Origin: Pontibacter actiniarum
GTDB taxonomy: Bacteria > Bacteroidota > Bacteroidia > Cytophagales > Hymenobacteraceae
Direction: 5' to 3'
Assembly: GCF_003585765.1 (NCBI RefSeq)
Contig: NZ_CP021235.1
Location: 3,472,001 to 3,536,000 of the forward strand
Length of the DNA stretch: 64,000 bases
This document shows positions 1-64,000 of this stretch, piece by piece (the stretch's first letter is position 1; each line of letters begins with the position of its first letter). Both the position numbers and the translations under genes were made by a program. The notes below the pieces were generated by a model. It saw only the letters and a program-made list of their open reading frames with translations, was not told where the DNA came from and did not search any database.

Positions 1-675
1 GTGCTGCAGGACATCAACATCCATATAAAGAAGGGTACCACCGTGGCCTTGGTTGGCCCATCAGGCGGCGGCAAGTCCACCATGGCCGACCTGCTGCCGC
101 GCTTCTACGACCCAACCGGCGGGGCAATACTGCTGGACGGCCACGACATCCGCGACTATACCATGGAATCGGTGCGGGCACAGATGGGCGTGGTAACGCA
201 GGAGTCTATCCTTTTCAACGACACGATCTTCAACAACATCGCCTTTAACAAGACCGAAGCCACCGAGGAGGAGGTAATAGCGGCGGCAAAAATCGCCAAC
301 GCGCACGAGTTCATCATCAACACAGAAGCCGGCTACCAAACCATGATCGGCGACCGGGGCGGCAAGCTTTCGGGCGGGCAGCGCCAGCGCCTGAGCATTG
401 CCCGCGCCATCCTGCAGAACCCGCCTATCCTTATTTTGGATGAGGCCACCTCGGCCCTGGACACGGAGTCGGAGAAGTTGGTGCAGGAGGCGCTAAACAA
501 CCTGATGAAGAACCGCACCTCTGTTGTGATTGCCCACCGCCTGAGCACCATCCAGCACGCAGACCAGATCCTGGTGCTGCAGCAAGGCCGGGTAGTGGAG
601 CGCGGCACCCACGATGAGCTGCTGGAGAACTCCGGTTTGTACGCCAAGCTAACGCAGATGCAGCTGACGGTGTAG
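1..675 (+). CDS. ABC exporter ATPase domain, MsbA-like (5' end outside window)
   Basis: This is the C-terminal nucleotide-binding domain of an ABC exporter of the MsbA/LmrA type, which flips lipids or drugs across the inner membrane. The reading frame is open to the first base, so the membrane domain lies off the left edge and the GTG at position 1 is probably internal. Visible motifs are Walker [10 protein letters not shown] (residues 19-27), the LSGGQ signature (123-127), Walker B ILILDE ending near 148, and the H-loop IAHRLS near 177. The next functional gene, gmhA, makes a precursor of lipopolysaccharide heptose, which fits a lipid A exporter, but the substrate cannot be read from this domain alone. 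Confidence 0.85.
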
Positions 676-805
676 CGGTAAAATAGCGTTACATACTATA
701 CCATACAGCCTTCATGACCGGGTTAGGGCACAACGGTTCGGTAAAATCATATTTTATTTTTACTTTTATCGAAACAGTTGTTGCACCCAAACCCCCTATT
801 TCAGC

Positions 806-1147
806 ATGAAAGCTCTTAAGGTATTACTCGATGTACTGGTAATTGGCTACGTACTCTTTACAGCGTTACTTTTGGCGGGAGCCATGGACGAGAACGCTGT
901 TCTGGCTACCGGCGGCGAAGACCAGGCATTGACGCTTTACAAAATACTAGTAGCCGTGGGCGGCGTTATTATGCTGGCCAGGGTACTGATGAGCAGCGTG
1001 TACATTGCCAGCATGAAGCACGACAGGTACCGCGCCCAACTGAAGATAAACGAACTGAAGGCCAACCTTTACGAAAAGCGCCAGGCCTTCCGGAGCAATA
1101 GCCACAAAGAAGCCCCCGCCCAAGAAGAGGTGGAGGCACTGAACTAA
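806..1147 (+). CDS. small two-helix membrane protein, unknown function
   Basis: I do not recognise the family of this 113-residue protein. It has two hydrophobic segments, roughly residues 5-27 and 44-66, joined by a short acidic loop. A charged tail follows (about 70-113) that looks helical and ends in a run rich in Glu and Ala. The topology suggests an inner-membrane protein with a cytoplasmic coiled tail. It ends 7 bases before gmhA starts, so the two are probably cotranscribed. The ATG is followed by a plausible N-terminal helix and there is no better upstream start. Real gene likely; function unknown. Confidence 0.7.
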
Positions 1148-1154
1148 CACAAAC

Positions 1155-1730
1155 ATGACAGCTACTACCATACTGACGGAACTGACGCAGGCACAGGAAG
1201 TGCTTACTGCGTTTCTGTCTGACGAGAAAAATATCGCCGCCATAGAACTGGCCGCCGATACCATGGCCGGAGCCGTGCAAAACGGCGGCAAGATATTGAG
1301 CTGCGGCAACGGCGGCTCTATGTGCGACGCCATGCACTTTGCCGAAGAACTGACCGGCCGCTACCGCAACGACCGCAGAGCCCTGCCGGCCATCTCCATC
1401 TCAGACCCGAGCCACATGAGCTGCGTCGGCAACGACTACGGCTACGACTTTGTGTTCTCGCGCTACCTGGAGGCTTTAGGCAACGCGGGCGATGTGCTGC
1501 TGGCCATTAGCACCAGCGGCAACTCTGCCAATGTACTAAAGGCGGCAGAGGCTGCCAGGGCGAAGGGCATGAAGGTGGTAGGCCTCACAGGCAAGGACGG
1601 CGGCAAACTGGCTCCGCTCTGCGATGTGGAGGTGCGCGTACCGCACTTTGGCTATGCCGACCGTGTGCAGGAAATCCACATCAAAGTCATCCACATCCTG
1701 ATTCTGCTGCTGGAGCAAAAACTGGTGTAG
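1155..1730 (+). CDS. gmhA: phosphoheptose isomerase (D-sedoheptulose 7-phosphate isomerase)
   Basis: Converts D-sedoheptulose 7-phosphate to D-glycero-D-manno-heptose 7-phosphate, the first step of ADP-heptose synthesis for lipopolysaccharide core. The 191-residue SIS-domain protein matches the usual family length. The phosphate-binding loop CGNGGS is at residues 50-55 and STSGNS at 119-124. Residues Glu65, Asp169, Gln172 and His180 fall at the same numbers as the active-site residues of the E. coli enzyme, so it should be active. It sits 7 bases after a small membrane protein gene and ends at a strong terminator. SIS proteins can be misassigned, but the conserved active-site set makes gmhA the best call. 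Confidence 0.9.
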
Positions 1731-1760
1731 CTGCTTTACACCACGGCAAGTATACCAGAA

Positions 1761-1808
1761 AGGCCCTGCAGTCGGAAAATGCTTCCGTTGCAGGGCCTTT
1801 CGCTTTTC
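1761..1808 (+). terminator. intrinsic terminator after gmhA
   Basis: AGGCCCTGCA (1761-1770) pairs perfectly with TGCAGGGCCT (1789-1798), and the inner GGAA/TTCC extends the stem. A T-rich tail follows. It lies 30 bases past the gmhA stop. Confidence 0.85.
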
Positions 1809-1890
1809 ACCGCAGCCATGTTGCGAGCAGCGCGTTTGCCGTACTTGCATTGCCACTCGTATACGGGCAGATAATAAATGAACGAACCCT

Positions 1891-2556
1891 ATGAAACAGT
1901 TTACCCTACACTGCATCCTTGCAGGCACGCTTTGCTTCGCCTCCTGCCAGAGCCAGGAGAACAATAACGCGACAACAACCGAACCGGCCGGCAACGGCAC
2001 TGCCACAGCCGCACTCCCCCCGGAGCCGCAGGCCCCCGACTCTGCCCACCTGATCGTGCCCGGTGAGCGCATCGGGCCGCTCACGCTCAACATGCCGCAC
2101 ACAGCCATCAGCGATGCGATGGGTGAGCCTGACAGTGGCAACGCCGCCATGGGGAAGTCGCTGCAGTTCTGGCTGAACCAGGGGCAGCCACAGGATTACC
2201 TTGCCGTGTACATTGTTAACAACTTCGACGGGACCGGCAGTCCGGCCAAAGTAAAGCAGATACAGGTTACCTCCCCCAACTATAAAACCAGCAACGGCAT
2301 TAGCACAGGCAGCACAATGCCTGCCATTCGGGAGCAGTTCGGCTCCCTTACCCCTATCGCCTACTACACCAATAAGCAAAACAAAAAGGTGTACATTTTC
2401 GATGATCAGGCCGAAGGGATAACCTTTGAGGTGACACCGCCCGACAGCACCTGCGTTGCCATTACAGTGCACGAAAAAGGCAAGGACATAACCGCCACTT
2501 ACCTGCCCATTCACCCGGACACAACGCGCCTTCGCCAGCCACAGCAGCCCCGGTAA
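1891..2556 (+). CDS. predicted lipoprotein, unknown function
   Basis: A 221-residue exported lipoprotein. The N-terminus has a Lys-bearing, hydrophobic signal with lipobox FASC, placing the lipid-modified Cys near residue 19. A low-complexity Asn/Thr/Ala/Pro linker follows (about 22-50), typical of a tether. The folded part (about 52-205) is a mixed domain without motifs I can name; its PGERIGPLTLNM opening recalls small periplasmic domains in other Bacteroidota lipoproteins. It is flanked by the gmhA terminator and comM, so it is probably a single-gene unit. Confidence 0.7.
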   Translation: MKQFTLHCILAGTLCFASCQSQENNNATTTEPAGNGTATAALPPEPQAPDSAHLIVPGERIGPLTLNMPHTAISDAMGEPDSGNAAMGKSLQFWLNQGQPQDYLAVYIVNNFDGTGSPAKVKQIQVTSPNYKTSNGISTGSTMPAIREQFGSLTPIAYYTNKQNKKVYIFDDQAEGITFEVTPPDSTCVAITVHEKGKDITATYLPIHPDTTRLRQPQQPR

Positions 2557-2627
2557 AGCAGCAGCAGGCGGAGCATGAGCGGTAGCCGATCATTATTTCT
2601 TTATTTAATGCAATGCGCAGAACTTTG

Positions 2628-2635
2628 TAGCTTTG
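2628..2635 (+). promoter_or_regulatory. candidate -7 promoter element for comM
   Basis: TAGCTTTG matches the Bacteroidota -7 consensus TAnnTTTG, 59 bases before the comM start. No clear TTTG lies at the -33 position, only TTTA near 2603, so this is a moderate call. Confidence 0.4.
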
Positions 2636-2694
2636 CCCGGTGTTGCCGCACAAACGTCACGTTACCTGTTTTAGATCGGAAAAAGTTTACATAA

Positions 2695-3375
2695 ATGCTC
2701 ATCAAGACATTTGGCAGCGCCGTGCAGGGCGTTAATGCCTATACCATTACAGTGGAGGTTAGCGTAAGCGCCGGCACCAAGTATTTTCTGGTTGGCCTGC
2801 CCGACAATGCCGTAAAGGAAAGCGAGCAGCGCATAGAGTCTGCGCTGAAGCAGCACGGCTATAAAATACCCCGCCAGAAGATCGTTATAAACATGGCGCC
2901 CGCCGATATCCGCAAAGAGGGCTCCTCCTACGACCTGACCATCGCCATGGGCATTCTGGCTGCCTCCGGCCAAATCGCGCCGGAGAAAGTATCGCAGTAT
3001 ATGATCATGGGGGAACTGTCGCTGGACGGTTCGCTGCGCCCAATCAAAGGAGTGCTTCCTATTGCGATACAGGCCCGCAAAGAGGGCTTCAAAGGCATCG
3101 TGCTTCCGATCCAGAACGCTCAGGAGGCGGCTATTGTCAACAACCTGGAGGTGATCGGTGTGGAAAACATCCTGGAGGCCGTCGAGTTTCTGGACGGGAC
3201 CCGCGACATAGCGCCGCTGGAGATTAACACGCGTGACCTGTTCAACAGCGCCGTAGACCAGTACGCCGCCGACTTCGCTGACGTGCAGGGGCAGGAGAAC
3301 ATAAAGCGCGCCCTGGAGATTGCCGCTGCCGGAGGCCACAATGTCATCATTATTGGTCCCCGTATTTTCGCTTGA
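2695..3375 (+). pseudogene. comM: comM/yifB, 5' fragment cut by island
   Basis: This is the N-terminal part of the Mg-chelatase-like AAA+ protein ComM/YifB. In Vibrio, ComM is a hexameric helicase that drives branch migration when transformed DNA is integrated. The fragment keeps the whole N-terminal Lon-protease-like domain (about residues 1-170) and runs to the strand before Walker A (GGHNVIIIGP). At that point the reading frame enters island DNA and stops after four foreign residues (RIFA). The missing part resumes at 15121. Joining the halves at the shared TCATCAT gives a continuous protein of about 512 residues, the normal YifB length. The fragment has no ATPase motif and cannot be a helicase alone. 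Confidence 0.93.
3344..3361. other. attL attachment site
   Basis: The core TCATCAT is at 3344-3350. The element-side arm TTGGTCC (3353-3359) is the exact reverse complement of GGACCAA at the right end. Bases to the left are native comM. Confidence 0.85.
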
Positions 3376-3568
3376 CTAGCGCCTCCTTAGTAACCATAGC
3401 TACCCATAAATAAAAGTCAGTTTATAAGCTACTCTTGAAGCTTCCTCTTCAAAAGTAGTAAAACTTATCATAGTGGTATTTCTGGTTTCTTATGGTTACA
3501 TATGAGTTTACAGTACCCCAATGGTACCCGAAGAAGTTTCCGTTTTAGCAGTAGCTCAATGCACACAT

Positions 3569-4255
3569 TTACTTTGAATGTTCACTTACCCATCTTATAA
3601 CAAAGTTGCCGAGTCTCAAAACAATGTAAGAACATAGTAGGCCAATAAATAATAAGGCAAAAAGCTCTTTGTTCAAGTTTGCATATAACTCCTTCTGTTC
3701 TTCCTCACGCTGGTAATCGGGTATCAACGAACTAAGGTTACTCGTCATAAATTGTCTTTCATAACTATTACCTAAGCTGTTAACGAGAAACTTGCTATAC
3801 TCGCTACACTGTAAGTATTCTAGGCTTGTAGAACGAGATGCACCAACAAATCCTGCTTCTAGCAATGCTAAATCATGTCTTAGATCTTCTTCGCTTTGAG
3901 TTGCCATCCATTTGTTTATATTTTCCAACTCACAGTCTATGTTAGCTATACTTGCTCGATAGCTTATAGATGCGAATACTGCCGCAAGGACTAGCACAAC
4001 TACTACAGCTTTTACAAACCTTACTATTTCTGTTGCAATAGCTCTCTTAAACTTAATAACAGAAGTCTGCCCCTTAGTATGTAATACAGGAGGAATGAGA
4101 ATGTCATCGAACTCCCTTAAGTCAGACATTTTAGACCAATTTGAGAGCCCACTATACCAAACAAGAGTTTCATTATTTATGTTCTCCTGTTGCATTTCCT
4201 CCTTGGTCAGAGGCCCCTTTTTCACTCCGTTACAAGTAATGAAGTACTTCTTCAT
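3569..4255 (-). CDS. GYF_2-domain membrane protein
   Basis: A 228-residue protein whose first 50 residues form a GYF_2-type (DUF4339) module: an N-terminal strand, a GPLT turn, and a central W-Y-S-G-L-S-NW segment. These modules bind proline-rich peptides or act as adaptors. Hydrophobic segments at about 80-100 and 198-217 suggest two membrane passes with an extracytoplasmic helical region between them. It is the first gene inside the left end of the island, faces the att site, and stands apart from the integrase, so it looks like cargo. The role is unknown; a membrane-anchored accessory to the defence genes is only a guess. Confidence 0.7.
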   Translation of the reverse strand: MKKYFITCNGVKKGPLTKEEMQQENINNETLVWYSGLSNWSKMSDLREFDDILIPPVLHTKGQTSVIKFKRAIATEIVRFVKAVVVVLVLAAVFASISYRASIANIDCELENINKWMATQSEEDLRHDLALLEAGFVGASRSTSLEYLQCSEYSKFLVNSLGNSYERQFMTSNLSSLIPDYQREEEQKELYANLNKELFALLFIGLLCSYIVLRLGNFVIRWVSEHSK

Positions 4256-4574
4256 ATAGCTTAACTTAATCTAGTGAATTGTAAATATATCAAAATTACT
4301 TATTTCAATAGCATCGGCAAGAGAAGTGTCGATTTGCCTTTGAACACAACTAGTACTACAAGCTTAGAAGCTCCAGATCAATAGTAAAAGAGGCTTTAGA
4401 TTTATATGCTAAAAACTGCACCACCAAATTTTCGTTTTTTTTTCGTCTAGTTAGATACGGTTGTTAACGGTTAATTAGGGACCAACTAATAGTCCTGCAA
4501 CTTCATTTAAAAGTTATTTAAAAACGAAAACGAGTAGGGTTATTAGCTGTACAGACTAATAACAACCACAGACA
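4256..4574. other. intergenic region upstream of integrase
   Basis: These 319 A+T-rich bases separate the divergent GYF-domain and integrase genes. They contain GGACCAAC at 4479-4486, the same octamer as the right attachment arm at 15107-15114, and short repeats GTTAACGGTTAA near 4463. This may be an integrase-binding or regulatory site. No coding region is seen. Confidence 0.4.
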
Positions 4575-5663
4575 ATGGCTAAAGTAAACATCGTTGAAAA
4601 GAAGCTTACAGGGGGTAAGGTATCTTTACTGTTGGACTACTACCAACACGGGCAGCGAAAGAAAGAAACTTTAAAGCTCTATGTGTATCCGAGCGACAAA
4701 AGGAGCAAAAACCCTATTCTTAAAAATGCCTTTGAAGAGACCTATGCTAAAGCCCTGTATCTAAAGCATAAGAAAGAAATGCAACTGGCGCATGGAGAGC
4801 ACGACTTACCTACCAAGACGGATAAAACCGCCTCCTTCATACATTACTTCGAACAACTGGCGGAAAGCAGAAACCAAAACTGGCAAAGTGTAAGACGCCA
4901 CCTTTATGATTACACTAAAGGTAAATTAACCTTTGGGAACGTAACAGAAGAATGGCTTCACCGCTTCCAAGAATATCTGAGAACCAAGATAAAAGATGTT
5001 ACTGTGTGCTCCTACATGGGCATCATCACAACATGCCTGAATCAAGCTGTAAGGGAGAAGGTTATCCTTGCAAATCCGGCTACCAACATCAGAAAAGTAA
5101 GGGGAAAAGAGATTCCGCCAAAGTACTTAACTCGTGAGCAGATAGAGGTCTTAGAGCAAAACACTCAAAACATACCACAGTGGTTTACAGACCCTTTCCT
5201 GTTCAGCTGCTATACAGGCTTGAGGCTATCAGACGTGGAAAGCCTGACTTGGGCGGAAATAGTACCTACAGCGGGGAAGCACGGGCAGTTTACACTTATA
5301 AAGGAGCAGACCAAAACGGGGGAAACAGTCGTAATTCCCCTCTCCAAGCAAGCGATGAGTATTTTACAGCGACAAAACTTAGAAACTAAAGACACTCGGG
5401 CACATGACCTAGTATTCAAGCTAAAGAGCCGCACCCAAACCAAGAGGTACATCCACAGATGGCGCACACAGTCAGGTATTTATTTTACCTACCACTCTTC
5501 CCGCCACACCTTCGGTACCATGCTACAGACCGCTGGTGTAGACATCAACACCACGAGCAAATTAATGGGTCACAAGAGCATTAGCATGACACTTAGATAT
5601 GCCAAGGTAGTGGACAGCAGGAAGGAGGCCGCAATCAGTCAACTCAACAGCTTTTTAGGGTAA
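4575..5663 (+). CDS. tyrosine recombinase, island integrase
   Basis: A 362-residue phage-type integrase that should catalyse integration and excision at the comM site. The order is an N-terminal arm-binding domain of the Bacteroidota type (about 1-75), a SAM-like core-binding domain (about 85-175) and the catalytic domain (about 180-355). Catalytic residues are visible: Arg217 in TGLRLSD, His307 and Arg310 in HSSRH, His333 in MGHKS, and nucleophile Tyr342 in RYAK. All are intact, so the enzyme should be functional. It has its own upstream region and two hairpins behind it. The neighbouring excisionase-like gene and flanking att sites support the role. Confidence 0.93.
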   Translation: MAKVNIVEKKLTGGKVSLLLDYYQHGQRKKETLKLYVYPSDKRSKNPILKNAFEETYAKALYLKHKKEMQLAHGEHDLPTKTDKTASFIHYFEQLAESRNQNWQSVRRHLYDYTKGKLTFGNVTEEWLHRFQEYLRTKIKDVTVCSYMGIITTCLNQAVREKVILANPATNIRKVRGKEIPPKYLTREQIEVLEQNTQNIPQWFTDPFLFSCYTGLRLSDVESLTWAEIVPTAGKHGQFTLIKEQTKTGETVVIPLSKQAMSILQRQNLETKDTRAHDLVFKLKSRTQTKRYIHRWRTQSGIYFTYHSSRHTFGTMLQTAGVDINTTSKLMGHKSISMTLRYAKVVDSRKEAAISQLNSFLG

Positions 5664-5677
5664 AATCACCCTAAAAA
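5652..5677 (+). terminator. hairpin overlapping integrase stop codon
   Basis: TTTTTAGGGT (5652-5661) pairs with ACCCTAAAAA (5668-5677), a perfect 10-bp stem that includes the first base of the integrase stop codon. A-rich sequence follows rather than a T tract, so termination is likely to be shared with the next hairpin. Confidence 0.5.
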
Positions 5678-5730
5678 GGGCAAAAAAGCAGCTAAAAAAA
5701 TTCTTAACAATTTCTTAACATTGGTATTAA

Positions 5731-5757
5731 AGGAGGGTTAATAACCCTCCTTTTGCT
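5731..5757 (+). terminator. intrinsic terminator after integrase
   Basis: AGGAGGGTTA and TAACCCTCCT form a perfect 10-bp stem around a single central A, followed by TTTGCTTT. Confidence 0.85.
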
Positions 5758-5886
5758 TTATAAAACCCAGTTTATATAACATTTCAAACCCTACACAAAT
5801 TAACCGCTGCTCTATACCTAAAATTTGCTCTAGTGACGAAAGTGAGTACAGTTATCTAAACCAGAACAAAAATTTTGAACATTAAC

Positions 5887-6114
5887 ATGAGACAAGAAGC
5901 CAAAGTAGAAATTGTTCTGGCAAACCCATTCTTAAGCTTCAAGCAGGCTATAGAGTACCTAGGAAACATTCCAGAGTCCACACTGAGGGAGTGGACAAGC
6001 ACTAGAAAAGTAACCTCCTACCGACCGGGAAAACAAGTAAGGTACCGGAAGTCGGATCTTGACGAGTTTATGGAAAGGCATGTAAAGAGATCCTACGAAA
6101 GTATCCTAAAGTAA
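5887..6114 (+). CDS. excisionase/MerR-like helix-turn-helix protein
   Basis: A 75-residue DNA-binding protein of the excisionase (Xis/AlpA) group. The body reads as a winged helix-turn-helix: FLSFKQAIEYLGNIPESTLREW is the helical pair, followed by a YRPGKQVRYRKSDLDEFM wing and final helix typical of Xis-like proteins. It should bind the att region and bias the integrase toward excision, or regulate it. I chose the ATG at 5887 over the in-frame TTG at 5875 because the domain begins soon after it. It lies between the integrase terminator and the winged-helix gene at 6184. Confidence 0.75.
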   Translation: MRQEAKVEIVLANPFLSFKQAIEYLGNIPESTLREWTSTRKVTSYRPGKQVRYRKSDLDEFMERHVKRSYESILK

Positions 6115-6183
6115 TATGGGCTATAAATTTCTCCTAAGAAACTTAAGCTAGATGTAATCTATCGAAATGTAAACACTAAAAAA

Positions 6184-6888
6184 ATGCGCATACATAATCC
6201 CCACTATCTGTACAACAGCAAGACCAAGACGTACGAGTTTAAAAAGAATTCTAATCCATTAACACAACACAAAACAGTAATTAATAGAAGAAAAACAGGT
6301 AGTGCTACAACAGAGAATATAAAGGATAAGAACCTACACTATCCGGCAGCATTTAACTACTTACACTTCCAGGATCACCTAATCGTGGCAGATCATAGTA
6401 TTAAAAACTTTAAAAAGGCTCTTTCGCTTGGATCGATAAAGAAAAGGCTACTTGTAAGTAGAAATGAAGCAATGATGTTAGAGTACATGATAATGCTAAG
6501 TAGGCATTACTTCAACAAAGGGTACCCAAACTTTTACCATTCTAACAAAAGAATTTGTAGGGACACAGGATTTAGTGTGGCTACTGTTAAAAAGATATTG
6601 TTGAGATTCGAGATAAAGCTGAAGATACTATCGAGTTGGATAGGAGGGAAAAAGATTTCCGGCACAACTATTTATCAGCTGAATTATAAACGACTGTACC
6701 TACTGCTTCCTGCTTTATTTATCAGTGACAAAAAAAGCCATCCCCTCGCAGAGCCTGAACACCTAGAAAGATACAAAGACAGGTATAATCACTTTGTGCA
6801 CATGCACGAAGAGCAGCAAAAGCTTTTGAAACAAAGTGGTGCAGATAATAATGAGGATGAAGACCTGTATAATGATGACTGGGATTAG
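6184..6888 (+). CDS. winged-helix protein, replication-initiator-like
   Basis: A 234-residue, Lys-rich protein with no motif that names it outright. Residues about 95-160 form a helical, winged-helix-like region: NKRICRDTGFSVATVKKIL reads as a helix-turn-helix, followed by LKILSSWIGGKKISGTTIYQLN as a wing. This arrangement is seen in phage and plasmid replication proteins and in helix-turn-helix proteins of integrative elements. The N-terminal 80 residues are basic and probably flexible, and the last 30 are acidic. The repeat- and hairpin-rich noncoding segment directly downstream would suit a replication origin or a regulated site. Replication role inferred from context. Confidence 0.6.
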   Translation: MRIHNPHYLYNSKTKTYEFKKNSNPLTQHKTVINRRKTGSATTENIKDKNLHYPAAFNYLHFQDHLIVADHSIKNFKKALSLGSIKKRLLVSRNEAMMLEYMIMLSRHYFNKGYPNFYHSNKRICRDTGFSVATVKKILLRFEIKLKILSSWIGGKKISGTTIYQLNYKRLYLLLPALFISDKKSHPLAEPEHLERYKDRYNHFVHMHEEQQKLLKQSGADNNEDEDLYNDDWD

Positions 6889-6993
6889 GTCGTTTCTATA
6901 TATACAGGTATGTTAAATTTAATTACAAAGCATACTAAAAACTGTAGGGGGGGTAGTTAAAATTAACTTACCTATACCTAAAATTACCCCCCT

Positions 6994-7036
6994 TAAGTAA
7001 AGTAAATAAGTAAAGAACTAAAGTAAAGTAAAAAGA
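6994..7036. repeat. AAGTAAA iteron-like cluster
   Basis: The unit GTAAA, usually as AAGTAAA, occurs about six times in 43 bases at uneven spacing. The unevenness argues against simple slippage and fits protein-binding iterons, but this is not proven. Confidence 0.5.
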
Positions 7037-7054
7037 GCTAGCAGCTAACGCTGC

Positions 7055-7072
7055 CTGTAACTAGCGTTACAG
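7055..7072. repeat. inverted repeat CTGTAAC/GTTACAG
   Basis: A perfect 7-bp stem with loop TAGC. It overlaps a second inverted repeat, AACGCT (7047-7052) with AGCGTT (7063-7068), so two alternative hairpins are possible. Confidence 0.6.
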
Positions 7073-7294
7073 TTAATTTTTAGTAGTATACCTGCAGTAC
7101 TACCTTTTTAAGGTGCTTGGCTACAGGTATACTATTTTATTATTTGTACTAGGGGTAGTACAGGTTAACAAGGTATGTTAAAAAGGAGGACTTTAACGCA
7201 GTGTTACCCCAAAGGTAGGTACAGCTTAGGTTTGTAGGTAAGGAGCGCCCAAAGTCGCTTAAAATGGGCCAAAGAAGCACTGTTACACCTGCGC

Positions 7295-7333
7295 CTGTAG
7301 CTAGGCTTACAAAGCTGTAAATTAGCCCTACAG
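7295..7333. repeat. composite hairpin downstream of XRE gene
   Basis: CTGTAG/CTACAG, GGCT/AGCC and TTACA/TGTAA nest in register around loop AAGC. It begins 12 bases beyond the XRE stop on the minus strand but has no T tract, so it is not a standard terminator. Confidence 0.55.
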
Positions 7334-7345
7334 CACAGCTATAAA

Positions 7346-7609
7346 CTACACATCAATGTCACTGAAGAACTCCCTTAAAGTGATGTTGTGGATGTCAGCA
7401 ATTCGCAGCAAACTGGCCATGGTTAAGTTGCTACCCTTTTCGTGGCGCCCGTAACCAACGCGAGGCAGGCCATTGTCGAAGGCAAAGTTTTCGTAGGAGC
7501 TGTACCCCTTTTGCAGCCTTAGCTTTTTTATTTTTTCCCCGATTACCCTGAGCCTTGGGTCTACTTCCTTTTCCTGCATGACGAGCAAACTTTCGGGAAA
7601 ATTCAGCAT
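7346..7609 (-). CDS. XRE-family transcriptional regulator
   Basis: An 87-residue helix-turn-helix protein of the XRE/Cro type. IGEKIKKLRLQKGYSSYENFA forms helices 1-2, and the segment VGYGRHEKGSNLTMASLLRIA matches the recognition helix and the following conserved turn and helix 4. It probably represses island genes: a perfect ATAATAT/ATATTAT palindrome lies 36-54 bases upstream of its start, between it and the divergent lipoprotein gene. An internal Met at residue 11 is an alternative start that keeps the whole domain. The single-domain size is typical of regulators of integrative elements. Confidence 0.85.
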   Translation of the reverse strand: MLNFPESLLVMQEKEVDPRLRVIGEKIKKLRLQKGYSSYENFAFDNGLPRVGYGRHEKGSNLTMASLLRIADIHNITLREFFSDIDV

Positions 7610-7644
7610 TATGCATATTAAAGTTTACCTATTATATTGCACAC

Positions 7645-7663
7645 ATAATATTAAACATATTAT
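7645..7663. promoter_or_regulatory. candidate operator for the XRE regulator
   Basis: ATAATAT-TAAAC-ATATTAT is a perfect 7-bp inverted repeat with a 5-base spacer in the gap between the divergent XRE and lipoprotein genes. Spacing and position suit autoregulation. Confidence 0.55.
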
Positions 7664-7737
7664 AGTATGCTTTTGCAGATGTTGATTGAGCGCCTCTGCT
7701 ACAGCAAACCCAACTGACAACAACTAAACTAAAGCCT

Positions 7738-8067
7738 ATGAACAAGTTTTTACCCCTGTGCTTTACAGCACTTGCAATTGCTGGCTGCGAGAGCATGCAA
7801 GGCAACAGCCTAAAGGGAACATACAAGCTCTTAGATGATGGCCAACTGAGGGATGAGTATGTGCTGGAGGTAGGCGAGACAATGGCAACCTATACTATGA
7901 CTGTGCTTGCAGCGGCAGAGGTTAGCAGTGAGTACAGGGTTGAGGATGGCTACCTGTACCTGACAAGCCCGCAAACGCAGGTGCGCTTTAAAATCACCGA
8001 CACTGACACCCTCACCCTAGAGAACAGTTTTCTAATTCCCAGCGGGAAGTATGTAAGGGCTAAATAA
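7738..8067 (+). CDS. small lipoprotein, lipocalin-like size, unknown
   Basis: A 109-residue protein with an export signal and lipobox IAGC; the lipid-modified Cys is near residue 17. The rest (about 25-107) alternates short strands (GTYKLLDDG, EYRVEDGYLYL, VRFKITDTDTLTL), suggesting a small beta-barrel or sandwich like those in Bacteroidota lipocalin-type lipoproteins. It lies inside the island, divergent from the XRE repressor and sharing its candidate operator region. Its base composition is closer to the host than that of the defence genes, so it may have been picked up separately. Function unknown. Confidence 0.65.
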   Translation: MNKFLPLCFTALAIAGCESMQGNSLKGTYKLLDDGQLRDEYVLEVGETMATYTMTVLAAAEVSSEYRVEDGYLYLTSPQTQVRFKITDTDTLTLENSFLIPSGKYVRAK

Positions 8068-8136
8068 GGCACATAGATAGTCAACTAGCCTTACCACAAA
8101 AAGAAAATGAAGAATTAATACAAGACAAAGGTTAAA

Positions 8137-8547
8137 ATGAAAAAGCTGCTAATACTACTGCTGTTTACAGCCTTCTCTTACTCTGCCTTTTGCCAGAGTA
8201 ACGTGATAGGGAGAAGTAAAAAAGAGGTGATATGGATACTGCGAGACAATGACATAGCCTACCAAACGGCCAAAGATGGTCATATAGCTTACAAGGTAGG
8301 GGAGGTGTACATGTACAACTACTTCGACAAGAACGGCAAATGCATATTGAACAAGTCTATCACAGGGGTTCGGAGCGAAAAGGACAAGCAGTGGATTATT
8401 CAAAACTTTTGTGACGGTAGCAAAAAGGAAGTAACCAAGCAGGGTACAGTATGTTACTCGGCAGCATGGAAGTACACGATTACCTTCAAAAGGTCTAATG
8501 CTTTTAAGGAAGGATGGGCATGTATAGTTAAGGAAGAATTGATTTAA
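8137..8547 (+). CDS. small secreted protein, unknown
   Basis: A 136-residue protein with a clear signal peptide, MKKLLILLLFTAFSYSAFCQ, probably cut after the CQ. The mature part is strand-rich and basic, with three further Cys residues that could form disulphides. I do not recognise the family. It follows the lipoprotein gene by 69 bases and ends at a strong terminator, so the two may form one unit regulated by the XRE protein. Both look like envelope proteins riding with the island rather than parts of the nuclease systems. Confidence 0.65.
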   Translation: MKKLLILLLFTAFSYSAFCQSNVIGRSKKEVIWILRDNDIAYQTAKDGHIAYKVGEVYMYNYFDKNGKCILNKSITGVRSEKDKQWIIQNFCDGSKKEVTKQGTVCYSAAWKYTITFKRSNAFKEGWACIVKEELI

Positions 8548-8570
8548 GCCGCTAAAGCCCTCCAACTACT

Positions 8571-8607
8571 AATGCCAACCTCATTACAGTGGTTGGCATT
8601 TGTTTTT
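8571..8607 (+). terminator. intrinsic terminator after 8137 gene
   Basis: AATGCCAACC (8571-8580) pairs perfectly with GGTTGGCATT (8591-8600), followed by TGTTTTT. It separates the envelope pair from the restriction gene. Confidence 0.85.
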
Positions 8608-8803
8608 ATGGGTAAAGGTGAGGCTTCGTTAGCATAGCTTATAATAGCATAAAAGTACATGCTGCAGCTGGTGCTACAGCTCAATGGTAATATCAATTTA
8701 TTTGCATGTACTTGTATTTTGTGCCAACTTACAGTTGCAACGGCAATTGCGTAACTGTTCGCTCCTGACTGCCTAGCACATCACCTTACTTGCACGAAAA
8801 CAA

Positions 8804-11800
8804 ATGACTGTACAGGACTATTTAGACCGCATCACTACCCGCTATAACCAAGGCATATCCAGAGAACACAGCTACCGTGGCGACTTACAGAACCTACTAG
8901 AAGCGTTAGCACCAGAAGTATTGGTTACAAATGAACCTGCGCGGGTGGCTTGCGGTGCTCCTGACTATATTATAACCAAAAAAGAGATACCTGTAGGCTA
9001 CATTGAAGCCAAGGACATAGGTGTCCCCCTCAACAGCAAGAGCTTAAAAGAGCAGTTTGACCGTTATCGCGCCTCGCTGGATAACCTACTTATTACAGAC
9101 TACCTAGACTTCCACCTGTACATTGATGGAGATTTTAAAACGTCTGTTAAAATTGCTGAGCTGCAAAATGGCTTAATTAAACCCTTGCAGGACAACTTTA
9201 CGACCTTTACTAACCTAGTCAAGGACTTCTGCACTTTTAGCGGGCAAACTATAAAAAGCTCCCGCAAGCTTGCAGAGATGATGGCAGGCAAGGCGCGTAT
9301 GCTTGCAGATGTGATAGAGAAGGCACTGAATAGTGACGTGGAAAACCAAGAGAACAGTACGCTGAAAGACCAAATGAATGCCTTTCAGCAGGTGCTTATA
9401 CACGACATTAAAAGCAGGGAGTTTGCAGATATTTATGCCCAGACAATAGCCTACGGTATGTTTGCGGCACGTTTGCACGACCCAACCTTACCTACATTTA
9501 CTCGCCAAGAAGCGGCAGAACTTATACCCAAGTCAAACCCTTTTTTGCGTACCCTTTTCCAGTACATTGCAGGCTACGATCTTGACAGCCGCATTAAATG
9601 GATTGTGGATGGTTTGGCAGACTTGTTTAGGGCAACAGACGTAGCCGCATTGCTGAAGAACTTTGGCAAGGCTACACAGACGCATGACCCTATTATACAC
9701 TTTTACGAGACCTTTCTGGCTGAGTACGACCCTAAGCTGCGCAAGGCGCGTGGCGTATGGTACACGCCAGAGCCTGTAGTAAACTTTATTGTACGTGCCG
9801 TTGATGACATATTGAAGACAGAATTTGACCTGCCACAAGGTTTAGCCGATACGGCTAAGACTAAAGTAAGCCTGAAGATACCAACACATGACAAGCGATA
9901 CAAAGCAGGCCAACGGGAGATTGAGCAGGAAGTACACAAGGTGCAGATACTTGACCCAGCCACAGGCACAGGCACTTTCTTAGCAGAGGTTGTAAAACAT
10001 GTTTATGATAAGTTTAATGGACAGCAGGGTATTTGGAGCAACTACGTGGAGAACCACCTTGTACCACGCTTAAATGGCTTCGAACTGCTTATGGCATCCT
10101 ATGCTATGGCACACCTAAAGCTGGATTTACTGCTGTCAGAAACGGGCTACAAGCCCACCAGAGATCAGCGATTTAGGGTATACTTAACAAACAGCTTGGA
10201 AGAGCACCACCCTGATACAGGATCTTTGTTTGCTACAGCCTTAGCAAATGAGGCAAATGAGGCAAACCACATTAAGCGTGACACTCCTGTTATGGTAGTG
10301 ATAGGCAATCCTCCTTACAGCGGTGAAAGCGCCAACAAAGGAGAGTGGATTATGAGCTTAATGGAAGACTACAAGAAAGAGCCAGGAGGCAAGGTAAAGC
10401 TGAAGGAGAAGAATTCTAAATTCATCAATGATGACTACGTAAAGTTCCTGCGCTACGGGCAGCACTTCATTGAGCGTAACGGTGAGGGAGTATTAGCCTT
10501 CATCAACCCGCACGGTTTCTTGGACAACCCAACCTTCAGGGGAATGCGCTGGAACCTATTGAAGACCTATGACAAGGTTTACACTATTGACCTGCATGGA
10601 AATGCAAAGAAGAAAGAAGTAGCACCTGACGGTTCTCCTGACGTAAATGTGTTTGACATTGAACAGGGGGTGTCCATCAATTTCTTTATCAAAACAGGAA
10701 GGAAACAGAGTGAGTTAGGGCAAGTCTTTCACTTTGACCTTTTTGGAAAGAGGGAAACCAAGTATAGCTTTCTCTTAGAAAATACATTAAGTAGCACACC
10801 TTACAATCAAGTGTACCCTACTTCACCACATTTTTTTCTTTCCCCGAAAAATTTTGAAGACCAGAATCAATACGAAAAAGGTATTTATCTCCTAGACTTG
10901 TTTCATGAAAGCTCACTAGGTGTGTTATCAAAAAACGATGAAGTGACTATTGATTTTGATAAAGAAGAGTTGCGCCAAAGGATTAATTTTTTTACACAAT
11001 ACAATGAAGCAGAGGTAAAGAAAGCCTACAATGTCAAAGATGATAGCAGGGATTGGGCTTTATCAAGAGCTATTCAAGACCTTAAGGACAATCACAAGGA
11101 AGAGAACTACAAAGTAATATCATACAGACCTTTTGACTGTCGTTGGACTTACTTTACAGGAAAGCCTAAAGGCTTTTTTGCATACAGTCAAAACCGAATC
11201 ATGCGAAACATGAGGGGTGGAGACAATTTTGCTTTGGTTTCAGGTCGGCAAGGGCAAGCTGTAGGTAGTATGGCTTGGAACTTATCATTTATCACAGACA
11301 CTATTTCAGACCAAAACATATATTATAGAGGTGGAGGTACTGTTTTTCCGCTGTACATTTATCCAAATAATACTTTACAAGTTACTACCGAACCTGCTCT
11401 GCTACGTGTTCCAAACCTGAACAAAGAGATTGTGCAGAACCTTCAAGAGAAGCTAAGTTTAAAATTTACTTCAGAGAAAGAAAACACGCCAAGCACTTTC
11501 TCACCTGTTGATATTTTAGACTATATCTACGCAGTGTTGCATAGCCCATCATATAGAGAGAAGTACAAGGAGTTTTTGAAGATAGATTTCCCACGTGTGC
11601 CGTACCCAACGGATGTCGAAGAGTTTAGGTCACTGGTAGAGTTAGGCAGTAAGCTGCGCCAAATACATTTGTTGGAAAGCCCAATAGTGGATAACTACAT
11701 TACGCAGTACCCTGAAGACGGCAGCAATGTGGTTGAGAAGCCAAAATATGATAATGGCAACGTCTACATCAGCGATACGCAATACTTTGCCAATGTACCC

Positions 11801-12007
11801 TTAGTAGCTTGGGAGTTTTACATTGGAGGGTACCAGCCTGCCCAAAAATGGCTTAAAGACCGCAAAGGTCGCCAGTTAAGCTTTGATGACATAATGCATT
11901 ACCAGAAAATTATTGTTGCCCTGAATGAGACAGATAGGCTAATGCAGGAGGTAGATAAGGTAGGGGTAGTGGAAGAAAATATAAAAGTCGCAGCGACTGA
12001 ACAATAA
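8804..12007 (+). CDS. type ISP/IIG-like restriction-modification enzyme
   Basis: A 1067-residue single-chain enzyme expected to cut unmodified DNA and methylate adenine at its site. The N-terminal nuclease has a PD-(D/E)XK signature: Asp54 in APDYII and Glu68-x-Lys70 in YIEAK. A helical coupler follows (about 150-310). The N6-adenine methyltransferase opens with GVWYTPEPVV, then SAM motif I DPATGTGT (384-391) and catalytic NPPY (502-505). The C-terminal 400 residues resemble a type ISP target-recognition region. Type ISP enzymes normally carry a helicase between nuclease and methyltransferase; here there is none, which makes it closer in layout to type IIG. All catalytic motifs look intact. 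No separate methyltransferase or specificity gene is adjacent. Confidence 0.85.
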   Translation: MTVQDYLDRITTRYNQGISREHSYRGDLQNLLEALAPEVLVTNEPARVACGAPDYIITKKEIPVGYIEAKDIGVPLNSKSLKEQFDRYRASLDNLLITDYLDFHLYIDGDFKTSVKIAELQNGLIKPLQDNFTTFTNLVKDFCTFSGQTIKSSRKLAEMMAGKARMLADVIEKALNSDVENQENSTLKDQMNAFQQVLIHDIKSREFADIYAQTIAYGMFAARLHDPTLPTFTRQEAAELIPKSNPFLRTLFQYIAGYDLDSRIKWIVDGLADLFRATDVAALLKNFGKATQTHDPIIHFYETFLAEYDPKLRKARGVWYTPEPVVNFIVRAVDDILKTEFDLPQGLADTAKTKVSLKIPTHDKRYKAGQREIEQEVHKVQILDPATGTGTFLAEVVKHVYDKFNGQQGIWSNYVENHLVPRLNGFELLMASYAMAHLKLDLLLSETGYKPTRDQRFRVYLTNSLEEHHPDTGSLFATALANEANEANHIKRDTPVMVVIGNPPYSGESANKGEWIMSLMEDYKKEPGGKVKLKEKNSKFINDDYVKFLRYGQHFIERNGEGVLAFINPHGFLDNPTFRGMRWNLLKTYDKVYTIDLHGNAKKKEVAPDGSPDVNVFDIEQGVSINFFIKTGRKQSELGQVFHFDLFGKRETKYSFLLENTLSSTPYNQVYPTSPHFFLSPKNFEDQNQYEKGIYLLDLFHESSLGVLSKNDEVTIDFDKEELRQRINFFTQYNEAEVKKAYNVKDDSRDWALSRAIQDLKDNHKEENYKVISYRPFDCRWTYFTGKPKGFFAYSQNRIMRNMRGGDNFALVSGRQGQAVGSMAWNLSFITDTISDQNIYYRGGGTVFPLYIYPNNTLQVTTEPALLRVPNLNKEIVQNLQEKLSLKFTSEKENTPSTFSPVDILDYIYAVLHSPSYREKYKEFLKIDFPRVPYPTDVEEFRSLVELGSKLRQIHLLESPIVDNYITQYPEDGSNVVEKPKYDNGNVYISDTQYFANVPLVAWEFYIGGYQPAQKWLKDRKGRQLSFDDIMHYQKIIVALNETDRLMQEVDKVGVVEENIKVAATEQ

Positions 12008-12114
12008 AAACGAGTGAATACTTATAATATAAAAATATCTATATGCATAAAGTGTAATGTTGCCGACTTCCTTTCAGGAAATATCCATAAATTTATAAGA
12101 ACATAATAAAGCAG

Positions 12115-13194
12115 ATGATAGATAATAGTGTGAATGCAGGCCCAAGAGCCGAAAATGGATTTGCTTTGCAAAGAAACACTGCATTATACATTCTCTTAAC
12201 AGATTATGATTCTAAATTTAGGCACAACAAATACTTCATTTGTTTAGAACACCACGACGATTTTCTTTTCTGCTTTTTAGATGATAATGACAACGCTAAA
12301 AAGATAGATGCTTATCAGTCTAAAAAGAAATCTCCTACCAACTGGTCGATAAATAATGAACTTGCAGAAATAATCAATAAGATATTAGATACAGGCAACA
12401 AGTTAATCAAAGATTCAATCCCAAAATCTACAGATTATGCTCATGTACTTCATTTTTCAACCAATTCTTCAATAAAGTTAGAAGATAAGAAATCGAAAAA
12501 GAGCATATCAATTAGTGAAGAAAATTGTTTGGTGGCTTTTAAGGACTTAGATGATGACTTAAAGAAGAAGATAAAAAAAAGTTTAACTACTTCTTCGATA
12601 ATTGATAATGAAGCAGAATTAGAACATCTACATTTTCTTTTTGTGGATTTACCCAGAACTGATGAACAACAAAGAAAGATCCTAAGGAGTGAATTAGAGG
12701 ATATTTTTGGAACCGATATAGTGGATACAAAAGCTGCGATTGATACACTTATATCATTGTTTGAAGTGATTGAGAAGACATATAATCAAGGAAACACAGC
12801 TAAACTGCTTGATAAAACTAAAAGAGTTTCAAGCGATAAAATAGACCAAACTATAAGGGTCATTACAACTAAATCCAAGGCATTTGATTTTTGGAGAAAT
12901 GAAGAAAGAGGGATAAGGAAAGTGCTTGGAATTAAACCGTATGAAAAAGAGGAGTTTGAGTTTAGTTTTCAATCGGCTTTTGATTTATTCAAAAGTAAAT
13001 TAGAGCAAGAGCATAAAAATGTACTTCAATTTGTGGGAGTAAACTATTTAACTTCTTCGAAAACGCAGGAGGAGGAGGTCGTCTTAGAATTGTATGACAA
13101 ATTTAAGCTAGAAAAAGCCACAACCTTAAAAGAAATTGACCTGAAAGCTGCTATCTATGCTGCTTATTTTGAAGTGATGTATAAAAAGGCTTAA
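12115..13194 (+). CDS. DUF4297/Cap4-type nuclease, Lamassu LmuA-like effector
   Basis: A 359-residue protein whose N-terminus matches the DUF4297 (Cap4-like) double-strand DNA nuclease: GFALQRNTALYILL (15-28), then acidic EHHDD (45-49) and YQSKK (67-71), corresponding to the D...QxK active site of this PD-(D/E)XK branch. The remaining 270 residues are helical, with no SAVED sensor, so it is not a CBASS Cap4. The gene ends 6 bases before a Rad50-like ATPase. This nuclease-plus-SMC pairing is the core of Lamassu (LmuA/LmuB) and DdmABC systems. No middle LmuC/DdmB gene is present. It is very A+T-rich. Nuclease call good; membership in Lamassu inferred. Confidence 0.75.
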   Translation: MIDNSVNAGPRAENGFALQRNTALYILLTDYDSKFRHNKYFICLEHHDDFLFCFLDDNDNAKKIDAYQSKKKSPTNWSINNELAEIINKILDTGNKLIKDSIPKSTDYAHVLHFSTNSSIKLEDKKSKKSISISEENCLVAFKDLDDDLKKKIKKSLTTSSIIDNEAELEHLHFLFVDLPRTDEQQRKILRSELEDIFGTDIVDTKAAIDTLISLFEVIEKTYNQGNTAKLLDKTKRVSSDKIDQTIRVITTKSKAFDFWRNEERGIRKVLGIKPYEKEEFEFSFQSAFDLFKSKLEQEHKNVLQFVGVNYLTSSKTQEEEVVLELYDKFKLEKATTLKEIDLKAAIYAAYFEVMYKKA

Positions 13195-13200
13195 TAAATA

Positions 13201-14928
13201 ATGAAAGCTACAATTGAGTATAAGAGGTTTTTTGCCTATTCTGAAAGTCAAAATAAATATTTCAACACAGAATTCAATTCAGGAATTAATTTAATCCACG
13301 GTAAAAACACCTCAGGTAAAAGCACACTAATACAGGCCATCCTCTATACTTTTGGTATTAATGATGAAAAATACAAATTAGATGAGGTCTTAAAAGAAAG
13401 AGTGATTTTCAGGCTTGACTTCATTTTGAAAAAGGATTCTCCTGAAAGAATAACATTCATTAGAGATAATGAATTTATAGTTGTAAGAAGAGAAGATAAG
13501 CCTATCAAGAAATTTATTGGAATTAGCGGTGATAGGTCAGAAGAACATAAGGAACTTAAGGAATACGTAGGAAATTTAATTGGATCTTCTTTACATTTAG
13601 AGAGTGCAGGGACATATAAACCAGCATCTATTGAAGCTATGTTTTTACCATATTATGTGGCGCAGGATGTTGGATGGGTGTATAGGCACAAATCTTTTAG
13701 AGGATTAGACTTTATCAAAAATTTTAAAACTGATTTTTTCGATTATTATTTAGGTATAGTAAATGACTTCGATAGAGCTGAAAAGCATATTTTAGAAACG
13801 GAAAAAACTAAACTTGAAAGCGAACTAAAGTTTTTAAAGGAGATTGAAAAAAGTAATGACGAGTTTAGACTTTCTAGAATGAAAGACGAAAGGTTTATTT
13901 CTACATCTAATGAATACATTGAAAAATATAAGAATAACAAAGCGAAGTTAATTAAGTGGGAGAAAGAGTATTTATTAGCTTGTAATAAACTAGCGTTTTT
14001 AGAGGAGCGTAGAAGGGTTTTATCAAGAGTTAAAAAAGCATTAACTAAGCAGCAACCACTAAAAAACAACTGTCCTACCTGTAACCAACCTCTACCTAAC
14101 ACAATTGAATATATTTATGACCATCTACAGGATGTCAATGACACAAATAAACAACTAAGTGAAATAGGCAAACAAATAGCTGAATTGAAGAGACTAAAGG
14201 GCTCTATCAATTCATTAGAGGATAGAATTAATGAACGTAAAAAATTAATTTCAGAAGAATACTCTACTTTAACTAGATATGAAGTAGACGGCTTGACTTT
14301 CAACTCTTGGATTGATAATAAAGTAAACGTTCAACTATCTGAGAATGCATTAAATAAAATAGGAGAGATAAGCGTCAAGCTGGATAAGAAAATTGAACAG
14401 CTAAAAGCATTCAAAGCAGATGAGGACATCATAGAAGAAAGAAAGACAAAGGAATATGAATTTAAAAGATATTTTGGGAGCTATCTTTCTGAATTAGGGG
14501 TAAAAGAGTTTGACAATGATAGGTTTCTATTATTGTATAGAATACCTGCATTCCCGAAACAAGGTGTAGAATTACTGAAAACTTTATTAGCTTATAATTT
14601 TGCTTTCAACAAGATAATTAAAAAAACTGAAAATGTACATAGACTTCCTTTTATGATGGATGCCATTTTCAAGGAGGATATTGATGACGATAATAGAGGC
14701 TCTATATTAAAGTTTATTTATAAAAATAAGCCAATAGATACTCAAATAATAATGACTATTGCAGATTCGAAAGAAAACAAGATATCTGCAGCAGATTATA
14801 ATGAAACATACCTTAATAACGAAGCAAAGCTAATTTGTATCAACAATACCTTAGAAAGAGCCTTCCTCTCGGAGTATAAAAATGAATACCCTGAATTTTT
14901 AGAAGAAACTTTAAGTTTGCTTGAATAA
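13201..14928 (+). CDS. Rad50/SMC-like zinc-hook ATPase, Lamassu LmuB-like
   Basis: A 575-residue ABC-type ATPase. Walker A GKNTSGKST is at 34-42. Coiled-coil arms run from about 190 to 285 and 310 to 405, and between them CPTC (291-294) forms a zinc-hook dimerisation motif as in Rad50. The Walker B-like strand LPFMMD ends at Asp487. The usual LSGG signature is not obvious; KQGVELLKTLLAYNFAF near 453-469 is in the expected place but degenerate. It is short for Rad50, consistent with LmuB-type sensors that clamp DNA ends or replication intermediates and release a partner nuclease. It is cotranscribed with the DUF4297 gene just upstream. Confidence 0.8.
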   Translation: MKATIEYKRFFAYSESQNKYFNTEFNSGINLIHGKNTSGKSTLIQAILYTFGINDEKYKLDEVLKERVIFRLDFILKKDSPERITFIRDNEFIVVRREDKPIKKFIGISGDRSEEHKELKEYVGNLIGSSLHLESAGTYKPASIEAMFLPYYVAQDVGWVYRHKSFRGLDFIKNFKTDFFDYYLGIVNDFDRAEKHILETEKTKLESELKFLKEIEKSNDEFRLSRMKDERFISTSNEYIEKYKNNKAKLIKWEKEYLLACNKLAFLEERRRVLSRVKKALTKQQPLKNNCPTCNQPLPNTIEYIYDHLQDVNDTNKQLSEIGKQIAELKRLKGSINSLEDRINERKKLISEEYSTLTRYEVDGLTFNSWIDNKVNVQLSENALNKIGEISVKLDKKIEQLKAFKADEDIIEERKTKEYEFKRYFGSYLSELGVKEFDNDRFLLLYRIPAFPKQGVELLKTLLAYNFAFNKIIKKTENVHRLPFMMDAIFKEDIDDDNRGSILKFIYKNKPIDTQIIMTIADSKENKISAADYNETYLNNEAKLICINNTLERAFLSEYKNEYPEFLEETLSLLE

Positions 14929-15106
14929 TCATAAATAAGCAGGATACACTCATGCCAAAATTTCCTTTTCCAGAAAGCAATTTTGCGATGAACTTAGCAA
15001 ATTGTAAAGACAATGGGTATAATTAGTCACCACTTGGTAACCCGTACTATTGATTTAGTGCTCAAACCTGCTCTTTTTGCCTAAAAAACCACATTTTAGC
15101 TACTAA

Positions 15107-15122
15107 GGACCAACCTCATCAT
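15107..15122. other. attR attachment site
   Basis: GGACCAA (15107-15113) is the right element arm and TCATCAT (15116-15122) is the core. Sequence to the right is native comM. The 192 bases between the ATPase gene and this point hold no convincing gene. Confidence 0.85.
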
Positions 15123-16005
15123 GATCGGCCCGCCGGGCGCCGGAAAAACCATGCTGGCCAAGCGCCTGCCGTCCATACTTCCGCCACTCTCGATGCACGA
15201 GGCCCTGGAGACAACAAAGATACACTCCGTGGCGGGCAAACTGGGCGAGACCGGTTCGCTGCTTACCACACGGCCGTACCGCTCGCCGCACCACACCATT
15301 TCGGATGTGGCGCTGGTTGGCGGCGGCGGTATTCCACAGCCCGGCGAGATATCGCTTTCGCACAACGGTGTGCTGTTTCTGGATGAGTTGCCGGAGTTTA
15401 AGCGCACCGTGCTGGAGGTGATGCGCCAGCCGCTGGAGGAGCGCCGCGTTACCATTTCGCGCGCCAGGACTACTATTGACTTCCCGGCGAACTTTATGCT
15501 GGTGGCAAGTATGAATCCCTGCCCCTGCGGCTATTACAACGACCCCAACAAGGAGTGCGTGTGCGGCCCCGGTGTGGTGCAGCGTTACCTGAACAAGGTA
15601 AGCGGCCCGCTGCTGGACCGCATAGACCTGCACGTAGAGGTGACGCCGGTTACGTTTGACGAAATGACGGCCCTGCGCAAAGCCGAGGACAGCGCCTCTG
15701 TACGGGAACGGGTGGTACAGGCCCGGGAGCTGCAGACGAGCCGCTTCAAAGAAGTGCCGCAGATTCACTCCAACGCCATGATGCCCTCCCAGATGGTGAA
15801 GGAGGTTTGCCAGATAAACGAGGCCGGGCGCACGCTCCTCAAAACGGCGATGGAGCGCCTGGGGCTATCGGCCCGCGCCTACGACCGCATCCTGAAAGTA
15901 AGCCGCACCATTGCCGACCTGGCCGGTAGCGAGGAAATTAAAATTGAACATTTAGCAGAGGCTATTCAGTACCGCAGCCTCGACCGCGAGGGCTGGGCAG
16001 GCTGA
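15121..16005 (+). pseudogene. comM: comM/yifB, 3' fragment with AAA+ domain
   Basis: The C-terminal 294 residues of ComM/YifB: Walker A GPPGAGKT at the very start (residues 3-10), Walker B VLFLDELPEF near 82-91, a CPCG...CVCG cysteine cluster near 139-150 and the C-terminal Mg-chelatase domain. The first ATG sits inside the attR core, so an AAA+ domain lacking its N-terminal Lon-like domain could be translated if transcribed from the island. Whether that occurs is unknown; loss of ComM activity is the simpler view. It reads straight on from the fragment at 2695 when the island is removed. Confidence 0.93.
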
Positions 16006-16047
16006 ACCGGGCACAACACAAACCGTTATTTAACAATAACTTAACAT

Positions 16048-16080
16048 AACAGGCAGCTACAGACAGCAGCCTGTTTTTTG
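16048..16080 (+). terminator. intrinsic terminator after comM
   Basis: AACAGGC (16048-16054) pairs with GCCTGTT (16069-16075), followed by TTTT. Confidence 0.75.
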
Positions 16081-16245
16081 TTGCCTTTGCGCTGGTCCGG
16101 CTTACCTAAAATGTACTCTGCAGTCGCTAAAATAGCTCTGGGCTGCTATACTTTTCTAAAACCCCTGCGTAATAGGCTTACATTAGGCAGCACGGTGTTT
16201 CCGCGCTCATCCTATTGTTCTATTAAGTTACAAATGTTTAAAATT

Positions 16246-16827
16246 ATGAAGAAGGTCTTATTACTTTTTGCATTTATACTGACTACTGTTTTTGCCGCCC
16301 AGGCCCAAACCCGTTTCGGAGTAAAGGTGGGCGCCAACTATTCTGGCTTTGAAGGAGACGATGCCGACGGCGCGGACAGACGGTTCGGCTTCCACGCGGG
16401 CGTTACGGCCAATTTTCCTGTAGTGGAAGATTTCTTTTCGATAAAGCCTGAGATACTGTATTCTCAGAAAGGTGCCAAGCTGGAAGACATAGATGAGGTA
16501 AAGTACAGGCTAAGCTACATAGATGTACCTGTGCTTGCCCAGATCAATGCCGGCCCGTTATACTTTGAGGCAGGCCCGCAGGTCTCGTTTCGGGTACAAG
16601 ACAAGCTGGAGATTGATGACAGCAGCATTGACGTAGACAGCGACGGCCTGAAGCGTACGGCTATAGGCTACGCAGCCGGTATTGGTCTTGCCTCTACCCC
16701 GCTGGGGCTAAGCATAGGCGTGCGCTACAACGGCGACTTTTCTAACCTCTATGACGATGACGACGCTGCTGACTTTAGGAACGGGGTATTTATGCTCACG
16801 CTGGGCTATATGTTCCCGAGCCGATAG
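16246..16827 (+). CDS. PorT-family outer-membrane beta-barrel protein (copy 1)
   Basis: A 193-residue outer-membrane barrel of the PorT/OMP_b-brl_2 type. The ATG at 16246 is followed at once by a signal peptide, MKKVLLLFAFIL to AQAQ, so the longer frame from 16078 is not the real start. The mature protein shows family hallmarks: FGVKVGANYSGF, FGFHAGV, SIKPEILYSQKG, YIDVPVLAQI and GPLYFEAGPQ, then alternating strands ending in an aromatic-rich C-terminus. It is the first of three tandem paralogues, each with its own terminator. Members of this group are mostly of unknown role; some help T9SS function, which I would not assume here. Confidence 0.8.
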   Translation: MKKVLLLFAFILTTVFAAQAQTRFGVKVGANYSGFEGDDADGADRRFGFHAGVTANFPVVEDFFSIKPEILYSQKGAKLEDIDEVKYRLSYIDVPVLAQINAGPLYFEAGPQVSFRVQDKLEIDDSSIDVDSDGLKRTAIGYAAGIGLASTPLGLSIGVRYNGDFSNLYDDDDAADFRNGVFMLTLGYMFPSR

Positions 16828-17162
16828 AATATGCCTTAGTACAAACTAACTCTGTGAAAAAACTGAAAGTCCGGACCTGGTCCGGACTTTTTATATGCCT
16901 CTCTACCATACGTTAAGTATAGCCTGCCTACATATTTCGCCCTTCTATATATTCTTTGGCTATGTTTTGGCCCGCTTGTTGCTACCGTTTCCGGTACATG
17001 CATGTGAGGGCGCCAGGGGTGTTAGCGACAGTAAAAAATTTACACTTTCAGTAACAGCCTGTTGCGCCGATTTAAGGACAATATTATAAAAGCTTAAGAA
17101 CACAAGTATCCTAAAACCTGTATGCTGCACGTTTAAGGCACATACGACTAACGAACACGATT
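16828..17162. other. intergenic region between barrel genes 1 and 2
   Basis: 335 bases containing the terminator at 16866 and otherwise nothing convincing. The open frame at 16895-17089 has no start context or family features. Confidence 0.5.
16866..16893 (+). terminator. intrinsic terminator, barrel gene 1
   Basis: AAAGTCCGGACC and GGTCCGGACTTT are perfect reverse complements around one base, followed by TT. Confidence 0.85.
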
Positions 17163-17819
17163 ATGAAGAAGCTATTTTTATCATTCGCATTTGCGCTGGC
17201 TGCCTTTGGAGCGGCTCAGGCACAGTCTGGTTTAGGCATCAGAGCGGGCGCCAACCTCTCTAACCTCTCCGGCGACCTAAAGGATGAATCGCGCTACGAG
17301 AACAAGATTGGCTTCCATGCCGGTTTAACCTATAACATTCCGGTAGTGGGCGAGTTTTTCTCCATCCAGCCAGAGCTCCTGTACTCCAACAAGGGCTTTA
17401 AGTATGAAGACACCGAAATAACCCTTCCCCTGGGAGGCGATTTCCGCAGAGAGGGCAACATGAACTATAACTACCTGGAGCTACCGGTGCTGGCCCGCAT
17501 CAAGGCAGGCCCACTTTATTTTGAAGGCGGCCCGCAGGCGTCGTACCTGCTGAGCGTGAACAACAACATCAAAGAGTACATGAACGGTGAGCGCACCAGC
17601 TCCGCCACCACCAACCTGGATAAGGATGATATGAAGGAGTTTGAGGTAGGGTACGCCGCAGGAGTCGGTATTACAAGCGGCATGCTGAGCATTGGCCTGC
17701 GCTACAACGGTAGCTTCACCGATATTGTCGACAAGTCCTCCAACGAGTACTTCGACGATGAGAACTTTACCGATGCCCGCCACTCTACTGTTATGCTGAC
17801 ACTCGGCCTGAACTTCTAA
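17163..17819 (+). CDS. PorT-family outer-membrane beta-barrel protein (copy 2)
   Basis: A 218-residue paralogue of the protein at 16246. The signal peptide MKKLFLSFAFALAAFGAAQAQ is clear. Shared blocks are GIRAGANLSNL, IGFHAGLTYNIPVV, SIQPELLYSNKG, YLELPVLARIKAGPLYFEGGPQ and a closing VMLTLGLNF strand. An insert of about 30 residues around 130-160, rich in Asn, Lys and Glu, marks an extra extracellular loop compared with copy 1. It has its own promoter region and terminator, so each copy may be expressed separately. Confidence 0.8.
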   Translation: MKKLFLSFAFALAAFGAAQAQSGLGIRAGANLSNLSGDLKDESRYENKIGFHAGLTYNIPVVGEFFSIQPELLYSNKGFKYEDTEITLPLGGDFRREGNMNYNYLELPVLARIKAGPLYFEGGPQASYLLSVNNNIKEYMNGERTSSATTNLDKDDMKEFEVGYAAGVGITSGMLSIGLRYNGSFTDIVDKSSNEYFDDENFTDARHSTVMLTLGLNF

Positions 17820-17857
17820 ACCTCCGGGTAAGAGAACATTATTTTTTTCTGTCTTCC

Positions 17858-17896
17858 TAAGCCAGCCCCATCATTTTGGTGGGCCTGGCTTTTTTT
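17858..17896 (+). terminator. intrinsic terminator, barrel gene 2
   Basis: AGCCAG (17860-17865) pairs with CTGGCT (17885-17890), with further inner pairing, followed by seven Ts. Confidence 0.8.
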
Positions 17897-17960
17897 ATGC
17901 CCGCCAACTATTTCATACCTGCGGCAGTAAATGTAAGCATCAAACCTACTGCCCAACGCT

Positions 17961-18620
17961 ATGAAAAAGACACTCCTGTTCCTCCTGTTTATACTTGCCC
18001 CCGTACTGCTGGCACAGGCGCAGTATACCCGCTTTGGTGCCAAGGTGGGCGGCAGCCTCTACGCTGTACAAGGCGACGATGGCTCCTCGGATGTTACAGA
18101 TAACCTGGCCGGCTTCCACGGAGGCGTAGTGCTGTGCTACGAGTTTGTGTCGCGGCTGGCCCTGCAGGCGGAGCTGCTGTATGAGCAGAAAGGGTTTGTA
18201 TATGATGAGTACCCCCTGAACGTAGCCGAGGCGCTGGCAGACGACCACCGGCTGCACTACCTCACGCTGCCCCTGATGCTGAAACTGCAGAAAGGAGGCT
18301 TGTTTGTGGAGGGAGGCCCTTACCTGGGCTACCTGCTCGCTGAGAACACAGAAGTGGTGCGCGTAGAGCGCAACTCCGGCAACACGGAGCCCGCCATACT
18401 TGGCGACTACCCCCTCAGCATGGATGACTTTGAACGCTGGGACTACGGCTACACGGTAGGTATCGGCATCGAGATGGACAACGGCTTTTCCTTTAGCCTA
18501 CACAACACCGGCGGCCTTACCTCCTTCTCAAAAACGCTGGACCAGAAAAACTTCGGGTTTAAGCTGAGCATCGGTTACCTTATCCCCAGCCCGTCTCCGG
18601 ACGATATGATGCGCTGGTAA
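17961..18620 (+). CDS. PorT-family outer-membrane beta-barrel protein (copy 3)
   Basis: A 219-residue third paralogue. The signal peptide runs MKKTLLFLLFILAPVLLAQAQ. Family blocks are more diverged (FGAKVGGSLYAV, AGFHGGVV, LQAELLYEQKG, YLTLPLMLKLQKGGLFVEGGPYLGY) and the C-terminus ends in a short Pro/Ser/Asp tail after the last strand rather than at the strand, which is unusual for a barrel. It is the last of the tandem set and ends in a convergent terminator shared with the dipeptidase gene. Confidence 0.78.
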   Translation: MKKTLLFLLFILAPVLLAQAQYTRFGAKVGGSLYAVQGDDGSSDVTDNLAGFHGGVVLCYEFVSRLALQAELLYEQKGFVYDEYPLNVAEALADDHRLHYLTLPLMLKLQKGGLFVEGGPYLGYLLAENTEVVRVERNSGNTEPAILGDYPLSMDDFERWDYGYTVGIGIEMDNGFSFSLHNTGGLTSFSKTLDQKNFGFKLSIGYLIPSPSPDDMMRW

Positions 18621-18663
18621 ACGCAAAGCGGCCCGGCTGTTATCGCCGGGCCGCTTTGCGTTT
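18619..18663. terminator. bidirectional terminator overlapping stop codon
   Basis: A perfect 19-bp stem (18619-18637 with 18645-18663) and 7-base loop. The left arm starts inside the TAA of the barrel gene, and the right arm ends 17 bases before the convergent dipeptidase stop. Confidence 0.9.
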
Positions 18664-18679
18664 GGGGCAGGCACACCTG

Positions 18680-20041
18680 CTATTTCATGGCAGCAAAATG
18701 CTTGTAGAACAACGGGATCGTTTCGATGCCCTTCATGTAGTTAAACAGGCCGAAGTTCTCGTTTGGCGAGTGGATGGCATCCGAATCCAGGCCAAAGCCC
18801 ATCAGCACGGAATCCAGGCCCAGCTCAGACTTAAACATGGCCACAATCGGAATAGAGCCTCCGCTGCGCACCGGTATCGGCTTTACACCGAAGGTTTCTT
18901 CGTAGGCTTTAGCGGCAGCCTGGTAGGCCGGCGAATCGGTTGGCGTTACCACCGGCTCACCTCCGTGGTGCGGCTTCACCACCACCTTCACACTCTTCGG
19001 TGCAATGCTCTCGAAGTGCTTCTTAAACTTCTCGGTAATCTCCTCTGAGGTTTGGTGGGGCACCAGGCGCATCGAGATCTTCGCATAGGCCTTAGACGGA
19101 ATAACCGTTTTGGCTCCTTCGCCGGTATAGCCTCCCCAGATGCCGTTCACGTCCAGCGTCGGGCGAATGGAGTTACGCTCCATCGTTACATAGTCTTCTT
19201 CCCCGTGCACATCGCCGAGGTCCAGCGCTTTTTTATACTTGTCCAGGTCAAACGGCGCGCGGGCCATCTCGGCTCTTTCTTCCTGGCTCAGCTCATCTAC
19301 ATTATCATAGAAGCCGGGGATGGTGATGTGGTTGTTCTCGTCGTGCAGCGAGGCGATCATCTGGCAAAGTATATTGATCGGGTTTGCCACCGCCCCGCCG
19401 TAGAGGCCGGAGTGCAGGTCGCGGTTTGGCCCGGTCACCTCTACCTCCAGATAGCTCAGGCCGCGCAGGCCCGTGGTAATGGAGGGGGTGTCGTTGCCCA
19501 GCATGCCTGTATCGGAGATCAGGATCACGTCGCCCTGCAGCCTGTCTTTGTTCTCCCGCACAAACGTACCCAGGTTTACGGAGCCAACCTCTTCCTCGCC
19601 CTCAATCATAAACTTAACATTGCAGGCAAGCGTGTTGGTCTTCACCATAGTTTCAAAGGCCTTCACGTGCATGTACATCTGCCCCTTATCGTCGCAGGCG
19701 CCGCGGGCGTATATCTTGCCGTCTTTCACCACGGGCTCGAAGGGAGGCGAGTTCCACAGTTCGTAAGGGTCTGCAGGCTGCACGTCGTAGTGGCCGTACA
19801 CCAGCACCGTTGGCAGGCTTGGGTCCACCATTTTCTCCCCGTACACCACAGGGTTGCCCGGCGTCTCCACCAGCTCTACATGGTCGGCCCCGGCCTCCAG
19901 CAGGCGCTCCTTCAGGAACTGCGCATTGCGCATTACATCGGCCTTAAACTTAGGGTCAGCGCTCACAGACGGGATGCGCAGCATGTCGAGCAGCTCGTTT
20001 AGAAAGCGGTCTTTGTTGTCGTTGATATATTGGTTTATCAT
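18680..20041 (-). CDS. M20-family metallopeptidase (dipeptidase)
   Basis: A 453-residue cytosolic zinc dipeptidase of the M20 CNDP/PepV-like group, expected to hydrolyse small peptides. Metal and catalytic motifs are complete: GHYDVQP (zinc His and catalytic Asp), ARGACDDKG (bridging Asp), IEGEEEVGS (catalytic base and zinc Glu), ISDTG (zinc Asp) and the late DAIHSPNE (zinc His). The dimerisation domain lies about 195-390, including the DLHSG histidine. I use the ATG at 20041: the longer frame to 20086 runs back through the plsY terminator. Single gene between two terminators. Confidence 0.88.
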   Translation of the reverse strand: MINQYINDNKDRFLNELLDMLRIPSVSADPKFKADVMRNAQFLKERLLEAGADHVELVETPGNPVVYGEKMVDPSLPTVLVYGHYDVQPADPYELWNSPPFEPVVKDGKIYARGACDDKGQMYMHVKAFETMVKTNTLACNVKFMIEGEEEVGSVNLGTFVRENKDRLQGDVILISDTGMLGNDTPSITTGLRGLSYLEVEVTGPNRDLHSGLYGGAVANPINILCQMIASLHDENNHITIPGFYDNVDELSQEERAEMARAPFDLDKYKKALDLGDVHGEEDYVTMERNSIRPTLDVNGIWGGYTGEGAKTVIPSKAYAKISMRLVPHQTSEEITEKFKKHFESIAPKSVKVVVKPHHGGEPVVTPTDSPAYQAAAKAYEETFGVKPIPVRSGGSIPIVAMFKSELGLDSVLMGFGLDSDAIHSPNENFGLFNYMKGIETIPLFYKHFAAMK

Positions 20042-20072
20042 AGCGTAGTAACTAGGTTTCGACTTAAAGTTA

Positions 20073-20108
20073 CAAAAAAAAGCCACCCTTGCTTAGCAGG
20101 ATGGCTCT
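20073..20108 (-). terminator. intrinsic terminator after plsY
   Basis: On the minus strand AGCCATCCT pairs with AGGGTGGCT (one G-U pair), followed by TTTTTTTT. Confidence 0.82.
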
Positions 20109-20138
20109 TCGGTAGTATTTTGTACCTGTTCGGGTGCC

Positions 20139-20786
20139 TTAGCGCTTGCGCCCTAGGTTGATGTTGGCTTTGCTTTCCTCGCCGGCTATCAGGCGGTTTA
20201 TATTCTTACGGTGCGTGAGTACCACCACGGCAAAAAGTATAAACCCGAAGATGATCAGGATCGGGTTCTCCGGGTGAAAGCGCGGCACCAGCAGCAACAG
20301 CATCGGGAAGGCCAGAGCGGCAATCATGGAGCCCAGCGACACATACTTAGAGGCAAAGAGCACAATCACGAAAATGGCGATGCACATCAGGGCCACCACC
20401 GGCTCAATAGCCAGCATCATACCCAGCAGCGTTGCCACTCCCTTACCGCCCTTAAAGCGCTCGTACACCGGGAAAATATGCCCCAGCACGCCTAAGGCAC
20501 CATAAATTAACTGAAACACGATCAGTTGCTCCGGCTCAATGGCATTGAATATCACCAGGAAACCGGCCAGGGAGGTGGCTGTCCAGCCTTTGAAAATATC
20601 GAGCAGCATCACCACGGCACCTGGCTTTTTGCCCAGCACGCGAAACGTGTTGGTGGCGCCGGAGTTCCCGCTGCCGTGCTGGCGCACGTCGATGCCATAG
20701 TATGCCTTGCCTATCCAGACGGCCGAGCAAATGGAGCCGATCAGGTAAGCAGCTATGGCAAATACAGCTATCAGTAAAATATCCAT
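20139..20786 (-). CDS. plsY: glycerol-3-phosphate acyltransferase PlsY
   Basis: Transfers the acyl group from acyl-phosphate to glycerol 3-phosphate, the first committed step of phospholipid synthesis, in the inner membrane. The 215-residue protein has about five membrane segments and the family motifs: SGNSGATN (39-46), a central GHIFPVYERFKGGKGVAT (102-119), and the later VSLGSM segment. Length is normal. It stands between the dipeptidase and the very large exported-protein gene, with its own terminator. Confidence 0.93.
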   Translation of the reverse strand: MDILLIAVFAIAAYLIGSICSAVWIGKAYYGIDVRQHGSGNSGATNTFRVLGKKPGAVVMLLDIFKGWTATSLAGFLVIFNAIEPEQLIVFQLIYGALGVLGHIFPVYERFKGGKGVATLLGMMLAIEPVVALMCIAIFVIVLFASKYVSLGSMIAALAFPMLLLLVPRFHPENPILIIFGFILFAVVVLTHRKNINRLIAGEESKANINLGRKR

Positions 20787-20932
20787 TGATGTAATCTTTT
20801 AATTCCAGGGATGCTTTTCCACCAAACGCCTTTGGGTAAACAGGCGCAACCAATGGCAGAAACAAGCCCAAATATAGCTAAAACTTAATTATCTGCGAAA
20901 ATTAAGTTACCCGGTAACTGTATACGCGATGC

Positions 20933-23900
20933 TTATAGTTCCTGGTTATTTCCCTCCGTTTCCGGCTCCGCCTCAAACGGGTCTTTCTTGTTCTTCTTCT
21001 TTTTCTTCTTTTTATCCCCTTTAGCCGCGTCGTCATCGGAAATAAAGTCGAAGTTGCCGGTCGGCTCGTTTACCACTTGTTCTGAGGCTGCCTTAAACCC
21101 TTCCTTGCCACCCAGGTAAGTCGTCTGGAAGTAGTTCAGGAACTCGTTCTTCTCGATCGGCATGCCCTCGTAGATGCCGTAGCTGCTGGTGGAGCCGCGC
21201 CCGCCCTTCGACTTGGAACGCACCGCCTTGTTGAACTTATCATCCGAGGAGGCCATCGTTAAGCCGTTCTCAAAGTAGCTAAAATAGTACCAGGTAAAAG
21301 GATCGGCCTGCAGGTACAGGTTCACCACAGGGTCTCCGTACATGTCCTGCTTCATCTCCAGGTAGCCGTTCATGCGGGCATTGATATCCTCCTTCATGCT
21401 ACTGGCCAGGCTGATGCCGCCTACGCTGTACCAGGCGTTCTGCTTGTTTGACCAGCGCAGGTCCACATCGCTCAGCACCAGGCTGCGCTCCAGCTTCTTA
21501 GACAGCTTCGGCAGCGGCACGTACTCCACCATCGACTGCTCTTTATACTTGCGGGCCTCTCTGTCTCCCACAAACTCCGCCAGTTTGTACACCATGGCAT
21601 CGCCTGTGTTATCCACGGCCTCCACAGCACCTACAGCGTTCCCGCGCAGGTTCCCCGCCATGGCCTCCAGCGTCTGCTTTGGCACATCCAGGTCAAACAC
21701 CAGCATGGTATTCAGGTTGTAGCGGCTGCTGTCTACGTTAGCGTCTCCACTGCCAGAGGCCTCTACGTTAAAGCTTTTCTTAGGCTTCAGCAGGTTCAGC
21801 TTGCCCTCGAAGTGAATCGTGTTGGTCGCCTCGTTGTAGAGCAGCACGTTGCCTTCGTAAGCACCGCCATAGGCCCGCTCTTCACGCCCAAGCTTAAACT
21901 CTGATTTCTCCTTGTTGTAAGACAGCAGGCCATCCACCACAAACAGGTCCAGGTCTTCCTCCGCCTGCTTCTTCGACACAAAGGTGTTGTAAAGCTTGCC
22001 GGAGCCCGCCGAAACGTGCAGGCCGGTGTGCAGCGCTGTTCCGTCAGCAGCCTTTGACTTGCTGATCGGGATACGGACGTTTTTGGGGTCCAGCGTGTCT
22101 TTTTTGTAAGAGAACCAGTCAGAGTCGGCCGGGTTGCCCGTAAAGTTCAGCTTCAGGTCGCCGTCAAAGTCCAGGTGCTCGTTTGGCGCGTTCATCGTTA
22201 CCTTGCCGCGGTACAGGATTCTCGGGAAGATGTAGAACGGCTTCCCTTCCTCCATACTTGCCGTGGCGTACGTGAACACCGGCTTCTTCTTCTCCTTCGG
22301 GTTACCGTAGATAAAGTTCGAGAACTGCAGCTTAAACGAGTCGCCGGCGGCGTTGTAGTAGTCGTGCAGGGCATCGCCTTTAAACGCCATCCTGGAGAGC
22401 ACATCAATGTTGCCCTTGTACAGTTTGTGGAACTGCTGGGCAGAATCGGCCATTACCTTTGCGTTGCGCAGGGTGCGGATAGTTGCATCGGCAGCCACAG
22501 CCACCTTACCGCTGTCCGGCAGCACGTACACATCGGCCACGGCAATATAGGGCACACCACCGGCACGCAGGGTGTTGTCTTTTAGGTTATACTCTCCGCT
22601 GGCAGCCATAAACTTCAGCCCGTCCTGCTCCGGGTGCTGGGAGAAGAACCAGTTCTTCCCGCCGTTCTCGTCGGCCTGCAGGCTTACCTTTTGCTGATTC
22701 ATGTCCCAGCGGGCACTGCTCATGGAGGTCTTGTACTGTGCCTTCGGGAACTCCAGGCTGGCTACCCCCTTCTGCTCACTCTCAAAATCCACGAAGCCCT
22801 TGGTCATGTCGTAGGTGAAGGCCACATCCTGTGCCTTAACGGCCGGGCGACCCGCCACATCCGACTTCACCAGCATCTGCGCGTTGTTACCGCTGAAGCC
22901 CCGCTGCTTGAACCGGAGCTTTGGAGAAGTTACGTTGGCATTGGGGTTATCGAGTACGCCGCTACCGTACAAGCCGCCGGGAGAAAGCTTGGCGACACCT
23001 TTAAAGGTATACCCTTCCTTGTAAACAGACATGGGCTCTTTCTGCGTTTGCAGGTACATGGTGTCGGCCTGAGGCTGCCAGTTCATATCGAAGTCTTTCA
23101 GGCTAGCCACCGGAAACGCGGTGCCGTTGAGAGAGCTCTCCGCAATCACGACCTCTTTGCCTCCCTTAACCGTCGCCCCGTTCTTGTAGAACGTGTAGGC
23201 CGGGGCCTGCAGCGTAGCCGCCAGGTAGGTAAGTCTTCCTTTGCTCTGAATACCGGCTGAACTCATCATGATGGTATCGTACACCATTCCTTTGCCGCCG
23301 TAGGCTGGCAGGCCTTTGGCGGGCGGCTGGTAGTAAAAGCCTAGGGTTTCATCGGGCATCATCTGCATCTTCGCCTTAATTGGCGGAAAGATGCCGCCGG
23401 AGTTAAAGGTACCGTCGAAGGACACCACGCCTTTTCCGGAGCTCAGGCTGTCGAGCTTAAACGGCGGCATGTCGAAGTACACCGTGCTGTCGTAGGCGCC
23501 GCCTGCCACATCTGGTCGCGAAAAAGCCACCTGTGCACCGGCCACGGCATCGAATTTAGGGTACTCGGCATAGTGTTTCTCTCCAGATTTGTTGCTTGGC
23601 TTGTTTATGTAGAGTTTACCGGAAAGCTTCCCGCTGTTGCCTGTCAGTACCTGGTCCGACACCTCGTTGCTCCTGGACCTGCGCTTTTTGGATACCAAGG
23701 CGATGGTGTCCAGCTTCGCCAGGTCTATCGCGAACTCATCGTAGCTGAACCTGAACTCGCGGCCCTTAAAGGCAAGGCTGCTGGCAAACACCTGCCCGTC
23801 AAACTCAATGTCGCGGTTTTTCAGGATATGGATTTGCTCGCGGCGCGGCAGTACATAAACGCTCGCTGTATCGTTGTTAAAAGCGATCCTGTTCACCCCC

Positions 23901-25735
23901 CGAACCGTCAGTTTGTTATCCTCCAGGTTCAGGGTGGCGTTACGGCCCGAGGGCACCACAGACTTGATCACCAAGTGGTCGTAGTCCTTCAGGTCGCGGG
24001 AGGCGCCTACATAGTGCCAGGCTTTGGGCTTCAGCTGGATGTAACCCGAGGCAGGGTCGTAGTCCAGGAAGCTCTGCTGCGACATGGCTGCCGCAGCCTC
24101 CCGCACGGCTGTTTCGTTTAAACGGGTAGCTTTGGCCACATCGGCCGCATAGAACGTGCTGGTTTTGGCCTTGGCTCCGTAGCCCACCAGTATCTGCAGC
24201 GGGTGAAACGGCGCAATGCCCACCAGTTGCTGGTAGCGGTTGTTTGAGTAGTACTCCGTTGATTCCAGCTGCACCGGGATCAGTGTCTTCGTATTCAGGA
24301 TGGAGAACTCTATTTCTGGTTGGTTCAGGTTCCAGTGCACGCGCTCCGCTGTGATCTCCAGCCTGTGGTAGGTATCGAAGAAAGGGGTGCGGGCATAAGG
24401 CCCTTTGTCTTTTGTGAGCGTCAGGTTTTGGTTGGTGCGGGCGTAGCGTAGCTGCATGGCCGGGTGCGTGATGGAGTCCTGGCCCTGGTAAATCGCCACG
24501 GAGGCACGGTTTGCCAGCACCAAGGAGTCTTCAAAGGTATAGTTGCGGGCCATGGTGCGGAACTTGCGCGCGCCCTGGTGTGTCACCACCAACTGCGACA
24601 GGCTTCCGTCCAGCGGACGGCTGCCTACCACGTTGCCCGTTAACGAAAAGCCGCCTGTGTAGGCTATGTTAGGCCCCAGGCTGTTGAGCCTGGCATCGCT
24701 GGTAAATGAGACAAACCTCGGGTAAGGGTAGTTGCCAGACTTGCGCTTACTGCTGATCCACTCCAGCATTCCGTCCACGGGTGCGGCCAGTACTGCGGGG
24801 TAGCTCACTTTTACGTCCGGCGCCTTGAAACCGGCAAAGCTTGTGTTAAAGTTATACTTGCCCAGGTCTGCCGTTGCAGGCTCGCCCTTCGCTTCCCACT
24901 TAAAGGAGCCGCCCTCGCCCACAAACATGTTGTTGACCAGCATCAGCTGGCCGGCAGTGTTTTGGATGGAGGTGGAGTCCCAGGGGGTTACGAACGTGAG
25001 CGCCACGCCCTCCAGCTTCAGCACCGGCCCCGACACCTTGGGCATCTCGGGCACAAACTGGCGCTTCAGGCTCTCTTTGCGCTTCTGTGCCGTTTTCTGC
25101 TTGTCTTCCTTCTTCGGAGCGCTCGTTACAGTGCCCCAGCCGTCATCCTCTACCAGCTCCCCCTGCTCGTTTACCTCGTCGTCCCAGGACACGCTGCCCC
25201 AGCCATCGGCCTCTTCCGCTTTCTCCCCGGTTTCTTTGCTGGCTCCTTCGTAGGCAAAGCTAAAAGAACCGCCGGAGGCGTTCAGGCTATAGTAGGAGTT
25301 CCTGAACAGGCGGTTTTCGCTTAGGTAGAGGCTGGCCGTGCTCAGGAACTGCTCCAGGCTCTTGGTGTTCTCCTGCTTTACAGCTTTTGACGTCACCTCC
25401 AGCAGGTTGTTCAGCTGGTTTGCGCTCAGGTTCTGCTTCCGGGCCCCTGCCGTGAGCATCGTGAAGAAATTGGCAAAGTGCGGGTTGCTGCGCATGCGCT
25501 TGCGGTACATGAGCTGGGCAATATCAATCACCTCCTTCTTTTGCCCGGACGAGAGCTTGCCGCTGCCCCATACTTCTTCCAGGTCTGCGGAAAGGGCTTC
25601 GGCGTTCTCCACCTTCCCCGCAAGTAACATGGCTTTTACATCTCCTACAAAATCGTCAGGCTTATCCGATAATTTGGTTTGCGCCTGCGTCGTCAGAACC
25701 GTCAGAAATAAGATGAAGGGTAGAAGCTGTTTCAT
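20933..25735 (-). CDS. very large exported beta-rich protein, unknown function
   Basis: A 1600-residue protein I cannot assign. It starts with a signal peptide, MKQLLPFILFLTVLTTQAQ. A helical N-terminal part follows (about 20-140), then an acidic Gly/Trp/Glu stretch (about 165-215), and more than 1200 residues of short beta strands. Two related blocks can be seen, each with a GV-x-x-I-A...VYVLP pattern near residues 630 and 1070, which suggests internal duplication, with some resemblance to the beta-jellyroll repeats of LPS-transport proteins. The C-terminus is a Lys-rich run, then an acidic tail (1570-1600). No T9SS sorting domain is visible. It is the largest gene in the window and host-like in composition. 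Confidence 0.8.
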   Translation of the reverse strand: MKQLLPFILFLTVLTTQAQTKLSDKPDDFVGDVKAMLLAGKVENAEALSADLEEVWGSGKLSSGQKKEVIDIAQLMYRKRMRSNPHFANFFTMLTAGARKQNLSANQLNNLLEVTSKAVKQENTKSLEQFLSTASLYLSENRLFRNSYYSLNASGGSFSFAYEGASKETGEKAEEADGWGSVSWDDEVNEQGELVEDDGWGTVTSAPKKEDKQKTAQKRKESLKRQFVPEMPKVSGPVLKLEGVALTFVTPWDSTSIQNTAGQLMLVNNMFVGEGGSFKWEAKGEPATADLGKYNFNTSFAGFKAPDVKVSYPAVLAAPVDGMLEWISSKRKSGNYPYPRFVSFTSDARLNSLGPNIAYTGGFSLTGNVVGSRPLDGSLSQLVVTHQGARKFRTMARNYTFEDSLVLANRASVAIYQGQDSITHPAMQLRYARTNQNLTLTKDKGPYARTPFFDTYHRLEITAERVHWNLNQPEIEFSILNTKTLIPVQLESTEYYSNNRYQQLVGIAPFHPLQILVGYGAKAKTSTFYAADVAKATRLNETAVREAAAAMSQQSFLDYDPASGYIQLKPKAWHYVGASRDLKDYDHLVIKSVVPSGRNATLNLEDNKLTVRGVNRIAFNNDTASVYVLPRREQIHILKNRDIEFDGQVFASSLAFKGREFRFSYDEFAIDLAKLDTIALVSKKRRSRSNEVSDQVLTGNSGKLSGKLYINKPSNKSGEKHYAEYPKFDAVAGAQVAFSRPDVAGGAYDSTVYFDMPPFKLDSLSSGKGVVSFDGTFNSGGIFPPIKAKMQMMPDETLGFYYQPPAKGLPAYGGKGMVYDTIMMSSAGIQSKGRLTYLAATLQAPAYTFYKNGATVKGGKEVVIAESSLNGTAFPVASLKDFDMNWQPQADTMYLQTQKEPMSVYKEGYTFKGVAKLSPGGLYGSGVLDNPNANVTSPKLRFKQRGFSGNNAQMLVKSDVAGRPAVKAQDVAFTYDMTKGFVDFESEQKGVASLEFPKAQYKTSMSSARWDMNQQKVSLQADENGGKNWFFSQHPEQDGLKFMAASGEYNLKDNTLRAGGVPYIAVADVYVLPDSGKVAVAADATIRTLRNAKVMADSAQQFHKLYKGNIDVLSRMAFKGDALHDYYNAAGDSFKLQFSNFIYGNPKEKKKPVFTYATASMEEGKPFYIFPRILYRGKVTMNAPNEHLDFDGDLKLNFTGNPADSDWFSYKKDTLDPKNVRIPISKSKAADGTALHTGLHVSAGSGKLYNTFVSKKQAEEDLDLFVVDGLLSYNKEKSEFKLGREERAYGGAYEGNVLLYNEATNTIHFEGKLNLLKPKKSFNVEASGSGDANVDSSRYNLNTMLVFDLDVPKQTLEAMAGNLRGNAVGAVEAVDNTGDAMVYKLAEFVGDREARKYKEQSMVEYVPLPKLSKKLERSLVLSDVDLRWSNKQNAWYSVGGISLASSMKEDINARMNGYLEMKQDMYGDPVVNLYLQADPFTWYYFSYFENGLTMASSDDKFNKAVRSKSKGGRGSTSSYGIYEGMPIEKNEFLNYFQTTYLGGKEGFKAASEQVVNEPTGNFDFISDDDAAKGDKKKKKKKNKKDPFEAEPETEGNNQEL

Positions 25736-25784
25736 AAGGGTAAGGGTTGGGGATTAAAGAAGGGAATGTACTCTGAGGCAGTGG

Positions 25785-26612
25785 TTATGCTTTAAACAAA
25801 GCCGACACCCAGTTATTTTTAACGCGGTGCGATAGGTAGGTCAGGCCCAGCTCCTGGGCGCGCTCCTGCAGCATGGGCAGGTCTTCGGTGTAAAAGCCGC
25901 TTAGCAGCAGCCAGCCTTCCGGCTTCAGCACAGCCTTGTAAGCAGGCATGTCTTCTAATAGAACGTTTCGGTTGATGTTAGCCAGTATAATATCGAAAGG
26001 TTTTTCTCCTTCGATGGTCTCAGCTCCGCCCAAACGCACATCTATACTTGCATAATTGTTCAGCTCGGCGTTTTCGCGTGCGTTTTCTACCGTCCAGTCC
26101 TCAATCTCCACTGCCACAATCTCGGTGGCGCCCAGTTCTCCGGCCATAATGGCCAGGATGCCGGTGCCGCAGCCCATGTCCAGCACGCGCTTGCCCTGGT
26201 GGTCCAGCGTCAGCTGGTTCTCTATCATGAGGGTGGTGGTTTCGTGGTGGCCCGTGCCGAACGACATTTTCGGGTTGATCACGATATCGTACTTCGCGGC
26301 GGCAGGCTTCTCATGGAAAGAGGCACGCACCGAAACCTCCCCACCGATAAACAGCGGCTCAAAGTTGCGCTCCCACTCCTCGTTCCAGTTCTGGCGCTCA
26401 ATCTTCTGCACCGCGTACGTTACCTCCACAAAGTCGGCGTAGCGGCTCAGGGTTTCCTCCAGGTCCTGCTGGTTATACTTGTCTTCCTCAATGTAGGCAC
26501 TGAAGCCATTTTCTGTCTCTACAAAGGCATCAAAGCCCAGCTCTCCGAGCTCGGCTGTCAGAATGTCCGCAAAATCTGTGTTTACGGTAAGTGTTACTTC
26601 TATAAAATCCAT
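25785..26612 (-). CDS. prmA: ribosomal protein L11 methyltransferase
   Basis: A 275-residue SAM-dependent enzyme that trimethylates ribosomal protein L11. The N-terminal ferredoxin-like domain binds L11 (about 1-60). The catalytic Rossmann domain shows INPKMSFGTGHHETT, typical of PrmA, then SAM motif I VLDMGCGTGILA and the LANINRNVL catalytic segment near 200. I choose the ATG at 26612, giving MDFIEV, over the in-frame TTG at 26633. It starts 8 bases after the DUF6150 gene ends, so they are probably one transcript. Confidence 0.9.
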   Translation of the reverse strand: MDFIEVTLTVNTDFADILTAELGELGFDAFVETENGFSAYIEEDKYNQQDLEETLSRYADFVEVTYAVQKIERQNWNEEWERNFEPLFIGGEVSVRASFHEKPAAAKYDIVINPKMSFGTGHHETTTLMIENQLTLDHQGKRVLDMGCGTGILAIMAGELGATEIVAVEIEDWTVENARENAELNNYASIDVRLGGAETIEGEKPFDIILANINRNVLLEDMPAYKAVLKPEGWLLLSGFYTEDLPMLQERAQELGLTYLSHRVKNNWVSALFKA

Positions 26613-26620
26613 GGTAGTTG

Positions 26621-26980
26621 TTATTCGCGGCAAGTGGCAAAAGAGCGCGTATCGGTAAAATGTACAGTAAAATCGGCCTGGTAACGCTGCTCCGTTACAT
26701 ACAGCACATGGTCAGCAAAGGCTTTGTTAGGAGTGACGTACCAGATGGCCGCTGCGTCGGCAAACAGCTTGTTGCTCTCGCGGTACACCACCATGTTGGC
26801 AAAGGCCTCTTCCTCCCCCAAATACACCACATGCGAGGCGGTGTTTTTATACATGGGGTTTCGCTCCAGGTACACCGATCCGTAAATCTGGCAAAAGTTA
26901 CGCCCTGCCGTGGCTGTGGCAGGCGCGGCAGGAGAAAGGTGCGGCAGCAGTGCCATCCAGATCATGAATAGTATCTGCAT
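26621..26980 (-). CDS. DUF6150-family secreted protein
   Basis: A 119-residue exported protein. The ATG at 26980 gives a signal peptide (MQILFMIWMALLPHLSPAAPATATA) and is preferred to the TTG at 27007. The mature part has repeated short blocks of the DUF6150 type: GSVYLERNP, HVVYLGEEEAFANMVVYRE, KLFADAAAIWYV, ADHVLYVTEQRYQADFTVHF. These repeat a strand followed by an Ala-Asp pair, and suggest a small solenoid or sandwich. Function unknown. It lies between the tpiA terminator and prmA. Confidence 0.7.
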   Translation of the reverse strand: MQILFMIWMALLPHLSPAAPATATAGRNFCQIYGSVYLERNPMYKNTASHVVYLGEEEAFANMVVYRESNKLFADAAAIWYVTPNKAFADHVLYVTEQRYQADFTVHFTDTRSFATCRE

Positions 26981-27012
26981 ATATAATTTTGTTAAAATAC
27001 AGGGCAAGATAC

Positions 27013-27052
27013 AAAAAAAGGTTGCTAACCCCGTAGGCCAGCAACCTTTTTT
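27013..27052 (-). terminator. intrinsic terminator after tpiA
   Basis: AAAAAAGGTTGCT (27013-27025) pairs with AGCAACCTTTTTT (27040-27052), giving a T tract on either strand; it sits 19 bases beyond the tpiA stop. Confidence 0.87.
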
Positions 27053-27070
27053 ACAGTATGCTATTGTATT

Positions 27071-27832
27071 TTAAAAGGACTTAATCACGTCTGTAAAGTC
27101 TCTGGACTTCAGGGAGGCTCCCCCGATCAGGCCGCCGTCTACATCCGCCTGCGCGAACAACTCCTGCGCATTGGCCGGGTTGCAGCTTCCGCCGTACAGA
27201 ATCGGGGTTTTATAAGCCGCCTCGGCATCAAACATGCGGGCCAACTGCTCCCGGATGTACTCGTGCATTTCCTGCGCCTGCTGGCTGCTGGCCGTGCGGC
27301 CCGTGCCAATTGCCCAGATCGGCTCATACGCCACTACCACCTGGTCAAACTCCTCGTTGCTCAGGTAAGACAGGCTGTCGTGCAGCTGTTTGCCCACGTA
27401 GTCGAAGTGGCGGTCGGCATCGCGCTCCTCCAGCGGCTCGCCGCAGCAGAAGATCGGCTTCAGGCCCTGTGCAATAGCGGCTTTCATCTTCTTGTAAAGC
27501 GTCTGCGCGTCCTCGTGGTGGTACAGGCGGCGCTCGCTGTGGCCAATGATCACGTACTCCACGCCCACCGACTTCAGCATGGCCGCTGACACCTCTCCGG
27601 TAAACGCGCCGCTGTCGTGCTCGCTCACGTTCTGGGCAGCCAGGTGCATCTTATCATTACCTTGTGTTAGCTTGCCCACGCTCTGCAGGAACGGGAAAGG
27701 AGGAGCCACCACTACGGTCACGTCGCCATTCACCTCGTCTTTCACCATGTTGTCGATTTCCGACACCAGCGAAAGCGCCTCCTCAGCGGTTTTGTTCATT
27801 TTCCAGTTGCCTGCAACAATCTTCTTTCTCAT
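27071..27832 (-). CDS. tpiA: triose-phosphate isomerase
   Basis: Interconverts dihydroxyacetone phosphate and glyceraldehyde 3-phosphate in glycolysis and gluconeogenesis. The 253-residue TIM barrel has all key residues: Asn9 and Lys11 in GNWKMN, His98 in IIGHSERR, catalytic Glu170 in AYEPIWAIGTG, and the phosphate-binding ILYGGS and GLIGGAS loops near the C-terminus. Length is normal. It is probably monocistronic, bounded by a terminator downstream and the 68-bp palindrome region upstream. Confidence 0.95.
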   Translation of the reverse strand: MRKKIVAGNWKMNKTAEEALSLVSEIDNMVKDEVNGDVTVVVAPPFPFLQSVGKLTQGNDKMHLAAQNVSEHDSGAFTGEVSAAMLKSVGVEYVIIGHSERRLYHHEDAQTLYKKMKAAIAQGLKPIFCCGEPLEERDADRHFDYVGKQLHDSLSYLSNEEFDQVVVAYEPIWAIGTGRTASSQQAQEMHEYIREQLARMFDAEAAYKTPILYGGSCNPANAQELFAQADVDGGLIGGASLKSRDFTDVIKSF

Positions 27833-27931
27833 GCTTTATACTTTGTGTTGATGATGGTTATACTTGCTTTAGCTTGCTCAGAAGCTTTACGGCAAGATAG
27901 TAATTCCTGATGTAGGATAACAACTGTATGG

Positions 27932-27999
27932 AATACAATAGGCATAAGCGAGAGAGGAGAGCAATATTGCTCTCCTCTCTCGCTTATGCCTATTGTATT
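27932..27999. repeat. 68-bp perfect palindrome
   Basis: Two 34-base arms (27932-27965 and 27966-27999) are exact reverse complements with no spacer; the centre is GCAAT|ATTGC. It lies 3 bases past the stop codon of the 28003 gene and about 100 bases upstream of tpiA. There is no adjacent T tract on the minus strand, so it is not a typical terminator, though an RNA copy would form a very stable hairpin. Confidence 0.9.
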
Positions 28000-28002
28000 G
28001 TG

Positions 28003-28206
28003 CTACTGTTTTGCTTCTTTTGGAAGTCTCATTACATAATAATATCCAATGAAAGGGACGAACCCAACTATCAATAAAGTTTTAAAATTATAGGGATATT
28101 TACCGGTTAAGGCTCCAAAACAATATCTAGCAACCAACCAGATGTGTATAAAAACAAAAAGAACCCAAACATCTTCGAAATCGATATTTAAAAATGTCAT
28201 TGCCAT
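28003..28206 (-). CDS. small membrane protein, unknown
   Basis: A 67-residue hydrophobic protein with two membrane segments, about 12-32 and 43-59, and a basic end. The layout resembles the short PLDc_N-type membrane domain but the sequence is too short to be sure. It begins 6 bases after the lipoprotein gene at 28213 ends, so both are likely one operon. The pair is A+T-rich compared with tpiA and uvrA on either side, suggesting acquisition. The stop codon abuts the 68-bp palindrome. Confidence 0.6.
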   Translation of the reverse strand: MAMTFLNIDFEDVWVLFVFIHIWLVARYCFGALTGKYPYNFKTLLIVGFVPFIGYYYVMRLPKEAKQ

Positions 28207-28212
28207 ACTTGT

Positions 28213-28935
28213 TTAGTTATCTCTAATTAATTGCCTTCCCCAAGTACTCCCATCACCACTCACAACACCAGTATATTCCGCAACATATGAACTACCGTAC
28301 ACATTACCATCGTAGTTCATTCCAGTGTAAAGTAACCCACTAAAATTAAAAGATAAACTACTACCAGAAACATGCGCTGAAGCACTTAATGCATTGAAAT
28401 CAAACCCTCCAAAAGAACTATCTGTGGTATAAGTAGATATAGCCCACGATGTAATATTTCCATTAGAATCAGTTGAATACGCTATTTCAACTGTTACATT
28501 AGAGTAAGGCCAATCATTTTCAAACGTCATATATGATCTTCCTGTATAACTTGCAGACCCACCACCTCCACTATCATAACCACCTCTCTCAGTATCAGAA
28601 ACGAGATCAGGTCTGGTTGCGTATAATTCAATTTGTTGAGACGTTTGTTTATCTACAGTTTTATTTGCTTTTAGCTTAAGAGTTTCTTCTCCTATTTCAA
28701 AAGATTCAGGCTTCGACTTTTCTAAACTTTTGAGAAAATCATTTGCTATCCTATCATCTTCAACAACTTTGTATTCCTTTATAAGCTGCTGCTTTAAATT
28801 ACTTAATTTGTGCGTTGAAAAAATTTTACTCCCTGTGGGAACAGGGAGATCGGCTTGCTGATCTTCGCACGAGCTTGCACAGGATGCTATAAGGATTAAA
28901 ATTGTGGACTTAACTAAATTAAGTTTTGCTTTCAT
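28213..28935 (-). CDS. predicted lipoprotein in A+T-rich islet
   Basis: A 240-residue lipoprotein with a signal ending CASSC, lipid-modified Cys near residue 23. Residues about 30-110 are helical and charged. A Gly-rich linker follows (about 118-126), then a strand-rich C-terminal domain with many Tyr, Ser and Gly. No motif identifies it. It may be a surface-exposed lipoprotein; the Gly linker suggests two independently folded parts. Codon use is A+T-rich, unlike the flanking housekeeping genes. Cotranscribed with the small membrane protein downstream. Confidence 0.65.
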   Translation of the reverse strand: MKAKLNLVKSTILILIASCASSCEDQQADLPVPTGSKIFSTHKLSNLKQQLIKEYKVVEDDRIANDFLKSLEKSKPESFEIGEETLKLKANKTVDKQTSQQIELYATRPDLVSDTERGGYDSGGGGSASYTGRSYMTFENDWPYSNVTVEIAYSTDSNGNITSWAISTYTTDSSFGGFDFNALSASAHVSGSSLSFNFSGLLYTGMNYDGNVYGSSYVAEYTGVVSGDGSTWGRQLIRDN

Positions 28936-29159
28936 ATTTCTAGTTTAGTTTGAATGCATCAAACATACATCAACTAATAAATATATATAAGGAAATAACT
29001 TCAGTTAAAGCAACCATAAACAATATAACAAATAACAAGATTATAAGATTAAGCTAAAAAATAAGCAATGACAAAATTAGCATATTCTATACTTTAACCG
29101 AGACACTAATTTTTTATGGATAAAAAGACTACGAAATTATTTTCAGCAAAACATATATA

Positions 29160-29190
29160 GCCGCTGCAAGTGTGCTTGCAGCGGCTTTTT
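29160..29190. terminator. hairpin between lipoprotein islet and uvrA
   Basis: GCCGCTGCAAG (29160-29170) pairs perfectly with CTTGCAGCGGC (29175-29185); TTTTT follows on the plus strand. It lies just beyond the uvrA stop and can end uvrA transcripts. Confidence 0.8.
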
Positions 29191-29207
29191 CTTACTTTAT
29201 ACTTCTC

Positions 29208-32015
29208 TTACAGCTTCTCCTTCAGGAACCGGGCGGTGTCGTTGTCTTCCAGCTTCGCCATCTCTTCCGGTGTGCCTTCAAACAGCAGGTGACCGCCGTT
29301 GGTGCCTCCTTCTGGGCCAAGGTCTATGATCCAATCGGCACATTTCACGATGTCCATGTTGTGCTCGATAATCACCACCGTATTGCCGTTTTCGATGAGC
29401 GCGTTGATGGAGGTGAGCAGCTTGCTGATGTCGTGGAAGTGCAGGCCGGTGCTCGGCTCGTCGAAGATGAACAGAATGTTTTCCTGGTGCGGCTGCGCAC
29501 CCTTCGTCAGGAAGGAGGCCAGCTTCACGCGCTGCGCCTCGCCACCGGACAGGGTGTTGCTCGACTGCCCCAACCGGATATAGCCCAGGCCCACGTCGTT
29601 CAGCGGCTTCAGCTTCTCGATGATCTTCGGCTGGTCAGCAAAAAAGTCAATGCTGTCGGCAATGGTCATCTCCAGCACATCCGATATGCTCTTGTCTTTA
29701 TACTTGATATCGAGCACATCCTGCTTAAAGCGTTGCCCGTGGCAGCTCTCGCAGGTCAGGTAGATATCGGCCATAAACTGCATCTCGATCTTTACCTGCC
29801 CCTCGCCCTGGCATACTTCGCAACGGCCACCCTCGATGTTAAACGAGAAATGCGACGGCTTAAAGCCGCGCGACTTGGCCAGCGGCTGGTCGGCGTACAG
29901 CGTACGGATAGCATCGTAAGCCTTCACGTAGGTTACCGGGTTAGAGCGCGACGATTTGCCGATCGGGTTCTGGTCCACAAACTCCACGTGCTCGATCTTG
30001 TTATAGTCGCCCGCCAGCTTGTCGAACTTGCCTGTTGCCTCAGCCGTGGAGCCGTGGAGCTTCTGCATGGCCGGCGCCAAAATCTTCTTGATCAGGGTAG
30101 ACTTCCCGGAGCCGCTCACGCCGGTCACCACCGTCATCACGCCTAGCGGCACCTTCACGCTCAGGTTTTTCAGGTTGTTTTCGCGCGCCCCGATAATTTC
30201 GATGGCATTGCGCCACTTGCGGCGCTGCGCCGGCACCGGCACTTCCATCTTGCCCGACAGGTACTTGGATGTGTACGTGTCGGCACGTTGTGTCATCTCC
30301 TCGAAAGAGCCCTGGAACATCAGGTTGCCCCCTCCCGAGCCTGCTTCAGGGCCAATATCGATGAGTTGGTCGGCCGCTTTCATCATTTCCTCCTCATGCT
30401 CCACCACAATCACCGTGTTACCGATCTGCTGCAGCGAGCGCAGCACTCCGATCAGCTGCTCAGAGTCTTTCGGGTGCAGGCCTATACTTGGCTCATCCAG
30501 AATGTACATCGACCCCACCAAAGCACTGCCCAGAGAGGTAGCCAGGTTAATCCGCTGGCTCTCTCCGCCAGACAAGGTGTTGGAGAGGCGGTTCAGCGTC
30601 AGGTAGCCCAACCCCACGCGCTGCAGATAGCCCAGGCGGTTGCTCACCTCCGTTACCAGGCGCTCCGCCACGTTATGCTCGTGCTCCGTTAGCTCCAGGT
30701 TCTGGAAAAACGGCAGTACCTGCGTGATCGGCATCAGCACCAGGTCGGTTATACTTTTGCCGCCTACTTTTACATAGCTGGCATCTTTGCGCAGGCGCGA
30801 GCCCCGGCACTCCGGGCACGTGGTGCGCCCACGGTAACGCGAGAGCATTACCCGGTACTGGATCTTATGCGTCTGCGACTGGATTTCTTTAAAGAAGGCA
30901 TTGAGGCCGGAGAAGTACTTGTTGCCCGTCCACAGCAGCTCCTGCTCCGCCTCTGTCAGCTCATTGTAAGGCCGGTGAATCGGAAAGTCGAAGCGGATGC
31001 CGTTCTTGAGCAGCGGCTGCAGCCACTCATTCATCTTGTCGGTGCGCCACGGAGCGATAGCCCCTTCATACACCGTCAGGCTCTTGTCCGGAATCACCAG
31101 GTCCGGGTCTATGCCCAGCACGCTGCCGAAGCCTTCGCAGGTCTGGCAGGCACCGTAGGGGTTGTTAAAGCTGAAGAAGTTGACCGACGGCTCCTCGAAC
31201 ACCATTCCGTCCAGCTCAAACCTGTCGGAGAAAACGCGCTCCTCCCCATTGCCGTACAGCACGCGGCACTCGCCGTGGCCCTCGAAAAAAGCCGTCTGCA
31301 CGGAGTCGGAAATGCGAAAAGCAAGGTCCTCGTCGGATTTATAGATCACCGCGCGGTCCACAAGTATAAATACCTCCTTGCCCAGCTTGGGCTTCTTCTC
31401 CTCCAGCAGCTCTTCGATAAAGTATACCTGCTCATTTGCGTAGATGCGGGAGTAGCCTTTCTGCAGCAGCAGGTCCAGCTCTTTGGCCAGGGTGCGCTCC
31501 TGGTGCTGGTGCAGCGGCGCCAGGATCATCACGCGGGCCTCATCCTCCAGCGAGAAGATAAAGTTCACCACATCCGTTACGGAGTCCTTCTTTACTACCT
31601 CCCCCGAAACAGGCGAGTAGGTTTTGCCGATGCGGGCATAAAGCAGTTTCAGGTAATCATAAATCTCGGTGCTGGTGCCCACAGTGGAGCGGTTGTTCTT
31701 AATGCTTACCTTCTGCTCGATGGCGATAGCCGGGCTGATGCCTTTGATGTAGTCCACGTCGGGCTTGTCCATACGCCCCAGGAACTGGCGGGCGTAGGAG
31801 CTCAGGCTCTCCACGTACATGCGCTGCCCCTCGGCATACAGGGTATCAAAAGCCAGGGAAGACTTCCCCGAGCCGGAGAGCCCTGTGATGACGATAAATT
31901 TATTGCGCGGCAGCGCCACGCTCAGGTTTTTAAGATTGTGTACCCGTGCTCCTTTTATAATGATGTTCTGGCGAGCGTCTAACTCGTCAAGTTTATCTGC
32001 AGATGTGTTTGCCAT
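29208..32015 (-). CDS. uvrA: excinuclease ABC subunit A
   Basis: The 935-residue damage-recognition ATPase of nucleotide excision repair, which loads UvrB on DNA. It has two ABC ATPase modules: the first Walker [10 protein letters not shown] at 45-53 and its LSGGESQR signature near 490, and the second [10 protein letters not shown] near 640 and LSGGEAQR near 835. Zinc-binding cysteine pairs are visible in the insertion domain (CQTCEG, CPECRG) and in the second module (CEVCQG, CESCHG). Length and order are normal. Single gene with its own terminator. Confidence 0.96.
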
Positions 32016-32509
32016 AAATTTTGCGGCCTCCCCGGCAGGTATTACTACCTCTGGCAGAGGCCATTTTTATGCTGGTTGTTAATTGGTAAAGTTACGAATA
32101 GATAACCTCATTTTGAAGGGCTTTGTTGCAGTTACAGCACTGGCCGCACGTGCAGCAGGGAAACAAAGCCGGCGCGGCCTCACAAGCCCCCTCACTACCT
32201 CCACTTTTTTGCACACTTCACACAGCTTCACAGGCATTTAAAGGCGCTTTACTAAAATCGCGACCTCCCAGCTCCCTCCCAGCTATCGCACTCGTACACA
32301 ACAGTATAGCATGGCATGCTGTAGCAACTGCGCAGCCGTGTGCGTAGCAGAAACTGCACTGCAGGCTCTGCTGCAACGAACCAACCCCTCCAAAGATGGC
32401 GCTTTGCCTGTTCCCTCACCCTCCGGGGCCATCGCCCTCCTGACTCCTTGTTTACCGCTGGGTACGCCTCCTGTTGCACCGTGAGCTAGAACTTAACGCG
32501 ACCCTATTC
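32016..32509. other. intergenic region, no gene seen
   Basis: 494 bases between divergent uvrA and the T9SS protein gene. Short open frames on both strands (for example 32123-32347 plus and 32252-32479 minus) lack credible starts or protein-like composition. Promoters for both neighbours must lie here but I see no strong TTTG/TAnnTTTG pair. Confidence 0.4.
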
Positions 32510-33532
32510 ATGAAAACATCTACGCTGCTTACCTTCCTGATACCGATACTTTTTTTACTCCTGATGCCTTTTGGCAGGGCCAAGGCACAGACCGTTGCCG
32601 TTTGCGAGTACGCTGACGAATGTATTTTTGTGGCTTACGAGGCCGTACAGGAGTCAGCCCCGAACGCCGGCACACTACTGGTGGTTTTAAACGCCACCCT
32701 GCTAAACAGCGGCAACTGCAGTAACATCGACGGGATGATTTTCGTGCCCGTGGGCGGAGTACCCGTTCTGCGGACCAGGGCGCAGCTGGCTGCCAGCCCC
32801 TTTGTGGAGCTCCTGGTGAACAGAGACCTCTTTGTGAGCACGCCCGATGTGGTAGTCAGCACTTTCACATACCTGCAGTTCTTCGGGTTCAGGATTCCCA
32901 TCCCGACCGAGATCGTGGACCTGCAGGCCCGCCTGGACTCCAACGACCCCTGCCTGTCCATCACGCCGCTTCCCGTGGAGCTGATCAGCTTTAGCGGGGT
33001 GGCCAGTGCCAATGGCGTGGCGCTGCAGTGGAGCACGGCCAGCGAGGAGAACAACAGCCATTTTGAGGTGGAGCGCAGTGCCGACGGAAAGCAGTTTGAG
33101 CAGATCGGCTCCGTGCAGGGCCACGGAACCTCCTCCGTAATGCAACGCTACCGCCACCTGGACAGCCGCCCGCTGCCAGGCCAGAACTACTACCGCCTGA
33201 AACAAGTGGACTACGACGGCCAGTTCGAATACTCCAAGGTCATCGCTGTAGCAACCGCTGAGGGACTGGCGAAACAGCTGCAGATCATGCTTTCGCCTAA
33301 CCCGTGCCGCAACGGCGACTGCAACGTTAGCTTAATAGTGCCTTACCAGCAGCGGGAGGTACTGGTACAGCTGCAGGACCTCTCCGGGCGTGTACTGTTT
33401 GAGCAAAATCTGGCCGGCGAAGACGCTGAGCTCCAGCTCAGCCAGCAGCAGCTGCAAAACCTGCGGGGCATGTTCATTCTATCGGCCAAATCAGGCCAGG
33501 AGGTGGTGCGCCAGCGGGTAGTGCTGGAGTAG
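32510..33532 (+). CDS. secreted protein with T9SS type A sorting domain
   Basis: A 340-residue cargo protein of the type IX secretion system. The ATG at 32510 (MKTSTLL) begins a signal peptide ending AKAQ; the upstream frame from 32474 adds nothing. A Cys-containing domain covers about 20-160. A PVELISFSGVASANGVALQWSTA block then starts a fibronectin-like module common in these proteins (about 163-265). The C-terminal domain opens with LSPNPC and ends RQRVVLE, the sorting signal cleaved on export. It confirms that the host has a T9SS. Substrate or ligand unknown. Confidence 0.82.
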   Translation: MKTSTLLTFLIPILFLLLMPFGRAKAQTVAVCEYADECIFVAYEAVQESAPNAGTLLVVLNATLLNSGNCSNIDGMIFVPVGGVPVLRTRAQLAASPFVELLVNRDLFVSTPDVVVSTFTYLQFFGFRIPIPTEIVDLQARLDSNDPCLSITPLPVELISFSGVASANGVALQWSTASEENNSHFEVERSADGKQFEQIGSVQGHGTSSVMQRYRHLDSRPLPGQNYYRLKQVDYDGQFEYSKVIAVATAEGLAKQLQIMLSPNPCRNGDCNVSLIVPYQQREVLVQLQDLSGRVLFEQNLAGEDAELQLSQQQLQNLRGMFILSAKSGQEVVRQRVVLE

Positions 33533-33622
33533 CGAAACAGGCGGAAAAATATCGCTCATAAACCTAAACCACAGCCTTTTACGCGCGTATGCGCAAAGGT
33601 TCATCATCTAACCTAACGCTTT

Positions 33623-33748
33623 ATGGGAAAAGGAGATAAAAAATCCAGAAAAGGCAAAATCACGAAGGGCACTTACGGCAAAAGGCGCCCGCACAAGGAC
33701 TACAACCAAAAGATGAAGCCTACAGACAAGGCGGCCACGGCGGAGTAG
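33623..33748 (+). CDS. 30S ribosomal protein Thx
   Basis: A 41-residue basic protein that begins MGKGDKKSRKGKITKGTYGK, matching the small-subunit protein Thx (THX), a short peptide in the head of the 30S subunit. The RRPHKD segment follows and the tail is longer than in Thermus. It starts at an ATG 90 bases after the T9SS gene and ends 15 bases before a strong terminator. It is easily missed because of its size, but the match over its first 25 residues is clear. Confidence 0.85.
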   Translation: MGKGDKKSRKGKITKGTYGKRRPHKDYNQKMKPTDKAATAE

Positions 33749-33763
33749 CGCCGCCGCAAAGCA

Positions 33764-33807
33764 AAACGCGCCTCCCCCGGCCTTTGCTGTGCGGGGGAGG
33801 CGCGTTT
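33764..33807. terminator. bidirectional terminator between thx and MFS gene
   Basis: AAACGCGCCTCCCCCG pairs with CGGGGGAGGCGCGTTT, a 16-bp G+C-rich stem between convergent genes. Confidence 0.85.
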
Positions 33808-33837
33808 ATATTTCTGCCATTTGGCTCGCCGGCCAGG

Positions 33838-35097
33838 CTACACGGCCTCCTCTGGCGTCAGGTCCAGCACCCGTAGCTTATCGGCTTTTACAGAGGTAAA
33901 GGCTACCACCACCAGGGTCATGATGCCGCCGAAGACCACGGCTGGCACTGTCCCCATCAGCTTTGCCGTAAAGCCGGATTCAAAAGCGCCTATCTCGTTG
34001 GAGGAGCCGACAAAGATGTTGTTTACCGACGACACGCGCCCCTTCATGTACTCTGGCGTTAATGTGTGAATAAGGGTGGAGCGGATAATCATGCTGATAC
34101 TGTCAAACGCCCCGCTCAGGGCCAGCAGCACCAGCGAGAACCAAAAGTTCCTGGAGAGGCCAAACAGCACCATGCACACCCCGAAACCTGCCACGCACCA
34201 CAGCATTTTTTTGCCGGCATCCACATTGATCGGGTAGTAGGCCATGAGCATCGCCATCAGCACAGAGCCCACCGCAGGCGCCGCACGCAGCATGCCCAGG
34301 CCCTGCGGCCCCACCAGTAAGATATCGGAGGCGAAGATGGGCAACAGCGCCACTGCCCCGCCAAACAGCACGGCAAACAGGTCCAGAGAGATCGCGCTAA
34401 GTATGATCTGGTTCCCGAACACGAACCGTATCCCCGACTGCAGGCTCTCCTTCAGGTTCTGGGGGTTTGCGTTTTCTGGCAATGGTTTTCTGCTGATCAT
34501 GCTAAAGAAGAGCAGGGCCAGCAGCACCAGCACGGCATCGGTCATATAAGAGGCTGTAATACCGTAGAAACCGTACAGCAGGCCTCCGATAGCCGGCCCC
34601 GCCACGGAGGCTGCCTGCCAGGTGGTGGTGCTCCAGGTAATGGCATTGGCGTACAGCTGCTTGTTAGGCACCAGCTGCGGCATAAACGAGAAGATGGCCG
34701 GCCCCATAAAGCCCCGGGCAATGCCGCTCACAAAGATAACCCCGTAGATGGGCAAGGCACCGTACAGGAGCAGCACCCGGCTTATGTCCAGCGTAAAGTA
34801 CAGGAGAGAGGCAGAGCAAAGCGCCAGCACGGCCACCACCACCAGGATGATTCGCTTCCGCTCCACGATGTCTGCCACATACCCGGCATACAACGACACG
34901 ACAATAGAGGGAATGGCCTCGGCCAGCCCTATCAAGCCAAGCGAGAGCGGGTCCTGCGTCATGTCGTAGATCTGCCACCCTACAATAACAGCCTGTATCT
35001 GCATGGCCAGGGTAATGCAGAGCCTTGCCGAAACGTACAGCCTGAAGTCCGGCAGCTTCAGAACGGCATAAGGGTCGTGCTTGCGTGTTTTACTCAT
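33838..35097 (-). CDS. MFS transporter, EntS/MDR-like
   Basis: A 419-residue major-facilitator protein with about 12 membrane segments. It resembles the EntS-like (enterobactin exporter) MFS group: short N-terminal FRLYVSARL before helix 1, the loop 2-3 motif GYVADIVERKRI, and an MKGRVSSVNN segment in the matching C-terminal loop. Proton-driven export is expected, but the substrate is unknown and no siderophore genes are adjacent. Convergent with the thx gene. The start ATG at 35097 is the only good one. Confidence 0.82.
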   Translation of the reverse strand: MSKTRKHDPYAVLKLPDFRLYVSARLCITLAMQIQAVIVGWQIYDMTQDPLSLGLIGLAEAIPSIVVSLYAGYVADIVERKRIILVVVAVLALCSASLLYFTLDISRVLLLYGALPIYGVIFVSGIARGFMGPAIFSFMPQLVPNKQLYANAITWSTTTWQAASVAGPAIGGLLYGFYGITASYMTDAVLVLLALLFFSMISRKPLPENANPQNLKESLQSGIRFVFGNQIILSAISLDLFAVLFGGAVALLPIFASDILLVGPQGLGMLRAAPAVGSVLMAMLMAYYPINVDAGKKMLWCVAGFGVCMVLFGLSRNFWFSLVLLALSGAFDSISMIIRSTLIHTLTPEYMKGRVSSVNNIFVGSSNEIGAFESGFTAKLMGTVPAVVFGGIMTLVVVAFTSVKADKLRVLDLTPEEAV

Positions 35098-35383
35098 TTT
35101 TCTGCTTTGTACACTTTCGGCCCAAAGCTACGCCAAAGAAGCATCTCTTAATAGCGCTTGTCCGCTAATACTTAAAAAGTATAGCTTTACCAATATCTAT
35201 TATAACTCATTACCGTATAACAAGTACCTCAGTCTCTGACTTTCGGATCCGTAGTTTCTGGTCTGCGGGGGGTGGCGTTAGGCACAGCACTTTACAGTAC
35301 AGCAGGATATTATATGGCGTTAGCATACATCTGACATAACGGCAGAGGGTGCTCCCTTTTGCCTAAACACTAACCAACGACCG

Positions 35384-35815
35384 ATGACAGCCATTCACAA
35401 ACAGGACCTCCCTTTCTTGACTATTACTTTTCGGCAGGACCTGGATGTGCTCTTCTGTAGATGGCGTGTGGCGGTGGAGGGCCCACAGTTTACCGAGGGC
35501 TACCTGGCCGCCCTGAAGCTGGCACTGCAGCATAGGTCGCGCTTCTGGCTCCACGACCTGCGCATGCGCAACATCTCCTCGGAGCAGGAGCGCAGCTGGT
35601 TTATCGCCAACATGTCGCCGCCGGCAGCCACCATGGCTCCTGGCATCTTTATTGCATATCTTATGTCGCCGCTGCAGCGCCAGAACCTGGTATCGGAAAC
35701 TAAGCCCATTTCGGAGGTGATTCATTACAGCCCTCACCTGCATGCGCGTTATTTCATAAGTGAGCACAACGCATTGGAGTGGCTTGAGGCGTGCCGCCTG
35801 CAGGCAGTGCCGTAG
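35384..35815 (+). CDS. hypothetical protein, STAS-like size
   Basis: A 143-residue soluble protein without a signal or membrane segment. The strand/helix alternation (FLTITFRQDLDVLFCRWRVAV, FTEGYLAALKLALQ, RFWLHDLRMRN, the helix SEQERSWFIANM, then VSETKPISEVIHY) resembles the STAS/SpoIIAA-like single-domain proteins common in Bacteroidota. I cannot name a function. It stands alone, 286 bases after the divergent MFS gene. The ATG at 35384 is well placed. Confidence 0.62.
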   Translation: MTAIHKQDLPFLTITFRQDLDVLFCRWRVAVEGPQFTEGYLAALKLALQHRSRFWLHDLRMRNISSEQERSWFIANMSPPAATMAPGIFIAYLMSPLQRQNLVSETKPISEVIHYSPHLHARYFISEHNALEWLEACRLQAVP

Positions 35816-36146
35816 CAAAGGGCTCCTTGCCGGCCCTTTCTTGCTAACTATCAATAACATCCAAAAAACTTACTAAAAAACAGAGCGGCTTCTGTAACTA
35901 TGTCTCTTAAACAGAAGTATAAAAATTCACCTTTTTTAATCTTGGGCCCTGTTTATCAAAGGCGCTGCAGGCCAGCAAAAGTTAGCCCAACGTAATTTAT
36001 TTATTACCTCTCTGTTAACAGGGAGGCACACGTATTACGAATACAAAAAGTATACTTTTCTTAGTCAACGCGCGTCGTTCTGGCTCGTATCTTGAGGACT
36101 GTAAGACGTTGATAAAATTATCTATTTCACAATTAAAGATTATTCC
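35816..36146. other. intergenic region with 14-bp palindrome
   Basis: 331 A+T-rich bases. The only notable element is AAAAGTATACTTTT (36046-36059), a perfect palindrome built from the window's over-represented heptamer, about 90 bases before the next gene; it could be an operator. No gene is seen. Confidence 0.4.
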
Positions 36147-36485
36147 ATGCAAGCACTGGACATCAGAGATTTGTTGGAGAACATCGAGCGGAAGGTGTAC
36201 CAGCAGGAGATTACAACTGACGACGCAGTAACGAACTACATAAACACAGAAATCGCAAAAGCCATCAACCTGAAGTATAAAAAGGAGAATGAGGCTGAAG
36301 AGGATCTGCTGAAAAACGTTTCGTGCACCACGTTGGAATGTTACCTGGACCACCTGAAGAATGTGGAGGCTAAACTGAAGCAGCCTTGCAACCTTTCGGC
36401 TCAATGCAACCCGGTAGAGGAGCGCGATATTAACCGTCGCCTGCTACTGATTCTGAACCGCCTCAAAGGCTACAGCAGAAGGTAA
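36147..36485 (+). CDS. hypothetical small helical protein with Cys cluster
   Basis: A 112-residue, mostly helical, charged protein with no signal peptide. Four cysteines are spread over the middle (CTTLEC, then QPCNLSAQC), about residues 59-90, and could bind metal or form disulphides. I do not recognise the family. It has a clear terminator 30 bases after its stop and a single-gene layout. Confidence 0.6.
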   Translation: MQALDIRDLLENIERKVYQQEITTDDAVTNYINTEIAKAINLKYKKENEAEEDLLKNVSCTTLECYLDHLKNVEAKLKQPCNLSAQCNPVEERDINRRLLLILNRLKGYSRR

Positions 36486-36515
36486 GCCTTCTGCCTTTAC
36501 TAAACTTTAAAGATT

Positions 36516-36556
36516 ATCCTTCGCAAGATTCCTCAGCTCTTTCGAAGGATTTTTTA
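36516..36556 (+). terminator. intrinsic terminator, 36147 gene
   Basis: ATCCTTCG (36516-36523) pairs with CGAAGGAT (36543-36550), followed by TTTTTT. Confidence 0.82.
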
Positions 36557-36646
36557 TGTCCGTACCTTTCCGGGCCCCACAGCGGCTCTCCCTCCTGCCC
36601 CGGCACTCGCGGGGCCTATCAGAATAACTGCCAGGGGCTATACATG

Positions 36647-36690
36647 ATGCAAGTCATTTTTTAGGAGGCGGTTAGTGTGTAAACTTGCAT
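36647..36690. promoter_or_regulatory. inverted repeat upstream of cupin/globin pair
   Basis: ATGCAAGT (36647-36654) and ACTTGCAT (36683-36690) are perfect reverse complements 28 bases apart, just upstream of the cupin start at 36717. They could be half-sites for a regulator. Confidence 0.4.
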
Positions 36691-36716
36691 AGGATACAAC
36701 ACGAGTAAGAGCAGCC

Positions 36717-37040
36717 ATGGATACCGATAACCAACCCCTACAGCAGCCACTGACCGACCTGTGTGGCCAGATAGCCTACAGCGCGAACAGCTTCCGGAGC
36801 CAGGTTATACTGGAGCACGAGAAGCAGAAGGCGATTCTGTTCGCCTTCTCAGAGGGGCAAGAGCTTAAGGAGCATAAAACCAGCCATGATGTGCTGCTGA
36901 TTATGCTGGAGGGAGCCTGCGAGTTCAGTATTTACCTGTCGCCACAGGTGCTGAGGGCAGGGCAGGTCATCAGGATTCCGGCCCATGAGCCTCACGCTCT
37001 GAAAGCGTTGACAAACTTTAAGATGGTGCTGATAAAATAA
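36717..37040 (+). CDS. cupin-domain protein
   Basis: A 107-residue single cupin barrel. The first metal-binding motif is reduced (EHKTSHDVLLIMLEG) and the second (GQVIRIPAHEPHAL) keeps its His residues, so a metal may still bind. The Gly after LEG matches the conserved cupin turn. Many Bacteroidota have such a cupin directly before a truncated haemoglobin; here the gap is 4 bases, so they are one operon. Likely a redox- or nitric-oxide-related small protein, inferred from the partner. Start ATG at 36717 is clear. Confidence 0.78.
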   Translation: MDTDNQPLQQPLTDLCGQIAYSANSFRSQVILEHEKQKAILFAFSEGQELKEHKTSHDVLLIMLEGACEFSIYLSPQVLRAGQVIRIPAHEPHALKALTNFKMVLIK

Positions 37041-37044
37041 CCTT

Positions 37045-37437
37045 ATGAAGAGAGACCTCGCGACCGAAGAAGATATCAAACTGCTTGTAGATACATTTTA
37101 TGACCACGTGAACCAGGACGACCTGCTTTCACCGGTTTTCAACGGCTTTGCCAAAGTAGACTGGTCTCGCCACCTGCCGGTTATGTATAACTTCTGGAGC
37201 TCCGTTCTGTTCGGCAGCATCGCTTACAAAGGCCAGCCTTTCCCGAAGCACATGCGCCTGCCTATTGAGCGGAAGCACTTTTCGCGCTGGGTGAGCCTGT
37301 TTCTGCAAACGGTGGACGAGCTGTTCGAAGGCACCAAGGCGGAGGAGGCAAAGCACAAGGCCAGCAGCATCGCCCGTGTTTTCCAGATGAAGATGGGCCT
37401 CTTCAGTTTCCTGGACCAGGAGGCCGACGTGGTGTAG
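37045..37437 (+). CDS. group III truncated haemoglobin
   Basis: A 130-residue haem protein of the TrHb3 (P) type. The proximal His is His78 in RKHFSRW. The DTFYDHV helix near 16-22 supplies the distal Phe/Tyr, and the MYNFWSSVLFGS helix lies near 47-58. Length is typical, with the Ala/Glu-rich loop and the closing FQMKMGLFSFL helix. Group III globins are linked to nitric oxide and peroxide chemistry. Cotranscribed with the cupin and ending at a perfect 17-bp terminator. Confidence 0.88.
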   Translation: MKRDLATEEDIKLLVDTFYDHVNQDDLLSPVFNGFAKVDWSRHLPVMYNFWSSVLFGSIAYKGQPFPKHMRLPIERKHFSRWVSLFLQTVDELFEGTKAEEAKHKASSIARVFQMKMGLFSFLDQEADVV

Positions 37438-37452
37438 CCGCATCCTGCGGTC

Positions 37453-37498
37453 AAAAAGAGAAGGGCAGTGGCGCTAGCGTTACTGCCCTTCTCTTTTT
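37453..37498 (+). terminator. intrinsic terminator after truncated haemoglobin
   Basis: A perfect 17-bp stem (37453-37469 with 37482-37498) whose right arm ends in TTTTT. Confidence 0.88.
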
Positions 37499-37995
37499 AA
37501 CCTGTTTCGCACTGCCTGGGCCTGCTGCTTGTGCATGCCCAAGCAGTGCCGGCCTATCCGCACGGCATCTTTTTTTTACCAGAAAGGCAGCAGCTCCAAA
37601 ATACGTCGCCGGCAAGCTAAGCAGAAGCGCAGGCACAGCAACAGCCTGGCTACCTGCACCATTTTTCTCAAGCTGCCGAAAAAGCCCTCACTAAACCCGA
37701 TGCCACGGCCGGCCAAAAGCATAGCACACGGCTATATGTGGAAAAATAAATCTACTGCGTTTCACCACCCATTTTATACCCTTTCGTATATATAGCCCAT
37801 ATAGACGCAGCGTAACGCGAAAAGACAAGAGCAAGTATAGAAGCTCCTATTTTTTTCACGGAATACATGTGGCAGCTCTTGCACATCTAAAAGGCGTTCT
37901 ATATATTTGATTTACACTTCTGAAAAAATCTGTTATAACCTAGTAAACGCAACAATATGATATAAAGCTCTACGTTAACTTAATGTGGCTTTACG
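37499..37995. other. intergenic region upstream of ECF sigma gene
   Basis: 497 bases with no convincing gene; the open frame 37529-37795 is unusually rich in Lys, Arg and Pro and lacks family features. The promoter candidate at 37879-37909 is the only element seen. Confidence 0.45.
37879..37909 (+). promoter_or_regulatory. candidate promoter of the ECF sigma gene
   Basis: TTG at 37879-37881 and TATATTTG at 37902-37909 are separated by 20 bases, matching the Bacteroidota -33/-7 pattern; it leaves a leader of about 80 bases. Confidence 0.5.
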
Positions 37996-38598
37996 ATGAA
38001 TACAACTACCCAGATGAGCGACTCTGCATTAGTCTCGCTCTACATCGCAGGTAATGAAAGTGCGTTTGAACAGCTAGTAAACAGACACAAAAACAAAGTC
38101 TACACTACTATTTTAATGATTGTGAAGGACTCGTACACGGCCGAGGACCTCATGCAGGATGCATTCATAAAAGCCATCCATACCATGAAAGGCGGCCGCT
38201 ACAACGAGGAAGGCAAATTTTCTTCATGGATATGCCGCATTGCCCATAACCTGGCAATAGACCATTTCCGTAAAGAGAAGAGAAGCCCGGTGATCACACT
38301 GGAAGACGGCAGTAACGTGTTTAACACGATGTCTTTCTCAGAGGACTCAGCCGAGTCGCTGCAGATAAAGGAGGACACCCATGCCCGTCTACGCGAGCTG
38401 ATCCAGACGCTGCCCCAGTCGCAGCGTGAAGTGCTGATGATGCGCCATTACGCAGACATGAGCTTTCAGGAGATAGCCGACGCTACCGGTGTGAGCATCA
38501 ACACTGCCCTGGGTCGTATGCGCTATGCGCTGATCAACCTGCGGAAAAAGATGCTAAACGGTAACATTGCGTATGATAAAAACCTCTACTCAGAATGA
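37996..38598 (+). CDS. ECF RNA polymerase sigma factor
   Basis: A 200-residue sigma-70 family protein of the extracytoplasmic-function class. Region 2 covers about 20-90, with DLMQDAFIKAI and the FSSWICRIAHNLAIDHFRK promoter-melting helix. Region 4 covers about 130-185, with LPQSQREVLMMRHYADMSFQEIADATGVSINTALGRMRYA as its helix-turn-helix. Its target genes are unknown. A 76-residue protein overlaps its 3' end by 26 bases, the usual position of an anti-sigma factor, but that protein lacks a membrane segment. Confidence 0.92.
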   Translation: MNTTTQMSDSALVSLYIAGNESAFEQLVNRHKNKVYTTILMIVKDSYTAEDLMQDAFIKAIHTMKGGRYNEEGKFSSWICRIAHNLAIDHFRKEKRSPVITLEDGSNVFNTMSFSEDSAESLQIKEDTHARLRELIQTLPQSQREVLMMRHYADMSFQEIADATGVSINTALGRMRYALINLRKKMLNGNIAYDKNLYSE

Positions 38599-38803
38599 GC
38601 TGATCCAGTATGTATATGACGAGTTGGCCGAAGACGCCCGCGCGCAGCTGGAATCAGCATTTATGCAAGATGACGAACTAGCCGAGGGCTGTTCTGAACT
38701 GCTCATGTTCCAACAGCTACTCGATGAGGCAGCCAAGGCGCCAAGCGCACGCTCGGTTCAAGATATTTTAAATTACTCAAAAAGCTTAAGTTTGCAGTCT
38801 TAA
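38573..38803 (+). CDS. small acidic protein overlapping sigma gene
   Basis: A 76-residue soluble acidic protein. The ATG at 38573 overlaps the sigma gene by 26 bases; the in-frame TTG at 38567 is less likely. The first half, NELIQYVYDELAEDARAQLESAFMQDDELAEGC, resembles the short N-terminal zinc-finger-like helices of anti-sigma factors but lacks the HxxxCxxC motif. It may be a reduced cytoplasmic anti-sigma factor or a sigma stabiliser. Its last codons lie inside the following terminator hairpin. Confidence 0.65.
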   Translation: MIKTSTQNELIQYVYDELAEDARAQLESAFMQDDELAEGCSELLMFQQLLDEAAKAPSARSVQDILNYSKSLSLQS

Positions 38804-38822
38804 CTGATTGCAAACTTTTTTT
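38789..38822 (+). terminator. intrinsic terminator overlapping 3' end of gene
   Basis: AGTTTGCA (38789-38796) pairs with TGCAAACT (38809-38816), followed by a run of Ts reaching the nth start codon. Confidence 0.78.
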
Positions 38823-39509
38823 ATGCAGAAGAAGGAACGTTACAAACTCCTGATTGAGTACTTTACCCAGCACTTTCCGGAGCCCGAAACAGAACTGGCT
38901 TACTCCAACCCCTACGAGCTGATTCTGGCCGTGGTGTTGAGCGCCCAGTGCACGGATAAGCGTGTGAACATGGTAACGCCTGCCCTTTTCGAGGCTTACC
39001 CTAGCCCCGAGGCACTGGCTACTGCCACGCCGGAGGAGGTGTTCCCGTACATCCGGAGTATCTCCTACCCGAATAACAAGGCAAAGCACCTGGCCGGCTT
39101 GGGCAAGATGCTGGTAGAGAAGTTTAACTCAGAAGTGCCCAGCACAGTAGAGGAACTGGTAAAGCTGCCAGGGGTGGGCCGTAAAACAGCCAACGTTATT
39201 GTGTCTGTTATCTGGAACCAGCCAGCCATGGCCGTGGACACGCATGTGTTCCGGGTAAGCAAGCGACTGGGCCTGGTAACCAAAGCCGCCAAAACCCCGC
39301 TGGAGGTGGAGAAGCAGCTGGTGGCAAACATCCCCAATGAGCTTGTGTCTAAGGCACACCACTGGCTCATCCTGCATGGCCGCTACATTTGTGTGGCTCG
39401 CCGCCCGAAATGCGAGGAATGCCCCCTCACCCACTTCTGCGCCTTTTTTCAGAAGAACTTCCCCAACATTCCGGATGACCCGGAGAATAAGCTGGGCGGC
39501 CTTGCCTAG
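38823..39509 (+). CDS. nth: endonuclease III
   Basis: A 228-residue base-excision repair glycosylase/AP lyase for oxidised pyrimidines. The helix-hairpin-helix LPGVGRKTANVI holds catalytic Lys121, and Asp139 is in MAVDTHVFRV; both align with Lys120 and Asp138 of E. coli Nth. The iron-sulphur ligands fit C-x6-C-x2-C-x5-C (CVARRPKCEECPLTHFC). I use the ATG at 38823; the longer frame from a TTG at 38808 starts inside the terminator. Convergent with the 39591 gene. Confidence 0.94.
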   Translation: MQKKERYKLLIEYFTQHFPEPETELAYSNPYELILAVVLSAQCTDKRVNMVTPALFEAYPSPEALATATPEEVFPYIRSISYPNNKAKHLAGLGKMLVEKFNSEVPSTVEELVKLPGVGRKTANVIVSVIWNQPAMAVDTHVFRVSKRLGLVTKAAKTPLEVEKQLVANIPNELVSKAHHWLILHGRYICVARRPKCEECPLTHFCAFFQKNFPNIPDDPENKLGGLA

Positions 39510-39546
39510 AGTCGCGTCGCTGCCGTGGCTACAGAACAGCACAAAA

Positions 39547-39578
39547 AAACAGGCAAGCCGTTCGCAGCTTGCCTGTTT
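39547..39578. terminator. bidirectional terminator between nth and 39591 gene
   Basis: AAACAGGCAAGC pairs with GCTTGCCTGTTT, a perfect 12-bp stem with an 8-base loop between convergent genes. Confidence 0.87.
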
Positions 39579-39590
39579 TAGTTCTGGGTG

Positions 39591-40070
39591 TTACCGGGAT
39601 TGAGCGGCTTCTCTAGCATGATGGCCTCGTTTGCCACTGTCGGCTCTTTCTTTATGCCTGGCCTTCATTTGCTCACGCTGCTCTTCATACTTGGCGTACT
39701 GCTTTTTGTTGAGGATTTCCTTCATGGCTTCGTTGTGGCGCTTGTGGCTATCCATCATTTCCTTGCGGAAGCTGGCGTCTCTTTTGTCTCCCTTCTTAAA
39801 CCTCGCCCGCATGGCATCTTTATCTTTTGCATGCTGCAGGCAAAGGGCCTCAACCTTCCTGGCCTGCGATTTATTCAGGTCAAGCTCCCTGGTCATGCGC
39901 TCTGCTCTGGCTTTGGCTCTTTCTTTAGGGCTTTTACGCGTGCCCCTTTCCTTGTGCCCCTGCTTTCTTACTTCCTGGCGTGACTTCTCATTGCTTTGTG
40001 CTACTGCGGGTGCTACAGCGCCTCCTGCTATCAGCACGCCGAGGGCCAGCATTAGTATGTGCTTTCTCAT
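39591..40070 (-). CDS. periplasmic Spy/CpxP-like helical protein
   Basis: A 159-residue protein with a signal peptide ending VAPAVAQ, then a very basic, helical mature part. LDLNKSQARKVEALCLQHAKD and the later EILNKKQYAKYEEQREQM are arranged like the two LTxxQ helices of Spy/CpxP/DUF4890 proteins, which act as periplasmic chaperones or metal-stress sensors. The many Lys, Arg and Glu and several His would suit envelope stress or metal binding. Related proteins are often next to ECF sigma systems; the sigma gene here is 1 kb away but on the other strand. Confidence 0.72.
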   Translation of the reverse strand: MRKHILMLALGVLIAGGAVAPAVAQSNEKSRQEVRKQGHKERGTRKSPKERAKARAERMTRELDLNKSQARKVEALCLQHAKDKDAMRARFKKGDKRDASFRKEMMDSHKRHNEAMKEILNKKQYAKYEEQREQMKARHKERADSGKRGHHAREAAQSR

Positions 40071-40319
40071 CTTCTTCTATTCAAGTAGTTAAATAAACCG
40101 GCAGTAAAATCCAGGCCTGGTGGCTTTTGCCTGCTCTATGGCAATATCCAAACGGCGTGCCACAATTTTACCGGCCCGTGGCTCGCCCGAAGCAAAACGC
40201 TACAAGGCATTGTGTATCAAAACGCAAAACTTACAGAAAGAAAAAGAAGGTTGATTGATGCACTCCTGCAAGGGCTGGAAAATAGGTGGGAGGCAAGCAA
40301 AGGAGATGTGGCAGAGCAG

Positions 40320-41516
40320 CTACTTCACAACGCTTAGCAGTACGTTTTCCACTTGCTGCACCAGTTGCTTGCGGTCGAATAGCTGGCGGGCGATGGCCGC
40401 TCCGTTCGCCGCACATGCCCGTAGCAGTTCCGGCTGCGCCAGCACCTCCTGTAGCAGCTGTACCATGGCATCTGCCTGGCCGGCAGGGGTATACCAACCG
40501 CAGGCATGCTTCTCCACAAAGGATTTCGTCCAGCCGGGGTTGGTTACCAAGGCGGGAGTGCCACAGGCAAGGCTGTCGTAGAACTTCGCCGGAGAGTTGG
40601 TGGCAAGCACGGGCAAATCGTTAAACGGCACCAGCGAGATATCTGCCAGCTTAAACCATTTAAACACCTCGGGCCGGGGCTGCGGTGGCAGCAAGAGCAG
40701 GTTCGGCAGCCGCTGCGCCAGCTCCTGCAGCTGTGCCTCATAGTAGCCGTTTCCCGTGAAAACAAACGTTATACTTGTATTTGCGGCCATCTGCTCCATT
40801 ACCTGCATTAGCATGGGTATACTGTTGGCGCGGCCATAGGTGCCGGCGTATAGGGCTACTTGCTTTCCCTGCAGCCCGTACTTCTGGCGCAGCAGCGCAA
40901 GCTCGTGCTCCTGCACAGCGGAGACCATGTTCAGGTCAGTTCCGTTATAGTTTGTCGTGATCTTCTCACGCGGGATGCCTAAGTCAGCCACGTAGTCCGA
41001 CATGTCGGGCGAAAGGGTGATGATGTGGCTGGCACGCTCGTAGAGGCTTTTCTCCATGCTGTAGAGGCGCTGCTGCAACCATGTGTTCTGCACAGCCCCC
41101 ATTTGTATCGGGAAGCTCGGCCACAGGTCCTGCACCTCAAACACCCACGGCACCCCGCGCAGCCTTGCCACCTGCGCCGCCACCCACGGCGTGCTCAGCG
41201 GAGTGGAAACCGCCCACAGCACATCCGGCTTAGGCATCTGCATCGTCTTCTTAAAAGCACTACCCGCAAAGCCGGCAAAAGACTTCAGCCGTTTGCGCAC
41301 CCCCATCTTGTTGGTGTAGGGTGCCTCACACTCCAGCAGCTCCACCCCTTCCGGCACCCAGCTGTACGCGTGGGTCACACGCGTGCGCCGCCACCCGTCG
41401 CTCGTTACCAGGCTCACCCGGTGCCTTTGCACCAGTTCCTCCATAAAGGAGTAGTGGCGGCAGGTGGCAGGGCAGTCCGGGTTGTGGTGGTGTTGGTTCA
41501 GTAGGGCGATGTGCAT
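40320..41516 (-). CDS. glycosyltransferase family 4 protein
   Basis: A 398-residue GT-B glycosyltransferase of the WbuB-like GT4 group. The N-terminal domain carries QHHHNPDCPATCRHYSFMEEL, seen in transferases that add amino sugars to surface polysaccharides. The linker is near 175-205, and the C-terminal nucleotide-sugar domain has YAGTYGRANS (about 240) and the F-Y-DSLACGTPALV acceptor/donor motif (about 325-340), with SPAKFYDSL in place of the usual SK.xEY. No other polysaccharide genes are adjacent, so the product is unknown. Confidence 0.85.
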   Translation of the reverse strand: MHIALLNQHHHNPDCPATCRHYSFMEELVQRHRVSLVTSDGWRRTRVTHAYSWVPEGVELLECEAPYTNKMGVRKRLKSFAGFAGSAFKKTMQMPKPDVLWAVSTPLSTPWVAAQVARLRGVPWVFEVQDLWPSFPIQMGAVQNTWLQQRLYSMEKSLYERASHIITLSPDMSDYVADLGIPREKITTNYNGTDLNMVSAVQEHELALLRQKYGLQGKQVALYAGTYGRANSIPMLMQVMEQMAANTSITFVFTGNGYYEAQLQELAQRLPNLLLLPPQPRPEVFKWFKLADISLVPFNDLPVLATNSPAKFYDSLACGTPALVTNPGWTKSFVEKHACGWYTPAGQADAMVQLLQEVLAQPELLRACAANGAAIARQLFDRKQLVQQVENVLLSVVK

Positions 41517-41608
41517 GCTGTAAATTTTGTTCGCGAAGAGGAGGCCTGGCGACTACCGGTGAAACGTTTCGTTGCTATACTTCGTGCTGCTGAAACCGCA
41601 GCCATCCG

Positions 41609-42613
41609 TTAACGCTTCTTCTCAGGTTTATACTTCGACTCGCTGAAGATTTTGCGGTAATCGGTTTCGGCCATTAGTTCCGGCAGCGTTACCTCCGGGT
41701 TCCGCTCCATGTATGCCCGCACAATCTGCCAGCCTACCCACGCACCGATGCGCCCGGGTGCGGTGGCATCAATCTCCGGCGTGTTCGGGCGCTCGCCAAT
41801 GTACTTGTTCACCACAAAGGGCGCCTTCTCAAATAGCAGCTCCTTCTCTACAAAATGCGCCCAGATGCGCCCCTCATTATGAGACACGTCGGCTATTTCC
41901 TTTTCGGTGTAGGACATAATGTATGCGTCCGGCACGCAGGGCAGCACAGACTGCACAAAGTAGTAAGCCTTGCCTATACCGATCATCTCGGCCAGCAGCG
42001 TGCGATCTGCAAAGCCGGTTTTGTTAAAGCGGTCTGAGAGGAGCAGCATGGCGGCAGGCACCATCTTCTCTGGTTCATAGCGCTGCAGAATGTACTCATA
42101 AGCCTGCGGGCGGTATGTAGCCTTCGGACCGATAAAATAATCAAGGCCAAAGACCAGAAGGCTGTCCGACACAAAGAGGTCGCTGCCTAGCGTGCCAAGC
42201 CCGGTCACGAAGGTCATCACCTGCGGCACCTGGTACTCCGGGTAGTAGTACTTTATTACCTTGAAAGCCCGCTCCAGTTGCTGCTCCTGCTCCTGCATGC
42301 TGCCAAAAGTTTGGATTGCCTGCTCTGCCAGCGAATCCAGCGCAGGGTTAGTGGCCAGGCCGTAAAGCGGGGAAATCAGGGCGGAGTCTGAGGGGTAGTT
42401 ATCCTGTTGCAGGTACTTGTCGGCGAACACCGGGTGGTTCTTCAGAAAGTCGGCCATTTCAGCTTTGGAGCTCACCGCAAAGAAAGGCTGCTCCAGGCGC
42501 TCAATCTGCACGTCCACGGGCACCTCAGCTATTTCATCCGGAAGTTCACATCCTTTCTCGCCGCAGCCGAAGGAAAACACTACTAGCGCAAGTATAAGTA
42601 ATCTGTAATACAT
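41609..42613 (-). CDS. gldB: gliding motility lipoprotein GldB
   Basis: A 334-residue lipoprotein needed for gliding in Bacteroidota. The lipobox is FSFGC with Cys17. The body is DUF2268-like; its C-terminal block IGERPNTPEIDATAPGRIG, followed by AWVGWQIVRAYMERNPEVTL, is characteristic of GldB. The final residues (SESKYKPEKKR) are basic. gldD and gldE lie 6-7 kb downstream, as dispersed gld genes often do. It starts opposite a barrel gene with overlapping divergent promoter elements. Confidence 0.88.
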   Translation of the reverse strand: MYYRLLILALVVFSFGCGEKGCELPDEIAEVPVDVQIERLEQPFFAVSSKAEMADFLKNHPVFADKYLQQDNYPSDSALISPLYGLATNPALDSLAEQAIQTFGSMQEQEQQLERAFKVIKYYYPEYQVPQVMTFVTGLGTLGSDLFVSDSLLVFGLDYFIGPKATYRPQAYEYILQRYEPEKMVPAAMLLLSDRFNKTGFADRTLLAEMIGIGKAYYFVQSVLPCVPDAYIMSYTEKEIADVSHNEGRIWAHFVEKELLFEKAPFVVNKYIGERPNTPEIDATAPGRIGAWVGWQIVRAYMERNPEVTLPELMAETDYRKIFSESKYKPEKKR

Positions 42614-42620
42614 TGTTTCG

Positions 42621-42638
42621 TATCTTTGTACAAAAATA
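42621..42638. promoter_or_regulatory. back-to-back -7 elements for gldB and barrel gene
   Basis: TATCTTTG (42621-42628, plus strand) and TATTTTTG (42638-42631, minus strand) both match TAnnTTTG and lie two bases apart between divergent genes. No clear -33 TTTG was found for either. Confidence 0.45.
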
Positions 42639-42682
42639 GGGGGTTACTTCGTATTAGGGTAACATAAAGTATAATTTAAGCT

Positions 42683-43360
42683 ATGTTCATGAAGAAAATT
42701 GCACTCTTGATGTTGTTTTTGTGCGCTGGGTTCACCTCCATGGCACAGATAGAGATTGGCCTCCAGGTTTCGCCTACCATCTCTGGTAATCGCTTCGTAG
42801 CCGAAGACAGGTATCATTTTGAGAAAGAGAGCAACAACCTGCGTTTGGGTGTCGGGGTGATTGCGGACTACTTCTTTGCTCAGAACTATGCGTTCAGCAC
42901 CGGTTTGATTTACCGTGGCAAGGGTGCGGAAATCTCTTACAACTACACCCGCGAGAATGCCGATGGCTCTGTGGAGCAGATCAAAGATAAAGATGACCTG
43001 ACGATACAGTACATTGAGTTGCCGCTGACGCTGAAGCTGTTTACGAACGAAGTGGCCCCGGGCACCATTGTGTACTTCCAGGTGGGCGGCTCCCTGAACA
43101 CGAAGGTGGCAGCGCAGGTGGACGACAAAAAAGTGATTAACAGCGAAAAGGTGATCAAGCGCTTTAACATATTCGAGGCAGACGTGCTGCTCGGGGGCGG
43201 CGCCGAGTTCCAGATGGGGCAGAGCACCAAGCTGTTCGCTGGCCTCACCTACCACCGCGGCCTGACCGATATCGATGATTTTTACGAGGAGCGCCTGAAC
43301 GACAAGAACATCTCTTTGAAGAACAACGGCGTTTCGCTGGACTTCGGGGTGAAGTTCTAG
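42683..43360 (+). CDS. PorT-family outer-membrane beta-barrel protein
   Basis: A 225-residue outer-membrane barrel. The signal peptide ends FTSMAQ; ATG at 42689 is an equal alternative start. Family blocks include IGLQVSPTISGNRF, LGVGVIADYFF, FSTGLIYRGKGAEI, YIELPLTLKLFTNEV and an aromatic last strand VSLDFGVKF. It is divergent from gldB and therefore a candidate for the PorT-like component tied to gliding and T9SS, but proteins of this fold are numerous here (three others at 16-18.6 kb), so I do not assign porT. Confidence 0.8.
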   Translation: MFMKKIALLMLFLCAGFTSMAQIEIGLQVSPTISGNRFVAEDRYHFEKESNNLRLGVGVIADYFFAQNYAFSTGLIYRGKGAEISYNYTRENADGSVEQIKDKDDLTIQYIELPLTLKLFTNEVAPGTIVYFQVGGSLNTKVAAQVDDKKVINSEKVIKRFNIFEADVLLGGGAEFQMGQSTKLFAGLTYHRGLTDIDDFYEERLNDKNISLKNNGVSLDFGVKF

Positions 43361-43378
43361 GCAAACCCTCTTCAACAG

Positions 43379-43414
43379 AAAAAGCCGCTGCTAAACAATT
43401 AGCAGCGGCTTTTT
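43379..43414. terminator. bidirectional terminator between barrel and RNase G genes
   Basis: AAAAAGCCGCTGCT pairs perfectly with AGCAGCGGCTTTTT around an 8-base loop. Confidence 0.88.
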
Positions 43415-43433
43415 TCATTCAGAGCAAACCGTC

Positions 43434-45032
43434 TTACTCCTCTTCTTTATCTTGCACGCCGTTCACATCGCTGAAGGCGGTTCGCAGTTCGATTTCCTCT
43501 CCTCGGCTATCCATCACTTTAAAGTCCATGATGCCCAGGGAGGTGTCTTTTATGAGGCTCACCCACTTGAAGTACTTGAAGAACCACTTCACCTGCTTCG
43601 ATAGCAGCCCCTTGGTATAGTAGGCGTGCACGAACGGGTGTAAGTATACTTGCAGACTCTTGTGGTTGTGGCTCGTCAGCAGGTCGTCTACCGCTGCTTC
43701 AATTTCGTCCGTCACCAGAATACTGGCCGTTATTTTACCGGTGCCGCCGCAAGTAGGGCAAACTTCGCCGGTTACAATATTTTGCTCGGGCCTTACACGC
43801 TGTCTCGTGATCTGCATCAGGCCGAATTTCGAGATGGGGAGAATGGTAGACTTGGAACGGTCTCGCTTCATTTCCTCCTTCACCACCTCATACACTTTCT
43901 GGCGGTTTTCCGGCGACTTCATGTCAATGAAGTCAACTACTATGATACCACCTATATCCCGGAGGCGCAGCTGGCGAGCCACTTCTTTGGCGGCCATCAT
44001 GTTAACATGCAGCGCTGTTGCCTCCTGATCGGTTTCGGTATTGGATTTGTTCCCACTGTTCACATCAACAACATGGAGCGCCTCGGTGTGCTCTATCACC
44101 AGGTAACCGCCACCTGGTATTGTCACTGTTTTTCCGAAGGCAGCTTTTAGCTGTTTCTCGATGTGGAAGTGTTCAAAGGTCTTTGTTTTACCGGTATAGT
44201 GCTTCAGAATCTTAATTCTTTCCGGCGCTATACTCTGTACGTATGCCTTAATGTCGTCGTAGAGATGCGTATCGTCTACCACGATGTTATCAAAGCTCTC
44301 GTTTAATAGATCCCTCAAGATGGAGGAAGAACGATTGAGCTCGCCAATGATTTTATCGTTTGGCTTCGCTATACGGAGGGTTTTAAAGCCCTCCTCCCAA
44401 TTCGCAAGCATGTTGCGCAGGTCTCTGTCGAGCTCTGCCACATCGCGGCCTTCTGCCACTGTCCGGATGATCACGCCGAAGTTCTCCGGCTTTATACTTG
44501 TGATCAGGCGCTTCAGGCGGGTTCTCTCCTCTTTGCTGACGATCTTCTTGGATACACTTACCGTGTTTGAAAACGGCACGAGCACCAGGTAGCGTCCGGC
44601 AAGGGAAAGCTCGCAGGATAAGCGCGGCCCTTTGGTAGATATTGGCTCTTTTACGATCTGCACCAACAGCTGCTGCCCCTTCTTCAGGACGTCAGCTATT
44701 TTGCCGAGCTTATCTATCTCAGGCTCAGACTTAATCTGGTTTAGCTTGGGTGTTGCGTTCTTCTGTGTTTGCGCCGCCTTCACGTACTTGTTCAGCGTTT
44801 TGATGTTGGCTCCCAGGTCATGGTAATGCAGAAATGCATCCTTCTGGTAGCCAATGTCAATAAAGGCGGCGTTCAGTCCGGGCATTACCTTCTTTACAGT
44901 CCCCAGGAAAATATCACCTACAATGTAGTCCGTGTCTTTCGACTCGAAGTGATACTCTACCAGTCGCTTGTCCTGTAAAAGCGCAATGCGATCCCCATCT
45001 TGAGTAGAATTGATGATCAGTTCGTTACTCAA
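43434..45032 (-). CDS. rng: ribonuclease G
   Basis: A 532-residue endoribonuclease of the RNase E/G family, acting in rRNA maturation and mRNA turnover. The S1-type RNA-binding domain lies at about 35-130. The DNase I-like catalytic domain has DVNSGN (about 325-330) and VVDFIDM (about 366-372), supplying the metal-binding Asp residues. The zinc-link CPTCGGTG is near 430 and the small C-terminal domain follows. It lacks the long scaffold tail of RNase E. It starts some 85 bases after the tiny COX24-like gene. Confidence 0.92.
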   Translation of the reverse strand: MSNELIINSTQDGDRIALLQDKRLVEYHFESKDTDYIVGDIFLGTVKKVMPGLNAAFIDIGYQKDAFLHYHDLGANIKTLNKYVKAAQTQKNATPKLNQIKSEPEIDKLGKIADVLKKGQQLLVQIVKEPISTKGPRLSCELSLAGRYLVLVPFSNTVSVSKKIVSKEERTRLKRLITSIKPENFGVIIRTVAEGRDVAELDRDLRNMLANWEEGFKTLRIAKPNDKIIGELNRSSSILRDLLNESFDNIVVDDTHLYDDIKAYVQSIAPERIKILKHYTGKTKTFEHFHIEKQLKAAFGKTVTIPGGGYLVIEHTEALHVVDVNSGNKSNTETDQEATALHVNMMAAKEVARQLRLRDIGGIIVVDFIDMKSPENRQKVYEVVKEEMKRDRSKSTILPISKFGLMQITRQRVRPEQNIVTGEVCPTCGGTGKITASILVTDEIEAAVDDLLTSHNHKSLQVYLHPFVHAYYTKGLLSKQVKWFFKYFKWVSLIKDTSLGIMDFKVMDSRGEEIELRTAFSDVNGVQDKEEE

Positions 45033-45070
45033 TTTCTCTCAAATGGTTATGTTGGATGTATAAGACCAAA

Positions 45071-45097
45071 GCCCACTTTAGCAAATGCAAAGTGGGC
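45071..45097 (-). terminator. hairpin between COX24-like gene and rng
   Basis: GCCCACTTT (45071-45079) pairs with AAAGTGGGC (45089-45097). The T tract on the minus strand is weak, so it may only attenuate readthrough into rng. Confidence 0.5.
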
Positions 45098-45117
45098 CCT
45101 CGTTAACGCAGAAGAAA

Positions 45118-45207
45118 TTACTTCTTCTTATGTCTGTTCTTTCTTAAGCGCTTCTTTCTCTTGTGTGTAGCGATCTTATGTCTTTTTCTTTTCTTTCCGC
45201 AAGGCAT
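45118..45207 (-). CDS. AURKAIP1/COX24-domain small ribosomal-associated protein
   Basis: A 29-residue, extremely basic peptide starting MPCGKKRKRHKIATHKRKKR and ending in RHKKK. This is the Bacteroidota AURKAIP1/COX24-domain protein, related to a mitochondrial small-subunit component and probably part of, or bound to, the ribosome. The ATG at 45207 has no rival and the stop is 20 bases from the following hairpin. It is too short for most gene finders. Its place beside RNase G, an rRNA-processing enzyme, fits. Confidence 0.85.
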   Translation of the reverse strand: MPCGKKRKRHKIATHKRKKRLRKNRHKKK

Positions 45208-45247
45208 AGTCTTGTTCTTTTGTTTTATGGATGATTTCTTTAATTCT

Positions 45248-46114
45248 CTAGTTGAGTCTTGCCAGGTACTCGTCTACCGAGGCAGTCAGGGCCGGGTCGC
45301 TGCTCATTCCCTTCACTTTGGTAAACAGCGCTTTAGCATCTTCCTTCTGCCCTGTCTCAGCCAACGACACAGCCAGGTAGAAGGTTCCTTCTACGTGGGC
45401 CGGGTTAACCGACACCAGCTTCTGGAAACGCTCTGCGGCCTTATCGTACTGGTTAGACTGCATAGACAGAATACCGAGGTTAAACAGGGCCTTCTCATTG
45501 TTCGGGTCTGAGGCGATCACCTCGCGCAGCAGCGTAATTCCCTGCATCGGATTGGTGGTCGCGATATAGGTCATGGCTACGTTGGTTTTCGCGTCCAGGT
45601 CCGTCGGGTTGTTCTTCAGCACCTGCTCATACATACTGCGGGCCTTGGCTCCCAGCTCGCTGGCGCGTTCCTGCGTAGCGGCAAAGGTAAAGGCTTCGTA
45701 GTAAGCATCACCTGCTCGTTTATAGCTTTTCTCACCACCGCGGGCGTTTGCAGCTATTTCATAGTAGTAGCCAGCACTGTCATACTTGGCAGCGTTGGCA
45801 TAAGCTTCGGCCAGCTCGGGAGCCACACGGTTGCGCGTCTGCTCATCGGATGCCTTGTTATACTTGGCACGGGCCGTTGTCAGGGCCAGCAGTTGCTCAG
45901 GGCTGGCTGTCATGTGTGCCTCTGTCGCAGCGCCTGCCTCTGCTCCGTGGTCGTGGCCATCATCTTCTGAGTGGCCCTCCGGAGTTGCGGCAGGAGATTC
46001 GCTTTTGGCAAGATTGCTTTTGTCTTCCTCGTTTACAACTACTTTAGGTAAAAAGAATAGAACGCCCACCAAGACGATGGCTGCAACAACGATCAATATT
46101 TGGTTCCGTTTCAT
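45248..46114 (-). CDS. membrane-anchored TPR protein
   Basis: A 288-residue protein with an N-terminal anchor (residues 5-24), then an Asp/His/Glu-rich linker (GHSEDDGHDHGAEAG, about 47-61) that could bind metal, and helical tetratricopeptide repeats from about 90 to 280. Clear repeats include AYANAAKYDSAGYYYEIA, ARSMYEQVLKNNPTDLDAKTNVAMTY and KALFNLGILSMQSNQYDKAAERF. TPRs mediate protein contacts; the partner is unknown. It lies between HU and the COX24-like gene, all on the minus strand. Confidence 0.8.
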   Translation of the reverse strand: MKRNQILIVVAAIVLVGVLFFLPKVVVNEEDKSNLAKSESPAATPEGHSEDDGHDHGAEAGAATEAHMTASPEQLLALTTARAKYNKASDEQTRNRVAPELAEAYANAAKYDSAGYYYEIAANARGGEKSYKRAGDAYYEAFTFAATQERASELGAKARSMYEQVLKNNPTDLDAKTNVAMTYIATTNPMQGITLLREVIASDPNNEKALFNLGILSMQSNQYDKAAERFQKLVSVNPAHVEGTFYLAVSLAETGQKEDAKALFTKVKGMSSDPALTASVDEYLARLN

Positions 46115-46174
46115 TCTTTTTACCTAAGTGGCTGTTTCGATTTAACAAATTTAGATCAGCAAAGATACAAAAAA

Positions 46175-46480
46175 TTAAGAATGTGCTACTTCCTGAATTT
46201 TCTTGCTGTTTTTGATCTTCTGGATGAAGGTCTTAGACGGCTTAAAGCTAGGGATAAAATGCTCGTCGATGATGATAGATGTGTTTTTAGAAATGTTACG
46301 AGCTACTTTTTTCGCACGCTTCTTATTCACAAAGCTACCAAAACCCCTCACGTAGATGTTATTGCCGTCAGCCATTGAGTCCTTCACTACTTTGAAGAAA
46401 GCCTCGATTGTGGACTGTACATCTGCCTTATCGATCCCTGTCTTATCAGCAATTTCTGATATTACTTCTGCTTTAGTCAC
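46175..46480 (-). CDS. HU/IHF-family DNA-binding protein
   Basis: A 101-residue nucleoid protein. MTKAEVISEIADKTGIDKADVQSTIEAFF is the dimerisation helix pair, VYVRGFGSF-like IYVRGFGSFVNKKRAKKVARN the start of the DNA-binding arm, and HFIPSFKPSKTF its second strand. It should bend and compact DNA. The C-terminal extension of about 10 residues is small and basic. The usual arm-tip proline is not obvious: the tip reads RNISKNTSI rather than RNPQTGE, an unusual feature seen in a Bacteroidota HU branch. Confidence 0.88.
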   Translation of the reverse strand: MTKAEVISEIADKTGIDKADVQSTIEAFFKVVKDSMADGNNIYVRGFGSFVNKKRAKKVARNISKNTSIIIDEHFIPSFKPSKTFIQKIKNSKKIQEVAHS

Positions 46481-46805
46481 TTTCTTAGATTTTTATAAAA
46501 TTAATAATAAGTTAACTTTCTACTCTTTGGAAATCAGCGCCTTCGCTCTGTCCCTGAAATTCGGGGCACAAAGGTAGTTTTACTTTTCGAATAGTAAAAG
46601 CTTTAGCGCTAAATTATTAGGTCTAAAGCAGGCTCCTTTTTCGGGTGCCTCCGTACGATTTGTGCAACTCCCGCGCCGTGCTTACCACCCCTTAACGCAG
46701 CCTCCGAAATTATATTTCAATGTTCCCCCATTCATCCAGGGTTTGCCCCCGCACCGAACAAAGCCGTACTTTTGCCTGTTCCCGCAAACGCAACAACACG
46801 TACCC
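46481..46805. other. intergenic region between HU and mutY
   Basis: 325 bases separating divergent genes; apart from the mutY promoter candidate nothing is seen. The frame from 46662 is an upstream extension of mutY without a start of its own. Confidence 0.45.
46742..46774 (+). promoter_or_regulatory. promoter of mutY
   Basis: TTTG (46742-46745), 21 bases, then TACTTTTG (46767-46774): a full Bacteroidota -33/-7 promoter 32 bases before the mutY ATG. Confidence 0.65.
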
Positions 46806-47897
46806 ATGAAGGAAACCGCACATCCGCACTTTGCCCAAACCCTTATCCGCTGGTATGGCCAGCACAAGCGCTCCCTGCCCTGGCGCGATACTACCAACCC
46901 TTACTATATATGGCTTTCCGAGGTGATTCTGCAGCAGACGCGGGTGGCACAGGGGCTGCCCTATTACCAGCGCTTTGTGGAAACCTACCCTACGGTACAA
47001 GCTTTAGCGGCCGCCCCACAGGATGAGGTCCTGCGCCTCTGGCAAGGCCTGGGGTACTACTCCCGGGCCAGAAACATGCACCACACCGCCCAGCTGGTGG
47101 TGGAGAAGTATGGCGGCAGGTTTCCTGACACCTACAGTGAGCTGCTGAAGCTAAAGGGGGTGGGGAGCTACACGGCGGCCGCCATCGCGGCGTTCGCCTT
47201 CAAAGAGCAGGTAGCGGTGCTGGACGGAAATGTTTTCCGGGTGCTGGCCCGCGTTTTCGGCATCCCGGACGACATTGCGGCCCCGGCCTCGCGCAAGGTT
47301 TTCCAAAAAGTGGCAGATGAGCTGGTGCCTGCCGACGAACCCGACACCTTTAACCAGGCGATCATGGAGTTTGGGGCCATACAGTGCACCCCTCTCATGC
47401 CGGACTGCCTGTTCTGCCCGCTGCAGCAAAGCTGCTTTGCCTTTAACCACGGCATGGTGCAGGAGCTACCGGTAAAGTCGAAGGCCAAGGCTGCCCGCCC
47501 GCGTTACTTCCATTATGTCGTTTTTGAGCTGAACGGGGCTTTTTATATGCGCAAGCGCTTAGAAGGTGACGTCTGGCAAGGGCTTTACGATTTTTACCTG
47601 TACGAGAGCGAGAGCAAGGACCTGCCGGAGGAGCAGCTTTTACAGGAGCTCCGGCAGGCGGGCGTGCCAGTGCAGGACGCTCAGGCCATGCCTGTCTCCA
47701 AAACCTACAAGCACATCCTGAGCCACCAGAAAATAACGGCCCATTTTCACCGCATTAAGCTGCACGAAACGCTAAAAAATGACGTGCTAACAGAAACAAG
47801 GCTAGGCCTTTACAACGTTGAAGAAATAGAAAGCCTGCCTAAGCCAGTTCTTATCAGCAGCTATTTGAAAGATGCCAGGATTTTAGTATCTTTATAA
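46806..47897 (+). CDS. mutY: A/G-specific adenine glycosylase
   Basis: A 363-residue repair enzyme that removes adenine mispaired with 8-oxoguanine. Catalytic Glu39 (WLSEVILQQTRV) and Asp140 (VAVLDGNVFR) align with Glu37 and Asp138 of E. coli MutY. The helix-hairpin-helix is LKGVGSYTAAAI. The iron-sulphur ligands fit C-x6-C-x2-C-x5-C (CTPLMPDCLFCPLQQSC). The C-terminal NUDIX-like domain (about 235-350) reads the 8-oxoguanine. The ATG at 46806 follows the promoter; the longer frame does not. First gene of the conserved mutY-ssb-gldE-gldD block. Confidence 0.95.
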   Translation: MKETAHPHFAQTLIRWYGQHKRSLPWRDTTNPYYIWLSEVILQQTRVAQGLPYYQRFVETYPTVQALAAAPQDEVLRLWQGLGYYSRARNMHHTAQLVVEKYGGRFPDTYSELLKLKGVGSYTAAAIAAFAFKEQVAVLDGNVFRVLARVFGIPDDIAAPASRKVFQKVADELVPADEPDTFNQAIMEFGAIQCTPLMPDCLFCPLQQSCFAFNHGMVQELPVKSKAKAARPRYFHYVVFELNGAFYMRKRLEGDVWQGLYDFYLYESESKDLPEEQLLQELRQAGVPVQDAQAMPVSKTYKHILSHQKITAHFHRIKLHETLKNDVLTETRLGLYNVEEIESLPKPVLISSYLKDARILVSL

Positions 47898-48007
47898 TAC
47901 TGAAACTAATTTTGCAGGCAAAAGCATTATCTGTTTTAGTAAGCCATATTTGCCTCCAGCTTGGTTGCTGGAGTAGCCCAATTAACTTAATATTATCGTA
48001 AAAAGAC

Positions 48008-48487
48008 ATGGCAAGTGTTAACAAAGTAATCTTGATCGGAAACCTGGGCAAAGACCCGGAGGTTCGTCACCTGGAAGGTGGTGTGGCTGTAGCCCGCTTC
48101 CCTATCGCCACTTCCGAAACGTTTAAAGACAAGCAGGGCCAGCGCCAGGAGCGCACCGAGTGGCACAACATTGTGCTGTGGAGAGGCCTGGCCGAGGTAG
48201 CGGAGAAGTACCTGAAGAAAGGCAACTCTGTGTACATCGAGGGCAGACTGCGCACCAACAACTACCAGGATAAAGACGGCATCCAGCGCTACAGCACCGA
48301 AATCGTTGCAGACCAGATGACCATGCTGGGTGGCCGCAACGACAACGGCAATGGCGGCGGCGGCAATTACCAGGAGTCGGCAGCAAGCAGTGGCAGCAAC
48401 TACGGTGCAGGCGCAGCAGCCGGCAGCGGCAATAGCGGCGGAGCATCTGCGTTCCAGAACGACGAGCCGGACGACCTGCCGTTCTAA
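48008..48487 (+). CDS. ssb: single-stranded DNA-binding protein
   Basis: A 159-residue SSB. The OB fold occupies 1-110 ([58 protein letters not shown]). A Gly/Asn/Ser-rich flexible linker follows, then the acidic tip DDLPF that recruits repair and replication proteins, including RecG encoded nearby. Length is normal. It sits between mutY and gldE in the order common to Bacteroidota. Confidence 0.95.
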
Positions 48488-48513
48488 CCTATGTTTCATT
48501 AAACTGAACAATT

Positions 48514-49884
48514 TTGGAAAGTACAGATCCCGGAGACCCCCTGAGTTATACCTTACTCCAACTTCTGCAAAGTTCATTAACCCAGCTTAGGGTCGAATAC
48601 ATCATCGCCATCCTCGGCGGTGTTATTTTACTGCTGCTCTCTGCCCTCACTTCGGGGGCAGAGGCCGCTTTCTTCTCTCTCTCGGAGCAGGAGCTGGAGC
48701 AGTGCAAAACGAGCAAGCGCCCCGCTGAGCAACGTGTGTACCGCCTCCTCCAGAACCCGCGCCAGCTTCTTACCACCATTCTTATTGTTAACAACGGCAT
48801 CAACGTAACAATCATTACGCTGTTTGCTTATGTGGCCTGGCAGGTTTTCGGCAGCATGACCTTACCCGCCAGCGTGATGGTGCTGTGCATGCTTTTTGCT
48901 ACTTTCTTTATCGTGTTTTGCGGGGAGGTCTTGCCCAAAGTGTACGTGCAAAAGCGCCGGCTGCGCCTGGTGGGGCACATGGCCGGCCTGCTGGACAGGC
49001 TGCAGCTCCTCATCCGCCCGCTTTCGTGGCTGCTGATATCCATTAACGAGCACATCGAGAAGAAGTACATTGCCAGGGGCTACACCCATACCATGGAGGA
49101 CCTCCATCACAGCCTGGATGTGGCTCTGATCAATGCCGATACCTCCCCGGAGGAGCGGAAGATTCTGCGGGGCGTGGTAAACTTCGGCGCCATCAATGTA
49201 AAGCAGATCATGCGCCCGCGGGTGGATATTATCGCGTTTAACACTGCCAAGACACTGCCGGAGCTGATGCCGGAAATCGTAAAATGGGGCTACTCACGCG
49301 TGCCGGTCTATACGGAGAGCACCGATCAGATTGAGGGAATCCTGTACGTAAAAGACCTGCTGCCGCACCTGGGCAAGGGCGCTGGCTTTAACTGGCAGCA
49401 GCTGGTGCGCCCGCCGTTCTTTGTGCCGGAGGGTAAGCGCATTGCCGATCTTTTCCAGGACTTTAAGGAAAAGCACGTGCACATGGCAGTTGTGGTGAAT
49501 GAGTACGGCGGCACCGTGGGCCTGCTAACCCTCGAAGATATTGTGGAGGAGATTGTGGGCGAGATCAACGACGAGTTTGATGACGATGATGACATTATCT
49601 ACTCCCAACTCGACGAAAATACCTTTATATTTGATGGCAAGACCTCTCTGCACGACTTCTGCAAAATTGCGGAGGTGCCATTTGATGCCTTTGACGAGGT
49701 AAAAGGCGAGAACGAAACAGTGGCAGGCCTTATGCTGGCACTGTTCTCACGCATCCCTCGGGTGGGCGAAGACGCAGCGTATGGCCGTTTCCACTTTACG
49801 GTGGAGTCGGCAGACACGAAGCGTGTAAAACGAGTTAAGATAAATGTCGCAAGCAAAAAAGAGCAATATCATAAAGCAAGCTAA
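48514..49884 (+). CDS. gldE: gliding motility-associated protein GldE
   Basis: A 456-residue membrane protein of the CorC/HlyC (CNNM) family linked to gliding. The CNNM domain with three or four membrane helices spans about 30-190, a CBS pair about 205-340, and the CorC_HlyC domain about 360-445. The start is a TTG at 48514: the ATG upstream at 48491 meets a stop after three codons, and the [17 protein letters not shown] opening matches the family. The end overlaps gldD by 41 bases, indicating translational coupling. GldE can support or replace GldD function in Flavobacterium. Confidence 0.9.
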
Positions 49885-50461
49885 ACTGCAGGTGTTCTTG
49901 TGGGTAGGCCTCGCTGCAGGCGTGGCTGCCTGCAGCGCCGAGTATACGCCCAAACCGAAAGGCTACAACCGCATTGACCTGCCGTCGCAAACATATCAGC
50001 AACTGCAGGAGGAGCACCCTTACACCTTTGAGTTCTCGAAGCACGCCAAGATCCGCCCTGACTCCTCTGGCCTTGCACAGCCGCACTGGATTAACATTAT
50101 CTATCCCTCGCTTGGTGCGAATGTGCAGCTAACGTACAAGGATATCCGGAACAGCGACAAGATGCTCAACAACCTGGTAGAGGATGCGCGCAAGCTAACG
50201 GCCAAGCACCAGATTAAGGCGTACGCCATTGAGGAGTCGGAAATAAAGATACCCTCCGGCGATGTGGCCGCAGTGTTTGAGCTGCAGGGCGAGGTGCCGA
50301 GCCAGTTCCAGTTCTATGTAACAGACTCTACAGAGCACTTCCTGCGCGGCGCTTTATACTTCAAAACAGCTACGCAAAACGATTCCTTGGCTCCGGTAAT
50401 AGAGTTTGTGAAAAAGGACATCATCCACCTGCTGAATACGCTGGAGTGGAAGGATAAATAG
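49844..50461 (+). CDS. gldD: gliding motility lipoprotein GldD
   Basis: A 205-residue lipoprotein required for gliding in Flavobacterium. The lipobox is GVAAC with Cys30. Family blocks are [50 protein letters not shown] and the [17 protein letters not shown] core near 150-166. It overlaps gldE by 41 bases and is the last gene of the mutY-ssb-gldE-gldD operon. Start ATG at 49844 gives a basic N-terminus before the signal helix. Confidence 0.9.
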
Positions 50462-50523
50462 ATGTTGCTGCGCTTGTGGCTTTCCAGGTTATCCTCTGAC
50501 ACCAAGTGTACTTGTGAGTTCGA

Positions 50524-50931
50524 ATGATTCTGAGCTTCTTCCACCTCCCCTTTTACCTGACCTCCAGCTATTATCGGAATGATAGGGTTAACCCGCAGTA
50601 TGGAGCAGTTCCTGCTTTAGTTCTTGTGCTAGCTGCACAAGAATTTTGCCTGTACATAGTTATTAGAATACTTCAGAACCCTTACTTCTATGGCATTGGG
50701 TTTTCTAGCTCTTATGCTCTTCTGATAACCTTTGTTAACTGTGTATTAGCCTACTTTATATATATCAAGGACGGAAAACCGTTGAAGGTGTACCAGCATT
50801 ATCAAGATAAGCCTTGGGCCAACACAAGATTAGCAAGAGTACTGGGTTGGCTGTATGTTTTACTATCTATCTTGTCTCCGTTTCTTCTAGCTATTGCCAG
50901 AAATGCAGCCATAGGGCGCCATTTGGTTTAA
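50524..50931 (+). CDS. small three-helix membrane protein, unknown
   Basis: A 135-residue hydrophobic protein with three predicted membrane helices (about 26-48, 55-78 and 104-125) and a basic loop between the last two. I know no family for it. It follows gldD by 62 bases and may be cotranscribed, but its base composition is lower in G+C than gldD, suggesting a later arrival. A role in gliding should not be assumed. Confidence 0.6.
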   Translation: MILSFFHLPFYLTSSYYRNDRVNPQYGAVPALVLVLAAQEFCLYIVIRILQNPYFYGIGFSSSYALLITFVNCVLAYFIYIKDGKPLKVYQHYQDKPWANTRLARVLGWLYVLLSILSPFLLAIARNAAIGRHLV

Positions 50932-51100
50932 CAGCTGTAAAAGGTTTTTACCCGAATGTGTAACCAGCAGGAGAAGAAGATAAACTGCACCGCCCGCCTG
51001 GCATAAACAGACGCTTATACCACAAAGTATAAACTATGTACTTAATCCTGTCCATCCAAGCATCCTGAAAATCCTGATTCAGACTAACAACCCCAAGTAT

Positions 51101-51138
51101 AAAGCCCCGTCAGCGTTTACACCTGTCGGGGCTTTTGC
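51101..51138 (+). terminator. intrinsic terminator before recG
   Basis: AAAGCCCCG (51101-51109) pairs with CGGGGCTTT (51127-51135), followed by a T. It excludes the apparent recG start at 51135. Confidence 0.78.
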
Positions 51139-51188
51139 GTATTTTTGTAATCTATACTTTCACCCTTAACACGAAAGCAAGCCAAAGC

Positions 51189-53288
51189 GTGAGCAACTTC
51201 TTCAACACCAAAATAGAATTCCTGAAGGGCGTGGGGCCAATGCGGGCGGAGCTGTTGCAGAAAGAACTCAACATCTACACCTACGGCGATTTAATCCAGC
51301 ACTACCCTTTCCGTTACCTCGACCGCACCCAGTTCTACAAAGTAGCAGAGCTGGACGAGAGCATGCCTTACGTGCAGGTGCGCGGGCGCATCCGGGGCAA
51401 AGAAGTACTAGGCGAAGGCAGGAAACAGCGCCTGTCGGCTACTTTGGTGGATGAGAACGGTGACCAACTGGAACTGGTATGGTTTAAGGGGGTGAAATGG
51501 ATGCAGAAAACGCTGAAGAACCACACCGACTACATCGTATTTGGCAAGCCGACGGAGTTTAACGGACGCTTTAACATGGCGCACCCGGAGCTGGAGGAAC
51601 TGGCCGAGGAGAAGCAGACAACAGCCTTTCTGCAGCCAGTGTACCACACTACCGAAAAGCTCAAAGCCCATCGCATCGAGAGCAAAGTAATCAGCAAGAT
51701 GATGGAGCACCTGCTGAAAGTGGCGTTGCCACAGGTGCAGGAGTCGCTGTCGCCGGAGCTGATTGATACATACAAACTGATGGACAAGCGCAGTGCCTAT
51801 GCCAACATCCACTTCCCCGAAACGGCTGATAAGTATAACAAGGCTAAATTCAGGCTAAAGTTCGAAGAACTGTTTTACATACAGCTGCGCCTGTTCCGCC
51901 AGAAAGTAGTGCGCAAAGCCGACTTGAAAGGGCAGATCTTCAAAAACACAGCTACGCTCACTGACTTCTACAAAAACCACATGACCTTCGACCTTACCAA
52001 TGCGCAGAAGCGGGTGGTAAAGGAAATTTACGGAGATTTAACAGCAGGCAAGCAGATGAACCGCCTGCTGCAGGGCGACGTGGGTTCGGGCAAAACCATC
52101 GTGGCTTTTATTACCATGCTGATTGCGGCAGACAATGGGGCACAGTCGGTGTTAATGGCTCCTACCGAGATTTTGGCTGACCAGCATTATGTGGGTTTAA
52201 AAGCCTTTGCCGACAGCTTAGGTATAAACCTGGGCAAGCTAACAGGCTCTACAAAAGCAAAAGACAGACGAGTACTACACGAGCAGCTACGCTCTGGCGA
52301 CATGAAAATGATTGTGGGCACACATGCTTTACTAGAGGACGTCGTGCAGTTCCAGAACCTGGGCCTTTGCATTGTGGATGAGCAGCACCGCTTTGGTGTG
52401 GAGCAGCGTTCTAAACTGTGGCGCAAGAATCCGCGCATCATCCCGCACGTGCTCGTGATGACGGCCACTCCTATTCCGCGCACTCTGGCGATGACCTTGT
52501 ATGGCGACCTGGATGTATCGGTAATAGACGAACTACCTGCAGGCCGTAAAGAGATCGTGACAACCCACCGCTTCGATTCGCACCGCCTGCGCGTGTTTCA
52601 ATTTGTGCGCGACCAGATAAACTTGGGTCGCCAGGTATACATTGTGTACCCGCTCATAGAGGAGTCGGAGCAGATGGAGAATTACAAAGACCTGATGGAC
52701 GGCTACGAGAGCGTAAAGCGTGCATTCCCGGAGTTTAAGGTAAGCATGGTGCACGGTAAAATGAAGGCACAGGACAAGGATTACGAGATGCAGCGCTTCG
52801 TGAAAAACGAGACACAAATCATGGTTGCTACCACCGTAATTGAGGTAGGCGTAAACGTGCCGAATGCCTCTGTGATGATTATAGAAAGTGCCGAGCGTTT
52901 TGGTTTGTCGCAGTTGCACCAGCTGCGTGGGCGTGTAGGCCGTGGTGCCGAGCAAAGCTATTGTATCCTTATGACAGGCTATAAGCTGAGCAAAGACAGC
53001 AAAACCCGCCTCGAAACGATGGTACGCACCAACAACGGTTTCGAAATCGCTGACATCGACTTAAAGCTGCGTGGCCCCGGCGACCTGATGGGTACCCAAC
53101 AAAGCGGTGTACTGGACCTGCTCATTGCCGACCTCTCGAAAGACGCACCTATACTACAGGAGGCTCGTGCTGCCGCCCAGCGCGTACTAAACCAGGACCC
53201 GCAGCTGGAGCAACCAGAGAACATGAACATCCGCCGCCACATTCAGTCTCTGAGCGTGAATACAGTAAACTGGAGCAGAATCAGCTAG
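51189..53288 (+). CDS. recG: ATP-dependent DNA helicase RecG
   Basis: A 699-residue helicase that remodels stalled replication forks and Holliday junctions. The wedge (OB) domain lies about 45-150 after the FLKGVGPMRAELLQKEL opening. Helicase motifs are Walker A GDVGSGKT near 300, DEQHRFG near 395, TATPIPRTLAM, and the VATTVIEVGVNVPNA and QLHQLRGRVGRG motifs of the second domain. The start is GTG at 51189; the longer frame begins inside a terminator. RecG binds the SSB tip, and ssb is 3 kb upstream. Confidence 0.94.
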   Translation: MSNFFNTKIEFLKGVGPMRAELLQKELNIYTYGDLIQHYPFRYLDRTQFYKVAELDESMPYVQVRGRIRGKEVLGEGRKQRLSATLVDENGDQLELVWFKGVKWMQKTLKNHTDYIVFGKPTEFNGRFNMAHPELEELAEEKQTTAFLQPVYHTTEKLKAHRIESKVISKMMEHLLKVALPQVQESLSPELIDTYKLMDKRSAYANIHFPETADKYNKAKFRLKFEELFYIQLRLFRQKVVRKADLKGQIFKNTATLTDFYKNHMTFDLTNAQKRVVKEIYGDLTAGKQMNRLLQGDVGSGKTIVAFITMLIAADNGAQSVLMAPTEILADQHYVGLKAFADSLGINLGKLTGSTKAKDRRVLHEQLRSGDMKMIVGTHALLEDVVQFQNLGLCIVDEQHRFGVEQRSKLWRKNPRIIPHVLVMTATPIPRTLAMTLYGDLDVSVIDELPAGRKEIVTTHRFDSHRLRVFQFVRDQINLGRQVYIVYPLIEESEQMENYKDLMDGYESVKRAFPEFKVSMVHGKMKAQDKDYEMQRFVKNETQIMVATTVIEVGVNVPNASVMIIESAERFGLSQLHQLRGRVGRGAEQSYCILMTGYKLSKDSKTRLETMVRTNNGFEIADIDLKLRGPGDLMGTQQSGVLDLLIADLSKDAPILQEARAAAQRVLNQDPQLEQPENMNIRRHIQSLSVNTVNWSRIS

Positions 53289-53974
53289 AGGAGCTCTGAG
53301 TCTCGAGTGCTGAGTGTTGTAAGAAGACAAATTTGTGAGCTGAAGAAGCAGGGCAAGTATACAATGCCGCTTACCAACTCCCCCACCTGGCGCAAGCGTC
53401 CGCTTGTGCCTCCGACTGCCTCTGTTTATACTTCCCCTGCTGGCGCAAGTCTTCAGACTTGTGACTTATTATGATGTTGAGTTTGTAACTCAACTCGCTT
53501 GTAAAGCCAAACGTGCTACTGCCCTGGCTAAACGTGTACCTTGCTGGCGCAAGCGTCCACTTGTGCCGTTGGCTGCCTCTGTTTTTGCATCTTCAACCTA
53601 GCTATTCTTTCTAGCTCCCGTTCATCCTCCAGCTCCCAAATACCTACTGGTTCACTTTATACTTTGGAGCGCTCATGCCCGCGAGGGCCCGTCTTCCCGC
53701 ATCGCGCTGGGAGCTTTTCCTGCCGGGGGTAGGGGCCCTCTTACTCATGCCTCGGGCTACCTCGCTCGCGCTCGTCACCGGAAAAACTCATATAGGCGCT
53801 CAGCGGAAAGACTGGAAACGATTTCAGTAGCCAAAGCTGACGTGGCTCCTGCAAAGCTTTGTAGGAACAGGTCATGATCTGTCCGCGCGATGCCGCTCGC
53901 AATGAAACGTATACTTGTGCCCCGGCATCACAAATAGGCTGCAGTCTGAGATAATTGTTCCTCAATCCTGCAAA
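53289..53974. other. gene-free region with REP-like palindromes
   Basis: About 690 bases after recG carrying three palindromic repeat units at 53387, 53440 and 53544, and otherwise nothing convincing. Short frames (53404-53601 plus and 53741-54007 minus) consist of the repeats or run into the riboswitch. Confidence 0.5.
53387..53585. repeat. three REP-like palindromic units
   Basis: Each unit starts CTGGCGCAAG and closes with CTTGTG after a short loop (53387-53410, 53440-53465, 53544-53567). Units 1 and 3 continue in parallel into (G/C)CTGCCTCTGTTT, so roughly 40 bases are directly repeated. Each can fold into a hairpin. Confidence 0.75.
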
Positions 53975-54160
53975 ACCATTACCTTTACAGCGTTTGCGGT
54001 GCCTCACCCTTGCTTGGTGTAGGTTTAAAAAGGAACCGTGTGTGAATCACGGGCTGACGCGCAACTGTAAGTAACGCTGATTTGCTGCCACATAAGCCCA
54101 TTGTCCGGGAGAAGGATGAGAAGGGCGGCAGCAAGGTTACAAGCCAGGATACTTGCCACA
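53975..54160 (+). ncRNA. cobalamin (adenosylcobalamin-type) riboswitch
   Basis: Key conserved blocks are in order: GGTGCC (53998), AAAAAGGAACCG (54027), GTGAATCACGGGCTG, the invariant GCGCAACTGTAA (54059), AAGCCC, CCGGGAGAAGG, and the closing AGCCAGGATACTTGCC (54142-54157). This is the B12-box layout of cobalamin riboswitches, which block translation of B12 uptake or synthesis genes when B12 is present. The expected btuB-like receptor is absent: the next 240 bases hold only short frames broken by stops, then a thioesterase. The start is approximate. Confidence 0.88.
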
Positions 54161-54407
54161 AACATCATAAACGCATGCTTTCGCGCCTAAAGCCTGTGGT
54201 CTGGGTAGTATAAACCTGCCGTAGCACTATTGCTGACGGCCCTGCTGTACTCCTGCTCCACCGCCTCTTTGTGCAGGCATGCCATACATAAACCATGTGC
54301 CATGCCGCAACCTAATCACAGTTGTACTTTATGCTGCCACCACAGCCCCGGCTGCCAGTCTGCTGCACCAGCGCATGCTATACTTCAGCAAATCAAAACG
54401 TATACTT
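54161..54407 (+). pseudogene. possible remnant of riboswitch-controlled gene
   Basis: An ATG at 54175 directs 12 codons (MLSRLKPVVWVV) before a stop. A second frame then reads AVALLLTALLYSC, a lipoprotein-like signal. The two pieces look like the broken start of an exported protein behind the riboswitch. No longer homology is visible. Low confidence. Confidence 0.25.
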
Positions 54408-54809
54408 ATGAACTTACAAGAACGTATTGCCCAGTCCGAAACCCGCATCTTTAAAGCTGTTTTCCCGAACACCACCAATCACTACGACACCCTCTTTGGC
54501 GGCACCGCCATGCAATTGATGGACGAAGTGGCCTTTATCACAGCCACCCGCTTCTGCCGCAAAAGGGTCGTTACCGTGTCCTCAGACCGAATAGATTTTA
54601 CGCAACCTATACCTGCAGGCACTATCGTGGAGCTAATCGGGCAGGTAACAAGCGTGGGCAACACCAGCTTAAAGGTACAGGTAGATATTTATGTAGAGGA
54701 GATGTATTCTGACACACGCATGAAAGCCGTTAGCGGCAGCTTCACCTTTGTAGCCATAGACGAGCACAAGCAGCCGGTTCAGGTCCTGGCCAAGGAGGCG
54801 CAAGCGTAA
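54408..54809 (+). CDS. acyl-CoA thioesterase, hotdog fold (YciA-like)
   Basis: A 133-residue hotdog-fold thioesterase that hydrolyses acyl-CoA. NHYDTLFGGTAMQLMDEVAFITATRF is the central helix with the conserved Gly-Gly and catalytic Asp (about 23-48), followed by the VVTVSSDRIDFTQPIPAGTIVELIG strands. ATG at 54408 starts at MNLQERIAQSETR; the extension to 54279 is not protein-like. It lies behind an orphan cobalamin riboswitch, 250 bases away, but a link to B12 control is doubtful. Confidence 0.85.
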   Translation: MNLQERIAQSETRIFKAVFPNTTNHYDTLFGGTAMQLMDEVAFITATRFCRKRVVTVSSDRIDFTQPIPAGTIVELIGQVTSVGNTSLKVQVDIYVEEMYSDTRMKAVSGSFTFVAIDEHKQPVQVLAKEAQA

Positions 54810-55567
54810 GGCATCACCAACCCCACGCTCTGTCTCGGGCTTGTTTACACCCCAAGTTCCACGAGAAACAATAGCCGCGGCCTAATACTGCGGCTATTTA
54901 TACTTTCTCCCTTTACGAAAGCTGGTTTTCTATCAAAACGTAGTATATTCAGTAGTCCCGTGACGGTTAGCTGCCACAGCGACAAGAAGGGCAGAGTTTA
55001 GATGATACTGTCTCCGTTAAACTTCAGACAAAGATGTTTGCAAAGCAGCTAAACAATACTTTTCAGGGCCTTTGGTAGTATAAACAAAGCCTAACTTTAC
55101 TCCCGCGCCAAAACCTCTACTCTACTGTCTGAAAAGGAAGTACGGCTTTACCAAATAACTCCTTTACAGGCGCCGCAGCTATACGAGGCTTTAATTATAG
55201 GAATTCATAAAGATAATTGCCCTGGGTTTACCCCTTCTGTCTTGCCTTACACGCTTTCTGTACTACCACAGAACTGAAAGCCTTTGTAAAAAGGATGAAG
55301 AAGAAAGCCGGGCAACAGGAGTTAGAGTTACAGCCAACGGCAAAGAGACGCTGTTAAAGGGAGGCTTGAAGTCGAAAAGAGGAAGCTTAATTAGGCTGGA
55401 CGATGAGAGTGACAGGATAGGAAATAGGGCTGATGAAAAACAAACCCATCTCACCACCTACCTAGTATAGTATTTGGCTGCGCCATACCCACATCAGGCA
55501 CAAGCCGTACTGTTAAACAATTAACACCTTGTGCCACCGTTTATCATTAATAAACTTTGTATTTACC
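54810..55567. other. gene-poor region
   Basis: 758 bases. One open frame, 55201-55470 (plus), reads KIIALGLPLLSC, a lipoprotein-like signal, followed by a charged 70-residue tail, but it has no ATG, GTG or TTG start. It could be a remnant or use a rare ATA start. The opposite-strand frame 55263-55457 overlaps it and is less likely. Nothing else is seen. Confidence 0.35.
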
Positions 55568-57022
55568 GTGAAAAAGCATTTCATCCTACCGCTTTTGTTC
55601 CTGGGCCTGCTGTGCCAGCCACAGGCTATACTTGCCCAGTCTAAAACAAAGGCAGCAGTTGCGTTTAGCTACCAACCCGACGCGAGCGAAGACCACTACA
55701 ACCAGCGCATCACCCACAAGTCTATACCAGTGGGGGCAGATGAGTTTGTGCTGCTAAACCGGAGCAGCGCCGGCAAGTACACACTGGAGAAATACACAGC
55801 AGACCTGAAAAAGCAGTGGACCGCTGAAATACCTTTGGCAGAGGGAGAAACCATAGATGCCTTTACAGCAAGCCAGGAGGCGGCCCTGGTGGTAACGCAC
55901 CGGAAAGACGGCCAAAACCAGTTACTGCAGGGCCACCGCATCAACCTGAAGAGCGGCAAAAAAGAACAGCCGGTGGCGCTACTGCAAGCACCAGGCAAAG
56001 GCCGGCGTGCAGGCGTTTCTGTGTCCGCCGACGGCTCCAGGGTGCTGGCCTACCGCTTCCATACCGACAACAGCTTTCAGATACACGACATCAGCGGCAC
56101 CTTGTATGACGGCAGCCTGCAGCAACTGCAGGAGGTACACTATAACCTCAACGACCTGGCCGGCATCCTGACAGCCGACATCCAGTTGGGCAACGACGGA
56201 ACGCAGTACATAAGCTTGATTTCGGACCAGATGAACCGCCTGAGCGTGCGCCAGTATAAACCCGGCACCAGGGAAGCCAAGGTAATGTCGGTGCTTGTGG
56301 GGGGCGTGTTTGATGGCCAGAAAGTGTATATCCGCGACACCAGGTTTAAGCTGATGCCAAACGGCCTGCTTTATGGCGCGGTGCTCACTGCGGAGGAGAA
56401 CGGCAACGGCTACCACAGCCTGAAAGCCGTGAAGTATGATTTCGAGAATGAGGACATGGTTTTTGCCGAGGAGTTTAAGTTTACCCCCGCCTATGTGCGC
56501 CAGGTAAACGAGCTGGATAAGAGCAGCAACAGCAGCAAGCTACAGGACATCTACCTCACAGACCTACTCCTGACCCCGGAGCAGCAGTTGGTGCTGATCG
56601 CTGAGAAGAAGTACACCGAAGGCGGTGAGAACGCCCCCTACTTCGCAAAAGAGCTGCACCTGTTCGCCTATGACCAGTTCATGAACAATGACTGGAACTC
56701 AGTGCTGATGAAGCAGCAACAGGCCCCTGCCTCCGAAGGTTTCTCCAGCATCTCCTACAGCTCCTACCTGAGCGGCAACACGCTGAACCTGCTTACGCTG
56801 GAAGAGCTAAACGGCAAGTATGATTTGTACCTGCGCCAGATAAACACCAGTAACGGTAACGCTACAGCCCCTAAAGCACTGGGGCTGAACATTGCCAAAG
56901 ATAAGAGGCCAGCCTACGTTAAGGATTTTACAGCCTGGCTAGCCGACAAAGACATTGTAGCCGTTTTGCGTACAGGCAAAAAAGCCGACCAGCTACAGTT
57001 AAGCCATATCCAGGTTAAGTAA
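55568..57022 (+). CDS. secreted protein, probable beta-propeller, unknown
   Basis: A 484-residue exported protein. The GTG at 55568 gives VKKHFILPLLFLGLLCQPQAILAQ as signal peptide; the frame upstream from a TTG is not favoured. The mature part contains repeated four-strand-like blocks (for example EFVLLNRSSAGKYTLEKYTADLKKQW, ALVVTHRKDGQNQLLQGH, GSRVLAYRFHTDNSFQIHDISGTL), consistent with a WD40-like or similar propeller. No sorting domain or lipobox is visible. It is alone between a gene-poor region and two terminators. Confidence 0.72.
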   Translation: MKKHFILPLLFLGLLCQPQAILAQSKTKAAVAFSYQPDASEDHYNQRITHKSIPVGADEFVLLNRSSAGKYTLEKYTADLKKQWTAEIPLAEGETIDAFTASQEAALVVTHRKDGQNQLLQGHRINLKSGKKEQPVALLQAPGKGRRAGVSVSADGSRVLAYRFHTDNSFQIHDISGTLYDGSLQQLQEVHYNLNDLAGILTADIQLGNDGTQYISLISDQMNRLSVRQYKPGTREAKVMSVLVGGVFDGQKVYIRDTRFKLMPNGLLYGAVLTAEENGNGYHSLKAVKYDFENEDMVFAEEFKFTPAYVRQVNELDKSSNSSKLQDIYLTDLLLTPEQQLVLIAEKKYTEGGENAPYFAKELHLFAYDQFMNNDWNSVLMKQQQAPASEGFSSISYSSYLSGNTLNLLTLEELNGKYDLYLRQINTSNGNATAPKALGLNIAKDKRPAYVKDFTAWLADKDIVAVLRTGKKADQLQLSHIQVK

Positions 57023-57040
57023 AGCACGATACTTCCCATA

Positions 57041-57074
57041 AAAAAAGCGAGGCTGCGGAGCCTCGCTTTTTTTG
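57041..57074 (+). terminator. intrinsic terminator, 55568 gene
   Basis: AAAAAAGCGAGGCT pairs perfectly with AGCCTCGCTTTTTT around GCGG. Confidence 0.88.
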
Positions 57075-57118
57075 TTACTGTTGCGCTAAGCCGCCGTGGA
57101 AGAGCGCGGCAAGAACAA

Positions 57119-57153
57119 AAGCAAAAAGGCTGTTACCTGGGGTAACAGCCTTT
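57119..57153 (-). terminator. intrinsic terminator of the fad operon
   Basis: AAAGGCTGTTACC pairs perfectly with GGTAACAGCCTTT; the minus strand continues into TTTTGCTTTTG. It lies 22 bases beyond the fadE stop. Confidence 0.85.
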
Positions 57154-57175
57154 CATAACTATAAATGGTCAGAAA

Positions 57176-58966
57176 TTAATACACGTACTCGTTTGCCTCG
57201 ATCAGCGTAGCGGCGATGCGACGGCGTGCCTCTTTTGCGTTGAAGAGGTCTTTCTTCGTGAAGCGCTTCAGGCCCATGAACAACAGGCGCTGCTCATCAC
57301 CTTCTGCCATGGCAGCTATGGCCTCTTTACCAGCTTTGAAAGAAGTGTCAACGGCATCGTTTACTACTACGCGTACAATGTCGATCTCATTAGACACGGC
57401 TTCCTCGCCTTTCATACCTACCTGCTTCTCTACGCGCAGCAGCGTTGATTCTGCCACATACGTTTTGATAGCCATGTCAGCGATGTTCATCAGGATTTCC
57501 TGCTCTTTGGCCAGCGAGTTCATATACTTCTGCACTGCTGTACCGGCCACCATCAGAATTGCTTTCTTCAGGTTCTTGATCGCCTTGTGCTCAGCTGTGA
57601 ACAAGCCTTCCTCCTCTTCACCAAAGTCCGGAATAGCCATCAGCTCCTGCTGCACTGCCTGGGCAGGGCCCATCAGGTCAAGCTCGCCTTTCATGGCTTT
57701 TTTCAGGATCATGTCTACCGTCAGCATACGGTTGATCTCGTTGGTACCTTCGAAGATGCGGTTGATACGGGAGTCGCGGTACGCACGGTCCATTGGGTAG
57801 TCGGCAGAGAAGCCGTAGCCACCGTAGATCTGCACTCCTTCGTCTGCCACATAATCCAGCACCTCAGAGCCCTCTACCTTCAGCATGGCGCATTCTACGG
57901 CAAACTCGCGGGCAGCACCAAGCAGCGCCTCATTCTCGTTTGCACCGCCAGCCATCAGTTCCTGCTCTTTGCGGTAGATATCCATACCCGCACGGTAAAT
58001 CGCAGACTCTACTGCATAAATGCGGATTGCCTGCTCAGCCAGTTTATACTTAATGGCACCGAACTTGGCGATAGGCAGTTTAAACTGGTGGCGCTCATTT
58101 GCATACTTCACCGACAGGTCTGCCACTTTCTTAGCGGCACCCAGTGTAGCAGCACCCAGCTTGATACGGCCAATGTTCAGGATGTTAAAGGCAATCAGGT
58201 GGCCTTTTCCGATCTCACCCAGCACATTTTCTTTCGGCACTTCGCAGTCTTCGAAGAACACCTGGCGGGTAGAGGAGCCTCTGATACCCATTTTGTGCTC
58301 TTCGTTGCCCAGGCTCACGCCTTTAAAGCCACGCTCTACGATAAAGCCTGTAAACTTGTCACCGTCTATCTGCGCAAACACCACAAACACATCAGCAAAG
58401 CCAGCGTTCGTGATCCACATTTTCTGGCCGTTCAGGATGTAGTGTGTACCTGCCTCGTTCAGAACAGCTTTGGTCTTGGCAGCCAACGCATCAGAACCAG
58501 AGCCTGGCTCCGTTAAGCAGTAAGCTGACATCCACTCGCCGCTAACCAGCTTTGGAATATACTTTTGCTTCTGCTCTTCTGTACCGAAGTATAAAATTGG
58601 AAGTGTACCGATACCCGTATGCGCTGCAAAAGCAACCGGGAACGAGTGGCCACCACCTACTGATTCTGTTACCAGCAGCGACGTGTTAAAGTCCATGTTC
58701 AGGCCGCCGTACTGCTCAGGAGCAGACACCGCGAACAAGCCCAGCTCACCTGCTTTCTTCATCAGGTTCTCCATCAGGCCCTCTTCGTGGTTATCGAGGC
58801 GCTCCAGCAGCGGAGATACTTCTTCGCGCACAAAATCCTTACAGGTTTGCGCCATCATCAGCTGCTCTTCATTAAATTCTGCAGGTATAAATACGTCCTG
58901 CGGGTTTGTTTCCTTTATCAGGAATTCACCACCTTGGATGGTAGCGTTTTGAGTTGATTTTTCCAT
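57176..58966 (-). CDS. fadE: acyl-CoA dehydrogenase, long-chain
   Basis: A 596-residue FAD enzyme for the first oxidation of fatty-acid beta-oxidation. Visible motifs are the YCLTEPGSGSDA and WITNAGFAD FAD-binding signatures (about 147-195), R-x-IFEGTNEINRM with the catalytic-loop Glu near 410, and an extra C-terminal domain of about 150 residues, as in the VLCAD/ACAD9 and Bacillus FadE group. Symbol given by position: with fadN and fadA it forms the same set as the Bacillus fadNAE operon. The 4HB cassette at 59026 separates it from fadA. Confidence 0.9.
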   Translation of the reverse strand: MEKSTQNATIQGGEFLIKETNPQDVFIPAEFNEEQLMMAQTCKDFVREEVSPLLERLDNHEEGLMENLMKKAGELGLFAVSAPEQYGGLNMDFNTSLLVTESVGGGHSFPVAFAAHTGIGTLPILYFGTEEQKQKYIPKLVSGEWMSAYCLTEPGSGSDALAAKTKAVLNEAGTHYILNGQKMWITNAGFADVFVVFAQIDGDKFTGFIVERGFKGVSLGNEEHKMGIRGSSTRQVFFEDCEVPKENVLGEIGKGHLIAFNILNIGRIKLGAATLGAAKKVADLSVKYANERHQFKLPIAKFGAIKYKLAEQAIRIYAVESAIYRAGMDIYRKEQELMAGGANENEALLGAAREFAVECAMLKVEGSEVLDYVADEGVQIYGGYGFSADYPMDRAYRDSRINRIFEGTNEINRMLTVDMILKKAMKGELDLMGPAQAVQQELMAIPDFGEEEEGLFTAEHKAIKNLKKAILMVAGTAVQKYMNSLAKEQEILMNIADMAIKTYVAESTLLRVEKQVGMKGEEAVSNEIDIVRVVVNDAVDTSFKAGKEAIAAMAEGDEQRLLFMGLKRFTKKDLFNAKEARRRIAATLIEANEYVY

Positions 58967-58986
58967 TGCTATTGTCTTTTATCTTT

Positions 58987-59020
58987 TAGACACAAGACGT
59001 AAGACCCAAGACACAAGACT
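58987..59020. repeat. left flank repeat of four-helix-bundle cassette
   Basis: Begins TAGACACAAGAC and ends AAGACACAAGACT. It is an imperfect inverted copy of the repeat at 59394-59425. Confidence 0.7.
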
Positions 59021-59025
59021 TGCTC

Positions 59026-59385
59026 TTATTCTCGCTTATTTAGTTTTTTCTTAAATCCATCAATCATTCTCTGAATCTTCCGGAGTTGCGTTAGTAGCTC
59101 ATTTAGCTTGTCTTCATTTATGAATCCGAAAGCTTGAGCCAAGAGCAACTGGGTTTCTAACTCAAAAGCTGACCCCAACGCAATATTCAGAAACTGATTA
59201 AACTCTTTATCAGAACCTCTTCCTGCTCCCTCTGCAATATTTGAGGGAACTGACACAGCAGACCTGTTTATTTGAGAAGTAAGACCGAACTTTTCATTTG
59301 CAGGAAATGAGGAAGAAGCTTTGTATACTGCTTTCGCTAACTCCATTGCCTCTTTCCAAATAATCAATTCCTTAAAATTGTGCAT
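59026..59385 (-). CDS. four helix bundle protein (S23/IVS-type)
   Basis: A 119-residue protein of the 23S rRNA intervening-sequence (S23) four-helix-bundle family. Hallmarks are [18 protein letters not shown], the loop [19 protein letters not shown] and the [20 protein letters not shown] helix. Relatives are encoded in rRNA inserts or beside retroelements (Avd) and many stand alone; function is unclear. I use the ATG at 59385, where the domain starts; the frame from 59439 includes repeat sequence. It interrupts fadA and fadE and is flanked by inverted repeats, so it looks like an inserted cassette. Confidence 0.85.
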
Positions 59386-59393
59386 TAGAAAAA

Positions 59394-59425
59394 TCTTGTG
59401 TCTTACATCCTGTGTCCTGTGTCTA
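59394..59425. repeat. right flank repeat of four-helix-bundle cassette
   Basis: Imperfect inverted copy of 58987-59020. Read on the minus strand it begins TAGACACAGGAC, its TAG being the stop codon of fadA, and ends AAGACACAAGA. Confidence 0.7.
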
Positions 59426-60601
59426 TTTAAGAAGTTCAAACACCCCAGCTACACCTTGGCCGCCGCCTACGCAGGCAGTTACGATGCCGTGCTTGCCGCC
59501 GGTGCGACGCAGGTCGCTGAAAAGCTGCACGGCTAGTTTGGCACCAGAGCAGCCCAGCGGGTGGCCAAGTGCGATGGCACCACCGTTGATGTTCAGCTTA
59601 TCCGGGTTGAAGTCCAGCTCACGCATCACAGCGATAGACTGTGCGGCAAAGGCCTCGTTCATCTCGATCAGGTCGATGTCGTTCAGCGTTAAACCCGCTT
59701 GCTTCAGCGCCTTTGGAACGGCTGCGATTGGGCCCATGCCCATAATGCGTGGGTCTACACCGCCGGTGCCGTAGCTTACCAGGCGCGCAATTGGCTCCAG
59801 GTTCAGCTCTTTTACCATGCGCTCGCTCATCACAACCACAAAAGCAGCACCGTCTGATGTCTGAGAGGAGTTACCGGCTGTTACCGTACCACCTGCTGCA
59901 AACACCGGCTTCAGTTTCGCCAAACGCTCCAGCGAGGTATCGGCACGAGGGCCTTCGTCCGTATCCACTACATACGTGCGGGTCTTCTTCTTGCCGTTAT
60001 CGTCCAGGTAAGTTTCCTCAACCGTAATCGGCACGATCTGATCTTTGAAGTAGCCTTTCTCGATGGCGTTCAGTGCCTTTTGGTGCGATTTGAAGGCAAA
60101 CTCATCCTGGTCTTCACGTGAAACATTGTAGTCGTTGGCTACGGCTTCGGCCGTTAGGCCCATGCTCAGGTACCAGTCAGGGTTCTCTTTTGCAATTTTG
60201 TAGTTTGGCGCTGTTTTCCAGCCAGCCGTTGGCACCATCGACATCGATTCAGTACCACCAGCCACGATACAGTCGGCCATGCCTGCTGCAATGCGGTTGG
60301 CAGCAATGGCAATGGTTTCTACACCGGAACCGCAGTAGCGGTTAACCGTCATACCGCTTACCGACATTGGCAGCGCCAGCAGCGAAATCATGCGGCCAAT
60401 CTGCAGGCCTTGCTCTGCTTCCGGCACAGCGTTACCGACAATCAGGTCGTCTACGCGCTCCGGGTCCAGGGCAGGCACAGAGGCCATTAAGTGTTTGATG
60501 ACATCAGCGGCCAGGTCATCAGGTCTGGTGAACCGGAATACGCCACGCCCAGCTTTACCCACTGCGCTACGAAATCCGGCTACGATATATGCATTGTTCA
60601 T
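59423..60601 (-). CDS. fadA: acetyl-CoA C-acyltransferase (thiolase)
   Basis: A 392-residue thiolase that cleaves 3-ketoacyl-CoA in the last step of beta-oxidation. The nucleophile Cys90 is in NRYCGSG, His347 in [12 protein letters not shown] and the second Cys377 in ACVGGGQG. Length and spacing are normal. It lies 32 bases after fadN and is followed by the four-helix-bundle cassette and fadE. Its stop codon lies within one flank repeat of that cassette, so the insertion may have replaced the original 3' end without harming the protein. Confidence 0.95.
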
Positions 60602-60633
60602 TTTGATGCTCTTTTATAGTTTATACTATAGAA

Positions 60634-63036
60634 TTAGTTTCTCAGCGGCTTGCCTGTAGTCAGGATGCTCTGGATGCGCTCCAGTGTCTTGCGCTCACCT
60701 GTCAACGACAGGAACGCCTCACGCTCCAGGTCCAGCAGGTACTGCTCGCTCACCTCCGTTGGGGCAGACAAATCACCGCCGCACATCACGTAAGCCAGTT
60801 TCTGAGATATCTTCAGGTCATGGGCAGACATATAGCGGCCCGTAAACATGGCGTTCGCACCTGTCAGGAACATACCTAGTGCACCTTTACCCTGCACCTT
60901 CACGTTGGTGCGCTGCACTGGCTTCGTGTAACCCGCATCAGCCATAAGTATAGCCTGTGCCTTGGCATCGGCTATCAAACGGTTGCTGTTGATCGTGATG
61001 CCGTCGCTCTTGCGCATATAGCCTAAGTCTACTGCCTCTTTAGCTGAAGTAGAAACCTTAGCCATACCAATGTTCAGGAACACGTTCTTCAGGTCGTTGT
61101 ACTCAATGTCGCCGTCGGCATACATATCGGCTGCACGAAGCGTCATCTCTTTTGTACCGCCACCGCCTGGTATCAGGCCTACACCAAACTCTACCAAGCC
61201 CATGTAAGTCTCGGCAGATGCCTGGATGTGGTCGCAATGCAGGTTCAGCTCACAGCCGCCGCCCAGGGTAAGGCCATGCGGAGCACCTACTACCGGTATA
61301 CCCGAATAGCGCATGCGCATCATGGTGTTCTGGAACTGGCGGATGATCATGTTCAGCTCATCGTAATCCTGATCCAGCGCATACATGTAGATAAGGCCAA
61401 CGTTGGCTCCGGCAGAGAAATTAGCGGCATCGTTGCCCACTACCATGCCACGGAAATCTTTCTCAGCGAGATCAATACCTTTGTTCAGGGCCATGATCAC
61501 ATCGCCGCCAATAGTATTCATCTTGGTATGGAACTCCACGTTCAGGATACCGTCACCTAAGTCAATAAGGGAGGCTCCGCTGTTTTTCCAGACAACCTTG
61601 TTCTCACGCAGGTTGTTGAGGATGATAAAGTTCTCGGCACCTGGTATGGCTTTGTATTCTTTTGTGTTGATGTCGTAGTAGCGGCGTGTGCCGTTTTCTA
61701 CGATGTAGAAGGACTCCTTGCCATTGTTCAGCATTTCTTCCACCCAGGCAGCAGGCTTATAGCCGGCTTCTGTCATACGCTGCACACCTTCGCGGGCACC
61801 GATGGCATCCCAGTACTCAAACGGACCAAGCTCCCAGCCAAAGCCGGCACGCAGGGCATCGTCGATGCGGTACAGTTCATCGGAGATTTCCGGAATACGG
61901 TTAGAAACGTACTGGAACAGGCCGAACAGCGTCTCGTTGAAGAACTGTGCTGCCTTATCAGACTGGCCGGAGAAAACTTTGATGCGCTTCTTCAGATCAT
62001 CGATTGGCTTCAGCACCTCCAGGCTCTGGAACTTCACCTTCTGCTTCGGCCCGTACTCCATCGTGTTCAGGTCCAGCGTCAGTATCTCGGTTTTGCCTTT
62101 GGCGTCTTTGGTCTTTTTGTAGAAGCCCTGGCCGGTTTTATCACCCAGCCACTTGTTCTCCACCATCTGCTGCACATAGCCCGGAATCTGGAACAGGTCG
62201 CGCGACTCATCGTTCTCGCCGGACTGGTACAAGCCGTTGGCTACATTTACAGTGGTATCCAGACCAACTACGTCCAGCGTGCGGAACGTGGCAGACTTCG
62301 GACGACCAACAATAGGACCCGTGATTTTATCCACTTCATCTATGGTCAGACCTGTTTTCTCCATAGCCTTCAGCGTCTGCATGATGCCATAGATACCCAC
62401 ACGGTTTGCGATAAAGGCAGGCGTATCTTTTGCTAATACGGTAGTCTTACCCAAGTATAAATCACCGTAGTGCATCAGGAAGTCTACTACCTCACTGTCT
62501 GTCTCTGGTGTAGGTATAATCTCCAGCAGTTTCAGGTAGCGCGGCGGGTTAAAGAAGTGCGTACCGCAGAAGTGCTTCTTAAAATCGTCGGAGCGACCTT
62601 CCAGCATCAGGTGGATTGGAATGCCCGATGTATTAGAGGAAATAAGTGTACCCGGCTTGCGGTGTTGCTCCACCTGGTCGTACACGATTTTCTTTACTTT
62701 CAGATTCTCCACTACCACCTCAATGGTCCAGTCGGCGGTGGCGATGTCCTTCATATCATCTTCGAAGTTACCTGTTGTGATCAGGCTTGCATCGGACTTG
62801 CGGTAAAGCGGCGACGGGTTGGAGTTAATAGCTGCCTGCAGGTGCCCGTTTACCAGGCGGTTGCGTACGGCTTTGCTTTCCAGCGTCAGGCCTTTTTTCT
62901 CTTCGTCAGGTGTTAGCTCTTTCGGCACGATGTCGAGCAGCAGCACCTGCACCCCGATATTAGCAAAGTGACAGGCAATTCTGGAGCCCATCACTCCGGA
63001 GCCTAGCACCGCTACTTTCTTAATTATTCTTTTCAT
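60634..63036 (-). CDS. fadN: 3-hydroxyacyl-CoA dehydrogenase / enoyl-CoA hydratase, FadN-type
   Basis: An 800-residue bifunctional enzyme. In FadN the order is dehydrogenase first and hydratase last, opposite to E. coli FadB, and that is seen here: the NAD-binding VAVLGSGVMGSRIA at 8-21, dehydrogenase motif GTHFFNPPRYLKLLEI near 158-173, then the crotonase domain with NFSAGANV (about 540), GGGCELNLHCDHI and FGVGLIPGGGGT (about 608-643) carrying the two Glu residues. It directly follows the marR gene (24-base gap), making it the first enzyme gene of the operon. Confidence 0.93.
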   Translation of the reverse strand: MKRIIKKVAVLGSGVMGSRIACHFANIGVQVLLLDIVPKELTPDEEKKGLTLESKAVRNRLVNGHLQAAINSNPSPLYRKSDASLITTGNFEDDMKDIATADWTIEVVVENLKVKKIVYDQVEQHRKPGTLISSNTSGIPIHLMLEGRSDDFKKHFCGTHFFNPPRYLKLLEIIPTPETDSEVVDFLMHYGDLYLGKTTVLAKDTPAFIANRVGIYGIMQTLKAMEKTGLTIDEVDKITGPIVGRPKSATFRTLDVVGLDTTVNVANGLYQSGENDESRDLFQIPGYVQQMVENKWLGDKTGQGFYKKTKDAKGKTEILTLDLNTMEYGPKQKVKFQSLEVLKPIDDLKKRIKVFSGQSDKAAQFFNETLFGLFQYVSNRIPEISDELYRIDDALRAGFGWELGPFEYWDAIGAREGVQRMTEAGYKPAAWVEEMLNNGKESFYIVENGTRRYYDINTKEYKAIPGAENFIILNNLRENKVVWKNSGASLIDLGDGILNVEFHTKMNTIGGDVIMALNKGIDLAEKDFRGMVVGNDAANFSAGANVGLIYMYALDQDYDELNMIIRQFQNTMMRMRYSGIPVVGAPHGLTLGGGCELNLHCDHIQASAETYMGLVEFGVGLIPGGGGTKEMTLRAADMYADGDIEYNDLKNVFLNIGMAKVSTSAKEAVDLGYMRKSDGITINSNRLIADAKAQAILMADAGYTKPVQRTNVKVQGKGALGMFLTGANAMFTGRYMSAHDLKISQKLAYVMCGGDLSAPTEVSEQYLLDLEREAFLSLTGERKTLERIQSILTTGKPLRN

Positions 63037-63060
63037 AGAATAGCTATAGTTGTCTATGGG

Positions 63061-63498
63061 TTAAAATATTTCCTTGTTTTCGATCATTCCCTGTATGCGC
63101 TCGCATACTTTAAAAAACACATCCAGGTCTTTCTGCGGTATCTCCTCGCGCACCTTCAGGTTAAATTGCTTTACCGTTTGCCGCGACACTTCCTTTTTCT
63201 CCAGCCCTTTTTCCGTCAGGAAAATGCGCACCAGGCGCTTGTCGCTGGGGTCCGACACCTTATAGATAAGTCCTTGCTCTTCCATGCTTTTCAGGATGCG
63301 GGTGAGGCTGCGCGCCTCCAGCCCAAGCAGGGATGCTATTTTGGTGGCGGGGGTGCCTTTCTGTTGGTCTACATTCAACAGTACAAACCCAATGGAGGTT
63401 GTAATATCGTTCTGAACGGCCTCAGCGTTGTACATGCGGGAGATGGCATGCCAACATACTTTAAAGTGATAGTCTACTGTTTCTTCCGGCTTCATCAT
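63061..63498 (-). CDS. MarR-family regulator of the fad operon
   Basis: A 145-residue winged-helix regulator. Helix-turn-helix residues are TPATKIASLLGLEARSLTRILKSMEEQGLIYKV, and the wing is SDPSDKRLVRIFLTEKG; both are MarR hallmarks. The ATG at 63498 (MMKPEET) is chosen because a TATATTTG promoter element lies 17 bases upstream; the longer frames begin in or above the promoter. With fadN 24 bases behind, it is expected to repress the beta-oxidation genes and itself, released by acyl-CoA or a fatty acid (inferred). Confidence 0.88.
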   Translation of the reverse strand: MMKPEETVDYHFKVCWHAISRMYNAEAVQNDITTSIGFVLLNVDQQKGTPATKIASLLGLEARSLTRILKSMEEQGLIYKVSDPSDKRLVRIFLTEKGLEKKEVSRQTVKQFNLKVREEIPQKDLDVFFKVCERIQGMIENKEIF

Positions 63499-63514
63499 CT
63501 GTACTGGTGTATAC

Positions 63515-63536
63515 CAAATATAACAAATAATGTTAT
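63515..63536 (-). promoter_or_regulatory. marR-fad promoter and operator
   Basis: On the minus strand TATATTTG (63522-63515) is a TAnnTTTG -7 box. ATAACA-AATAA-TGTTAT (63520-63536) is a perfect 6-bp inverted repeat overlapping it, as expected for a MarR operator that blocks polymerase. Confidence 0.6.
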
Positions 63537-63931
63537 GCTTGCATACCTTTTCTGACATTTTTTTTATTTCCCCTCCAGGTACAGCCGCAGGAGGTAATGT
63601 TATAAGAGGTACAGATATAGTTATACTATAATCCGGCGGATGGGATTTACTATCCTCCCAGAAAGTTCGGCAAGGGCACAAAAAAGTCCTTGCCGTTGAG
63701 GGATAGGGCCTTAAGCAGCAGATTTCTGCCTCTAGAGCAGCAGGTAAAGGGCGCTTATACTTACAGTTAAGAGGCTTCATAACTGTGGCAGCAGGCAAGC
63801 CTCCCGTCCGAAACTAATGCCAGTTCTTTTGCTGCAGTGGCAGCGCAGGAAACAGGCGGGGCAAACGCAGCAGCCGGCAAAGCTTCCGGAGAACCAGGAA
63901 GCGGCGGTTTATATAGTAGTGGGGTACGAGC
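63537..63931. other. upstream region without a gene
   Basis: About 395 bases between the marR promoter and a terminator. The frames at 63559-63798 and 63767-64000 (minus) run through the terminator or lack protein-like features. Nothing else is seen. Confidence 0.4.
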
Positions 63932-63985
63932 AAAAAAAATCCCCCTGGGATGTTCCTGCAACTGGCGCAGGAGCTTCCCAGGGAG
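63932..63985 (-). terminator. intrinsic terminator of a gene beyond the right edge
   Basis: CCCTGGGA (63943-63950) pairs with TCCCAGGG (63976-63983), with inner CCTGC/GCAGG pairing; the minus strand continues into TTTTTTTT. It implies a minus-strand gene just outside the window. Confidence 0.8.
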
Positions 63986-64000
63986 ATAAACCAGCTTCAC

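Follow-up and report, generated by a model that had tools for sequence, protein, structure and literature searches.

A cobalamin riboswitch linked to a YciA-like acyl-CoA thioesterase gene in Pontibacter actiniarum and other Bacteroidota

The riboswitch and the thioesterase gene of P. actiniarum

We have analyzed a window of 64,000 nucleotides (64 kb) of the Pontibacter actiniarum genome, in which cmscan, run at gathering thresholds, returned a single RNA family match. This was the cobalamin riboswitch aptamer (RF00174), located at 53980-54174 on the forward strand, as are the other features of the locus unless stated, and aligned with 11 Pontibacter relatives. The match covered the full length of the model (1-189 of 189), its score of 84.8 bits (gathering score, 31.5) corresponding to an E value of 1.8e-19. 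The ACGCGCAACTGTAA element (54057-54070) and the B12 box (AAGCCAGGATACTTGCC, 54141-54157) were both intact, the latter being near-invariant across the Pontibacter alignment. These data agreed with an earlier note on this DNA, which had recognized all conserved B12 elements and proposed a covariance-model search; the boundaries it gave (53975-54407) were right to within a few bases, with the aptamer starting at 53980 and not at 53975. The RF00174 aptamer is predicted to bind a corrinoid and to repress the downstream gene.

The aptamer starts 692 bases past the recG stop codon (53288). Between recG and the riboswitch, a 24-base element (CTGGCGCAAGCGTCCRCTTGTGCC) was present in two copies (53387-53410 and 53544-53567), both lying within 48-base repeats, with none expected by chance and no further copy in the window.

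A second RF00174 aptamer was found in the same genome (C1:4451104-4451312), upstream of genes for a TonB receptor and a DUF5074 protein. This B12-uptake-like unit has its own riboswitch, so that the one in the window is the second of two in the genome. No gene of this uptake-like kind follows 53980-54174.

The aptamer ends 233 bases ahead of the ATG of a gene (54408-54809) encoding a 133-residue hotdog-fold acyl-CoA thioesterase, the probable regulated gene. The protein matched the Pfam model of the 4HBT superfamily (PF03061) with 65.3 bits (gathering score of 20.6). With the YciA equivalog model NF007970 it scored 58.3 bits, below the cut-off of 162; hence we describe it as YciA-like and do not class it as YciA. 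Its relatives of solved structure were 2gvh, 2eis, ACOT7 and HI0827. Residues N24 and D39, which we take to be the catalytic positions of the 4HBT superfamily, were invariant among 10 aligned proteins, and an AlphaFold2 model reached a pLDDT of 83.8, being weak at residues 21-26, near N24. The sequence suggests that the 133-residue protein probably cleaves acyl-CoA. It shares the 4HBT domain and is related in sequence to the YciA/ACOT7-type hotdog thioesterases (HI0827, mouse and human ACOT7, TTHB207), from which it differs by falling below the YciA cut-off and by its position downstream of a B12 riboswitch in many genomes.

A terminator-like hairpin of 11 pairs followed by a T-rich tail (54870-54898) suggests that the thioesterase is a single-gene unit, although the hairpin is weak evidence alone, since our scan found five such sites against a mean of 2.3 in shuffles. 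The window also contains genes of fatty-acid beta-oxidation (57176-63036), of the acyl-CoA dehydrogenase, thiolase and FadB-like types, which are located 2.4 kb away from the thioesterase and run on the opposite strand.

The leader between aptamer and thioesterase

The earlier note had described only broken frames in this stretch, followed by a thioesterase. Open reading frames (ORFs) of at least 20 aa in the 233 bases were indeed short and overlapping, except for the thioesterase frame itself, which extends in frame upstream to 54279. The possibility that the true start lies within the P13-like hairpin described below was discarded, as the upstream frame was open for 1 to 80 codons, with no pattern, at 13 Pontibacter loci.

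Immediately after the aptamer, a P13-like hairpin (54177-54193) is formed by the arms GCTTT and AAAGC around the loop CGCGCCT, about 220 nt ahead of the thioesterase start codon. The CGCG of this L13 loop (54182-54185) is matched by a CGCG in L5 (54058-54061), its proposed partner, and L5-L13 kissing loops are reported for the cobalamin riboswitch class (PMC9600662). The remaining leader (54194-54407) was poorly conserved in the Pontibacter alignment.

We have then examined 90 leaders, from the directly linked riboswitch-thioesterase loci that a two-part motif search (see below) detected in Pontibacter and other genera of its family. The L5 CGCG was present in all 90. Each of them also had a CGCG-loop hairpin of at least four pairs no further than 70 nt from the B12 box; the 70 nt that follow contained such a hairpin in 24 of the 90, and in Markov shuffles its frequency was 27.8%. 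The hairpin arms took 39 different paired forms, a count uncorrected for kinship that points to selection on the P13 pairing. At the sequence level, both partners of the kissing loop are in place in the window and in 90/90 leaders, and the L13 loop could kiss L5.

Intrinsic terminators were not enriched in these leaders (4/90 versus 10.9% of shuffles), so that an intrinsic-terminator platform was unsupported and a translational or Rho-dependent read-out seems more likely. For the cobalamin riboswitches of Chlorobi, an action mainly on translation is reported (PMC8620254). Rho loading through a C-rich leader was considered, as C exceeded G in Pontibacter (0.31 versus 0.17), but the idea does not generalize, since the leaders of other genera were not C-rich over G (0.295 versus 0.347). 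A helix pairing a GCATGC of P13 with a second GCATGC further downstream, spotted by eye in several Pontibacter leaders, was missing from others and was dropped.

Linkage of riboswitch and thioesterase in Pontibacter and its family

At least one RF00174 match was detected in each of 50 Pontibacter genomes, and the thioesterase in 21 of them (E of 1e-30 or better). A B12 aptamer lay directly upstream of the gene at 13 of these 21 loci, 12 of which had the order recG-aptamer-thioesterase, the remaining one (G005) having no recG nearby. For the other eight, cmscan (E up to 0.1) found no B12 aptamer in the fetched stretch. In G001, G036 and G047, a recG-like frame stopped some 57 to 131 bases short of the thioesterase, with no riboswitch between. 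Two Pontibacter genomes, G037 (locus L042) and G029 (locus L050), carried metE behind their second aptamer and had the thioesterase elsewhere, with no riboswitch detected at it.

The family set comprised 200 genomes, 107 of which had a thioesterase gene; 86 lay outside Pontibacter, and all 86 loci were examined with a two-part aptamer motif that combines the CGCAACTGTAA element with the B12 box and tolerates mismatches. An aptamer was found upstream at 81 of the 86 loci, directly at 78 of them, 77 being detected by the motif less than 400 nt upstream and one (L117) by cmscan. Two loci (L155, L165) showed the order riboswitch-metE-thioesterase, and at L168 the upstream aptamer was 962 nt away, the interval containing no clear gene. 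Neither motif nor cmscan gave an aptamer in the fetched stretch of the other 5/86. As a control of orientation, all 80 occurrences of the motif across the 86 loci were upstream and on the same strand as the gene, with 0 downstream or on the other strand.

Linkage in the order and beyond

Within the order, 105 of 291 genomes had a thioesterase gene (E of 1e-25 or better). We have studied the best 60 of 81 places outside the family, leaving out the 21 with the lowest scores, and a same-strand upstream aptamer was present at 32 of the 60. At two of these the linkage was direct and at one the aptamer lay 758 nt upstream; 19 had metE in between and eight a TonB-receptor-sized gene (Pfam-checked for L179, L216 and L228, judged from N-terminus and length for the rest). 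The last two had three genes in between, namely a TonB receptor, a DUF5074 protein and a periplasmic binding protein at L188, and three others at L219. The gap from metE to the thioesterase was 10 to 911 nt (19 order and two family loci). It held no ORF of at least 60 aa at 11 of the 19 order loci and at both family loci; at 8/19 it contained small ORFs, so that a single transcript is not assured there. The fetched stretches of the other 28/60 loci had no aptamer, cmscan being negative as well, and two of the loci where none was found (L201, L203) had metE upstream of the thioesterase nonetheless.

In a further set of 80 named loci, which partly overlaps with the genomes of the genus, family and order sets, an upstream aptamer was found at 56, at 48 by the motif and at eight more by cmscan (L246, L250, L253, L261, L274, L293, L299 and L316), with L261 (33.0 bits) and L293 (39.3 bits) lying near the cut-off of 31.5. 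The fetched stretches of 24/80 had none by either method. Chryseobacterium, from a different family, showed the direct pairing at 15/15 named loci, the B12 box lying 125 to 135 nt ahead of the gene. The metE form was found in Belliella, Pedobacter, Mucilaginibacter and Dyadobacter, and at L260, L265 and L269 metE was separated from the thioesterase by a further gene, of about 335 to 350 aa. One metagenome-assembled genome (MAG; L255, 715-4500) had riboswitch, NrdB, NrdA and thioesterase in a row, an arrangement seen only once. In a Flavobacteriia MAG (L246), the aptamer preceding the thioesterase by 103 nt belonged to the other B12 family, RF01482 (4259-4397, 56.5 bits). Under the title Glaciecola amylolytica (L258), which we take to be a gammaproteobacterial name, one record contained a thioesterase of 77% identity that was preceded by an aptamer at a distance of 464 nt, reflecting either horizontal transfer or a mislabelled record.

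When motif-called aptamers (random or odd picks) were subjected to cmscan, 20/20 were confirmed; cmscan also detected 11 aptamers that the motif had missed. Taken together, the gene recurs downstream of B12 riboswitches, the location expected in a B12-shortage regulon, at 126 of 167 loci (13/21 in the genus, 81/86 in the family and 32/60 in the order). On a tree of 237 thioesterases the arrangement changed 43 times, compared with about 102 times with shuffled labels, which indicates that it follows kinship yet has changed often; the labels predate the later cmscan aptamers, omit L117, L197 and L200, and include some wrong "none" entries. The thioesterase thus sits behind B12 riboswitches alone, with the B12-independent isozymes metE and nrdBA, or with uptake-type genes, and the common denominator of these companions is B12 shortage. 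Hence, the genomic data strongly support a regulatory link between riboswitch and thioesterase, as an association and not as proof of expression.

Downstream of the thioesterase, no partner was widely shared among 238 loci, the largest group having 10 members. A same-strand ORF of at least 90 aa started within 100 nt at 81/238. A Diphthami_syn_2 (DUF71-like) gene followed about 10 nt after the thioesterase at L187, L196 and L212, the call resting on a Pfam test of the first 90 residues at one of the three. The DUF71-like family is reported to be tied to B12 salvage (PMC3541065).

B12-dependent mutases and the proposed role of the thioesterase

Two paired PF01642 proteins of 718 and 618 aa are encoded in the P. 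actiniarum genome, as well as a fused PF01642 protein of 1130 aa; judging by size, we take the pair to be MutB- and MutA-like and the fused protein to be IcmF-like. The genome also encodes a B12-binding protein of 1246 aa, presumably MetH judging by size, and gave no match for MetE. A PF01642 mutase was present in 50/50 Pontibacter genomes. Across the order, such mutases were detected in 94 of 105 genomes with the thioesterase versus 127 of 186 without it (Fisher p of 3e-5, kinship ignored), and in 31 of the 32 riboswitch-linked ones.

We propose, as an explanation that we hold to be slightly more probable than not when taken as a whole, that an OFF switch acts on the thioesterase and that the enzyme relieves the CoA held by stalled mutases. 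The parts differ in strength. That the riboswitch controls the thioesterase is highly probable in our judgment, and that it is an OFF switch is very probable; for the CoA-relief role, the case for and against is evenly balanced. With corrinoid bound, the aptamer would favor the L5-L13 kissing loop and P13, and synthesis of the thioesterase would be prevented; under B12 scarcity, the leader would refold and allow the enzyme to be produced. The thioesterase would then be one of the cell's B12-shortage genes, together with those for B12 uptake and, in relatives, metE or nrdAB. Under such conditions the adenosylcobalamin-dependent mutases (the MutA/B-like pair and the IcmF-like fused protein) would lack their cofactor and acyl-CoAs would pile up. 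By hydrolyzing them, the thioesterase would free CoA while the acid leaves, acting as a safety valve against the build-up of propionyl-, methylmalonyl- or branched acyl-CoA. Such a valve would not be essential to mutase users, since 29/50 Pontibacter genomes have mutases and no thioesterase at the cut-off used. More tentatively, and with a likelihood that we place just under even, the same dedicated thioesterase may serve as a widespread Bacteroidota valve, placed under a B12 riboswitch and releasing the CoA bound in methylmalonyl-, propionyl- or branched acyl-CoA once the mutases stall.

YciA-type enzymes have been placed in related metabolism by engineering. Haemophilus influenzae YciA is reported to raise propionate output about 10-fold in engineered Pseudomonas putida (PMC9399607). 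In cobalt-limited Methylorubrum extorquens, YciA frees acids of the ethylmalonyl-CoA pathway, with its ethylmalonyl-/methylmalonyl-CoA mutases, with the yield rising sixfold when cobalt is low (PMC9529712); being an engineered strain and not a native circuit, it resembles our proposal and is silent on membership. Among riboswitch-controlled systems, the closest are the isozymes metE and class I ribonucleotide reductase, where the same aptamer family controls a gene useful without B12, and in some relatives the thioesterase sits downstream of riboswitch-metE or riboswitch-nrdBA itself. Unlike them, the thioesterase is no isozyme and would dispose of the leftovers of a stalled B12 enzyme. The fatty-acid desaturase ole1, reported under a cobalamin riboswitch in metagenomes (PMC2211319), is likewise lipid-related and involved in neither B12 synthesis nor transport; it is a different enzyme, for which the authors suggest a B12-dependent/B12-independent isozyme pair, which we do not propose here.

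A full-text literature search, run on main texts and with supplementary tables and most subscription papers (early B12-riboswitch surveys too) outside its scope, returned no paper linking a B12 riboswitch with a thioesterase. Both terms occur in PMC8620254, PMC7205611, PMC8216456 and PMC10433868, in unrelated places of the text retrieved, and the word "thioesterase" is absent from the main texts of PMC2211319, PMC3766115 and PMC3541065. The thioesterase as a B12-riboswitch target is thus unreported in searchable papers. If true, our proposal would extend the B12 regulon of a large phylum by a conserved gene, of a kind that neither makes, imports nor replaces B12. It would also provide a bacterial counterpart, under gene regulation, of the acid spill-over that occurs in human methylmalonic aciduria, and it directly suggests a way in which bacteria that require B12 could preserve their coenzyme A pool under B12 shortage.

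Alternative explanations

The main rival keeps the riboswitch in control of the thioesterase and assigns the enzyme a substrate unrelated to the B12-dependent mutases, such as CoA esters of fatty acids or membrane lipids, or one from methionine or corrinoid metabolism. We regard it as a serious possibility, if somewhat on the improbable side. One genome (G439) has kept riboswitch-metE-thioesterase with no PF01642 mutase detected, and a mutase gene beside the thioesterase, considered as a possible neighbor, was found at 0/238 loci. The beta-oxidation cluster about 2.4 kb away on the other strand of the window, the desaturase reported downstream of a B12 riboswitch (PMC2211319) and the Diphthami_syn_2 genes at three loci, of a family linked to B12 salvage (PMC3541065), would fit as well. 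Against it stands the presence of mutases in 31/32 riboswitch-linked order genomes and 50/50 Pontibacter genomes, counts uncorrected for kinship.

The earlier note had called the riboswitch an orphan, and proposed either a relic of a lost B12 transporter gene or an unexpected target such as a short leader peptide. Our results argue for an unexpected target, the thioesterase, and the orphan label does not hold, as this pairing is kept in relatives. A relic that controls nothing and adjoins the thioesterase by chance is highly improbable. It could account for the 233 nt of poorly conserved sequence in between and for the metE or TonB receptor found at that position in relatives, with no metE in this genome. 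The direct pairing is kept at 13/21 Pontibacter and 78/86 other family loci, as well as at all 15 Chryseobacterium loci of another family, and L5 and P13/L13 are kept in 90/90 leaders. In addition, the 90 leaders gave no significant similarity to metE (best E of 0.037 for DNA and 0.53 for protein), so that the relic reading is unsupported. A gene may once have lain between riboswitch and thioesterase somewhere in the past, which is conceivable given that other genomes have riboswitch-metE-thioesterase. An "orphan" riboswitch should therefore be compared with relatives before being called a relic.

Both the relic reading and that of a leader peptide were rejected on the evidence of linkage, the lack of metE remnants and the reading frames. 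Least probable of all is a riboswitch controlling a short peptide with its start inside P13 (MLSR... in Pontibacter). In 9/13 Pontibacter leaders, a frame of 9 to 19 codons does begin at an ATG located 7 nt ahead of the CGCG of L13. Across the 90 leaders, however, no conserved leader peptide was found, as 21 have no ATG preceding the CGCG, the rest have it in three phases (44, 19 and 6), and the frames range from 6 to over 100 codons. Conservation of P13 as RNA can account for the letters in common.
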